From: Gemmatimonadota bacterium
GTDB lineage: Bacteria; Gemmatimonadota; Gemmatimonadetes; Gemmatimonadales; Gemmatimonadaceae
Assembly (NCBI GenBank): GCA_947471365.1
Contig: CANIWQ010000016.1
Coordinates: forward strand, 1-36,151
Length of the DNA stretch: 36,151 nt
Reading direction: 5' to 3'
Program-made: the position numbers and the translations under genes
The notes under the pieces: generated by a model
Seen by the model: only the letters and a program-made list of their open reading frames with translations
Database searches by the model: none
What the model was told of the DNA's origin: nothing
Shown: positions 1-36,151 of the stretch, in pieces
How positions within the stretch are numbered: the stretch's first letter is position 1
Layout of the letters: each line of letters begins with the position of its first letter

Positions 1-53
1 AAATCTTCGCGTCCGGCGTGCACGGCGAGCGTATCGATATCTTGATATTTCAT
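1..53 (-). CDS. PLP-dependent Cys/Met metabolism enzyme, 5' end only (partial)
   Basis: Only the first 17 codons lie in the window, reading leftwards from an ATG at 53-51: MKYQDIDTLAVHAGRED. The stretch D-T-L-A-V-H-A-G-R-E is the typical N-terminus of the Cys/Met metabolism PLP family (cystathionine gamma-synthase, cystathionine gamma-lyase, methionine gamma-lyase, O-acetylhomoserine sulfhydrylase). These cytosolic enzymes carry out trans-sulfuration or sulfhydrylation. An AGGA about five bases upstream supports the start. The gene is divergent from the Lrp/AsnC regulator beginning at 136, with about 80 bp of shared control region, so control by that regulator is an inference from layout. Which member of the family it is cannot be told from 17 residues. 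Confidence 0.7.
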   Translation of the reverse strand, partial: MKYQDIDTLAVHAGRED

Positions 54-72
54 CGAATCCTGTCCGGTTAGG

Positions 73-102
73 TTGCTATATACAGTATCTCCTTCGTATA
101 GT
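73..102 (+). promoter_or_regulatory. Putative sigma70 promoter of the Lrp/AsnC regulator
   Basis: TTGCTA (73-78) is followed after 18 bases by TATAGT (97-102), which is one mismatch from TATAAT. Initiation would fall near 108-110, about 27 bases before the chosen start codon at 136. The region also lies upstream of the divergent PLP-enzyme gene, so it is a natural place for autoregulation. This is a visual match only. Confidence 0.4.
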
Positions 103-135
103 TGTTCTGTCAAACGAATGTTTTTCGGAGCAGAC

Positions 136-603
136 ATGGCAATCGACACCCTCGACCGAATCGATCGCGAGATACTCGCCGCCCTAGCGAATAATGCTCG
201 GCTCTCCAACAAAGAGCTCGCCGCGCAGGTGGGGTTGGCCCCCTCCAGCTGCCACGAACGGGTGAAACGCCTGCTCCAGTCGGGAGTGCTGCGCGGCTTT
301 CACGCCGACATCGACCCCGCCGCGCTCGGCGTGAACCTGCAGGCCATGATCTCGGTGCGGATGCGCACGCACTCGCGAGAGAACTACGATCACTTCCGCG
401 CGTATGTACTCGCGCTGCCGGAAGTGGCGGCCGTGTATCACACCTCAGGCGAGAATGATTTTCTCGTGCATGTGCTGGTGCGCGACGCCGAGCATTTGAA
501 AAACTTCGCGATTGACGCGATCATCACGCGGCCCGAGGTCGGGCACATTGAGACCGGGTTGATCTTTGAGCACGTGAGGGCGTGGAAAGGGTCCTACACC
601 TGA
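136..603 (+). CDS. Lrp/AsnC family transcriptional regulator
   Basis: A protein of 155 residues, the usual Lrp/AsnC length. The N-terminus (LDRIDREILAALANNARLSN..ELAAQVGLAPSSCHERVKRLL) is the family's winged helix-turn-helix with the recognition-helix pattern S-x-S-x-x-R-V. The C-terminal half (about residues 60-150) fits the RAM ligand-binding and oligomerisation domain, including the G-x-x-D-F/Y-L core seen here as GENDFLVHVLV. The ATG at 136 is preferred to the open frame beginning at 73 because GGAG at 127-130 is correctly spaced and the family starts close to the LDxxDxxIL motif. These proteins sense amino acids and often control the adjacent gene; here that is a divergent Cys/Met-metabolism enzyme. 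The effector is unknown. Confidence 0.93.
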   Translation: MAIDTLDRIDREILAALANNARLSNKELAAQVGLAPSSCHERVKRLLQSGVLRGFHADIDPAALGVNLQAMISVRMRTHSRENYDHFRAYVLALPEVAAVYHTSGENDFLVHVLVRDAEHLKNFAIDAIITRPEVGHIETGLIFEHVRAWKGSYT

Positions 604-629
604 GGCGTGCGCTGTCGTCAGTCGGATGC

Positions 630-720
630 GGTTATCGGTTATCCGTTAACGGTTATCGGTTATCGGTTATCGGTTATCGGTTATCGGTTATCGGTTATCG
701 GTTATCGGTTATCGGATAAC
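630..720. repeat. Heptanucleotide tandem repeat, unit GGTTATC, about 13 units
   Basis: The unit GGTTATC occurs at 630-636 and 637-643, then as a degenerate CGTTAAC (644-650), then as nine perfect copies in a row (651-713). It closes with GGATAAC (714-720). The outermost units make an inverted pair, CGGTTATCCG near the left end and CGGATAACCG at the right. The array sits between the convergent 3' ends of the Lrp-type gene and the AhpD-like gene and does not appear to be translated. A seven-base period is not a multiple of three. It could act as a mutational hotspot, a protein-binding array or a terminator-like spacer; nothing here decides. Confidence 0.95.
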
Positions 721-740
721 CGCCTACGAACCTACAGCCT

Positions 741-1307
741 TTATCTCCCCACCCCCAATGCATCCGCCATCCGATTGATGTAGTTGAACCACGACGCAAT
801 CATCGTGATCTGCAGGATGCCGGTATCATCAAAGCCGTGCGCGCGCAAACCATCCAGCGTCGCTGGCGACACCCGCGTGGCGTCGACGGTGATCTCCACC
901 GCGTACGCGAGCATCGCGCGCTCCTTCTCGCTCATGGGCGCCGTCTGCCATTCGCCGCGCAGTAGCGCGTCGGGAAGCGTGTCGTCCTGTACCACCATAC
1001 GCAGAAACTCTGCGTGCGAGTCCATTCAATACCGGCAGTTGTTCGTGACGGAGACTACCGTCGCAATCATCTCATGATGCCGGCGTTCGAGTGGGAGGTC
1101 GGGCGCCATGGCGGCGCCGAATGTTGAGAAGGCGTGCTGCAACGCGGCCGGAATCAGGCTGTGCGACGCCAGAATCTTTTCTTCCGCGGGCACGCTGGGC
1201 TGCGTCCCCTGCCCATACTCCTTGGGGTAGAGCTTGGCCTGGGCCAGAAAGGCATCGCGCAACGGGCCGGGAGTCGCCATTGGGTCGAACGTCTTGATCC
1301 AAGTCAT
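741..1307 (-). CDS. AhpD-like peroxidase-related protein, probable selenoprotein (in-frame TGA = Sec94)
   Basis: Read through one TGA (1028-1026), this frame gives 188 residues matching the uncharacterised peroxidase-related branch of the AhpD/carboxymuconolactone decarboxylase family over its whole length. The N-terminal part runs MTWIKTFDP... to [10 protein letters not shown]. The part after the TGA runs [10 protein letters not shown]... to [16 protein letters not shown], the usual family end. In relatives the redox motif reads roughly N-x-C-x-Y-C-x-x-x-H; here it is N90-C91-R-Y-[TGA94]-M-D-S-H98, so the TGA replaces exactly the second Cys. A perfect 7-bp hairpin with a GUU loop follows at SECIS distance (separate entry). 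Both halves are in the same frame with no missing residues, which argues against decay. The expected role is thiol/selenol peroxide or disulfide chemistry in the cytosol. The start at 1307 fits family length, though its ribosome site is weak. Ordinary gene calling would split this into two ORFs (1352-1026 and 1025-741). Confidence 0.85.
999..1015 (-). promoter_or_regulatory. Candidate bacterial SECIS hairpin
   Basis: On the minus-strand mRNA the bases ACGCAGA (1015-1009), GUU (1008-1006) and UCUGCGU (1005-999) form a perfect 7-bp stem with a three-base loop. The loop begins with G followed by U. That G is the 18th base after the UGA at 1028-1026. Known bacterial SECIS elements lie inside the coding region just after the UGA, with a short stem and a G (often GU) at the start of the apical loop, at about this distance, as in E. 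coli fdhF. The extra bulged U of the E. coli element is not seen. This is recognition by eye, not folding. Confidence 0.7.
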
Positions 1308-1406
1308 AACCCCAACGGTACCGCCGCGACGGCGGCATCGCCAGCGAACCACTGCCCCGCGCCGTATTTTTTCGACATCCTCTTCATTAGATAGCCGGAG
1401 CTCGCC

Positions 1407-4289
1407 GTGTCTCTCGTTCTCGCCGCCTTTCTGCTGCAGGCCGCCAGTGCTGACTCCTCCGCACTGCGCGCCGTTCGCACCCCCACCTACGCGCCCGACG
1501 GACGGGTAGCGGTGAGTAGCGATGGCGGACTGTTTTTGCGCCGCACATCAGGTGCGTGGACGCGTCTCTCCACGAGCAGCGCCTGGGACCGTGACCCCGC
1601 CTTCACGCGCGACGGATCGGCGATCGTCTTTTCGTCTGATCGCTCGGGCAACTGGGATCTCTGGCGACTGCGCGTCACGGCCGACGGCGGCGCCGGAGAA
1701 CCCGAACGTGTGACCACCTCCGCTGCCGACGAAAGCGCGCCCACGACCGCGCCCGATGGCAGCATTGCATTTGTGCGGGGGCGTGGCGCATCGGCCCGCA
1801 TCTGGATTCGCACCACCGATGGCAACGAACGCCGACTCGATGATCGTGAGAACACGCAAACCGCGCCGCGCTTTTCTCCCGATGGTCAGCGTGTGGCGTA
1901 TATCGTGACGAGCGAGAATGTGCGCCGCGTGATCGTGCGCGGCGTGCAGAACGGACGCGAGACCACCGTCAACGCTGATCGGGCCGCCGAGCGACTTGCG
2001 TGGTCGCCGACGGGTGATCGCGTGGCGTTCTCGACGCGCGCCGGTGTGTTTGTGTCGCCCGCCGACGGACGCTACACGAACATTGCCTCTACGCATCACG
2101 GCGACATCGCCTGGTCGCCCGACGGCGCGACGGTCGCCATTGCCGAATACGACGAACCCTCCGTTGGCTATAACGGCGACCCAGACCGACTCGGTGAGCG
2201 CGTGGCCGCTGAGCGATTTGGCGCCACCGACAAACTGTTCTTCGTCGCCGCACCCGTAGCGCCCGACGCGAATCTCGCGGAACAACGCGTGACGGCCGCC
2301 GATGATCGCGCTACGCGAAACGCTGCGGCCTATGATCGCGTGTGGGAGCGTTCCACCAAGTTGTACTTCAGCGCAGCGGATGCAACAACGCGCCGCGCGC
2401 CGTGGGATGCGGTTCGCACCAAGCATCGCGGGGAAGCTCTTGCCGCGCGAAACGACGATGAACTTCAGCGCGCCATCTGGGCGATGCTCCGCGAGCGGCC
2501 GCCGCTCAAGGCCACCGCCACCGGCCGCGCTGCCGTGAGCAGTGCGCACCCCGTGGCCACCGAAGCGGGACTCGAGATGTTCCGTGCCGGCGGCAACGCC
2601 GTTGATGCGGCTGTCGCCGTGAGTTTTGCATTGGGCGTGGTAGAACCCGATGCCAGCGGCGTCGGCGGCTACGGTGAAATGGTAGTGACACTCAAGGGGA
2701 TGGAACGACCGACGCTCATTGAGTTCATGAGCCGTGTGCCCGAGGCTGCGTCGCTCGCCAATACATCGTTGCTGCAGAACGGGCGTTATCCGAGTGATGG
2801 CCCGGCATTGGTGAATGTGCCGGGGACGGTGGCCGGGATGTATCTCGCATGGAAGAGCTACGGCAGCCACAAGCTCGAGTGGAAAGATCTCATTGCGCCT
2901 GCCCTACGCGCCGCGCGCAATGGCTACGCGGTGAGCGAAGGACTCGCCACTACGCTGGCCACCGAGCGTGAGCACTACGCCAAGTATGAGGGAAGCCGCG
3001 CACTGTTCTTCAAGGACGGCCACCCGCTCGTGGCTGGTGACACCGTGCGCAACAGCGGACTCGCGTGGGTGCTCGAACAAATCGCTGCCAACGGCGCTGA
3101 CGGATTTTACAAAGGCGCCGTGGCGGACAAATGGGTGACCGACCTTCGCGCGCACGGCAACGTGATGACCGGCAACGATCTCTCGCGCTACTACGCGGTG
3201 GAACGCGCGCCCGTGGCGGGACAGTATCGCGGCTACACTCTCTGGTCGAGCACCCCGCCCGTGAGTGGTGGCGCCGAACTCGCGGCGCGCATGAACTTGA
3301 TGGAACAGTTCGCCACGCCCAAGCCGTATCCCGATGACGCGGCGACACTCAACGCCGCGCTCACCGCGTGGTACTTGGTGCCGAGCTCGCGCAATAAGAT
3401 TGCGGACCCCGGAATGTGGCCCGTAGATGTGGCGAGCATTATCAATCGCGACACGGCGGTGGCGCGCTGGAAGTGTTACGACGCCGACCGTGCGATTCGC
3501 CCGTCGGATTTCCGCGGCGATACGCTCGCTTGCTTAGTACGCAACACGAAGACGGACAGCGCGAAGTCCGCACCTGATCGCAATGATGCACCGGATGCTG
3601 CGCTCGCTGAATGCGCCGCGCCCGATCACGCGCGCGAAATCAGCGCGTGCCATTCTGCGGGCACCACAGCATTCACCGTGGCAGACAACGACGGCAATGT
3701 CGTGGCCGTCACGCAAACGCTCGGCACCTGGGGCGGCAATTTTTACGTCACGCCGGGACTTGGCTTTCTCTCAAACGATAAACTCACGAGCTACGGCACC
3801 GACTCCACGCAATACGGACATCGCCTGCCATTCGCGCGACACGGCAGCACACTCGCACCGACCATCGTATTCAAGGGAAAGAGGCCTGTGTTCGCTGTAG
3901 GTGCGGCGGGCAACTCGTGGATTACGTCGGCGGTGTTTCAGGCGTTGCTGGGTGCGCTCGACTATGGCTACGACGCGCAACGTGCGCTCGAGCTTCCGCG
4001 CTTTCTCCCCGGAGGGGCGGGCGGAGGAGCGGGAGGTGGGGGGCGCGCGGGCGGAGCAGGTGGTCGTGCCGCGTCAGCGGCCACCGACGCGCGCTTTAAC
4101 ATTCAAATTGAAGACGGCTTCTCGCCCGACGTCATCAAACGTCTCCGCGAACTCGGTTACGACTTTACCGTGGTGTCGCTGCGTGGTGAACTGCGCGAGG
4201 GCTACGGCGCGGCCATCACGATTGACGGCAAGAGAGTGACGGCCGGTGCGGACCCGCGGCGCGCGGGCGCCGCGGGTGCCGTGCCGTGA
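1407..4289 (+). CDS. Gamma-glutamyltransferase fused to an N-terminal WD40-like beta-propeller
   Basis: A 960-residue exported protein. It starts at GTG 1407 with GGAG at 1397-1400. Residues 1-15 (MSLVLAAFLLQAASA) look like a short signal peptide with no basic n-region. Residues about 25-270 contain repeats of the PD40/TolB kind (APDGRVAV, TRDGSAIVFSSDRSGNWDLW, SPDGQRVAYI, SPTGDRVAFS, SPDGATVAIA). From about residue 370 the sequence is gamma-glutamyltransferase: SSAHPVATEAGLEMFRAGGNA, VEPDASGVGGYGEM, and the self-cleavage/nucleophile site at GTTAFTVADNDGN, where Thr753 is the likely catalytic N-terminal Thr of the small subunit. GGTs cleave or transfer gamma-glutamyl groups (glutathione and related peptides) in the periplasm. 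A Gly/Ala-rich insert (coded around 4011-4075) interrupts the small subunit. The propeller fusion is unusual. Confidence 0.88.
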   Translation: MSLVLAAFLLQAASADSSALRAVRTPTYAPDGRVAVSSDGGLFLRRTSGAWTRLSTSSAWDRDPAFTRDGSAIVFSSDRSGNWDLWRLRVTADGGAGEPERVTTSAADESAPTTAPDGSIAFVRGRGASARIWIRTTDGNERRLDDRENTQTAPRFSPDGQRVAYIVTSENVRRVIVRGVQNGRETTVNADRAAERLAWSPTGDRVAFSTRAGVFVSPADGRYTNIASTHHGDIAWSPDGATVAIAEYDEPSVGYNGDPDRLGERVAAERFGATDKLFFVAAPVAPDANLAEQRVTAADDRATRNAAAYDRVWERSTKLYFSAADATTRRAPWDAVRTKHRGEALAARNDDELQRAIWAMLRERPPLKATATGRAAVSSAHPVATEAGLEMFRAGGNAVDAAVAVSFALGVVEPDASGVGGYGEMVVTLKGMERPTLIEFMSRVPEAASLANTSLLQNGRYPSDGPALVNVPGTVAGMYLAWKSYGSHKLEWKDLIAPALRAARNGYAVSEGLATTLATEREHYAKYEGSRALFFKDGHPLVAGDTVRNSGLAWVLEQIAANGADGFYKGAVADKWVTDLRAHGNVMTGNDLSRYYAVERAPVAGQYRGYTLWSSTPPVSGGAELAARMNLMEQFATPKPYPDDAATLNAALTAWYLVPSSRNKIADPGMWPVDVASIINRDTAVARWKCYDADRAIRPSDFRGDTLACLVRNTKTDSAKSAPDRNDAPDAALAECAAPDHAREISACHSAGTTAFTVADNDGNVVAVTQTLGTWGGNFYVTPGLGFLSNDKLTSYGTDSTQYGHRLPFARHGSTLAPTIVFKGKRPVFAVGAAGNSWITSAVFQALLGALDYGYDAQRALELPRFLPGGAGGGAGGGGRAGGAGGRAASAATDARFNIQIEDGFSPDVIKRLRELGYDFTVVSLRGELREGYGAAITIDGKRVTAGADPRRAGAAGAVP

Positions 4290-4290
4290 A

Positions 4291-4800
4291 CTAGATAGCG
4301 GGCGAGGGCATACCGATCGCGCCCCACTCTTCCTTGGCCGGGCCATACACGCCGGGCACCGCGAGTCCGGCCTGACGCATCAGGACCGTCATCTGTCCGC
4401 GATGGTGGTTCTGGTGCATCACGAGCACTTGGAGCGTGAGGCGACGCGGCCACTGCTGACCGTACATGCTGTCCATCTCGCCGAGCGTCGCGTCGGTCCA
4501 GTTGGCCTGCAGTTCTTTCACGAGTGAGGCCGACGCGGCGGCGTAGCCGTCGGCGATCGTCTTGGCACTCGACGGCACCGGTGCGTGCGCATCCACGCCA
4601 GCCACCGTGAGGCCAGTGTTGTGCATCATCTCGGGCAACGTCTGCGCGATGTGCCAGGCCATACGGCCGAGTGTGCGGTGATCGTTCGACACGCTCTGGC
4701 TGAGCGATGCGTCGGTGAGGGCATTGAGAATCTTCTGTGTTGAAGCCGATTCGTGCACCCACACTTCGAGAAAGCTCTGAATAGTCGGGAACATCGTCAC
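4291..4800 (-). CDS. DinB-family protein
   Basis: A 169-residue four-helix-bundle-type protein of the DinB/YfiT superfamily. The expected metal triad is present: His50 in MAWHIAQTL, then His129 and His133 in HQNHHRGQMTVLMRQAG, a family hallmark. Some members are thiol-dependent S-transferases (bacillithiol or mycothiol) and others are uncharacterised; no substrate can be assigned here. It converges on the GGT fusion, leaving a single base between the two stop codons, so the two messages must overlap at their 3' ends. It starts at ATG 4800; a second in-frame ATG two codons later is an alternative. Confidence 0.8.
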   Translation of the reverse strand: MTMFPTIQSFLEVWVHESASTQKILNALTDASLSQSVSNDHRTLGRMAWHIAQTLPEMMHNTGLTVAGVDAHAPVPSSAKTIADGYAAASASLVKELQANWTDATLGEMDSMYGQQWPRRLTLQVLVMHQNHHRGQMTVLMRQAGLAVPGVYGPAKEEWGAIGMPSPAI

Positions 4801-5010
4801 TCCGGCGCTGGTGTTGTTTGGGGGGCAGAGAACCGCCTAAATCGGACAAACGACGTACGGAGCTGGCCCGTTCCCAGAGCCCTCGGCCCGCAGGACGTTG
4901 GGCTCGACCGCTCGCTAGCCGCTGTCGCCGGGCGCATATTCTAGTATGACGTGTTCAACACCAAACGCGCCAATGCGTAGCTTCGACGTACCCACTGGAG
5001 ATTCCCAACG

Positions 5011-6675
5011 ATGTTTCGACCGAACTGGTTGCGCGGCGCCGCCGCCACCGTTGCCCTGATCCTCGCCCCCATCGCGCTGCACGCTCAAGGCCGTGGCGGC
5101 GGTGGTGTGAACTGGGCCGATTCCATCAAATACAAGTACGCCCAAACGCCGCAGCTCGAGAAGTACAAAGAAGATGTGGCCAAGGCCATCGACGGCAAGG
5201 CCAAGATGATCCAGGTCATGGTGGACCAGATCTTCAGCTACGGCGAACTCGGCATGCAGGAGTTCGAGACCTCCAAGTATCTCACGGGGATTCTCGAAGA
5301 AAACGGCTTCAAGGTTGAACGTGGCGTGGGCGGAATGCCGACCGCGTTTCTTGCCCGTTGGAGCAATGGCACCGGTAAGCCCGTCATCTCCCTCGGTTCC
5401 GACATTGACGACATTCCGCAGGCGAGCAATCGGCCGGCGGTCGGGTATCACGAAGCCATCGTCGCTGGCGCGCCAGGACACGGCGAAGGACACAACTCCG
5501 GAATGCCGCTGAACGTGGCCGCCGCGCTCGCCGTGAAAGAAATCATGATTCGCGAGAAGATCTCTGGCACGCTCGAACTCTGGCCAGGCGTTGCCGAAGA
5601 ACAAATGGCGGGCAAGGCCTTCCTCGTGCGCGCGGGCGTCTTCAAGAATGCGGATGTCGTGCTCTTCTGCCACGTCGGCAACGACATGGGTGTGAGCTGG
5701 GGGCAGAGCGGAAGCACTGCGCTTATCTCTGCGCTCTTCAAGTTCAAGGGTTCGAGCGCGCACGCTGCCGGTGCACCGTGGCGCGGCAAGAGCGCACTCG
5801 ACGCCGTGATGCTCATGGGCCAGTCGTGGGAGTTCCACCGCGAGCACATGGAACTACAGCAGCGCTCGCACTATGTGATTCCAGACGGCGGCGATCAGCC
5901 GAACGTGGTGCCAAGCACGGCGAGCATCTGGTTCTACTTCCGTAACAATGATTACGAGAAGACCACCGCGATGTTCGAGGATGCCAAGAAGATGGCGCAG
6001 GGCGCCACGCTCATGACCGGCACGCAGCTCGACACCGTGATGATGATCGGCTCCGGCTGGAGCGGTCACTTCAGCCGTCCGGTGGCCGAAGCGATGTACG
6101 CCAACATCAAGCGCGTGGGCATGCCCAAGTGGGATGAGAACGATCAGGCGCTCGCCAAGGGGTTGCAGCGTGAACTCGGCCAGCGCGAGAGCGGACTGCT
6201 GCTCGAGGGCGGCCGACTCGGCGGCCCTGTGCGCGACGATCAGCGCACCGGCGGCGGCTCGGATGACATTGGCGACGTGGCGTGGAACGTCCCGACCATC
6301 ACGCTCAACTATCCGTCGAACATTCCTGGTACGCCTGGCCACAACTGGGCCAACGCTATTGCGATGGCCACGCCGATCGCCCACAAGGGTGTAGTCGCGG
6401 GCGCCAAGGTGCAGGCGATGACGATTCTCGACCTATTGCTCACGCCGCAGGCGATTGCCGACGCCAAGGACTACTTCACAAACGTTCAGACCAAGACGGT
6501 GCAGTACAAGCCGTTCTTCGCGGCCACCGATCAGCCGCCCATCTGGCTGAACAAAGAAATCATGGCTAAGTACCGGCCGGAGATGATGAAGTTCTACTAC
6601 GATTCCAAGAAGTTCCCGACGTATCTCGACCAGCTCGGCATCAAGTACCCGATCGTGAAAAAGGTACTGCAGTAG
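5011..6675 (+). CDS. Secreted M20-family amidohydrolase (AbgB-like), copy 1
   Basis: A 554-residue hydrolase. Residues 1-25 are a signal peptide (basic MFRPNWLR, hydrophobic core, ending LHAQ), so the enzyme is periplasmic or outer-membrane associated. The catalytic domain has the M20D/AbgB layout: GELGMQEFETSKYL, LGSDIDDIPQ, a metal-site loop G156-H-G-E-G-H-N162, the catalytic pair in GVAEEQ (Glu196/Glu197), and a C-terminal GTPGHN. In most M20D enzymes the loop reads GHxCGH with a Cys metal ligand; here Glu159 takes that place. The family hydrolyses N-acyl amino acids or dipeptides (p-aminobenzoyl-glutamate in AbgB); the substrate here is unknown. GGAG at 4997-5000 precedes the ATG. It has a close paralogue at 9624-11216. 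Confidence 0.88.
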   Translation: MFRPNWLRGAAATVALILAPIALHAQGRGGGGVNWADSIKYKYAQTPQLEKYKEDVAKAIDGKAKMIQVMVDQIFSYGELGMQEFETSKYLTGILEENGFKVERGVGGMPTAFLARWSNGTGKPVISLGSDIDDIPQASNRPAVGYHEAIVAGAPGHGEGHNSGMPLNVAAALAVKEIMIREKISGTLELWPGVAEEQMAGKAFLVRAGVFKNADVVLFCHVGNDMGVSWGQSGSTALISALFKFKGSSAHAAGAPWRGKSALDAVMLMGQSWEFHREHMELQQRSHYVIPDGGDQPNVVPSTASIWFYFRNNDYEKTTAMFEDAKKMAQGATLMTGTQLDTVMMIGSGWSGHFSRPVAEAMYANIKRVGMPKWDENDQALAKGLQRELGQRESGLLLEGGRLGGPVRDDQRTGGGSDDIGDVAWNVPTITLNYPSNIPGTPGHNWANAIAMATPIAHKGVVAGAKVQAMTILDLLLTPQAIADAKDYFTNVQTKTVQYKPFFAATDQPPIWLNKEIMAKYRPEMMKFYYDSKKFPTYLDQLGIKYPIVKKVLQ

Positions 6676-6694
6676 TCCGAAGCGCTCGATGCAC

Positions 6695-6727
6695 AAAGGG
6701 GACGCCGCGCATTGCGGCGTCCCCTTT
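6695..6727 (+). terminator. Intrinsic terminator-like hairpin after M20 copy 1
   Basis: A perfect 14-bp stem, AAAGGGGACGCCGC (6695-6708) with GCGGCGTCCCCTTT (6714-6727), closes a five-base loop GCATT, 19 bases after the stop codon. The T-tract is short (TTT, then GTATGTT), so termination may be partial. It separates the hydrolase from the secreted hypothetical protein at 6783. Confidence 0.7.
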
Positions 6728-6782
6728 GTATGTTAAGTTGGATAGAGAGTGGTACCTGACTCGTTGACCGAGGTGATGAACC

Positions 6783-7328
6783 ATGCTCATTCGATTTGCC
6801 GCACTATTGGGAGCGTTCGCGTTGGCTGGAACGGTTCGCGTGGCTTCTGCGCAGGCGCCCACTCCGACTTTCCCGTGCCACGATAAAACCTGCGCGCTGG
6901 CGTTCGACTGGGGCACCGGCAAAACCTCCGGCGACTATGGGGCCGATCGCAAGTACGGCTCCGCCGAAGATTTCGAAGCGGCCATACGCTCCGGTCTCAA
7001 GGCTCACGGATACCGCACGCAGGATTCGCCGCAGGGTTCCGAAATCATGATCACCTTCCGGCCGCGAATGCGTCCGCGGTCGCTGTGCGACGCCATGCCC
7101 GGAACAAACTCCGATATGACGTGCACCGCCATGTCGGATTTGCAGGTGACCTTCTTGTCGAACGATCCCGCAGTCAAGGCACCCTCGTCACTCCGCATCA
7201 GCAATCGCTGCGGGAGTGGCGACATGTACCTCACGATGCGGCAGTTTGGTCAGTTCGCGGCGGATATGATCTACTTCAGCAACGAAGGCTCGGCGAAGAA
7301 AGAAACCAAGCCCACGATGCCCTGCTAA
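6783..7328 (+). CDS. Secreted protein of unknown function
   Basis: A 181-residue protein with a clear signal peptide (MLIRFAALLGAFALAGTVRVASAQ, cleavage after about residue 24). The start is well supported by AGGTGAT at 6771-6777 just before the ATG. The mature part has about six Cys (FPCHDKTCAL, RSLCDAM, DMTCTAM, SNRCGSG, TMPC), suggesting disulfides in the periplasm or outside the cell. I recognise no family. The region GSAEDFEAAIRSGLKAHGYRTQDSPQGSEIMITFRPRM has the alternating pattern of a small alpha/beta domain seen in some lipoprotein-like hypotheticals, but I assign no function. It converges on the TonB receptor gene. Confidence 0.75.
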   Translation: MLIRFAALLGAFALAGTVRVASAQAPTPTFPCHDKTCALAFDWGTGKTSGDYGADRKYGSAEDFEAAIRSGLKAHGYRTQDSPQGSEIMITFRPRMRPRSLCDAMPGTNSDMTCTAMSDLQVTFLSNDPAVKAPSSLRISNRCGSGDMYLTMRQFGQFAADMIYFSNEGSAKKETKPTMPC

Positions 7329-7336
7329 TCGCGGGT

Positions 7337-7366
7337 GCCGCGCGCCACCGTGTGCTGGCGCGCGGC
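7337..7366. terminator. Hairpin between convergent genes (bidirectional terminator candidate)
   Basis: A perfect 11-bp stem, GCCGCGCGCCA (7337-7347) with TGGCGCGCGGC (7356-7366), has an eight-base loop. It begins eight bases after the stop of the secreted hypothetical and reaches into the stop codon of the convergent TonB receptor gene. There is no T-tract on either strand, so it may act with Rho or mainly protect 3' ends. Confidence 0.5.
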
Positions 7367-9540
7367 TAGAACTCCCACGTAATCCCCGCACTGGGCAAGC
7401 GCCCAATCTGCGGATCTGGGGTGCGGGTCACAAGAATGGAGTTCCCGCTCACCGACGTGTGGTAGTTATACGCGGCTGGATTCTCCGCGTCGAACACGTT
7501 GAACAAATCCACAAAGAACGAGAGCTTCCCGTGACGGAGTGCCACGTCACGGGTGAGCCGTGCGTCCACGCGGTGATACCACGGCATGCGACGCGTTCCG
7601 AGGGCGTTCGCTGGACCGTACTGCGTCAACACCGTCACCGAGCGCACGCCCTTTGAGTTGCGCACCGTGTCTGCCACGAACTGCACCGGCGCCTCGGGCC
7701 ATCCGCTGTGCGCCTGAAACGCGAGGCTCAATCGCCAGTCGGAATCCTCCGGGCGCCAGGTGGCATCCACGTAGAACGTGTGCGGCTGATCCCATTTGCG
7801 CGGGACGTCCACCGTGCCCAATCGATCGCTCACATTGGCGTGCGTATAGCTCGCCGCCCAATCCCATTCGCCGGCACCGAGTCCGCGCACGCTGAACTCC
7901 ACGCCCGTAGCACGGCCGTGCGTTGCGGGAAAGAGCACGCGATCCTGTTCGAGTTCCGGAAATACTTGGAGGTCGCCGCGGAGATTGATGTAGCGCGGAG
8001 ACTCGTACGTCGCCTTGCGTTCATACGCTTCCACTTTGGCAATCGCAAACAATCCAAACCGTTGTTCGAGTCCCACCACGCGATGCTCGGCGACATCTTC
8101 ATTGCCAAACTGCGTGACTCCATCCTGTACCTGCAACGCAAACGCCTGTTGCGGCTGTGTATAGCGGCCGGCGGCCACACGAAGCGTAGTGGTGGGCGAG
8201 AGTGTGAACATCACATTCGCTCGCGGACTGACGGACTGATCATGCGACCAGGAGGCGGCGTCGAATCGAGCGCCGATTTCCGCGACGAGCCAGCGCGCCG
8301 GTCTCCAACGCGGTGCCATGTACGCGCCGATTTTGGAGCCATTCTTTGAGAAAGCCGCGCTGACGGGGAACGCGAGATTCGCGATGGTGTCGGCAATCAC
8401 GGCGCGTTTGGTACGGATGGCGGCGTAGTCGTACGTCGCCCGCTCCGAGCGAAACTCTCCGCCGAACTTGATCAGAAACTGGCCACCCAGCGACCAGACC
8501 CAATCTTGGCGGACGCCGCCAAATCCGGTGCTACGCTCATCGCGCATGGTGGAGCGGATCGCTGCGATGATTTGCGCGTCGCCGCCACGAGTCCAATCCA
8601 GTTGCCCGAGTGATGCCACGGTGCGCGCCGAAAGGTGCGGAGTGAACTCCGCGTCCCACGTGAGCCACGTATAGTGGCTTCCGTAGCGGCTTGTGATGCC
8701 ACCGTCCTTGACTCGGTAGCGCAGATCGTCATCGGCCCAGAGTACATGTGCGGCGAGCTTGTGGCGCGCGTTGATGTCCCAGGTCGCGGTGGCCAATAGG
8801 TCGGCATAACGGGGCGACACAGAATCGCTGCGCCCGGCGAGCTTCAAGGCAAGATCGAGATAGCCGCGCCGCGCTGCGACGCTCCAGCCGCCGCGTCCAT
8901 CTGCAAAACCGCCCTGAGCCTGCAATCGCACGTTGGTCACGCTCACGCCAACCGAGGCGCGAAGACTGTCGGTGCGCGGCGCACGTGAATGAATGGAGAG
9001 TACGCTGCCCAGCCGGCCGCCGTATTCACTGGTGAAGCCCGAGGTGACGAGGTCAATGCCCTCCACGCTCTGCACGTCAAGAATCGAGAGCGCGTTGTCG
9101 AAGTCCTTCATATGGAAGGGTTCGAACAGTTCGAGCCCGTCGAGCGACACATGCAACTGGTCGATCTCCGCACCGCGCACATGAAAGGCTGCACCGAACT
9201 CGTTGCTTGCCAGTCCTGGGAGACGTTGAATCGACCGAAAGAGGTCTTCCCCCAGCTGTGGGCGCGAAATAATGGCGTCGCGGCCGAGCGATTGGGCGGT
9301 GCCGCGGATGGGGGAGAGGAGTCCGAATGTCCCGGGCGTGACTACGACGGCCGTCAGGGGCTGGGGCGATCGTGCGCGCGCAGAGTCGAGCGCGGCGCGT
9401 ATGGAATCGGCGCGTGCAGTCGATCGTGTGCTGTCCGCCACCCATCGCGCGCGTGCGCTGTCGGAAGCGCTCTGCCCGGAGGCGCGCCCCGCAACCAGCA
9501 TCAACACCCCCATCACCGCTCGTCGCACGGCGGGGGTCAC
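7366..9540 (-). CDS. TonB-dependent outer-membrane receptor
   Basis: About 724 residues from the GTG at 9540. The N-terminus VTPAVRRAVMGVLMLVAGRASGQ reads as a signal peptide. The plug domain follows: VVVTPGTFGLLSPIRGTAQSLGRDAIISRPQLGEDLFRSIQRLPGLA..FHVRGAEIDQLHVSLDGLELFEPFHM, then SEYGGRLGSVLSIHSR. The remainder is rich in alternating beta-barrel strands and ends GITWEF, with the terminal Phe typical of outer-membrane barrels. It imports a ligand using TonB-ExbBD energy. There is no SusD partner, and the ligand is unknown. It lies between two M20 amidohydrolases, so uptake of a peptide or acyl-amino-acid product is a reasonable guess. The start is uncertain: the frame extends to a TTG at 9585, and other GTG/ATG codons follow 9540. 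An Ala/Ser/Arg-rich, helix-like segment precedes the plug. Confidence 0.87.
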   Translation of the reverse strand: MTPAVRRAVMGVLMLVAGRASGQSASDSARARWVADSTRSTARADSIRAALDSARARSPQPLTAVVVTPGTFGLLSPIRGTAQSLGRDAIISRPQLGEDLFRSIQRLPGLASNEFGAAFHVRGAEIDQLHVSLDGLELFEPFHMKDFDNALSILDVQSVEGIDLVTSGFTSEYGGRLGSVLSIHSRAPRTDSLRASVGVSVTNVRLQAQGGFADGRGGWSVAARRGYLDLALKLAGRSDSVSPRYADLLATATWDINARHKLAAHVLWADDDLRYRVKDGGITSRYGSHYTWLTWDAEFTPHLSARTVASLGQLDWTRGGDAQIIAAIRSTMRDERSTGFGGVRQDWVWSLGGQFLIKFGGEFRSERATYDYAAIRTKRAVIADTIANLAFPVSAAFSKNGSKIGAYMAPRWRPARWLVAEIGARFDAASWSHDQSVSPRANVMFTLSPTTTLRVAAGRYTQPQQAFALQVQDGVTQFGNEDVAEHRVVGLEQRFGLFAIAKVEAYERKATYESPRYINLRGDLQVFPELEQDRVLFPATHGRATGVEFSVRGLGAGEWDWAASYTHANVSDRLGTVDVPRKWDQPHTFYVDATWRPEDSDWRLSLAFQAHSGWPEAPVQFVADTVRNSKGVRSVTVLTQYGPANALGTRRMPWYHRVDARLTRDVALRHGKLSFFVDLFNVFDAENPAAYNYHTSVSGNSILVTRTPDPQIGRLPSAGITWEF

Positions 9541-9623
9541 GCAAACGGGTGGTTGTTTCGTACATTCTCCAGAGCAGACCACCAATACTACCCCGCGTTC
9601 CTCGAAATTTGACGGAGTCCACT

Positions 9624-11216
9624 GTGCGCATTGCCCGTCGCCTCGCTCTTGCCTGCTCGCTCCTCCCCGCCTTACTCGGTGCGCAAGGCGCTGCCGACCC
9701 GCGTCTCGCTCGGCTCAAAGCGGAGATTCCCAAGGCGATGGACGCCAAGGCCAAGATGATCCAGCAGATGGTGGATCAGGTCTTTTCGTTTGGCGAGTTG
9801 GGGATGCAGGAGGTCGAAACCTCGAAATATTTGAGCGGCATTCTCGAGCAGAATGGCTTTACGGTACAGCACGGGGTCGCCGGCATGCCCACGGCGTGGG
9901 TGGCGAAGTGGGGCTCCGGCAAGCCGGTCATCTCCCTCGGCTCCGACATCGACGGCATTCCGCAGTCCGGGCAAAAACCGGGCGAAGCGTTCCGCGACTG
10001 GATTGTGCCCGGCGCGCCCGGCCACGGCGAGGGGCACAACAGCGGCGTGCCGCTCAACATCGCCGCCGCGCTCGTGGTGAAAGACATTATGACGCGCGAA
10101 AAACTACAGGGCACTATCGTGTTGTGGCCTGGGGTGGCCGAAGAGCAACTGGCGAGCAAGGCGTATTTGGTGCGCGCCGGCGTGTTCAAGGATGTGGACG
10201 CCACGCTCTTTGCCCACGTGAGCAGCGAGTTCGGTATTTCGTACGGCGACGAATCGGCGCTCACGCTCATCAGTGCGCTGTTCAAGTTCAAAGGCGCGAG
10301 CGCGCACGCCGCGGTGGGGCCCTGGCGTGGCAAGAGTGCGCTCGATGCCGTGATGTTGATGGGGCAGAGTTGGGAGTACAAGCGCGAGCATATGGAAACG
10401 GCGCAGCGTTCGCACTACATCATCTCCGACGGTGGCGACCAGCCCAACGTGGTGCCGAGCACGGCGAGCATCTGGTTCTTTTTCCGTGAGCGCGATTTTG
10501 ACCGCGTGACCGCGATGTACGACGACGCCAAGAAGATGGCGCAGGCCGCCGCGACCATGACCGGCACACAGGTGGACACCATTCAGGTGATCGGCTCGGC
10601 GTGGCGTCCGCACTTTAACAAGTCGCTCGCCGAGATCATGCACGCGAACGCCCTGACCGTGGGAATGCCCGCGTGGGACGCCAAGGATCAGATGATGGCG
10701 CGCGGCGTGCAGAGTCTGCTTGGCGTGAAAGTCGAAGGGCTCGGCACCACCGTGCCGCCGCTCCGGAGTCCGCAGGCGGCGGCCGCCGCGAGCACCGGTA
10801 CCGGCAGCGATGACATTGGCGACGTCAGTTGGACGGTGCCGACCATTACCCTGTACTATCCGGCGAACATCCCCGGCACGCCCGGCCACAACTGGAGCGA
10901 CGGCATCGCAATGGCCACGCCGATTGCCCACAAGGGAGTTGTTGCGGGCGCCAAGGTGCAGGCCATGACGCTGCTCGATCTCATAATGCAGCCGAAGGTC
11001 GTGGCCGACGCGTGGGACTATTTCACCAACGTCCAGACCAAGACCGTGAAGTACAAGCCGCTGATGGCGCCGAGCGATCAGCCGGCGATTTGGCTGAACG
11101 CGGAGAAGATGGCGAAGTATCGGGAGGAGATGCGGAAGTTCTATTACGACCCCAAGAAGTACGGGTCGTATTTGGAGCAGCTGGGGATTCAGTATCCGAG
11201 CGTGAAGGTGCCATAG
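9624..11216 (+). CDS. Secreted M20-family amidohydrolase (AbgB-like), copy 2
   Basis: A paralogue of the protein at 5011-6675, clearly alike by eye from KAKMIQ.MVDQ.FS.GELGMQE to the C-terminal LDQLGI/LEQLGI. The start is GTG 9624, preceded by GGAG at 9614-9617, giving 530 residues that begin with a signal peptide (VRIARRLALACSLLPALLGAQ). An open frame continues upstream to 9372 but runs into the antisense of the TonB gene. The metal loop is again GHGEGHNSG, with Glu in place of the usual Cys, and the catalytic GVAEEQ is kept. The two copies differ in a mid-C-terminal loop before GSDDIGDV and at the N-terminus. It is divergent from the TonB receptor and shares its promoter region. Substrate unknown. 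Confidence 0.88.
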   Translation: MRIARRLALACSLLPALLGAQGAADPRLARLKAEIPKAMDAKAKMIQQMVDQVFSFGELGMQEVETSKYLSGILEQNGFTVQHGVAGMPTAWVAKWGSGKPVISLGSDIDGIPQSGQKPGEAFRDWIVPGAPGHGEGHNSGVPLNIAAALVVKDIMTREKLQGTIVLWPGVAEEQLASKAYLVRAGVFKDVDATLFAHVSSEFGISYGDESALTLISALFKFKGASAHAAVGPWRGKSALDAVMLMGQSWEYKREHMETAQRSHYIISDGGDQPNVVPSTASIWFFFRERDFDRVTAMYDDAKKMAQAAATMTGTQVDTIQVIGSAWRPHFNKSLAEIMHANALTVGMPAWDAKDQMMARGVQSLLGVKVEGLGTTVPPLRSPQAAAAASTGTGSDDIGDVSWTVPTITLYYPANIPGTPGHNWSDGIAMATPIAHKGVVAGAKVQAMTLLDLIMQPKVVADAWDYFTNVQTKTVKYKPLMAPSDQPAIWLNAEKMAKYREEMRKFYYDPKKYGSYLEQLGIQYPSVKVP

Positions 11217-11265
11217 GCGCTATAGTGGCGCACAACTGGCTTTATTATGGCCTATAATCAGCGCC
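11216..11265. terminator. Imperfect hairpin between convergent genes
   Basis: GGCGCT (11216-11221) pairs with AGCGCC (11260-11265), and ATAG (11222-11225) with CTAT (11252-11255) across a small bulge. It starts at the last base of M20 copy 2 and extends about 20 bases into the 3' end of the convergent Uma2 gene. The loop is long (26 bases), so support is modest. Confidence 0.3.
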
Positions 11266-11829
11266 TGTTTCGTCAAATAGCGCCTTCCTGAACAGCGCTG
11301 GCAGGTCGATTGTCAGCGGCTCCTTGTCTTGGGAAGGTCGCCACGCAATCGACCCCAAACAGATTTCGGGCCGCTCGTCGCTGGGGAGCCACCGCTCCAC
11401 TAACCGTGCCTCGGCATCGACGATCCAGAACTCACCGACTGGAGCGGACTGGTAGTAGTGCCGCTTGAGTCCGCGATCATAGCGGGCGGTGCCCGGCGAG
11501 AGGATCTCAATGACGAGCAGCGGTGATCTCACGCCTTCCCATCCACGACCCGTCTGGTCGGCAGGCACGACGAAGATATCTGGCTGAACCAGCGCGCCTA
11601 TCGTCAGGCGCAAATCGGCCGGCGAGCTGTACACATTGCCAAGACCGGCAGCGTCCACGTACGGGATCAACGCGGCCAAGAGGCGCGTGACCACCGACTG
11701 ATGCGGTTCGCTCGGTGACGGCGTCACGACATGCACCCCGCCGATGCACTCGTGCCGCTGCCCGTCCCAAGGCAATGCGAGCAATTCTTCTGGCGTCCAA
11801 TGATGCTCGGCAAGTAGCGGCATACCCAT
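11245..11829 (-). CDS. Uma2-family (DUF820) PD-(D/E)xK nuclease-fold protein
   Basis: A 194-residue protein. The typical Uma2 pattern is visible: WTPEELLALP..GQRHECIGG at the N-terminus, then QPDIFVV (Asp84), VIEILSPGTARYDRGLKRHYY (Glu108, Lys122) and GEFWIVDAEARLVERW. Asp84, Glu108 and Lys122 make the PD-(D/E)xK catalytic set. The family is abundant in cyanobacteria and other bacteria, often in many copies; its biological role is unsettled. The start at ATG 11829 (or 11823) is chosen because the longer open frame to 11970 has no family-like sequence and overlaps the opposite gene's leader. It is convergent with M20 copy 2 and divergent from the OFOR operon. Confidence 0.85.
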   Translation of the reverse strand: MGMPLLAEHHWTPEELLALPWDGQRHECIGGVHVVTPSPSEPHQSVVTRLLAALIPYVDAAGLGNVYSSPADLRLTIGALVQPDIFVVPADQTGRGWEGVRSPLLVIEILSPGTARYDRGLKRHYYQSAPVGEFWIVDAEARLVERWLPSDERPEICLGSIAWRPSQDKEPLTIDLPALFRKALFDETGADYRP

Positions 11830-12004
11830 ACCATACGCTCGGCTGGTAGAAAAAAGAAAGTGGCCACGCGCCAATCTGCGGTGCCCACTTTTCCTTACCG
11901 CAACCACCCGATTTCCACCCCCGCCCGATTCCCGCGCCCGACCCTTGCCGGACCCCACTCCAGTAGGCACTATCCCAATACACGACTATATAAGAGGCTC
12001 AAGC

Positions 12005-13828
12005 TTGGCCCCGACTAACGTCAACGATCCCCACCACTACCACAAAGTGGTGGACTGCCAGTACGCGTGCCCGGCACATACCAACGTGCCAGGTTACCTC
12101 CGCCTCATCGCGCAGGGTCGGTACACCGACTCGTACCTGATGAACCGCGCGTCAAACGTGTTCCCGGGTATTCTCGGACGCACGTGCGATCGCCCCTGCG
12201 AGCCGGCCTGCCGCCGCGGCCGCGTGGACGGCAAGCCGGTCGCCATCTGCCGCCTCAAGCGCGTGGCCGCCGATCTGCGGGACGACATCACCGATCAGCT
12301 CCCGACCGCGCCGGCCGTGAAGAACGGCAAGCGCGTGGCGCTTGTTGGCGCGGGGCCGAGCGCGCTCACCGTGGCCAACGACCTGCTGCCGCTTGGCTAC
12401 GACGTCACTATCTACGAGAAGAACGCGCAGCCCGGCGGGCTGATGCGCGTGAACATTCCGAGCTTCCGTCTGCCGGCAAAAGTGCTCGACGACGAGTGCG
12501 GCTACATCATCAACATGGGTGCCACCATGAAGTACGGCACCGAAGTCTCGTCGATGAAAGCGCTGCTCGCCGAGGGCTACGACGCCGTGTACGTCGGCAG
12601 CGGCGCGCCCAAGGGAAAGGAACTCGACATCGAAGGCCGCTGGGACGAGAGCGCCAAGCCGAACATCCACATCGGCATCGAGTGGCTGGCCAACGTGCAC
12701 TTCGAACACGTGGAGAAGATTGGCAAGCGCGTGGTCATCATTGGCGTGGGGAACACCGCCATGGATTGCTGCCGCACAGCCAAGCGCGTGGGCGCCACCG
12801 ATGTGAAGGTCATCGCGCGCCGCTCGCGCAAATATTTCAAAGCCTCTCCGTGGGAACTCGAAGACGCCGAAGAGGAACAGGTGGCGATTCTCGAGAACCA
12901 TGCGCCCAAGCGGTTCGTCATCGAGAACGGCAAGCTCGTGGGCATGGAGTTTGAGCAGCTCGCGTGGTCCGAAGAAGGCGGCAAGCAGGTGAGCAAAGTC
13001 GCCGGCACGGTGATCATTCCCTGCGACGATGTGATTCTCGCCATCGGTCAGGACAACGCCTTCCCGTGGATTGAGCGCGACCTCGGCCTCGAGTTCGACC
13101 AGTGGGAGATGCCGGTCGTCGACAAGGTTACGCACCAGAGCACGCGCGCTGACGTGTTCTTTGGCGGCGATGCTGCATGGGGACCGCAGAACATCATTTG
13201 GGCGGTGGAGCACGGGCACCAAGCGGCCATCTCCATTCACAATCATTGCTCGGCCGCGCCGGTCACCGAACGGCTCGAGTACGGCATGAACCTCGTGAGC
13301 GCCAAGCTCGGTATGCAAAGCTGGAGCTACCACAACGATTTCAATCCGAGTCCGCGGCAGAAGATGACGCACGAGGAGTTGGTGAAGCGCTTCTCGAGCG
13401 TGAACGTCGAAGTCGAACTCGGCTATACGCCGGAGCAGACGGCCCTCGAAGTGCAGCGCTGTCTCAACTGCGACGTCGAAACGCACTTCACCGACAAACT
13501 GTGCATTGAGTGCGATGCCTGCGTGGACGTCTGTCCGGTCAGCTGCCTGACGATTGCGGTTGTAGGCGACGAAGCCGATCTGCGCACGCGGCTCAGCGCG
13601 CCGGCGGCAAACATGACGCAGGACATCTTTGTGAGCGGTGCGTTGCCGCAGACCAAGCGCGTGATGGTGAAGGACGAAGACATCTGCCTGCACTGCGGGC
13701 TGTGCGCCGAACGCTGCCCGACGGCGGCGTGGGACATGCGCAAGTTCGATCTGCTCGTGCCGTATGCGGGCGCAACCCTCGAATCGATCGTATCGACGCA
13801 CATTGCGTCGGCGGGAGCGGCACGATGA
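12005..13828 (+). CDS. GltD-like FAD/NAD(P)-binding Fe-S oxidoreductase subunit, first gene of the OFOR operon
   Basis: 607 residues. The chosen start is TTG 12005, with GAGG at 11994-11997 seven bases upstream; the frame is open to 11945 but lacks a ribosome site there. Domains in order: an N-terminal 4Fe-4S domain (CQYACPAHTNVPGYL, then GRTCDRPCEPACRRG) as in glutamate synthase small subunit and dihydropyrimidine dehydrogenase; an FAD site (VALVGAGPSALTVANDLL...YEKNAQPGGLM); a second dinucleotide site (VVIIGVGNTAMDCCRTAKRVGA) for NAD(P)H; GGDAAWGPQNIIWAVEHGHQAA; and two C-terminal 4Fe-4S motifs (CIECDACVDVCP; CLHCGLCAERCP). It should pass electrons between NAD(P)(H) and the 2-oxoacid oxidoreductase encoded directly downstream. 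Its stop overlaps the next start as ATGA at 13825-13828, so translation is coupled. Confidence 0.9.
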   Translation: MAPTNVNDPHHYHKVVDCQYACPAHTNVPGYLRLIAQGRYTDSYLMNRASNVFPGILGRTCDRPCEPACRRGRVDGKPVAICRLKRVAADLRDDITDQLPTAPAVKNGKRVALVGAGPSALTVANDLLPLGYDVTIYEKNAQPGGLMRVNIPSFRLPAKVLDDECGYIINMGATMKYGTEVSSMKALLAEGYDAVYVGSGAPKGKELDIEGRWDESAKPNIHIGIEWLANVHFEHVEKIGKRVVIIGVGNTAMDCCRTAKRVGATDVKVIARRSRKYFKASPWELEDAEEEQVAILENHAPKRFVIENGKLVGMEFEQLAWSEEGGKQVSKVAGTVIIPCDDVILAIGQDNAFPWIERDLGLEFDQWEMPVVDKVTHQSTRADVFFGGDAAWGPQNIIWAVEHGHQAAISIHNHCSAAPVTERLEYGMNLVSAKLGMQSWSYHNDFNPSPRQKMTHEELVKRFSSVNVEVELGYTPEQTALEVQRCLNCDVETHFTDKLCIECDACVDVCPVSCLTIAVVGDEADLRTRLSAPAANMTQDIFVSGALPQTKRVMVKDEDICLHCGLCAERCPTAAWDMRKFDLLVPYAGATLESIVSTHIASAGAAR

Positions 13829-15624
13829 GTGGCATCAACGATTTTGCCTTCAAGATGGCGACGGTCAACGGCACGGGGTCGGCCTCGGCCAACTCGCTGC
13901 TGATGCAGGCCATCTTCCGGATGGGGATTCCCGTCGCCGGCAAGAATATTTTTCCGTCGAACATTCAGGGGCTGCCCACGTGGTATGAAGTGCGTGTGAG
14001 CGCCGCCGGGTATATGGCGCGCCCGCCTGAGGTGGACCTGATTGTCGCCCTCAACACGAACACGCTCGCCAAGGACATCAAGACGGTGCGCTCGGGTGGC
14101 TACGTGATGTACGACTCGTCATGGCCCATTCCTGAGGAACTCCGCCGCGCCGACATCACCTTCCTCGGCGTGCCTTTCGGCAACATGTGCGCTGAGGCAT
14201 TTGAGCGCGATCGCGATCGCACGCTGCTGCGCAACATCGTCTACACTGGCGCGCTCGGCGCCCTGCTGAACATCGATCACGGCGTGATCTCGCAGATGCT
14301 CACCGAGAAGTTTGCCAAGAAGAAATCCTTGCTCGACGCGAACGCCAAGGCCATTCAGATGGGCTGGGACTTCGCCACGGCGAACTTTCCTTGCCCGCTG
14401 CCGTTCCACCTCGAAGCGATGGACGAGACCAAGGACAAGGTCATCATCGACGGCAACACGGCGTGTGGACTCGGCGCCGTCTATGCCGGCGCGACCGTGG
14501 GCGCCTGGTATCCCATCACGCCGAGCACGTCGTTGATGGAAGCGTTCAAGGGGTTCTGTGAGAAGTACCGCGTGGACAAGGAGACTGGGCTCCGGAAGTT
14601 CTGCATCCTGCAGGCGGAGGATGAACTCGCTGCGGCCGGCATCACCATCGGCGCAGGGTGGGCGGGGGCGCGGTCGTTCACCAACACGAGCGGCCCCGGC
14701 ATCTCGCTGATGCAGGAGTTCCTTGGGCTCGCGTATTACACCGAGATTCCTGGCGTCTTCTTTGACGTGCAGCGCACCGGCCCCAGCACAGGAATGCCGA
14801 CGCGCACGCAGCAGGCCGACCTCATGATGCTCGCCTACGCGAGCCACGGCGACACCAAGCACCTGATTGTATTCCCGGCGAATCCGCACGAGTGCTTTAC
14901 GCTCACGGTGGAGGCGTTCGATCTCGCCGAGCGGTTCCAGACGCCGGTGTTCGTGGCGAGCGATCTCGATATTGGCATGAACGACTGGATGGTGCCGCGC
15001 CTGCAGTGGGACGAGAATTATGTGGCCGACCGCGGCAAGGTGCTCAACAACGAGCAGCTCGCGGCGCTCCCCAAGTTCTCACGCTATCTCGACGTGGACG
15101 GCGACGGCGTTGCCGCGCGCACACTCCCCGGTAGCGACCCCAAGGGCGCGTACTTTGTGCGCGGCAGCGGGCACGACAAGAACGCCGCGTACACCGAGGA
15201 CAGCGACGCGTATAAGGAAGTGGTGGACCGCATCAGGCGGAAGATCGACGGTGCGGCCACGTCGGTACCGGCGCCGGTGATTATCCGGAACCCGGGCGCC
15301 GAGATCGGCCTCATCACCATCGGCGGCTGCGACGCCGCCGTGCGCGAGGCGATGGACCGGCTCAAGGAACAGGGGTTCCACGTGGACTTCATGCGCATCC
15401 GCGGGTTCCCGTTCGATACGCCGGTGCGCGATTTCATCGCCGAGCACGAGGTGAACTTCGTGATCGAACAGAACCGCGACGGACAGTTGCGGAGTTTGTT
15501 GGCCATCGAACTCGGCGTGCCGCGTGACGCGATGGTCGCGGTGCTGGATTATGCCGGCATGCCGCTCACGGCCAAGTTCGTGATTGACGCGGTGACGGCT
15601 CATTTCGCGGGAGTGACAGCATGA
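13825..15624 (+). CDS. 2-oxoacid:acceptor oxidoreductase, fused gamma-alpha subunit
   Basis: 599 residues starting in the ATGA overlap at 13825. The first about 190 residues are the gamma domain (NGTGSASANSLLMQAIFRMGIPVAGKNIFPSNIQGLPTWYEVRVS..GY). The rest is the alpha subunit with the pyrimidine-binding region (GNTACGLGAVYAGATVGAWYPITPSTSLMEAF, QAEDELAAAGITIGAGWAGARSFTNTSGPGISLM) and the C-terminal domain II/III (ADLMMLAYASHGDT, then IGGCDAAVREAMDRL). With the beta subunit encoded next, it forms an OFOR that oxidises a 2-oxoacid with CoA or reductively carboxylates an acyl-CoA. Gamma-alpha fusion is common in the 2-oxoglutarate-type (KorA) branch, but substrate cannot be read from sequence alone. 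Its stop overlaps the beta start as ATGA at 15621-15624. Confidence 0.92.
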   Translation: MSGINDFAFKMATVNGTGSASANSLLMQAIFRMGIPVAGKNIFPSNIQGLPTWYEVRVSAAGYMARPPEVDLIVALNTNTLAKDIKTVRSGGYVMYDSSWPIPEELRRADITFLGVPFGNMCAEAFERDRDRTLLRNIVYTGALGALLNIDHGVISQMLTEKFAKKKSLLDANAKAIQMGWDFATANFPCPLPFHLEAMDETKDKVIIDGNTACGLGAVYAGATVGAWYPITPSTSLMEAFKGFCEKYRVDKETGLRKFCILQAEDELAAAGITIGAGWAGARSFTNTSGPGISLMQEFLGLAYYTEIPGVFFDVQRTGPSTGMPTRTQQADLMMLAYASHGDTKHLIVFPANPHECFTLTVEAFDLAERFQTPVFVASDLDIGMNDWMVPRLQWDENYVADRGKVLNNEQLAALPKFSRYLDVDGDGVAARTLPGSDPKGAYFVRGSGHDKNAAYTEDSDAYKEVVDRIRRKIDGAATSVPAPVIIRNPGAEIGLITIGGCDAAVREAMDRLKEQGFHVDFMRIRGFPFDTPVRDFIAEHEVNFVIEQNRDGQLRSLLAIELGVPRDAMVAVLDYAGMPLTAKFVIDAVTAHFAGVTA

Positions 15625-16676
15625 CGAGCATTCAGAAACCGCAGGTCCGGCACCCCGGCCTGCCCAAGAACACGCTGGGCTACACCAAGCGTGATTATGA
15701 GGGCGCCATGAGCACGCTGTGCGCCGGTTGCGGGCACGACTCGGTGACGGCCGCGCTCATTCAGGCGTTCTGGGAACTCGATCTGCCTCCGAACCGGGCC
15801 GCCAAGATGAGCGGCATCGGCTGCTCGTCCAAGACGACCGCGTACTTCATGAAGCAGTCGCACGGCTTCAATTCCGTGCACGGGCGTATGCCCTCCGTGA
15901 CGTCGGGGGCGTCGGCCGCGAACCGCGGGCTGACCTACATCGGTATTTCGGGCGATGGTGATTCACTGTCGATTGGCATGGGGCAACTGTGCCACGCCAT
16001 TCGTCGTAATGTGCGGATGTTGTATGTGATCGAGAACAACGGTGTGTATGGACTCACCAAGGGACAGTTCTCGGCGAGCGCCGACATCGGCTCCACCAGC
16101 AAGAAGGGGGAGGCGAATGTGCAGCCGCCGATCGATCCGGCGCTGCTGGCGCTCTCGCTCGGCGCGACCTTTGTGGCGCGTTCGTTCAGTGGTGACAAGA
16201 CGCAACTCGTGCCGATTCTTAAAGCCGGATTGATGCACGACGGGTTTGCGCTCATTGACGTCATCTCGCCGTGCGTCAGCTTCAACGACCACGAAGGCTC
16301 TACCAAGAGCTACCGCTTTACGCGCGAGCACGAGGTGGAAATGACCGAGGTTGATTTCGTACCAATTCGACACGAAATCACGACCGCGGATTCCGATGCG
16401 GCCGTCACGGCCGTGCAGATGCACGACGGCACGGTCATGCGCTTCCGGAAGACGGATGAGGGATACGATCCCAACGACCGCGAGAAGGCCTACGCGCATG
16501 TCCGTGCATGTCAGATGGCGGGCGAGGTGGCAACGGGGTTGCTCTTTATTCAGCGCGGTGGTGCGGACATGCACGCGGTGGCGCGCACGGTGGAGCGTCC
16601 GCTCGTGGAGTTGCCGTACTCGGAGCTGTGCCCGGGCAAGAGCGCACTCGACACCCTGATGGATTCGTATCGCTGA
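15621..16676 (+). CDS. 2-oxoacid:acceptor oxidoreductase, TPP-binding beta subunit
   Basis: 351 residues starting in the ATGA overlap. The thiamin diphosphate/Mg site is G111-D-G-D-S-L..(about 25)..ENN139-140. The four Cys that hold the proximal 4Fe-4S cluster are all present: Cys34 and Cys37 (CAGCGHDS), Cys68 (GIGCSSKT) and Cys218 (ISPCVSFND). Length is typical of the beta subunit of two-subunit OFORs. Together with the two upstream genes it gives a complete cytosolic enzyme in which electrons go from TPP through Fe-S clusters to ferredoxin or, via the GltD-like protein, to NAD(P). No separate delta (ferredoxin) subunit is present; the clusters on the GltD-like subunit probably replace it. 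Confidence 0.93.
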   Translation: MTSIQKPQVRHPGLPKNTLGYTKRDYEGAMSTLCAGCGHDSVTAALIQAFWELDLPPNRAAKMSGIGCSSKTTAYFMKQSHGFNSVHGRMPSVTSGASAANRGLTYIGISGDGDSLSIGMGQLCHAIRRNVRMLYVIENNGVYGLTKGQFSASADIGSTSKKGEANVQPPIDPALLALSLGATFVARSFSGDKTQLVPILKAGLMHDGFALIDVISPCVSFNDHEGSTKSYRFTREHEVEMTEVDFVPIRHEITTADSDAAVTAVQMHDGTVMRFRKTDEGYDPNDREKAYAHVRACQMAGEVATGLLFIQRGGADMHAVARTVERPLVELPYSELCPGKSALDTLMDSYR

Positions 16677-16695
16677 GCGCTTGGCGCTCTGCGTG

Positions 16696-16734
16696 ACCCA
16701 CGCCGTCCGCTGCTACGTAGCGGACGGCGTGGGT
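16696..16734. terminator. Strong hairpin between convergent operons (bidirectional terminator)
   Basis: A perfect 16-bp stem, 16696-16711 with 16719-16734 (ACCCACGCCGTCCGCT and its complement), has a seven-base loop. It begins 20 bases after the OFOR beta stop and contains the stop codon of the convergent molybdopterin oxidoreductase gene (16713-16715). T-tracts are lacking, but stem strength and position make a shared terminator likely. Confidence 0.65.
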
Positions 16735-18866
16735 GTTCCCGGCCGAACTTCGACGGGGACGCCACAGAACGCGGCGTTGCCGCTGAGCGCGTCCACCCGC
16801 TGATCGTCGGTGATGTCGTTGAGGCTCGCGCCTCCGTGGGCCGCGGCCACGCGGAGCTGGACGCCCTCACGCGCGTGCCCCCAGCCGTGCGGCAAACAGA
16901 CCACGCCTGGCATCATGGCGTCGGTGACTTCGAGTTCGACTTCGATCTCACCCGTCCGCGAGCGAACGGCAACACGGGCGCCGTCGCTGAGCGTGCGCTG
17001 CGCAGCGTCTGCGGGGTGCATGAACAAGGTGCAGCGCCGCTTGCCACGGACGAGTCGTTCGCTGTTGTGCATCCACGAATTATTGGAGCGCAGTTCACGT
17101 CGGCCGATCATCACAAGCCCACGTGCCCCCGGCGCGGCGGTAGCGATGGCCGCGTCGAGGCGAGGAAGATCCGCCGTCAACGCTGATGGTATCAGATTGA
17201 TGCGGCCGTTCGTCGTGCGCAGGGCGGCGGGAAACATGGGCACGAGCGGTCCGAGATCCACGCCATGCGGGTTTTGCTCCAGCATGCGTACGGAGAGCTT
17301 TTCTGCGGAGTAGGGTCCACGCTTGAGTTCACGGTTGAGCAGTCCGCGTACGCCGATGCACGACACGATGGCATGCTCAATGCGCGCCCGAAACTTCTTG
17401 CCAAGCGATCCGTCCGTCATGCGCGTAGCCAGCTCGGAAAGAATCTGCCAGTCGTGCTTCGTTCCGCTCGGCTTCGGAAACAGGGCCGCCGCGTACTTGG
17501 CGGTGTTTCGAATCGCAAAGGCGTGAAACACCACGTCGTACTGCTCGCGCTCGAGCGGGCCCACGGGTGGGAGAATCACGTGCGCGTGGCGCGTGGTCTC
17601 GTTGATGTAGAAATCAATGGCGGCATAAAACTGTAGTCCTTCCATCGCCTGGTCTAATCGGGCGCCGTTGGGCGTGGAGAGCACGGGGTTGCCGGCGTGC
17701 GTAATGAACGCGCGAATCTGACCAGTGCCAGCAGTGTCCATTTCCTCGGCCATGGCGGCGGCCGGCAGTTCGCCGGCGAACTCTGGTAATCCGCGCACGC
17801 GACTTTTCCATCGGCCAAAGCGGCCTGCGCCACGATAGGTGCGTCTCGATTCTACCACGCGCACGGCTGGGCGCGTGAACATGGCGCCGCCTTGCACGTC
17901 GAGGTGCCCAGTCACGGCATTGAGGACGGTAATCAGCCAGCAACTGAGCGCACCGAATTCCTGCGTGGACACCCCAATCCGTCCGTAGGCGACGGCTTGG
18001 TTGGTTGTGGCAAAGTCGCGCGCGATGGTACGAATGGCCTCCGCAGACATTCCCGTGAATGTCGTCACCTGTTCCGGCGAGTACCGAGCGGCAATGGATC
18101 GGACATCGGCGAGTCCATCGGTCAAATCGCCGGTCGAGCCCGGACGCTCGAGCCCCTCGGCGAAAATCACATGAAGGAGCGCCAGCACGAGTGCCGCGTC
18201 AGCGCCGGGCCGAATGAAGTGATGTGCGCTGGCCAGCTCTGCCGTTTCAGTGCGCCGCGGATCGATCACCACGACGCGACCACCGCGGGTGTGAATGTCT
18301 TTGAGCCGCTTGGTCACGTCTGGAGCGGTCATCAAACTACCGTTGGACGCCACGGGATTGGCGCCGATGACGAGGAGATACTGCGTGCGTTCGAGATCGG
18401 GAATCGGCAGGAGCAACGGATGACCGAACATCCACATCGCGGCGAGATGATGTGGCAGTTGATCGACGGAGGTAGCAGAATATCGATTCTTGGTGCGCAG
18501 TGCTTTCAATAAACGCGGCACGAACATCGACGCGCCCAAAGAGTGCACCGTCGGGTTGCCGACGTACGACGCGACCGCGTCGCGCCCATGCTCGCGCTGG
18601 ACCTGCTTGAGGCCGCGCTCCACCAACGCGAATGCTTCGCGCCACGAAATGCGCTGCCATCCGCTGGCGGTGCGCTTGACGGGATAGCGCAGGCGGTCAG
18701 GATCGTCGTGCAGGTCCTGCAACGCCACGGCCTTGGGGCAAATGTGCCCGCGGCTGAACGCATCGAGCGCGTCACCGCGAATGCCTGTGATGCGCCCCTG
18801 ATTGGTCTCGATAGCGATGCCGCACATCGCCTCGCAGAGATTGCAGGTTCGAAAGTGTACGGGCAC
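16713..18866 (-). CDS. Molybdopterin-dependent oxidoreductase, catalytic subunit
   Basis: 717 residues of the bis-MGD (DMSO reductase) superfamily. The N-terminal 4Fe-4S motif is C8-x2-C11-x3-C15-x27-C43 (CNLCEAMCG...HICPKA). MGD-binding segments follow (VIGANPVASNGSLMT, VVVIDPRRTETAELA, PGADAALVLALLHVI, GRIGVSTQEFG, HAGNPVLSTPNG). The C-terminal domain has LRSNNSWMHN and PGVVCLPHGWGH. There is no twin-arginine signal, so it is probably cytosolic. By eye, SVDQLPHHL aligns with the VDxxxxxU/C stretch of formate dehydrogenase, putting Leu141 (beside His139 and His140) where Cys or Sec normally ligates the metal. No electron-transfer subunit is encoded next to it. The start is GTG 18866, eight bases after the preceding gene's stop, and a downstream start is possible. 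Substrate unknown. Confidence 0.88.
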   Translation of the reverse strand: MPVHFRTCNLCEAMCGIAIETNQGRITGIRGDALDAFSRGHICPKAVALQDLHDDPDRLRYPVKRTASGWQRISWREAFALVERGLKQVQREHGRDAVASYVGNPTVHSLGASMFVPRLLKALRTKNRYSATSVDQLPHHLAAMWMFGHPLLLPIPDLERTQYLLVIGANPVASNGSLMTAPDVTKRLKDIHTRGGRVVVIDPRRTETAELASAHHFIRPGADAALVLALLHVIFAEGLERPGSTGDLTDGLADVRSIAARYSPEQVTTFTGMSAEAIRTIARDFATTNQAVAYGRIGVSTQEFGALSCWLITVLNAVTGHLDVQGGAMFTRPAVRVVESRRTYRGAGRFGRWKSRVRGLPEFAGELPAAAMAEEMDTAGTGQIRAFITHAGNPVLSTPNGARLDQAMEGLQFYAAIDFYINETTRHAHVILPPVGPLEREQYDVVFHAFAIRNTAKYAAALFPKPSGTKHDWQILSELATRMTDGSLGKKFRARIEHAIVSCIGVRGLLNRELKRGPYSAEKLSVRMLEQNPHGVDLGPLVPMFPAALRTTNGRINLIPSALTADLPRLDAAIATAAPGARGLVMIGRRELRSNNSWMHNSERLVRGKRRCTLFMHPADAAQRTLSDGARVAVRSRTGEIEVELEVTDAMMPGVVCLPHGWGHAREGVQLRVAAAHGGASLNDITDDQRVDALSGNAAFCGVPVEVRPGTPTPSAT

Positions 18867-18871
18867 TGTGG

Positions 18872-19405
18872 TCAGCCGCCGGTCTGTTTGCGAATGAAAT
18901 CCACCATCACCGCTTCGAGTCGGCCAGAACTGGCACAGCCAATCGCCGGCTTCGATTGACCGATCGCGTCTTCCGCCGACGCGGCCATCCCCATGCGGAG
19001 CACCGTACCGCCGGATTTGCCAGGATCGACCATCGCGATGAGGGCGATGGTCAGCCGCATGTCGTCAGCGTTCTGCCCGGTCATGCCGGCGCCACAGTTC
19101 AGCCACTTCGAGGCTGGGGCGTTGGCGAAGTTTCGCATTTTGCGATATGACGCATTGCCCGCGATGCCACGCACGGAATCGCGCACCGTCATCGGAATAC
19201 TCACGCCCTTGAATGCCGCGTCGAGCGCAGCGAAGACTTTTCCGGGCGGGGCGTTCAGTTCAAACGGAATCGCCAGCGTGTCCATGGTGATCGGCCCAGA
19301 AAATCCGAGCAACGCAACCTGCGCACGATACGCTTGTGCTTGCGCCCCGCTGGCAGATCCCATCACCACACACACCGCGAGGATCGAACGAAGGACAAGG
19401 CGCAC
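18872..19405 (-). CDS. Exported protein of unknown function, paralogue A
   Basis: 177 residues with a signal peptide (MRLVLRSILAVCVVMGSASGAQAQ). The mature part contains PFELNAPPGKVFAALDAAFKGVSIPMTVRDSVRGIAGN, a Cys in LNCGAGMTG, a hydrophobic strand MRLTIALIAMVDP and a C-terminal IGCASSGRLEAVMVDFI. The gene just upstream (19418-19993) encodes a protein with the same order of motifs, so the two arose by tandem duplication. The APPGKVFAAL pattern resembles the start of START/SRPBCC-like domains, but I would not assign that. It ends only a few bases before the molybdopterin oxidoreductase start, so the three genes may be co-transcribed. Function unknown. Confidence 0.72.
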   Translation of the reverse strand: MRLVLRSILAVCVVMGSASGAQAQAYRAQVALLGFSGPITMDTLAIPFELNAPPGKVFAALDAAFKGVSIPMTVRDSVRGIAGNASYRKMRNFANAPASKWLNCGAGMTGQNADDMRLTIALIAMVDPGKSGGTVLRMGMAASAEDAIGQSKPAIGCASSGRLEAVMVDFIRKQTGG

Positions 19406-19417
19406 GCGATCTCCGAG

Positions 19418-19993
19418 TTACTTGGACAACCGCTTGGCGGCCGTCTGCTGAAGGACTTCTTCCATTCGGCCACTACTGCCGCACTGGATGCGATTGCTCC
19501 CGCCGGGTTCCTGCCCGGATGCCACCAGTCCAATCCGCACCTTCGTGTGCGACGCATCGATTGGATCGAGCAGCACCAAGAGCACAACGGTCAGTCGATA
19601 CGACTCCGCATTGGGTGCACCGGTCGGTCCCTGACCACAATCCAGAATGCGCGACAGGCGAAGTCCGCCAAGTGAGCCGCTGGGCAGAATGCGCATACTG
19701 CCGATCAACCCGGCGACGGAATCTCGAGTATCCACGGGAATCTTGAGATCGTCGAGCGCGCCCGCGATGGCCGTAAAGGCTTTACCCGATGGGGCGTCCA
19801 GCGAGACATCGATGACCACATCTTCGATTGGGAATGGTGCCCGCCAGCCTGGCAGCGAGATCCGGGCCCGTGTTTCTTGCGCCCGCGCGGCCGACGCCGC
19901 GAGGGTCAGCGCGGCGAGGACCAGCATGCCACGCCACACGCGGCTTGGGGCGTGCGTGCGGTATGAAGGCAGCTCGGAAGCACGTTGTGCCAT
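19418..19993 (-). CDS. Exported protein of unknown function, paralogue B
   Basis: 191 residues from the ATG at 19993; the open frame to 20053 is longer, but this ATG has AGGA about nine bases upstream. The N-terminus MAQRASELPSYRTHAPSRVWRGMLVLAALTLAASAARAQ is a signal peptide with a long basic n-region. A Met nearer the hydrophobic core (WRG-MLVLAA) is an alternative start. The mature part shares with paralogue A the motifs LDAPSGKAFTAIAGAL, IPVDTRDSVAGLIGS, DCGQGPTG, YRLTVVLLVLLDP, KVRIGLVASGQ and IQCGSSGRMEEVL. The two conserved Cys (DCG, IQCG) suggest a disulfide in the periplasm. Function unknown. Confidence 0.7.
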   Translation of the reverse strand: MAQRASELPSYRTHAPSRVWRGMLVLAALTLAASAARAQETRARISLPGWRAPFPIEDVVIDVSLDAPSGKAFTAIAGALDDLKIPVDTRDSVAGLIGSMRILPSGSLGGLRLSRILDCGQGPTGAPNAESYRLTVVLLVLLDPIDASHTKVRIGLVASGQEPGGSNRIQCGSSGRMEEVLQQTAAKRLSK

Positions 19994-20064
19994 ACGGCGA
20001 ATCCTTTTTGCTGGGTGAGGAAACCGGACCTGCCCTCGGCACGAGTTCCTCATACAATGTGGTG

Positions 20065-20077
20065 CGTCACAGTGACG
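20065..20077. promoter_or_regulatory. Perfect short palindrome upstream of paralogue B (operator candidate)
   Basis: CGTCAC (20065-20070), one base, then GTGACG (20072-20077): a perfect 13-base dyad about 70 bases upstream of the start at 19993 and just beyond the 3' end of the GNAT gene. It could be a regulator site for the 19993-16713 gene set. A dyad this short can arise by chance. Confidence 0.25.
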
Positions 20078-20129
20078 AATGCGAGATTTTCTTCAGCCAT
20101 CAGCTACGGAGCGTCGCCGAGCTCCCAAA

Positions 20130-20672
20130 TCAGGCCTCGCCCCACACGCCAGGCGGCGTGAGCGGGATTTCTCGGCGTTGCACGTCCTTTTTGTATTCAC
20201 AAAAACCGCGGGCTTCGTAGTTCGCCAGCGCGGCCGGGTGATCGAGGTCGCAGGTATTCAGGAGCACGCGTCGCGCGCCCATGGCCCACGCCCGTGCCAC
20301 CGTCTCGCCGAGCATGTGCGCGCCCAGGCCCTGCCCAATGAAGGCGTCCAGCAGACCGAAGTACTGGAGCTCGACACTTCCGTCGTCGTGCGGCGTGAGC
20401 TCGGCGTATCCAGCAGGGACTCCGTCCACCGAGAGTACCCACGTTTCCATCCCCGGCTGCTCGAGGTACGCCATCCACTGCGCGCGCGTCCACGGGAGCC
20501 GGTCAATCCAGAACCACCGATGGCCGACCGCGGCATAAAAGAAGCGGTTCAGCTCCGGCATTGGCGCGCCAACGCGCGCAAAAGAAATGCCGGCGCAGCC
20601 GCTGGGTTTGGCCACGAAGTCGGCGGGAGAGTCGAGCGACAGGTAGCGGATGGTGACGTCGCGAAGCGGCAT
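20130..20672 (-). CDS. GNAT-family N-acetyltransferase
   Basis: 180 residues with the GNAT core: substrate-side helices in the first half, a beta4 strand (VELQYFGLLDAF), the acetyl-CoA pyrophosphate loop Q114-G-L-G117 (GQGLGAHMLGETVARAW), then RVLLNTCDLDHPAALANYEARGF, the motif B region with the usual N..A..Y..GF. GNAT enzymes move an acetyl group from acetyl-CoA to an amine; the acceptor is not predictable. It is divergent from the AlaX gene with 64 bases between starts. It starts at ATG 20672, which has no strong ribosome site. Confidence 0.85.
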   Translation of the reverse strand: MPLRDVTIRYLSLDSPADFVAKPSGCAGISFARVGAPMPELNRFFYAAVGHRWFWIDRLPWTRAQWMAYLEQPGMETWVLSVDGVPAGYAELTPHDDGSVELQYFGLLDAFIGQGLGAHMLGETVARAWAMGARRVLLNTCDLDHPAALANYEARGFCEYKKDVQRREIPLTPPGVWGEA

Positions 20673-20736
20673 AGGGCGAAAAATAGCGAATCGCGGGGCT
20701 TGCGAGCATCCTGCCGGTTATTCTTCGTACACCATT

Positions 20737-21909
20737 ATGACTTCACACCCCGATCGCCTCTATTACACCGACGCCTACCTCCGGGATTTTTCTTCGGAGG
20801 TACTGATGGTGGACGGTACCCGCGTCACGCTCGCCGCGACCGCCTTTTATCCGACCTCTGGCGGGCAGCCGTTCGACACGGGCACCCTCAACGGGATGCG
20901 TGTGGTAGATGTGATCGACGAAGACGATCACATCATACATGTGCTCGACCGTGCGCCCAGCCTGGCCGTTGGAGACACAGTAAAAGGCGTCATCGACTGG
21001 CCACGGCGCTGGGACCACATGCAGCAGCACACCGGACAGCATCTACTCTCGGCGGTGTTCGCCGATCTGTTTGGGCACCAAACATTGAGTGTGCATTTCG
21101 GTGACGAATCGGCGACCCTCGACCTCGACACCGACATGCTGAGCGCTGATGCGGCGCGGCGCGCCGAACGACACGCCAACGAAATCGTTTTTGAAGGGCG
21201 ATTGGTATCCGTGTCGTTCGAGGATGCCCGCTCGGCCGTGGGACTTCGGAAGCCGAGTGACCGCGACGGTGAACTGCGGGTGGTTGGCATTGAGGGTGTG
21301 GATCGGAGCGCGTGCGGCGGAACGCATGTGCGTTCAACGGCGGAGATTGGACCCATCACGCTGCGGCGGATCGAGAAGACCAAGAAAGCGGTCCGCGTAG
21401 AGTTCCGCTGCGGATGGCGCGCTCTGGATCGCGCGCGCGCCGACTTTGTGGTGTTGCAGGAGATGGCGGCACAGCTGACGGCTGGGATTGATGAACTGCC
21501 GTCGCTCGTGACGATGCGCATTGAATCGGAGCGGTCGGCGGATGCTGAACGCCGCAAACTGGCGGAACAGCTCGCCGTGTTTCAGGTGCGTGAACTTCGC
21601 ACGGCGACGGCACCGTCGGCAGACGGCGTGGTGCGCATCGTGGAGACGGCCACGACGATGGATGCCCTGCGCTTGCGGGCGCAGGCGGCGGCGCTCGAAT
21701 CGCATACGTTGTATTTCGGCTCCGCCGGTGCTCCGCCAGCCGTAGTGTTTGCGGCGAGTGAAGACAGCGGCGTGAATGCCGGCGCTGTACTCAAGGCGGC
21801 GCTGACCGCCGCTGGCGGCCGCGGTGGTGGCTCGCCGCGCGTGGCGCAGGGCACGGTGGCGGACAGTGCGGCGCTTGAGGCAGTGCGACGCGACGTGATC
21901 GGTGGCTGA
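20737..21909 (+). CDS. AlaX-type alanyl-tRNA editing protein with DHHA1-like C-terminal domain
   Basis: 390 residues from ATG 20737. It resembles the editing half of alanyl-tRNA synthetase without the aminoacylation domain. The N-terminus TAFYPTSGGQPFDTGTL is the AlaX/TtcA-like beta-barrel. The zinc ligands are complete: His98 and His102 in HTGQH, Cys193 and His197 in CGGTH. A helical linker (about residues 230-280) leads to a C-terminal region with FAASEDSGVNAGAVLKAALTAAGGRGGGSPRVAQG, the usual DHHA1 pattern with a Gly-rich loop. It should hydrolyse Ser-tRNA(Ala) or Gly-tRNA(Ala) in trans in the cytosol. It is a long AlaX (class II-like). The open frame continues upstream to 20650 but overlaps the divergent GNAT gene. 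Confidence 0.9.
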   Translation: MTSHPDRLYYTDAYLRDFSSEVLMVDGTRVTLAATAFYPTSGGQPFDTGTLNGMRVVDVIDEDDHIIHVLDRAPSLAVGDTVKGVIDWPRRWDHMQQHTGQHLLSAVFADLFGHQTLSVHFGDESATLDLDTDMLSADAARRAERHANEIVFEGRLVSVSFEDARSAVGLRKPSDRDGELRVVGIEGVDRSACGGTHVRSTAEIGPITLRRIEKTKKAVRVEFRCGWRALDRARADFVVLQEMAAQLTAGIDELPSLVTMRIESERSADAERRKLAEQLAVFQVRELRTATAPSADGVVRIVETATTMDALRLRAQAAALESHTLYFGSAGAPPAVVFAASEDSGVNAGAVLKAALTAAGGRGGGSPRVAQGTVADSAALEAVRRDVIGG

Positions 21910-21943
21910 CACCCACTCGGCCTTCGCGCGTTAGCTTTCGCAT

Positions 21944-22618
21944 ATGCCATCCAAACGCCAACTTCTCACGGCCATCGTCGTCGCGCTTGTCGGGGCCGGA
22001 CTGATCGCCGTAGAGAGCGCCGGCCTCCGCACCGCGGTGTACGTGCTCAAGCCCCTCGCGACCCTCCTGGTGCTTGGGATGGTTCTCGCGTCGCGCCCGC
22101 TCCCGTCACGGCAGTATCAGCTGCTCATCGCGGGCGGCATGGTATGGTCGATCGCAGGCGACGTCTTCCTGATGTGGCCTGCGTCGCTCTTTGCGCAGGG
22201 ACTCGGCTGCTTTTTGGTCGCGCACTTCTTCTACATTGGCGCCTTTGCCACGCACGGCGCCGGACGCACGGCGGGGATCAAACCGCTACTCCCGTTTGCG
22301 CTCATTGCCGGCACGATGCTCGCCATTCTCTGGCCGGGCCTTGGCGCGTTGCGCATTCCCGTGGCGGCGTACGTTGGCGTGATATCTACGATGGCTTGGC
22401 AGGCGTGGGGGCGAGCGCTCAACCTGCGCTCCGCCGCCGCGTGGCGTGGCGCGATGGGTGCGTTCTGTTTTCTCGTGTCGGATTCGGCCATCGCGCTCAA
22501 TCGGTTTCACGCGCCGATCGGCGACGCGTTTACCTCGCGGCTCATTATCACGAGCACCTATCTCGTGGCGCAGTGGATGATTGCGAGTACCGTTGGCGAG
22601 GACGAAACGGTAGCGTAG
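21944..22618 (+). CDS. YhhN/TMEM86-family membrane protein (lysoplasmalogenase-like)
   Basis: 224 residues with about seven to eight hydrophobic segments. YhhN motifs are visible: YVLKPLATLLVLGM, MVWSIAGDVFLMWPASLFAQGLGCFLVAHFFYIGAF, and near the C-terminus GAMGAFCFLVSDSAIALNRF followed by TYLVAQWMI. The paired Asp residues (GDVFLM and SDSAIAL) and His of AHFFYI are the conserved polar residues expected in the membrane active site. Eukaryotic TMEM86 cleaves the vinyl ether bond of lysoplasmalogens; the role of bacterial YhhN is less certain. It follows the AlaX gene by 34 bases on the same strand and is probably co-transcribed. Confidence 0.83.
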   Translation: MPSKRQLLTAIVVALVGAGLIAVESAGLRTAVYVLKPLATLLVLGMVLASRPLPSRQYQLLIAGGMVWSIAGDVFLMWPASLFAQGLGCFLVAHFFYIGAFATHGAGRTAGIKPLLPFALIAGTMLAILWPGLGALRIPVAAYVGVISTMAWQAWGRALNLRSAAAWRGAMGAFCFLVSDSAIALNRFHAPIGDAFTSRLIITSTYLVAQWMIASTVGEDETVA

Positions 22619-22676
22619 TTCGCCGTATCGCTAGAATCCGTTTCGCGCGGTTGTCACGCCGCCGCGTTCGCGCCGC

Positions 22677-23582
22677 TCACCTCGTGGGCGGCGCGTGTTG
22701 TTCGTAGGGCTCGAGGTGCACCAGCACCGAGGCCACCTGCGGCACGGCGGTGCGAATCGCACTTTTGACCTTGCCGCCCACCACATGTGCATCTCGAATA
22801 GGGAGGGTCGGATCGGTCTGCACGTGCAGAATGACGCGATACGTCAGTCCGGTTTTCCGTACCGCGAGCTTTTCCGTGGCGAGCACCCCTTCCACACTCT
22901 CGGCTGCCTTGCGCACGGGTTCCACCACGTCCTGCCCCGGCATGCGATCCATCAGATCGTTGAGCGCCGGACGTAGCATCGACGCGCCATTGAAGGCAAT
23001 GATGGCCGAGGCGAGCAACGCCGCCCAGTCATCGGCCGACTCCCATCCCTTGCCACCAACCAGCGCAATGGTGATACCGATGAACGCCGCCGCCGACGTG
23101 AGGACGTCGCTCATATGATGCCACGCATCCGCCTGCACAGCGGAGCTGCCGATTTCAGATCCCACGGTCTTCACGCGCTGTGACAGGATCCATTTAATGA
23201 TCATCACCGCCACCAGTACGCCGAGTGTCCAGGCGGCAGGCGTGTGATGCGGTGCGCGAATCTCAAGAATCGATTCAATCGCAATACCGAGGGCCGCGCC
23301 CAACAGCATCAGGGCAACCACGGCGGCTGCCAGGGCTTCGGCTTTGCCGTACCCAAACGGAAACTCTTCGTCTGGGGCTTTCCCCGCCACTCGCAGGCCG
23401 CCCCACACGATGAGCGACGAAAAAATGTCGGCGGTGGATTCCACCGCATCTGCCACGAGCGCATATGCATTGCCGACGAGTCCAGCGATCAACTTTGTGA
23501 CCGCCAGCACGACATTGATCAACATGCCGATCTGCGCCGAGCGAATGCCGCGTTGCACATCGGGGTGAAGAGAGTCGCTCAT
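22677..23582 (-). CDS. Cation diffusion facilitator (CDF) metal transporter
   Basis: 301 residues from the ATG at 23582, which overlaps the previous stop as ATGA and has AGGA six bases upstream; an open frame to 23678 is less likely. Six membrane helices precede a C-terminal cytosolic metal-binding domain (about residues 215-295: VVEPVRKAAESVEGVLATEKLAVRKTG...VHLEP). The first transport-site motif in TM2 reads D45-A-V-E48-S-T-A-D52, with Glu where many zinc CDFs have His. The TM5 motif is DAWHHMSD. It exports a divalent metal by proton exchange; the Glu makes the metal (Zn, Fe, Mn, Co) uncertain. It is translationally coupled to the O-antigen-ligase-like gene, an odd pairing. Confidence 0.9.
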   Translation of the reverse strand: MSDSLHPDVQRGIRSAQIGMLINVVLAVTKLIAGLVGNAYALVADAVESTADIFSSLIVWGGLRVAGKAPDEEFPFGYGKAEALAAAVVALMLLGAALGIAIESILEIRAPHHTPAAWTLGVLVAVMIIKWILSQRVKTVGSEIGSSAVQADAWHHMSDVLTSAAAFIGITIALVGGKGWESADDWAALLASAIIAFNGASMLRPALNDLMDRMPGQDVVEPVRKAAESVEGVLATEKLAVRKTGLTYRVILHVQTDPTLPIRDAHVVGGKVKSAIRTAVPQVASVLVHLEPYEQHAPPTR

Positions 23583-25201
23583 GGTTTTCCTGGACATGCC
23601 GCAAGAACGCGCTTTGGCGCCGGCGCCTGAGGGAATAACGCGCGCGCCGCGAGCGCCTGCGCGCGCGCGTCGGCGCACTTGCCGCGCGCCAATTGCGTTT
23701 CGGCCGCGCGCACACGAATACGGAAGTTGCCAGGGTCTCGCGCGATGGCGCCTTCAAGCGCCGTCAGCGTGCCGAGGCCGTATAGCCGCATCGCTTCGAC
23801 GCGGCCCGCAGAGGTGATTATGGCAACAGATTGAGCCGCGAGCAGTAAGAGCGGCAACATCACACGCGAGGGTGGGGCGAAGGTGAACGTGCCTTCGTCC
23901 TTGCCAGCCGGCAACAATGCGCCGGTTGCCGCCATCACGAGAATCAGTGGCATCGGTAGCAACAGGACGGCGTCAAAGGCACCCTCAACCACCGCCACAA
24001 ACACGGTCACCACGCCAGCGAGTGCCGCGAGCCGCGCCGCAGTGGAACGCTCCGAATCGTAGCGGGCACGCACGCCCGCACTGAGGACCGTGAAAAAGAA
24101 TGCGATGAGCGCCAACGCGGCAATCGGACCTCGCTCGGAGACCGCCGCCACCCAATCACTACTTGGCCACGGATTCGCCGCCATTCCGGTGGCTTCCGCA
24201 ATCGAAGGATCATCGCCTGGCGCGTACGCAGGATACTGTACCGCCCAGTTGCCCGGGCCCACGCCGAACGCCGCGTGTGACACGGTCATTTTGAGCGAGT
24301 TCACATACTGTTTGAGTCGGCCGCGGCCACTTCCCTCTTTGTAGTTGACGACCCCTTTGACTGACTCGAGATACGGATTGTCACTTTTCCAATCGAGGGC
24401 ATTCGGAACGGTCAACGCCAGCACGACACCTGCGAAAAGCGAGGCGATCACGGTGAGCACCCGACGGCGTTGCGTGGGCTCAAGCAGGGCGGGCCCTCGC
24501 ACCAGGAGAACGAGCGCCATCACGCCGCCGATCATCAGCGCGAGCCAGGCGGCACGTGTGCGCGAAAGCACCAATGCGGCGGCACACGCCAACAAACCAA
24601 TGGTCGTCAGGATCGTTCCGCCGCGACGACGTGCCGCGAGTGCACCCCACACAAGGAGCGGCACACCGGCGGCGGCAAGATGCGCCATGAAATTGCGGTT
24701 GCCAAAGGTGCCGCCCGGCGCCCGCGACAGTGTGGCAAAATCGAAGCGTGCGCCGTAGGCCTGTGCCAGCGCCGTGCCCGCGCCAATGACAACGACCGCC
24801 GCCAACCCCGCGCTGAGAATTCCCGCGAGGCCGGCCACGGCCAAGCGGCGCGCACTCCAATAGATGATGGCGCCACTTACGCTCAGTGTGATGGCGCGAA
24901 AGGCCGCCCAGTGGTTGGTCGCGAACAGCCCCGACGCCAACGAAAGCACGAGCCACGCCCCAAGCAGGAAGTCCGCACGACCTAATCGCACGCCGCGGGC
25001 GTGCGCGAGCGTCGCCGTTCCCGCGACCGCGGCCGCGAGGTGCACCGCGAGTTCCTTGGGCGCGAGAAAGCGGTCGAGGTCGAAGCTCCGGTACGGGAGC
25101 ACGAGGAGCACGGCAGCCAGCGCCCCCACGACGATTGCGATGAGGGCAATCCAGTCAGTGATGGAGCGATCGGGGGGGGCGGCGGCGATGGTCGGGGTCA
25201 C
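23579..25201 (-). CDS. O-antigen ligase / Wzy-like polytopic membrane protein with C-terminal TPR-like tail
   Basis: 540 residues with about twelve hydrophobic segments. The family signature region includes PGGTFGNRNFMAHLAAAGVPLLVWG, ALVLSRTRAAWLALMIGG, the large periplasmic loop (DWKSDNPYLESVKGVVNYKEGSGRGRLKQYVNSLKMTVSHAAFGVGPGNWAVQYPAYA) and VAAVSERGPIAALAL, as in WaaL/Wzy proteins. The last about 60 residues (LEGAIARDPGNFRIRVRAAETQLARGKCADARAQALAARALFP) look like a short TPR-type hairpin. Such proteins join or polymerise glycans on lipid carriers in the inner membrane; some act in protein O-glycosylation. No glycosyltransferases surround it. The start is GTG 25201. Codons 9-10 contain a run of eight C (25172-25179 on the other strand). 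Confidence 0.83.
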   Translation of the reverse strand: MTPTIAAAPPDRSITDWIALIAIVVGALAAVLLVLPYRSFDLDRFLAPKELAVHLAAAVAGTATLAHARGVRLGRADFLLGAWLVLSLASGLFATNHWAAFRAITLSVSGAIIYWSARRLAVAGLAGILSAGLAAVVVIGAGTALAQAYGARFDFATLSRAPGGTFGNRNFMAHLAAAGVPLLVWGALAARRRGGTILTTIGLLACAAALVLSRTRAAWLALMIGGVMALVLLVRGPALLEPTQRRRVLTVIASLFAGVVLALTVPNALDWKSDNPYLESVKGVVNYKEGSGRGRLKQYVNSLKMTVSHAAFGVGPGNWAVQYPAYAPGDDPSIAEATGMAANPWPSSDWVAAVSERGPIAALALIAFFFTVLSAGVRARYDSERSTAARLAALAGVVTVFVAVVEGAFDAVLLLPMPLILVMAATGALLPAGKDEGTFTFAPPSRVMLPLLLLAAQSVAIITSAGRVEAMRLYGLGTLTALEGAIARDPGNFRIRVRAAETQLARGKCADARAQALAARALFPQAPAPKRVLAACPGKP

Positions 25202-25252
25202 GGGACTGAAAGGTCGCCCGACGCGTTGCCGCTGGCAATCAGACAGCGACGG

Positions 25253-25708
25253 TTACATCGCTTGGGGCTGCAGTGGCACCGACCGACCACCACGCCCAAT
25301 GACGGCCCGCATGGGGCTGGCGTTGATGGTACGCCACACATTCACAATGAAGCAGTAGGCGGCGAGCCCCGATCCCACGGCGCCAGCAATGATCACGCCC
25401 TGAGAGGCAGGCAACCCGGCGGCGCGCAACGCGAATCCACCCGCAAGGAGCGCCAAACCACCCTGCGCCAGCCAGAACTGCGCTTCGGCCATGCGCCGGT
25501 ACACCAGCGGTTGACCGAAGAATCGCGGAATGATGTGCAGCGCCACTCCGTAGATGATCTGCGCCACAAACCCGAGCAGGTTGATGTGCAGATGGGCCGT
25601 GCGATACACCACCAGCCCTGGCCACACGGCCATCGCGAGCCCAAGGGTCACACCGACGCCGAGCCAAAAGAGACTCGATTTCATAAACGCGCGCACGAAC
25701 CAATCCAC
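25253..25708 (-). CDS. Small heme-copper-oxidase subunit I-like membrane protein
   Basis: 151 residues. The GTG at 25708 is chosen because GGGAGGA lies just upstream and because VDWFVRAFMKSSLFWLGVG looks like the usual N-terminus of this group; the ATG at 25684 is an alternative. About four membrane helices. TAHLHINLLGFVAQIIYGVALHIIPRFFGQPL (His39, His41, His58) resembles one helix pair of cbb3-type cytochrome oxidase subunit I and of NnrS-like proteins. It is far too short for a full oxidase (about 450 residues or more), so it may bind heme or act in nitric-oxide or copper handling. Divergent from the 58-residue protein gene. Function unproven. Confidence 0.65.
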   Translation of the reverse strand: MDWFVRAFMKSSLFWLGVGVTLGLAMAVWPGLVVYRTAHLHINLLGFVAQIIYGVALHIIPRFFGQPLVYRRMAEAQFWLAQGGLALLAGGFALRAAGLPASQGVIIAGAVGSGLAAYCFIVNVWRTINASPMRAVIGRGGRSVPLQPQAM

Positions 25709-25843
25709 GGGTCCTCCCGCTGGCGGGGTAGGGTGTCTGGGGGGACCTCGGCATAGTAACCACCGCGATGGGTGAAAGCCGTCGGGAATGGTGGTATCTT
25801 CCGTCAGGCGCTCCCCGACCCCTCGCGCCCTACGGAGGCACTC

Positions 25844-26020
25844 GTGACGCAGTACGATGACAAAAAAATTCAGGCACTCGTCAAAAAGCTGAGCAAGCAG
25901 GCAAAGCCCAAGACGGACGGCCTGAAGACTTACGACAAAACCGCACCGCAGCGCACCGCGGATGAGTCGGCGATTGAACGTGATCGGTTCTTCAAGGAAA
26001 TGAAGCGCCGCGAGTTCTGA
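25844..26020 (+). CDS. Small basic/charged protein (58 residues), unknown function
   Basis: GTG 25844 is preceded by a strong GGAGG at 25834-25838, so this start is preferred to the ATG at 25772. The product, beginning VTQYDDKKIQALVKKLSKQ and ending ERDRFFKEMKRREF, is hydrophilic and Lys/Arg/Asp-rich. It has no signal peptide or Cys and is predicted helical at both ends. I recognise no family. A hairpin follows eight bases after the stop. The good ribosome site and hairpin argue that it is a real gene. Confidence 0.6.
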   Translation: MTQYDDKKIQALVKKLSKQAKPKTDGLKTYDKTAPQRTADESAIERDRFFKEMKRREF

Positions 26021-26027
26021 AACCGGC

Positions 26028-26049
26028 GCCCTACCGCGCACCGTAGGGC
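26028..26049 (+). terminator. Small hairpin after the 58-residue gene
   Basis: GCCCTAC (26028-26034) pairs with GTAGGGC (26043-26049) around an eight-base loop, eight bases after the stop. No T-tract follows, and the next gene's ribosome site lies only about 12 bases on. It may be an attenuating or mRNA-end structure rather than a full terminator. Confidence 0.35.
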
Positions 26050-26073
26050 AACCATCGGACGCCGGAGGGCACG

Positions 26074-26295
26074 ATGTTGGCCTTGTTGCGGGTGATCGTA
26101 TTCGAGTGGATCCTAGCGCGCCTCGGGCTGCGCTGGTTGATCCTGCTCCTCGTCGGCGTGCCAGCCGCGCTGTTGTTCTTTATCGGTATTCCGACACTGC
26201 TCGTACTCGGAATCGCCGCCGCGCTGGTGTGGCGCATGTTGCGCCGGCCAGCGCCTGCAGCGCCTGCAGCGCCCGCCGCGCCTTCAGCGCCGTAG
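26074..26295 (+). CDS. Small membrane protein with Ala/Pro-rich tail, unknown function
   Basis: 73 residues from ATG 26074, with GGAGGG 10-15 bases upstream. Two hydrophobic stretches (LRWLILLLVGVPAALLFFIGIPTLLVLGIAAALVW, which could be two helices) are followed by a basic RMLRRP and a tail of repeated PAAPA units coded by GCGCCTGCA-like repeats (about 26251-26290). It looks like a tail-exposed inner-membrane peptide. Its last 12 bases overlap the 3' end of the convergent phosphodiesterase gene. No family recognised. Confidence 0.55.
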   Translation: MLALLRVIVFEWILARLGLRWLILLLVGVPAALLFFIGIPTLLVLGIAAALVWRMLRRPAPAAPAAPAAPSAP

Positions 26296-27555
26296 GATTG
26301 CGCGAACGGAATCGACGCTACCGTCCGTTTTTGCCGGCTTCACACCCAGCAACTCGGCGAGCAACGAGTACACGTGCACATTCTGAAACGCCGGCACGGT
26401 GATGCCGCCGGTTTTGATTCCCGGTCCGGCCGCAACAAATGTGGCGCTCATCGACTGCAACTGATTGTCGTAGCCATGCGCGCCGCCTTTTGGTTTTCCG
26501 CCAGGGAGTGCGAACCGTGCATGCGAGGTGACGCTCCATCCCTCATCTGATATTCCGATGATCGCCGGCACGCGCGCGCCGTCGGCATAGTGCAGTCGTG
26601 CGGGAAGCTCCGCCTTGCGGTACACGGCGAGATGGGGATGCGCCCCGTGCAGCTGGCGATACACATACGCCTCTTTGCCTGCTTTCGGCGCGAGTGCGGC
26701 GATGGGCGTCCAGTCAATGACCTCGAGGCTATCGAGCGATACGAAGTCGTCAAGAAAGATGGTCCGCTCTGGCGCGATCGGCGCCATGCCATGATCAGAC
26801 ACCACAATGATATTGGTGATCTCCGTCAGTCCGAGTCGCGCGATGCCGGCAACCAGCGCGCCAACGCAGCTATCCACCCGCGCAATTGCCGCGTCTGCTT
26901 CGGGCGTGAACGGCCCGTAGCGGTGCGAGGCATCATCCACATCACTGAAGTAGATCGTCGCAAAACGCGGGGCGCGCGCTTTCGGCAATCCCAACCATTC
27001 AAGCACGGTGTTGATGCGTGTGGCGTGACTCACGCGATCCGAATACTTGGCGTAAAATGTCGGACGTACACCGGCGATCTCCGCCTCGGCCCCCGGCCAG
27101 AAGTACGGCGCCGCGCGCACACCGTGCCGTTCCGCTGTGACCCAAATGGGTTCGCCGCCCCACCAGCGGCCGTCGCGCACCTGTGGGTTGTCACCGACCG
27201 CAAACCGACCGAGCACCGAGTCGGCGACCACGTTCGCCACGATGCCGTGGTGCGCGGGATACAGCCCCGTAACCAACGTATAGTGATTGGGAAATGTCTT
27301 ACTCGGAAAACTCGGCACCATGCGTTCGGCGTGCACGCCCCGCGCGGCGAGTGCCCGCAGATGGACGGCCGCGGGGCGCTGTATATAATCGGAGCGAAAG
27401 GCGTCGAGCGAAATGAGTAGCGTGATCGGCTCGCGTGGCTGCGGCACAGCTTGCTGCACCGCCGACTGCGCGATCGCCGCACGAGATAACAACCATGCGG
27501 CAAAGAGAATCGCGCGCCCGACGGCACGCGGACGTCCGGCACTAGCTCGCGACAT
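26284..27555 (-). CDS. Exported NPP-type nucleotide pyrophosphatase/phosphodiesterase (alkaline phosphatase superfamily)
   Basis: 423 residues from the ATG at 27555. Residues 1-30 (MSRASAGRPRAVGRAILFAAWLLSRAAIAQ) form a signal peptide, so it acts in the periplasm or outside. Two-metal active-site pieces are in order: Asp51 in LLISLDAFRSDY; the Thr87 nucleophile in FPSKTFPNHYTLVTGLYP; FSDVDDASHRYGP (Asp and His ligands); VVSDHGM (Asp-His); and GGAHGYDN near the C-terminus. NPPs hydrolyse nucleotide phosphodiesters or lysophospholipid head groups; the substrate is not predictable. The start overlaps the end of the acyl-CoA ligase gene by 14 bases. No clear ribosome site is visible, and the frame stays open to 27783, so the start is moderately certain. 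Confidence 0.86.
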   Translation of the reverse strand: MSRASAGRPRAVGRAILFAAWLLSRAAIAQSAVQQAVPQPREPITLLISLDAFRSDYIQRPAAVHLRALAARGVHAERMVPSFPSKTFPNHYTLVTGLYPAHHGIVANVVADSVLGRFAVGDNPQVRDGRWWGGEPIWVTAERHGVRAAPYFWPGAEAEIAGVRPTFYAKYSDRVSHATRINTVLEWLGLPKARAPRFATIYFSDVDDASHRYGPFTPEADAAIARVDSCVGALVAGIARLGLTEITNIIVVSDHGMAPIAPERTIFLDDFVSLDSLEVIDWTPIAALAPKAGKEAYVYRQLHGAHPHLAVYRKAELPARLHYADGARVPAIIGISDEGWSVTSHARFALPGGKPKGGAHGYDNQLQSMSATFVAAGPGIKTGGITVPAFQNVHVYSLLAELLGVKPAKTDGSVDSVRAILRR

Positions 27556-29245
27556 TGGGTTCGTCGAGGGTGAGCATGCGGCGGAGAACTTTACCAACGA
27601 GCGATTTGGGCAACTCACGACGAAACACAACGCGCCCCGGCACTTTGTACGGCGCGAGATGCTGACGGCAGAACGCACGCAAATCGTCAGCGGTGACGTC
27701 CATGCCCTCCCGCAACACGACAAACGCCACCGCGATTTCTCCCCTGGCCTCATCGGGAAATCCGCGCACGCCCACTTCGGCAACCGACGGATGCTTGGCG
27801 ATCGCCTCCTCCAACTCGCGTGGCCACACCTGCAAGCCGCTCGGCTTGATCAGATCCTTCTTCCGATCGACGATGTACAGATAACTGTCGGCATCGAGAT
27901 ACCCGAGGTCGCCCGTGTGCATCCACGTTTCGCCGGCGGCATTGGTCTGCAGCATGACCGCCGTTTCACTCGCATTGCGCCAATAGCTACGCATCAACTG
28001 CGGCGCGCGCATAAGAATTTCGCCGGTCTCGCCGGTGGCCATCAGTTTGGTTGGGTCATCGATGTCCACGATCTTCAGTTGCACATCGGGCAACGGGACG
28101 CCCACGGAACCGAGGCGCGCGGGCGCACGCATCGGCGTGGCGGTGGCCGCCACCAAGGACTCGGAGAGCGCGTACGCTTCGAGGATGCGCACACCGGAGA
28201 TCGCTTCCCAGCGTCGGCGCGTTTCTTCCATCAAGGGCGCGGCGCCGCTCACACACACACGCAGGGAGGAAAGGTCGATTCGCTTGTCCTGCACATCTTT
28301 GCGCGCGAGCATGGCGGTGTACAGCGTCGGCACGCCCATGAAATAGGTTGGGCGCACTTTGTGGAGCGTCGCCACGAGATCGTCGAGGTCGCGGGGGTTC
28401 GGAATGATCGCAATGGGATGGTGCCCGATCAACGCCGCGCTTTGCACGGCACAGGCCCCATACGAATGAAACATCGGCAATGGCATAAAGAGTACGGACT
28501 CCCAACTCCGGAGTTCTGACTTGCTCCACGTCTGCAGCTGCAGTCCGGTGATCACCAATCCGCCGTGGTGCGCCACGACGCACTTGGGTGTGCCGGTCGT
28601 TCCGCCACTCAGCAGGAGCATTGCCGTGTCGTCAGGTCCGGGGCGCGCGGTCGTCGGCTTCTGCCCAGCGTATTGGCGCAGCAGATCGGCAAACGCCATG
28701 TCGTTGTCTCGGCGCGTGACGCGATGCCCCAACTTCTTTTCCATCAACAGTGTGAACGCCAACCGTGTGAGTGTCGGAAAGTATTCCTTGATACTCGTGG
28801 TGATCACGCGGGTGGTGGGTGTCCTCGCCTGAATGTTCTTGAGCCGTTCGTAGAACGGCGTCAGCACGAGAATCACCGTTGCGTCAATCGTGGTGAGCGG
28901 TCCGACCAATTCTTCTTCGGTGTAGATCGGATTGAGCGGCGCGATCGAGGCGCCGAGTTTCCAGGCCGCGAGCTCCGCCACAAAGAACTGCGGGCAGTTC
29001 GGGAGCATCACGGCCACTCGGTCGCCGCGCCCAACGCCCATGGCGGCGAGCGCCACGGCAAAGGTATCGCTGTCCCGATCGATCTCGCGGTACGACACCG
29101 CGCGTCCCTTGAATAGCAGCAACGGCGCGTCCGGCCGTTCACGAGCCCCTTCGTCGAAATAGTCGAGGAGGGTGCGCTCTGGATACGGTTCTAGGGTCGC
29201 GGGAACGTCGGAGTCGTACTGCGAGAGCCAGGGAAAGGCGGTCAT
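27542..29245 (-). CDS. AMP-dependent acyl-CoA synthetase (long-chain fatty-acid ligase type)
   Basis: 567 residues of the ANL superfamily. Seen in order: the P-loop-like AMP motif MLLLSGGTTGTPKCVVAHHGGL; A5 region ILEAYALSES; TGETGEILMRAPQLMRSYW; A7/A8 region WMHTGDLGYLDADSYLYIVDRKKDLIKPSGLQVWPRELEEAI; and the C-terminal catalytic Lys in LPKSLVGKVLRRML. It makes an acyl-adenylate and then acyl-CoA, most likely from long-chain fatty acids, at the cytosolic face of the membrane. Length and motifs are those of FadD-like ligases, but the exact acid is not determined. It is divergent from the M20 peptidase at 29336 with 90 bases between, and overlaps the downstream phosphodiesterase gene by 14 bases. 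Confidence 0.92.
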   Translation of the reverse strand: MTAFPWLSQYDSDVPATLEPYPERTLLDYFDEGARERPDAPLLLFKGRAVSYREIDRDSDTFAVALAAMGVGRGDRVAVMLPNCPQFFVAELAAWKLGASIAPLNPIYTEEELVGPLTTIDATVILVLTPFYERLKNIQARTPTTRVITTSIKEYFPTLTRLAFTLLMEKKLGHRVTRRDNDMAFADLLRQYAGQKPTTARPGPDDTAMLLLSGGTTGTPKCVVAHHGGLVITGLQLQTWSKSELRSWESVLFMPLPMFHSYGACAVQSAALIGHHPIAIIPNPRDLDDLVATLHKVRPTYFMGVPTLYTAMLARKDVQDKRIDLSSLRVCVSGAAPLMEETRRRWEAISGVRILEAYALSESLVAATATPMRAPARLGSVGVPLPDVQLKIVDIDDPTKLMATGETGEILMRAPQLMRSYWRNASETAVMLQTNAAGETWMHTGDLGYLDADSYLYIVDRKKDLIKPSGLQVWPRELEEAIAKHPSVAEVGVRGFPDEARGEIAVAFVVLREGMDVTADDLRAFCRQHLAPYKVPGRVVFRRELPKSLVGKVLRRMLTLDEPNVAS

Positions 29246-29335
29246 CGGTGCAATTCGGAGGTCGCGAGGATAGGTTCACTCGGAAGCGGGAGGCCCGCCG
29301 GGCTACCCAAATTCGGAACTGACTGAGGCTCGAAT

Positions 29336-30622
29336 ATGCATCGTCTCACGATTCAGCACACCCCCTTGGCAATCATTGGATTGCTCCTCCCCGTTGCGCT
29401 GTCCGCTCAAATCGCGCTGGTCGCGCCGGACAACCCAGCGGTGAGGCGCTCGCTCGAAGGAATTAAGACGAACAACAGTTGGACTCTCGATCAGCAGGTG
29501 CAGCTCTGCGAGATCCCCGCCCCGCCGTTCAAAGAAAAGGCGCGTGCTGAGGAGTTCCGCCGCCGCATGGTCGCGCTAGGCTACCCGGGCGCGCGCATCG
29601 ACTCCATTGGGAATGTCGTGGCGGAGCATGCGGGCACTGGCAAGGGACCGACCGTCCTGCTCGCCGGCCACCTCGACACGGTGTTTCCTGAAGGCACCAA
29701 TGTAAAGGTGAAGAAGAGCGGCGATCGCTTTGACGCTCCTGGCATTGGCGACGACTGCCGTGGACTTGCCGTGCTTCTCACGGTGGCGAAGGCGCTCAAG
29801 GAAGGGGCGATTCAGACCGTCGGGAAGATTGTGCTGGTGGCGAATGTCGGGGAGGAAGGACCCGGGAATCTCCGCGGTGTGCGCTACCTCTTCAACTCGA
29901 GCTACAAGGGAAAGATCGACTACTTCATTTCCGTCGATGGCCTGGGGATGCGCGTGTCGAGTCGCGCGGTGGGGAGTAAGCGGTACAGTGTGCAGTTCAC
30001 CGGCCCAGGCGGTCACAGCTATGGCGCCTTCGGTATGCCGAGTGCGATCCACGCGATGGGGCGCGCTATCACGAACATCGGCGATCTCCAGGTGCCCGGC
30101 GGCGCCAAGACCACATACAACGTGGGCGTTGTGAAGGGTGGGACGTCCGTGAACACCATTTCGCCTGACGGCGCGATGGATGTGGACATGCGTTCCGAAA
30201 GCGTGGACAACCTCGAAAAAATGGACGCGCTCATCAAGGACGCTGTGGCCCGTGGGCTCGCCGCGGAAAATGCGCGCTGGCCCAAGTCGCCGGCAAAAAT
30301 CGCCGTGCATTACGACACCATCGGCATTCGCCCAGTTGGCAAAGTGCCGCAGACCGAAGACACGCCCATCGTGCGTGCCGCGACGGATTTAGTGAAGGCC
30401 CTTGGCGAAGAGTCGCGCACGCCGGACGCCGGCAGCACCGACGCCAACATCCCGATGAGCCTCGGCATTCCCGCCATCACCATTGGCGGTGGCGGACGTG
30501 GCGGCGACGCGCACGCCGTCACCGAGTGGTACCAGGACACACCGGTGGGGTATAAGGGGCCACAGTGGGCGCTCCTACTTGTGACCTCACTCGCCGGACT
30601 TCCGCGCAGCATCACGCCGTGA
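29336..30622 (+). CDS. Exported M20-family peptidase (peptidase T/ArgE-like)
   Basis: 428 residues. The N-terminus MHRLTIQHTPLAIIGLLLPVALSAQ is a signal peptide. Metal ligands are visible: His in LLAGHLDTVF, Asp in GIGDDCRGLAVLL (bridging), the Glu-Glu pair in VGEEGPGNLRG (catalytic base and ligand), Asp in FISVDGLGM, and a C-terminal His in GGDAHAVTEW. The dimerisation domain starts near RYSVQFTGPGGHSYGAFG. It belongs to classical M20A/B di-zinc aminopeptidases and differs from the two AbgB-like copies at 5011 and 9624. It likely trims peptides in the periplasm. The start is supported by GAGG at 29325-29328. Its TGA stop (30620-30622) shares a base with an ATG of the next frame. Confidence 0.9.
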   Translation: MHRLTIQHTPLAIIGLLLPVALSAQIALVAPDNPAVRRSLEGIKTNNSWTLDQQVQLCEIPAPPFKEKARAEEFRRRMVALGYPGARIDSIGNVVAEHAGTGKGPTVLLAGHLDTVFPEGTNVKVKKSGDRFDAPGIGDDCRGLAVLLTVAKALKEGAIQTVGKIVLVANVGEEGPGNLRGVRYLFNSSYKGKIDYFISVDGLGMRVSSRAVGSKRYSVQFTGPGGHSYGAFGMPSAIHAMGRAITNIGDLQVPGGAKTTYNVGVVKGGTSVNTISPDGAMDVDMRSESVDNLEKMDALIKDAVARGLAAENARWPKSPAKIAVHYDTIGIRPVGKVPQTEDTPIVRAATDLVKALGEESRTPDAGSTDANIPMSLGIPAITIGGGGRGGDAHAVTEWYQDTPVGYKGPQWALLLVTSLAGLPRSITP

Positions 30623-30663
30623 TGCCGCGCGCCAACACCCTCGTGGATAGGAGTTTTCGTCTC

Positions 30664-32643
30664 GTGCGTCGACTTGCTCTCTTCGCTCTCATCGCCTTGG
30701 CCGCGCCGCTCTCGGCGCAGCAGGCCACCCCCGTTGCGCCGCCGAAGTTCGACAAAACCGGCGTCAACGATTCGTCCATCTTTGCGCCGTTCTCGTATGG
30801 CGCACCGAGCGCCACACACGCGGCGAGTGGCGCACCGGGTTCGCGCTACTGGCAGAACCGTGCGGACTACGACATCAAAGCCACGCTCGACACGGCCGCC
30901 AAGTCCGTGAGCGGCGAGATGACACTTCGCTACACCAACAACTCGCCCGACACGCTGACCTATCTCTGGCTGCAGACTGAGCAGAATGCGTTCCGCGCCA
31001 ACTCGCTCAACTCGTACATCTTTCCGCAGAACTCACGCTTTGGCGCGCGTGACTTTGCCGGCGGCTATACGATCTCGCGTGTGGAGCAGGCACTGGCGGC
31101 CGGCGCTGGTAAGACGCCGCGGAAGAGCGCGCTGACGGTGCGCGAGAACGAAACCATGCTGAAGGTGAATCTCGCCGAGCCGCTCGCACCAGGGAAAACG
31201 GCGACGGTGGAGATGACCTACAAGTTTCCGGTACCAGAGCACGGCGCCGACCGCATGGGACGCGATGGCGCGTTGTATGAAATCGCGCAGTGGTATCCGC
31301 GGACCGCGGTCTATGATGATGTGCACGGCTGGAACATTGAGCCGTACCTCGGCCAGGGCGAGTTCTATCTCGAATACGGCGATTTCTCGCTCGCGGTGAC
31401 TGTTCCGGCCGGCTACATCGTGGCGGCAACTGGCGCGCTCGAGAATGCAAAGGAAGTGCTGCCGGCCGCGCAGGTCGCTCGCCTCGCGGAAGCCGCCAAG
31501 ACCGATCAGGTGGTGCGCATCATTACCGCCGACGAACTCACGAGCGGTGCCGCTCGCCCCAAAAAGGACGGCATGCTCACGTGGAAGTTCCGCGCCAAGA
31601 ATGTGCGCGACGCCGTGTGGGCCGCGTCACCGGAGTATCAGTGGGACGCGTCGAGCTACAAGGGGAGCTACGCCTTTGCGTACTACCGCCCCAAGGCTGC
31701 CGCGCTCTGGTCCGATGCCGCCGACATGAGCCGGATGAGCATTCAGGAGTACTCCGAACGGTGGTTTGCGTATCCGTGGCCGCATGTCAGCGCGATTGAA
31801 GGACCGATCAGCGGGATGGAATATCCGATGATCGCCATGGAAGATCAGAGCCGCACCAAGCAGGAGCTGTACAACGTGGTGACGCACGAGATTGGGCACA
31901 TGTGGTTCCCGATGATCGTCGGCTCCAACGAACGCGTGCACATGTGGCAGGATGAAGGATTCAACACATTCATTAACACGTTCAGCGAAGCGCGTCGCTT
32001 TCCGACGGATGGCGACCAGATGAAGCGCGCCTCGCAGGAACGGCAGTTCATTGAGAACTTGATGCGGGCCAGTCGCGACGAACCGATTGTCGTGGGACCA
32101 GACCGTATCAACCCGCAGTTCCTTGGCTTTCAGGCCTATGTGAAGCCGAGCGTCGGGCTACAGTTGCTGCGCCAGGAGATTCTTGGCCCCGAGGCGTTTG
32201 ACGACGCCTTCCGCACGTACACGGCGCGCTGGGCATTTAAGCATCCGACGCCGGGCGATTTCTTCCGCACCATGGAAGACGCGGGTGGCCGCCGACTCGA
32301 CTGGTTCTGGCGTGAGTGGTTCACGGAGAACCCGCATTTCGATCAGGCCATGGACGATGTGAAAATCAACGCCAAGGGCGATACGTCGATGGTGAACGTC
32401 GTGTACGCCAACCGCGCGCGCGGTGTGCTTCCCATTCGGGCCCGCTTCACCTTCAGCGACGGCAGCACCACCGATTATCAGTACCCCGCCGAAGTGTGGA
32501 GCACGAACACCGTGCGCTATGCTCGGCAGTACAAGTTCACCGGTAAGAAGGTGACCAAGATTGAGCTCGACCCCGACCACCGACTGGTGGATACGGATCG
32601 CACGAACAATGTTTGGAATGCGCCGGTGGCGATTGTTCCCTGA
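30664..32643 (+). CDS. Exported M1-family zinc metallopeptidase
   Basis: 659 residues from GTG 30664, with AGGAG at 30649-30653. A longer version from ATG 30622 (overlapping the previous stop as TGATG) is equally open, so the start is not settled; both give signal peptides (RRLALFALIALAAPLSAQ). The zinc site is complete in GTG-start numbering: His408-Glu409-x-x-His412 (VVTHEIGHMW) and Glu431 18 residues later (WQDEGFNTFINTF). GMEYPMIAMED is the GxMEN-like substrate-binding segment. The N-terminal beta domain is typical (MTLRYTNNSPDTLTYLWLQTEQNAF). M1 enzymes remove N-terminal residues from peptides. With the preceding M20 peptidase it forms a probable periplasmic peptide-degrading operon. Confidence 0.91.
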   Translation: MRRLALFALIALAAPLSAQQATPVAPPKFDKTGVNDSSIFAPFSYGAPSATHAASGAPGSRYWQNRADYDIKATLDTAAKSVSGEMTLRYTNNSPDTLTYLWLQTEQNAFRANSLNSYIFPQNSRFGARDFAGGYTISRVEQALAAGAGKTPRKSALTVRENETMLKVNLAEPLAPGKTATVEMTYKFPVPEHGADRMGRDGALYEIAQWYPRTAVYDDVHGWNIEPYLGQGEFYLEYGDFSLAVTVPAGYIVAATGALENAKEVLPAAQVARLAEAAKTDQVVRIITADELTSGAARPKKDGMLTWKFRAKNVRDAVWAASPEYQWDASSYKGSYAFAYYRPKAAALWSDAADMSRMSIQEYSERWFAYPWPHVSAIEGPISGMEYPMIAMEDQSRTKQELYNVVTHEIGHMWFPMIVGSNERVHMWQDEGFNTFINTFSEARRFPTDGDQMKRASQERQFIENLMRASRDEPIVVGPDRINPQFLGFQAYVKPSVGLQLLRQEILGPEAFDDAFRTYTARWAFKHPTPGDFFRTMEDAGGRRLDWFWREWFTENPHFDQAMDDVKINAKGDTSMVNVVYANRARGVLPIRARFTFSDGSTTDYQYPAEVWSTNTVRYARQYKFTGKKVTKIELDPDHRLVDTDRTNNVWNAPVAIVP

Positions 32644-32663
32644 ACCGGAATGGGAGAATGAAT

Positions 32664-33131
32664 ATGAAACGTCGTGATTTTCTGAAACTGTCGTGCGGTG
32701 CCGGTGCGTTGATGGCCGCTGTGCCGGCGTTGGCGCATGCGATGACCGATGCGGGCGCCGCACCGATTCCGATTACCGTGTACAAGAGCCCCACCTGCGG
32801 TTGTTGTGGCGAGTGGGTGAAGTACATGGACAAGAATGGATTCGCCACGAAGGTCATCCTGATGGATGATCCGACTCCGATGCGTCGCGAGGCGGGGGTG
32901 CCGGACAAACTCGGCAGTTGCCACACCGCACTTGTTGGCGGCTACGTGGTGGAAGGGCATGTGCCGGCGGATCTCATCAAGAAAATGCTGGCGGAGAAGC
33001 CGAAAATTGTGGGCCTGACGGTGCCCGGCATGATTCAGGGGCCGCCAGGGATGGATGAAGGAACGAAGCGCCCGTATGAGGTGCTGGCATTTGACCGGGC
33101 CGGCAAGACGAGCGTGTACGCGAAGCGGTAG
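32664..33131 (+). CDS. Tat-exported DUF411 metal-binding protein
   Basis: 155 residues. ATG 32664 is seven bases after GGGAG; an ATG two codons earlier is too close to it. MKRRDFLKLSCGAGALMAAVPALAHA is a twin-arginine signal with the R-R-D-F-L-K motif. The mature domain starts with VYKSPTCGCCGEW (Cys45, Cys47, Cys48) and continues with LGSCHTALVGGYVVEGHVPADLIKKML..KIVGLTVPGMIQGPPGM, the DUF411 pattern with its CH pair and Met-rich tail. DUF411 proteins are often linked to copper resistance and have a thioredoxin-like CxCC site; direct function is not established. It lies 20 bases after the M1 gene and is probably co-transcribed. Confidence 0.9.
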   Translation: MKRRDFLKLSCGAGALMAAVPALAHAMTDAGAAPIPITVYKSPTCGCCGEWVKYMDKNGFATKVILMDDPTPMRREAGVPDKLGSCHTALVGGYVVEGHVPADLIKKMLAEKPKIVGLTVPGMIQGPPGMDEGTKRPYEVLAFDRAGKTSVYAKR

Positions 33132-33172
33132 TGGATTGGCAATAGGTGAATCGCTTCGATGACGGCCAATGA

Positions 33173-33208
33173 AAATGCGGCGCGCACCAGTTGGTGCGCG
33201 CCGCATTT
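33173..33208. terminator. Bidirectional intrinsic terminator between the DUF411 gene and tRNA-Asn
   Basis: A perfect 16-bp stem, 33173-33188 with 33193-33208, has an AGTT loop. On the plus strand it is followed by TCCTTCGTTT. On the minus strand, reached after the tRNA gene, the stem ends in ATTTTC. It would end both the M20-M1-DUF411 message and the tRNA transcript. Confidence 0.75.
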
Positions 33209-33218
33209 CCTTCGTTTA

Positions 33219-33291
33219 CTGGGGCGGGTGGACTCGAACCACCAACCGTCGCATTAACAGTGCGATGCTCTGCCAATTGAGCTACACCCCA
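33219..33291 (-). tRNA. tRNA-Asn (anticodon GTT)
   Basis: A 73-base cloverleaf on the minus strand. The acceptor stem TGGGGTG pairs with CGCCCCA, including one T-G pair. The D arm is GCTCAATTGGCAGAGC. The anticodon loop, CTGTTAA, carries GTT. The T arm GGTGGTTCGAGTCCACC has the standard TTCGA loop. The discriminator is G, as usual for bacterial tRNA-Asn. CCA is not encoded. Confidence 0.97.
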
Positions 33292-33298
33292 TCATAGC

Positions 33299-33373
33299 AA
33301 TCCCGGCCCAACTCGCGGACCGGGATTCGCATGTTCCACATACGTATAGTATCGGCATCTCACTGAAAAACAA
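33299..33373 (-). promoter_or_regulatory. tRNA-Asn promoter and leader hairpin
   Basis: On the minus strand TTGTTT (33373-33368) and TACTAT (33351-33346) are 16 bases apart, a plausible sigma70 promoter giving a start near 33339. The leader before the mature tRNA contains an 8-bp hairpin (33320-33327 pairing with 33299-33306) that could guide 5' processing. The rest of the gap to 33606 shows no gene. It has only one 10-base palindrome, GTGACGTCAC at 33551-33560, 46 bases before the lipoprotein start. Confidence 0.45.
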
Positions 33374-33606
33374 AATTCAGCCTCTGAGCGGTTACCTCTG
33401 GTGAGTCGGGGTTCCGCTTCAGAAATGCGCATCCGATCCGAGTGTTTTGCCTGCACACACGACCACTTATGGCCTCCTCTACCGCAGAGCCGGAAAGCGC
33501 CGCCGCCTGTTACTTTCCGGATATCGCGCCAATCACGATCTCGGCCGCGCGTGACGTCACTCTTGCCGCACCGATAAGTAGCCGCCCCCTCACTGAGCTC
33601 CCCGCC

Positions 33607-34134
33607 ATGCGCGCCACCACCCGACCGCAGCTGTTGATCGCCGCCCTGCTCCTCTTGGTGACTGCCGTCGCCTGTGGCAGCAGCGAAAAAGCGCGGACCG
33701 GCGAGGTGACTCCAGCCGACGTCATTGCCGGCGCCGCGCAGGCGTTCGATCACTTCCAGAGTACGGGTAGCCAGTTCTCCATCGACTTCCCACCGGAGTG
33801 GCGCGGCAACTATACCGTCGCCGAGCACGCCGATTCCACGGCGGGCGCACGTCAGGCGGTGGAGTTCACCTATCGCCCGGGCAAGGGCTCCACGGTGATG
33901 CCGAAGACGCTGCTTGTGGTGCGCACGTTCAGCGTGGCCGCTTGGCGCAAGATCGAGGCGCGCCCGGGAACGCCGATCGCCGCGAGAGTCGCGGAGAAAG
34001 GAGACGTTGTGTTTGCCTTTTCGGTGCCCGCCGCCAATCCGTATCCCGCCGGGAGCGCCGACGCCAAGACCTTCGACCAGATGATCCTCGCGGTGGTCCA
34101 CGACCCCGCAGGTCTCCGCCTTACCCCGCGCTAA
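33607..34134 (+). CDS. Putative lipoprotein of unknown function
   Basis: 175 residues from ATG 33607; the frame is open to 33442, but the upstream part is not signal-like. MRATTRPQLLIAALLLLVTAVAC is a lipoprotein-type signal with Cys23 as the probable lipidated residue, although the box TAVAC is not perfectly typical. The mature part includes QFSIDFPPEWRGNYTVAEHADS...VEFTYRPGKG..MPKTLLVVRTFSVAAWRKIEARPGTPIAARVAEKGDVVFAFSVPAANPYPAGSADAKTFDQMILAV, a small beta-rich fold of the kind seen around SPW-repeat hypotheticals. Function unknown. Its last 14 bases overlap the convergent ArsR gene. Confidence 0.75.
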   Translation: MRATTRPQLLIAALLLLVTAVACGSSEKARTGEVTPADVIAGAAQAFDHFQSTGSQFSIDFPPEWRGNYTVAEHADSTAGARQAVEFTYRPGKGSTVMPKTLLVVRTFSVAAWRKIEARPGTPIAARVAEKGDVVFAFSVPAANPYPAGSADAKTFDQMILAVVHDPAGLRLTPR

Positions 34135-34453
34135 GCGCCTTGCGTCGCGCGGAGGTTTCGCGATCGAGGCGGCCGCACATCAAGTCGCACATCTTCAGCA
34201 CGTCTTTATCGGCCAGCGCATAGTACGTGAACAACCCTTCTTTGCGCCGCGACACAACGCCGGCGGCATACAACTGCTGCAGATGCTTCGAGAGATTCGC
34301 CTGGCCAAGGCCAGTGGCCGCCACCAACTCGGTGACCGTGCGTTCTCCGCTCTTTAACTCATAGAGCACCTGCAGACGCGCCGGTTCCGCGAACGCTTTG
34401 AAGCGTTCGGCAATCACCGACAAGAGTTCAGGCGTCATCCGCGTCAGCGACAT
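34121..34453 (-). CDS. ArsR/SmtB-family transcriptional regulator
   Basis: 110 residues: a winged helix-turn-helix with ERFKAFAEPARLQVLYELKSGERTVTELVAATGLGQANLSKHLQQLYAAGVVSRRKEGLFTYYAL, the classic ArsR layout (recognition helix QANLSKHLQQL). The metal-binding ELCVCD box of arsenic and cadmium sensors is absent. Two Cys are present in the last helix (Cys89 and Cys93 in KMCDLMCG), a position that could sense thiol or persulfide redox state or bind a metal. It is convergent and overlapping with the lipoprotein gene. Its promoter must lie in 34454-34600. Starts at ATG 34453. Confidence 0.9.
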   Translation of the reverse strand: MSLTRMTPELLSVIAERFKAFAEPARLQVLYELKSGERTVTELVAATGLGQANLSKHLQQLYAAGVVSRRKEGLFTYYALADKDVLKMCDLMCGRLDRETSARRKALSAG

Positions 34454-34598
34454 TCACACCGATCCGGCAAATGGTAGTGTTACTGAATCGGAATATAGTG
34501 ATAAAGCTTCGAGCCAGCCACGGATGGTTCGCGGGCCGCCCGCCGGCATCGCGTCGCCACGCCGAGACGGAAAGCCGTGCGCACCTCAGCTACCCCAC
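34454..34598. other. Noncoding upstream region of the ArsR gene
   Basis: No supported gene. AT-rich at 34470-34510 in an otherwise GC-rich region, as expected for the ArsR promoter and autorepression site. On the minus strand the related sequences ATCACTA and AACACTA lie about 19 bases apart (around 34481-34506), a weak candidate pair of half-sites. Confidence 0.3.
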
Positions 34599-34627
34599 TT
34601 GACTTTGCCCCTGAGCGCGCCGATACT
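34599..34627 (+). promoter_or_regulatory. Sigma70-like promoter in the ArsR-MoaD gap
   Basis: TTGACT (34599-34604) and GATACT (34622-34627) are separated by exactly 17 bases. The -35 is one mismatch from consensus, and the -10 matches four of six positions. Initiation would be near 34634. The nearest annotated plus-strand gene, the sulfur carrier at 35043, lies beyond two terminators, so the promoter seems to serve something inside the gap. Confidence 0.5.
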
Positions 34628-34634
34628 AGTACTC

Positions 34635-34730
34635 ACAACTGAAGACTCGTGGTCATTTGCCGCCTATTGCAGCCACGTTAAATAAATGCTAAAACGCAAC
34701 CCGCCCGGTGGCCCTGCCCCCGGGCTTTTT
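34635..34730 (+). ncRNA. Candidate small RNA or transcription-attenuated leader (about 96 bases)
   Basis: The interval is bounded by the promoter at 34599-34627 and the intrinsic terminator at 34703-34730. An internal hairpin CGTGG...CCACG can form at about 34648-34676, followed by an unpaired AT-rich stretch (GTTAAATAAATGCTAAAACGC) before the terminator. It matches no RNA family I know by sight. It could be a trans-acting sRNA or a 5' leader whose terminator controls the mini-ORF at 34792. Ends are approximate. Confidence 0.35.
34703..34730 (+). terminator. Intrinsic terminator or attenuator
   Basis: GCCCGG (34703-34708) pairs with CCGGGC (34720-34725) and is followed at once by TTTTT and GTTG. 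Flanking CAAC and GTTG could extend the pairing. It has the clear stem-plus-U form of Rho-independent termination. Confidence 0.6.
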
Positions 34731-34791
34731 GTTGTCCCTATCGCCGTTTTCGCCGCACTCCTCCTTCGCACTCCTCCTTCGCACGCCGCTG

Positions 34792-34905
34792 ATGACCCTG
34801 CCCTTTCCAAAACACATGATGATGCGCCGCCACGACGGCATGCCCATGTGCGGCATGTCGATGTGTAGCGGCCCGGAGCGCGGCGGCAGAACAGGACTCA
34901 AGTAG
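34792..34905 (+). CDS. Mini-ORF: Met/Cys/His-rich 37-residue peptide (possible metal binder)
   Basis: From ATG 34792 the peptide contains PKHMMMRRHDGMPMCGMSMCSG. That is nine Met (counting the start), two Cys and two His in 37 residues, dense enough to suggest copper(I) or another soft metal. Third-position GC is high, like real genes nearby, but no ribosome site is visible. A GTG in the same frame at 34708 gives a longer, hydrophobic N-terminus. An overlapping frame (34686-34868) encodes a signal-peptide-like sequence ending SHAADDP with a His-rich tail and is a rival. An intrinsic terminator follows 27 bases after the stop. A tandem 13-bp repeat (GCACTCCTCCTTC twice, 34755-34780) lies just upstream. 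Speculative as a gene. Confidence 0.35.
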   Translation: MTLPFPKHMMMRRHDGMPMCGMSMCSGPERGGRTGLK

Positions 34906-34931
34906 TCCGACTCTCCCTCAACGTCGCCTCC

Positions 34932-34956
34932 GGCCGCTCAAACGAGCGGCCTTTTT
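34932..34956 (+). terminator. Intrinsic terminator before the MoaD-like gene
   Basis: GGCCGCTC (34932-34939) pairs perfectly with GAGCGGCC (34944-34951) around AAAC and is followed by TTTTTCTTTCTC. This is the clearest Rho-independent terminator in the window. It must end a plus-strand transcript made within the gap 34454-34931. Confidence 0.8.
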
Positions 34957-35042
34957 CTTTCTCGATCGTTGCGCTCTTCTCTACTGCCCATCGCTCGCAT
35001 TCTCTGCACGACGTACGAATCACCCAACCGGATCACCATACC

Positions 35043-35315
35043 ATGTCCGCCACACTGTTTCTCCCGGCCATCCTCGCCAAGCTCGCCGACAGCAAAGAGC
35101 TCGCTGTTGAAGGCGATACGGTCGGCGCCATCATTGCGAACGCGGCCGAACGCTTTCCCCAGCTCGCGCCCCGGTTGCGCGATGAACAGGGAAATCCTTA
35201 TGCCTACGTCACGTTCTATCTGAACGACGAAGACATTCGGTTCATCGGCGGATTCGCCGCGCCAGTGAGCGACGGAGACGAACTCACGGTGGTTCCCGCC
35301 ATCGCAGGGGGCTGA
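35043..35315 (+). CDS. MoaD/ThiS-family sulfur-carrier protein
   Basis: 90 residues with the ubiquitin-like beta-grasp pattern (LFLPAILAKLADSKELAVEGDTVGAIIANAAERFPQLAPRLRDEQGN..YVTFYLNDEDIRFIGGFAAPVSDGDELTVVPAIAGG). It ends in the required Gly-Gly, whose carboxylate is adenylated and thiocarboxylated. The gene is four bases upstream of the E1-like enzyme that would activate it. Length and the NDEDIRFIGG..PVSDGDELTVVPAIAGG pattern also fit CysO-type carriers for cysteine synthesis, so molybdopterin, thiamin or cysteine are all possible sulfur acceptors. Confidence 0.92.
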   Translation: MSATLFLPAILAKLADSKELAVEGDTVGAIIANAAERFPQLAPRLRDEQGNPYAYVTFYLNDEDIRFIGGFAAPVSDGDELTVVPAIAGG

Positions 35316-35319
35316 GGCC

Positions 35320-36151
35320 ATGGCATCGACTGGATCGCTCAACACGACTGACGCTGCCGAGCTGCCGGAACTCACCAACGACGAGATCCAGCGCTACTCG
35401 CGCCACCTCATCCTGCCGGATGTGGGCCTGCTCGGTCAGCGCAAACTCAAGGCCGCGAAAGTGCTGCTCGTGGGCGCCGGCGGACTGGGCTCACCGCTCG
35501 CCCTGTACCTCGCTGCGGCTGGCGTGGGCCACATCGGCCTGGTGGACTTCGACGTCGTCGACGTCACCAACCTGCAGCGCCAAGTACTGCACGGCACCAA
35601 GGACATCGGACGCCCCAAGCTCGACTCCGCGCGTGATCGCATTCATGACATCAATCCGCACGTCGAACTCACCACGTACAACACCGCACTCACCGCGGCC
35701 AACGCGCTCGACATTTTTCGCGGCTATGATCTCGTGGTCGATGGCACCGACAACTTTCCCACGCGCTATCTCGTCAACGACGCCTGCGTGTTGCTCGGCA
35801 TCCCCAACGTGTACGGCAGCATCTTTCGCTTCGAAGGGCAAGCCTCGGTGTTTGCCACTGCAGACGGCCCGTGCTACCGTTGCCTCTTTCCGGAACCGCC
35901 CCCTCCAGGACTTGTGCCGAGTTGCGCCGAAGGCGGCGTGCTTGGCGTGTTGCCGGGACTCGTCGGCACCATTCAGGCGACGGAAGCCATCAAGCTCATC
36001 TGCGGCATCGGCGAATCGCTCGTGGGACGTCTCCTCCTCGTGGACGCGCTCAACGCCACCTTCCGCACCGTCAAGCTTCGCAAGAATCCAAAATGCCCGG
36101 CGTGTGGCACGCGCGAAATCACCAAGCTGATTGACTACGAAGCGTTCTGCG
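35320..36151 (+). CDS. E1-like adenylyltransferase of the MoeB/ThiF/HesA family (3' end outside the window)
   Basis: The frame is open from ATG 35320 to the window end, 277 codons without a stop. The N-terminus ELTNDEIQRYSRHLILPDVGLLGQRKLKAAKVLLVGAGGLGSPLALYLAAAGVGHIGLVDFDVVDVTNLQRQVLHG has the nucleotide-binding GxGGxG and the N-x-x-R-Q motif. VVDGTDNFPTRYLVND follows. Zinc ligands are CYRC (CxxC) and CPAC. It adenylates the C-terminal Gly of the sulfur carrier encoded just upstream. Ahead of the cut it reads KCPACGTREITKLIDYEAFC, where MoeB enzymes end and MoeZ-type proteins continue into a rhodanese domain, so the choice between MoeB and MoeZ needs the missing end. Confidence 0.93.
   Translation, partial: MASTGSLNTTDAAELPELTNDEIQRYSRHLILPDVGLLGQRKLKAAKVLLVGAGGLGSPLALYLAAAGVGHIGLVDFDVVDVTNLQRQVLHGTKDIGRPKLDSARDRIHDINPHVELTTYNTALTAANALDIFRGYDLVVDGTDNFPTRYLVNDACVLLGIPNVYGSIFRFEGQASVFATADGPCYRCLFPEPPPPGLVPSCAEGGVLGVLPGLVGTIQATEAIKLICGIGESLVGRLLLVDALNATFRTVKLRKNPKCPACGTREITKLIDYEAFC

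Follow-up and report, generated by a model that had tools for sequence, protein, structure and literature searches.

The minus strand of the window, the whole stretch of 36,151 nucleotides analysed here, carries at positions 741–1307 a gene for an AhpD-like, peroxidase-related enzyme of family TIGR01926. An in-frame TGA at 1026–1028 (codon 94) is very probably read as selenocysteine (Sec). The read-through frame, 1307–744, encodes 188 residues from MTWIK to GVGR, with this TGA as its sole internal stop, and ends at a TAA (743–741). This confirms the proposal of the earlier note that two minus-strand frames form one AhpD-like protein. A plain list of open reading frames divides the gene at the TGA, and the finding mends this split gene model. 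The GTG at 1352, at which that list starts the frame, was rejected in favour of the ATG at 1307; the resulting N-terminus MTWIK is kept in orthologues. The redox site reads C91-R-Y-U94-M-D-S-H98, the TGA replacing the second Cys of the C-x-x-C...H motif. This assignment, too, is borne out, since homologues align a Cys at this position and the Cys-containing relatives have TGC or TGT there. Cys91 (codon at 1035–1037), the presumed resolving partner of Sec94, is invariant in the Sec orthologues. His98 (1014–1016) and Glu79 (1071–1073, 12 residues before Cys91), the equivalents of the proton-relay residues His137 and Glu118 of AhpD, are invariant in all 19 aligned orthologues.

The protein falls within the CMD/AhpD superfamily. 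It scores 99 to 99.9 bits against TIGR01926 (cut-off 81.8 bits), the higher value being obtained with Cys in place of Sec, and is the only match to this family in its own genome. Two further families of the superfamily are classified by NCBI as possible selenoproteins, but the protein scores well below their cut-offs: 50.5 versus 175 bits for NF041238 (AhpD-related (seleno)protein CFYUT) and 32.7 versus 310 bits for NF053654 (YciW-related (seleno)protein). The catalytic C-x-x-C/U-x3-H motif with its upstream Glu is present, and Glu79, Cys91, Tyr93, Sec94 and His98 are spaced as in the proton relay of AhpD, for which the pattern E-x11-C-x-x-C-x3-H has been described (PMC3141380).

An AlphaFold2 model with Cys substituted for Sec has a pLDDT of 82.3, with weak regions at residues 1–3 and 45–51. 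The best structural matches of this predicted model are peroxidase-related proteins, led by 3c1l (Z 18.7) and 2pfx (Z 17.7). Together with 2oyo, 2prr and 6k40 they have in common with the model its fold and the C-x-x-C...H site, and Sec94 aligns with their second Cys; they differ in having Cys instead of Sec and are 27–31% identical in the structural alignments. AhpD from M. tuberculosis (1gu9, Z 10.9) has the same relay spacing, but its identity in the structural alignment is 10% and its His132 corresponds to Tyr93 here, as in PA0269 from P. aeruginosa. Judging from this homology, peroxide or disulfide chemistry of the Sec protein is quite probable, and it is likely that the enzyme acts as a peroxidase or disulfide reductase boosted by Sec. 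The same selenoprotein could also serve another chemistry, e.g. reductive dehalogenation with the help of a thiol, of the kind performed by Bmp8; this debrominase has the AhpD fold and is itself among the fold matches (6ohi, Z 14.3, 18% identity). The peroxidase-related proteins match more closely, however (Z 16.7–18.7), the E-C-Y-U-H relay is that of AhpD-like proteins and no operon partner points to a substrate. A different chemistry is improbable.

A hairpin at 1015–999 (minus strand) begins ten bases past the TGA. Its stem ACGCAGA/UCUGCGU consists of seven Watson-Crick pairs and closes a loop at 1008–1006, in line with the 7-bp hairpin and GUU loop of the earlier note. For bacterial SECIS elements (bSECIS) a loop of 3–9 nt, a stem of 4–16 bp, a G as first or second base of the loop, a spacing of 16–37 nt and an MFE of at most -7.5 are required (PMC13188914). 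With a loop of 3 nt, a stem of 7 bp, G as the first loop base, 17 nt between TGA and loop and -9.0 kcal/mol, the hairpin lies within all of these limits. When the codons of the gene are put in random order, 0.64% of the orders yield a hairpin with the same form, spacing and G in the loop. In single-sequence folding, a check suggested earlier, the 54-nt hairpin stretch is no more stable than its shuffles (z 0.23). Folding energy alone therefore proves nothing. The Rfam model SECIS_1 (RF00031) had no match in the genome and was likewise silent in all control genomes.

It is comparative evidence, namely conservation, codon invariance and covariation at the sequence level, that lifts the hairpin above chance. 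The hairpin codons encode the conserved residues H-A-E-F-L-R and, consequently, part of the conservation is at the protein level, a point addressed by a test on codons. An alignment of 23 distinct Sec orthologues has 54 degenerate columns in which the residue never varies, yet only six of them are invariant in their codon as well, and these are the consecutive codons 98–103 that form the hairpin. Outside the hairpin, residue-invariant degenerate columns average 3.1 codons. In a divergent clade the stem is preserved although its bases differ (CACGGAGCGGGTCTCCGT). Stem pair 17–27 is C-G in 15 sequences and G-C or G-U in 10, with a compensatory flip from C-G to G-C in the divergent clade. The observed covariation score exceeds all 500 shuffles, a count which is inflated by kinship among the sequences and driven by the contrast between the two clades.

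The genome also encodes the machinery for Sec insertion. The source assembly is a draft of 3.31 Mb in 222 contigs with 98.8% completeness. The search proposed by the earlier note recovered every component: selA (525.9 bits), selB (299 bits, or 334.1 bits with the C-terminal part), tRNA-Sec (77.7 bits) and selD, the latter seen only as two pieces (321.5 and 102.6 bits), each at a contig end, on C101 and C42. These pieces lie at L017:6-722 and L018:1501-1836, and the one on C42 adjoins tRNA-Sec; the two contigs are probably neighbours in the genome. Within the phylum, selA is above the cut-off in 280 of 395 Gemmatimonadota genomes, and selenium-dependent redox enzymes are common there.

By protein search, relatives of the gene were found in 142 of the 395 Gemmatimonadota genomes, with an internal TGA in all but three among the matches listed. 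Many Gemmatimonadota genomes, G102, G181, G226 and G287 among them, have two distinct relatives with a TGA and thereby paralogous selenoproteins of this family. Of 43 fetched loci, 39 have the C-x-x-x...H motif and all 39 have TGA at the second Cys; they stem from Gemmatimonadota and Acidobacteriota, and some represent the same genome fetched twice. Another, separately assembled genome of the genus, 98% identical and with retained synteny, has the identical TGA. As anticipated, related genomes thus have TGA at this codon, or TGC/TGT in the Cys relatives. On both sides of the TGA dN/dS is about 0.12–0.20 (against orthologue L024, about 0.12 before and 0.16 after). Both halves are thus under purifying selection, which indicates that the part downstream of the TGA is translated and constrained.

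These data bear on three further explanations of the interrupted frame. TGC and TGT are one base away from TGA and the assembly is a draft in many contigs, so that a Cys codon might have decayed in a pseudogene or been misread. Conservation of the same TGA in the separate assembly and in 39 of 39 loci refutes this reading, and dN/dS far below 1 on either side is equally at odds with it; its probability is negligible. Secondly, the ATG at 1025 directly follows the TGA in the window and could start a second polypeptide if the TGA were a true stop, either as a separate gene or by translational reinitiation. Only 4 of 25 orthologues, however, have ATG next to the TGA, the others mostly ATT or ATC, which counts against a split gene. 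Moreover, such a split would cut the C-x-x-U site and leave the hairpin without a role, and we consider it hardly credible. Finally, a general code change or a suppressor that inserts Cys, Trp or some other residue at UGA would account for read-through as such, but this is extremely unlikely, since several orthologues (L027, L029, L053 and others) end with TGA as a true stop, a SECIS element and the full Sec machinery are present, and genomes having only the uninterrupted form lack selA.

Selenocysteine at position 94 is further supported by the relatives in which Cys takes its place. Four orthologues from Armatimonadota and Planctomycetota (54–59% identity) have TGT or TGC at the position of codon 94, and their codons in the hairpin region resemble neither the Sec form nor one another. 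Three remoter homologues from Gemmatimonadota have TGC, again with non-matching hairpin codons. In the former four (L031:3001-3567, L032:383-949, L034:3001-3567 and L036:3001-3567) the first Cys sits one residue earlier, the sequence N-C-T-[FS]-Y-C forming a CxxxC motif instead of CxxU or CxxC.

At the threshold used, 19 genomes have a relative but no selA. Ten of these have the uninterrupted form only (codons were read for L067–L069), and nine of the ten lack tRNA-Sec, the tenth, G262, having a marginal match of 50.1 bits. The remaining nine have the TGA form, and in eight of them tRNA-Sec is found; selA is therefore probably absent merely from the assembly. In the ninth (G348, 86% complete) neither selA nor tRNA-Sec was found, a case that speaks against the Sec reading. 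As a whole, the distribution links the TGA form with the Sec machinery.

Two changes between Sec and Cys are needed on the tree. With midpoint rooting, the Cys clade from Armatimonadota and Planctomycetota is nested, at modest support (92/87 and 90/77), within the Sec clade. Tentatively, one might picture a phylum-wide, strongly maintained Sec lineage of peroxidase-related proteins in Gemmatimonadota with a nearly frozen SECIS, from which the Armatimonadota/Planctomycetota Cys lineage arose by exchange of Sec for Cys along with the shift from CxxU to CxxxC, although this scenario is rather doubtful. If correct, it would represent a natural experiment on how the loss of selenium is compensated. 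The matched Sec and Cys forms offer a means of testing what selenium buys the AhpD-like fold.

Taken together, the Sec machinery, the conserved TGA and hairpin, the covarying stem, the Cys homologues devoid of the hairpin codons and the co-occurrence with selA and tRNA-Sec bear out the earlier reading of the gene as a selenoprotein. There is little doubt that UGA94 specifies selenocysteine, and sequence data could hardly make a stronger case for its insertion. In the cell, the hairpin 10 nt past UGA94 would recruit SelB with Sec-tRNA(Sec), resulting in insertion of Sec and read-through to the full-length protein with the predicted AhpD fold. The pair C91-x-x-U94 would form an AhpD-like proton-relay site with Glu79, Tyr93 and His98. 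Presumably, the selenolate of Sec94 attacks the substrate and becomes oxidised, Cys91 resolves it as a selenenylsulfide, and a cellular thiol reductant may then recycle the latter.

AhpD-like selenoproteins with a CxxU motif have been catalogued since 2005 (PMC1088965, PMC2398784), in agreement with the earlier statement that such proteins had been reported. A 2026 review lists an "AhpD-like protein, TIGR01926, CxxU" among the known selenoproteins (PMC13188914), credits it to the 2005 Sargasso Sea survey (PMC1088965) and cites MCB9421940.1 as an example. Thus, the idea that Sec forms within the peroxidase-related subgroup might not yet have been described is not borne out. The listed protein belongs to the same NCBI family and has the same C-x-x-U motif as ours, a likeness judged by family and motif; Gemmatimonadota are absent from the text of the review. 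Among the titles and abstracts listed by a search on Gemmatimonadota and selenoproteins there was no paper on this gene. Possibly new are the breadth of occurrence in Gemmatimonadota, the frozen SECIS and the Cys orthologues with the shifted CxxxC motif.

The selenoprotein gene is a single-gene locus. No match to a promoter or terminator was found near it, and the neighbourhoods of orthologues, compared as lists of open reading frames, revealed no evident conserved partner beyond close relatives. In the window the gene is flanked by an AsnC-type regulator and a fusion of a TolB propeller with a gamma-glutamyltransferase, and this order of genes is retained in the nearest relatives. The fusion is a single open reading frame of 960 residues (1407–4289), comprising a TolB/PD40 beta-propeller and a gamma-glutamyltransferase domain. 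Between the stop codon of the selenoprotein and the AsnC-type regulator gene lies a tandem array (629–715) of 12.4 copies of the 7-bp unit CGGTTAT with 95% matches.

Follow-up and report, generated by a model that had tools for sequence, protein, structure and literature searches.

A 36,151-nucleotide contig stretch from a member of the Gemmatimonadota (hereafter the window) holds, within one gap, a promoter, two intrinsic terminators and a short open reading frame rich in Met and Cys codons, which raises the question of what such an arrangement controls and by what signals. The original prediction saw either an attenuated leader of a small metal-binding peptide or an sRNA followed by a small gene. 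All four elements (promoter, first terminator T1, mini-ORF and second terminator T2) were recovered in their places upon re-scanning, together with an aptamer at 34643-34702 and moaD/thiF-like genes at 35043 and 35320, which were absent from that prediction. The features used below are the following.

34599-34627, + strand: sigma-70-like promoter, TTGACT-17-GATACT, 9/12 consensus positions
34643-34702, + strand: SAM-II / SAM_alpha aptamer (Rfam match, conserved in relatives)
34648-34652 paired with 34673-34677, + strand: aptamer P1 (Rfam alignment)
34659-34664, + strand: aptamer L1 hexamer GCCGCC
34703-34730, + strand: terminator T1 (stem 34703-34725, U-run 34726-34730, -17.8 kcal/mol)
34707-34712, + strand: GGUGGC in T1, predicted antiterminator partner of L1 GCCGCC
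34792-34905, + strand: Met/Cys-rich mini-ORF of 37 codons plus stop, proposed to encode a leader peptide (8 Met, 2 Cys)
34864-34884, + strand: region 2, pairing with 34923-34940 as antiterminator 2:3 (fold and inverted repeat)
34932-34956, + strand: terminator T2 (3:4), stem 34932-34951, then U-run
35043-35315, + strand: CysO-type sulfur-carrier protein, ThiS/MoaD family (Pfam ThiS; 3dwg_C)
35320-36151, + strand: MoeZ/MoeB/ThiF-type adenylyltransferase, cut by the contig end

We consider it probable, at roughly 0.8, that the region is a two-stage transcription leader in which a SAM-II riboswitch acting through T1 is followed by a Met/Cys leader-peptide attenuator acting through T2. RNA polymerase would start near 34634 and make the SAM-II aptamer first; with SAM bound, T1 would form and an RNA of ~97 nt would be released, and without SAM the L1 hexamer GCCGCC would pair with GGUGGC in T1 and polymerase would continue. 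In the second stage the mini-ORF would be translated. Were charged Met-tRNA (and Cys-tRNA) plentiful, a ribosome at the stop codon would hide region 2, T2 would form and transcription would end at ~34956; a ribosome stalled at the Met/Cys codons would instead leave region 2 free to bind the T2 5' arm, allowing transcription of the CysO - MoeZ/MoeB - ThrC-like operon. The gate would thus be low SAM AND low charged Met/Cys-tRNA. The aptamer match and its conservation, the covariation of L1 with T1, the recurrence of the layout, the codon enrichment and the mutually exclusive helices are computed support; SAM binding, translation of the mini-ORF, stalling and read-through are inferred. The earlier idea of a leader with attenuation is borne out to this extent, a terminated RNA of ~100 nt and a longer read-through RNA being its predicted products.

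The SAM-II aptamer and its terminator

Taken singly, the signals of the first half are unremarkable: 0.5 promoter-like sites are expected by chance in the scanned region, so that the promoter alone is not significant, and the count of terminator-like sites (5 found against 2.7 expected) is weak by itself. We searched 99 related genomes with the DNA of 34454-35042 (589 bases) and obtained matches in 77, nearly all of them within about 34633-34738; this block, which runs from the presumed +1 through T1, reached E values down to 5e-26 in relatives other than the near-identical genome G006. It is this conservation that lifts the first half beyond chance, the single sequence being hardly above it. 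The TTGAC box also recurs in most aptamer copies inspected, at about equal distance upstream of the aptamer. No second DNA match to the query was found in the window's own genome.

A default Rfam scan of the window returned tRNA only, because both aptamer scores lie under the curated cut-offs. With relaxed thresholds, an Rfam scan of these 589 bases scored the aptamer at 32.7 bits (E 1.3e-5) against RF00521 (SAM_alpha; gathering 36) and at 30.6 bits against RF01726 (SAM-II; gathering 44), a slight shortfall that weighs against the two-stage reading; matches to HIV-1_DIS and suhB in the same stretch were at chance level and were discarded. The conserved core and P1 are present, P1 is without a broken pair relative to RF00521, and in an alignment of 31 sequences its pairing is intact in 100 percent of cells. 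Six of eight scanned loci from relatives hold an aptamer copy over the Rfam cut-off, as does the own genome, where a second SAM-II copy (41.2 bits) precedes methylenetetrahydrofolate reductase and methionine synthase. A covariance model built from 31 copies found the aptamer in 169 of 179 family genomes and, in a sample of the phylum, in 255 of 395, while a strict 30-base core pattern retrieved 84 stretches from GTDB contigs. Among the matches listed (80 of 84), 79 are titled Gemmatimonadetes, Gemmatimonadota, Gemmatimonadaceae or Gemmatimonas and one Roseisolibacter sp., which we take to be a member of the Gemmatimonadota too. Judged by sequence and conservation, 34633-34738 belongs to the SAM-II (SAM_alpha) riboswitches, has T1 as its terminator and is predicted to bind SAM. 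In one relative, two SAM-II copies (L017 and L049; contig positions 14243 and 14506) stand back to back on opposite strands, ~200 bases apart.

The L1 hexamer is mostly GCCGCC, and its complement GGYGGC overlaps the 5' arm of the T1 stem. L1 was readable in 131 of 138 copies, and a partner was sought in the 45 nt downstream: all six L1-T1 pairs are possible in 107 of the 131, against a mean of 30.5 and a maximum of 45 for shuffled hexamers (200 rounds). A different hexamer, mostly GCCGCG with CGCGGC in T1, occurs in 58 copies; 47 of these hexamers pair with their own T1 and 44 of those 47 T1s could not pair with GCCGCC. In alignment A1, 6 of the 31 sequences have both partners of the sixth pair altered. 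This covariation is good evidence for an antiterminator competing with T1, which SAM binding, to judge by the riboswitch class, would disrupt. The two-strand L1-T1 duplex of the window amounts to -12.3 kcal/mol, and the helix is not the minimum-energy form in a simple fold of this single sequence. Six same-genus copies (L040, L044, L050, L022, L023 and L026) have two hairpin terminators within ~100 nt of the aptamer and no leader ORF; the 5' arm of their second hairpin starts with GGCGGCC, complementary to the same L1 hexamer, and one aptamer might therefore gate two terminators.

The Met/Cys-rich mini-ORF and the second terminator

The mini-ORF (translation MTLPFPKHMMMRRHDGMPMCGMSMCSGPERGGRTGLK) ends 26 nt before T2. 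In a fold of 34840-34942, that is before region 4 has been made, 34864-34884 pairs with 34923-34940 (-45.3 kcal/mol), and when region 2 is hidden, as by a ribosome at the stop codon, T2 forms in the fold. A further predicted helix links the early mini-ORF to region 2 from the MMM codons onward. Only 5 of 300 shuffles of region 2 equalled the 2:3 duplex of the window. Across 19 folded leaders the same test was uneven: at most 10 of 300 shuffles were as good in 13 leaders, and the pairing was poorly separated from shuffles in the other six (L042 105, L134 36, L120 35, L205 33, L138 22 and L188 19 of 300). In several leaders foreign region 2s pair about as well, because the arms are alike and GC-rich.

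The expected conservation has two halves: it is found, as described, from the presumed start to the end of T1, and fails for the mini-ORF, whose DNA was matched in G006 only among the 99 relatives searched. The leader and operon start of G006 show only four differences from the window, all on the promoter side, and since the leader itself is identical there and G006 is the sole other genome that carries it, the mini-ORF is without independent conservation. Seven same-genus copies inspected have the aptamer, T1, a second hairpin, PanB and then the same operon, and no leader ORF; with the mini-ORF in just 2 of ~17 same-genus genomes searched, it is a derived trait. The Met/Cys block at 34836-34865 is a 15-nt tandem duplication (CGGCATGCCCATGTG / CGGCATGTCGATGTG), which points to a way in which runs of these codons could lengthen; L042 holds a longer repeated ATGACCATGCGA run.

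The leader-peptide argument is weakest where translation is concerned: no Shine-Dalgarno site precedes the mini-ORF, the anti-Shine-Dalgarno pairing there being +1.9 kcal/mol. This pairing is -3.5 kcal/mol or weaker for all 20 leader ORFs, against -5.9 kcal/mol or stronger for 10 of 19 downstream genes, so that either ribosomes enter otherwise, or the starts are misassigned, or these frames go untranslated. We offer only tentatively the wider idea that the phylum has a layered regulon of its own, in which Met/Cys leader-peptide attenuators were added to SAM-II riboswitches time and again and the read-through T1 U-run serves as ribosome entry for leader ORFs of this kind. If it does, the tRNA sensor would work only once the SAM sensor permits.

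An unlikely alternative is that SAM-II and T1 alone are functional, the mini-ORF being a frame open by chance within an insertion particular to the lineage, and T2 a leftover, constitutive or mRNA-stabilising hairpin. Same-genus relatives with aptamer, T1 and T2 and no leader ORF would fit it, as would the missing Shine-Dalgarno site, the short direct repeats in the mini-ORF segment and the identical G006 leader, which affords no test of selection. Against it stand the complementarity of region 2 to T2 in the window, seldom matched by shuffles, and the recurrence elsewhere, far beyond shuffles, of Met/Cys-rich ORFs with T2 at a fixed distance.

Recurrence of the layout and the genes behind it

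Aptamer copies were collected with a pattern allowing 4 substitutions, and because it allowed just these, divergent aptamers were missed. The choice of non-redundant copies favoured a higher Met/Cys score, the leader copies numbering 20 before and after it (L078 set aside). By our first criteria, an ORF with at least 5 Met/Cys per 15 residues occurs in 16 of 138 non-redundant copies, compared with 0.35 expected, and at least 4 per 15 in 21 of 138, compared with 2.9 expected and a maximum of 7 (40 rounds); on the reverse strand of the 138, no copy exceeded 4 in 15 residues. A second terminator is present in all 20 leader copies and in 21 of 118 others (p 4e-13), and the ORF stops 19-38 nt before T2 in 19 of the 20, the exception being L036, where no T2 fitted the frame then used. 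A poly-Cys leader of cysH in L036 was rejected, as an overlapping Met-rich frame (MRMRVRMRVRMRARARGRPGTTRRCR) fits the geometry better. L078 had been excluded by hand from the 20-leader tests, and a later scan finds a different, Met-rich frame there.

We also applied a composition-free test, which takes any ORF of at least 12 codons that ends 12-45 nt before a second terminator lying at 85-360 nt. Such a terminator exists in 44 of the 157 SAM-II copies that remain once redundancy is removed. A fitting ORF accompanies it in 24 of these, each with 3 or more Met/Cys within 15 residues. When the segment ahead of T2 was shuffled, 8.7 ORFs per round fitted, 1.07 of them with that many Met/Cys (maximum 4). 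Relative to shuffled ORFs, the longest fitting ORFs are enriched 6.1-fold in Met and 1.8-fold in Cys, the two highest values of the 20 residues. The 24 leaders span about ten genera and two families. That the layout recurs in 24 of the 157 copies upholds the earlier placing of the mini-ORF within a leader system, and the mini-ORF most likely encodes the leader peptide, rich in Met and Cys, of a second attenuator; its 3' portion is able to base-pair with the T2 5' arm in the manner of ribosome-mediated attenuation.

The gene nearest the leader encodes a carrier (35043-35315) whose best solved relative is 3dwg_C (E 5.7e-18), which we take to be Mycobacterium tuberculosis CysO in complex with CysM. 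In G006 the operon order is a CysO-like protein, a MoeZ/MoeB-like protein with a rhodanese domain and a ThrC-like PLP enzyme. Elsewhere aptamer, T1, Met/Cys-rich ORF and T2 follow one another in front of metX, metY, homoserine dehydrogenase, cysH and others. The NCBIfam names behind ten leaders, several of them matches under the models' curated cut-offs, comprise two MetX types, O-acetylhomoserine sulfhydrylase, homoserine dehydrogenase, CysH, an OsmC family protein, ThiS/MoaD/SAMP1 (the window), a mercaptopyruvate-sulfurtransferase-like rhodanese, a RimK-like ATP-grasp protein and an aminotransferase. More leaders precede genes that are alike by eye, including PanB in the second family (L287, with no CysO match within its own 2.4 kb). 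The OsmC-like, RimK-like and PanB genes have no plain link to Met or Cys, which counts against the leader reading. The OsmC-like genes of L052 and L143 follow leaders that contain CACMCP and CCC runs, which hints at a role connected with thiols.

It is very improbable that the promoter and T1 delimit a stand-alone sRNA, unconnected to the genes downstream. They do bound a conserved unit of ~100 nt, and the SAM-II riboswitches of Sinorhizobium meliloti yield the terminated sRNAs RZ and RA, according to the available part of PMC9373788, but the unit precedes sulfur amino-acid genes in relatives and contains the L1-T1 switch. Least credible of all is the original prediction's small Met/Cys/His metal-binding or chaperone peptide under leader control, to which the composition MPMCGMSMC and the ArsR-type and DUF411 genes close by (Pfam) would lend themselves, since the mini-ORF has no Pfam match, its N-terminal half varies freely between the otherwise alike leaders L114 and L134, Met and Cys are enriched across leaders, the genes downstream are sulfur amino-acid genes and T2 would sever the operon from its promoter and be left without a role. 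The ArsR and DUF411 neighbours look unrelated, and ArsR was rejected as the regulator, its homologue lying 6.4 kb away in G006, where the leader is near-identical.

Relation to known systems

The first stage of the proposed two-stage leader resembles known SAM-II / SAM_alpha riboswitches (RF00521, RF01726), as far as the sources available describe them, in aptamer sequence, P1, core, T1 as an OFF switch and a promoter upstream; the available part of PMC1273637 places the promoter of alphaproteobacterial SAM-II copies just upstream. Unlike in known SAM-II riboswitches, the L1 hexamer of the Gemmatimonadota copies covaries with T1, and a subset has a second attenuator. This second stage is like trp/his attenuation in its codon-rich ORF, its 2:3 and 3:4 helices and a T2 soon after the stop, and unlike it in that the window has both Met and Cys codons, no Shine-Dalgarno site and a position behind a riboswitch terminator. 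In trp/his attenuation, the ORF abounds in codons for the amino acid under control, and a 2:3 antiterminator competes with the 3:4 terminator.

Several tandem or codon-rich leaders are comparable, as described in the portions of the cited papers available. Two examples of SAM-I/T-box-Met tandems, before metX and metY, form a NOT A AND B gate and share with the proposed leader these targets and the logic of low SAM and uncharged tRNA-Met, although the aptamer class is another and tRNA is sensed there by the T-box, here by a translating ribosome (PMC9481103). In the SAM-II/SAM-V tandem, SAM-II with a terminator is likewise followed by a second control element, but SAM is the signal for both stages and translation the target of the second (PMC9481103). 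The mgtM/mgtP leader of Salmonella mgtCBR combines two attenuators with unlike signals and one codon-rich ORF; there, however, both stages are ORFs and the signals are ATP and proline (PMC3641672). The leader metL of Streptomyces lividans metNIQ contains a Met/Cys run (GARCMCRRMCAF) as here, but has a leaderless start and no clear terminator, and the accessible text describes no riboswitch in front (PMC8079986); uORFC-8-2 of cysS has Cys codons in an attenuating ORF, but serves a tRNA-synthetase gene, again with no riboswitch in front in the text at hand (PMC8632094). A comparable tandem is absent from the accessible parts of PMC2965389, PMC12452182 and PMC6230763. In literature covered mostly outside subscription journals, we found no prior report of a SAM riboswitch with a leader peptide behind it, nor any publication joining Gemmatimon- and SAM-II.

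The leader thus seems to set ordinary known parts in an unreported order, and the combination of SAM-II with a Met/Cys leader peptide seems new. If correct, one leader would combine two sensors of different nature for a single pathway, a riboswitch and a ribosome in the act of translation, and would tie a CysO-type sulfur-carrier operon to the supply of SAM and Met/Cys. For the Gemmatimonadota, for which our searches turned up no published regulatory RNA of the kind, it would be convergent with the rare SAM-I/T-box-Met pairs, and the layered attenuation is testable with one reporter.

Two further observations concern the surroundings of the leader. The stretch 34523-34557, upstream of the promoter, has matches of 86-100 percent at other places in several related genomes and is, by this distribution, a candidate dispersed repeat or operator. 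A 16-pair palindrome at 33173-33208 adjoins the tRNA-Asn gene at 33219-33291 (minus strand) and is probably its terminator.
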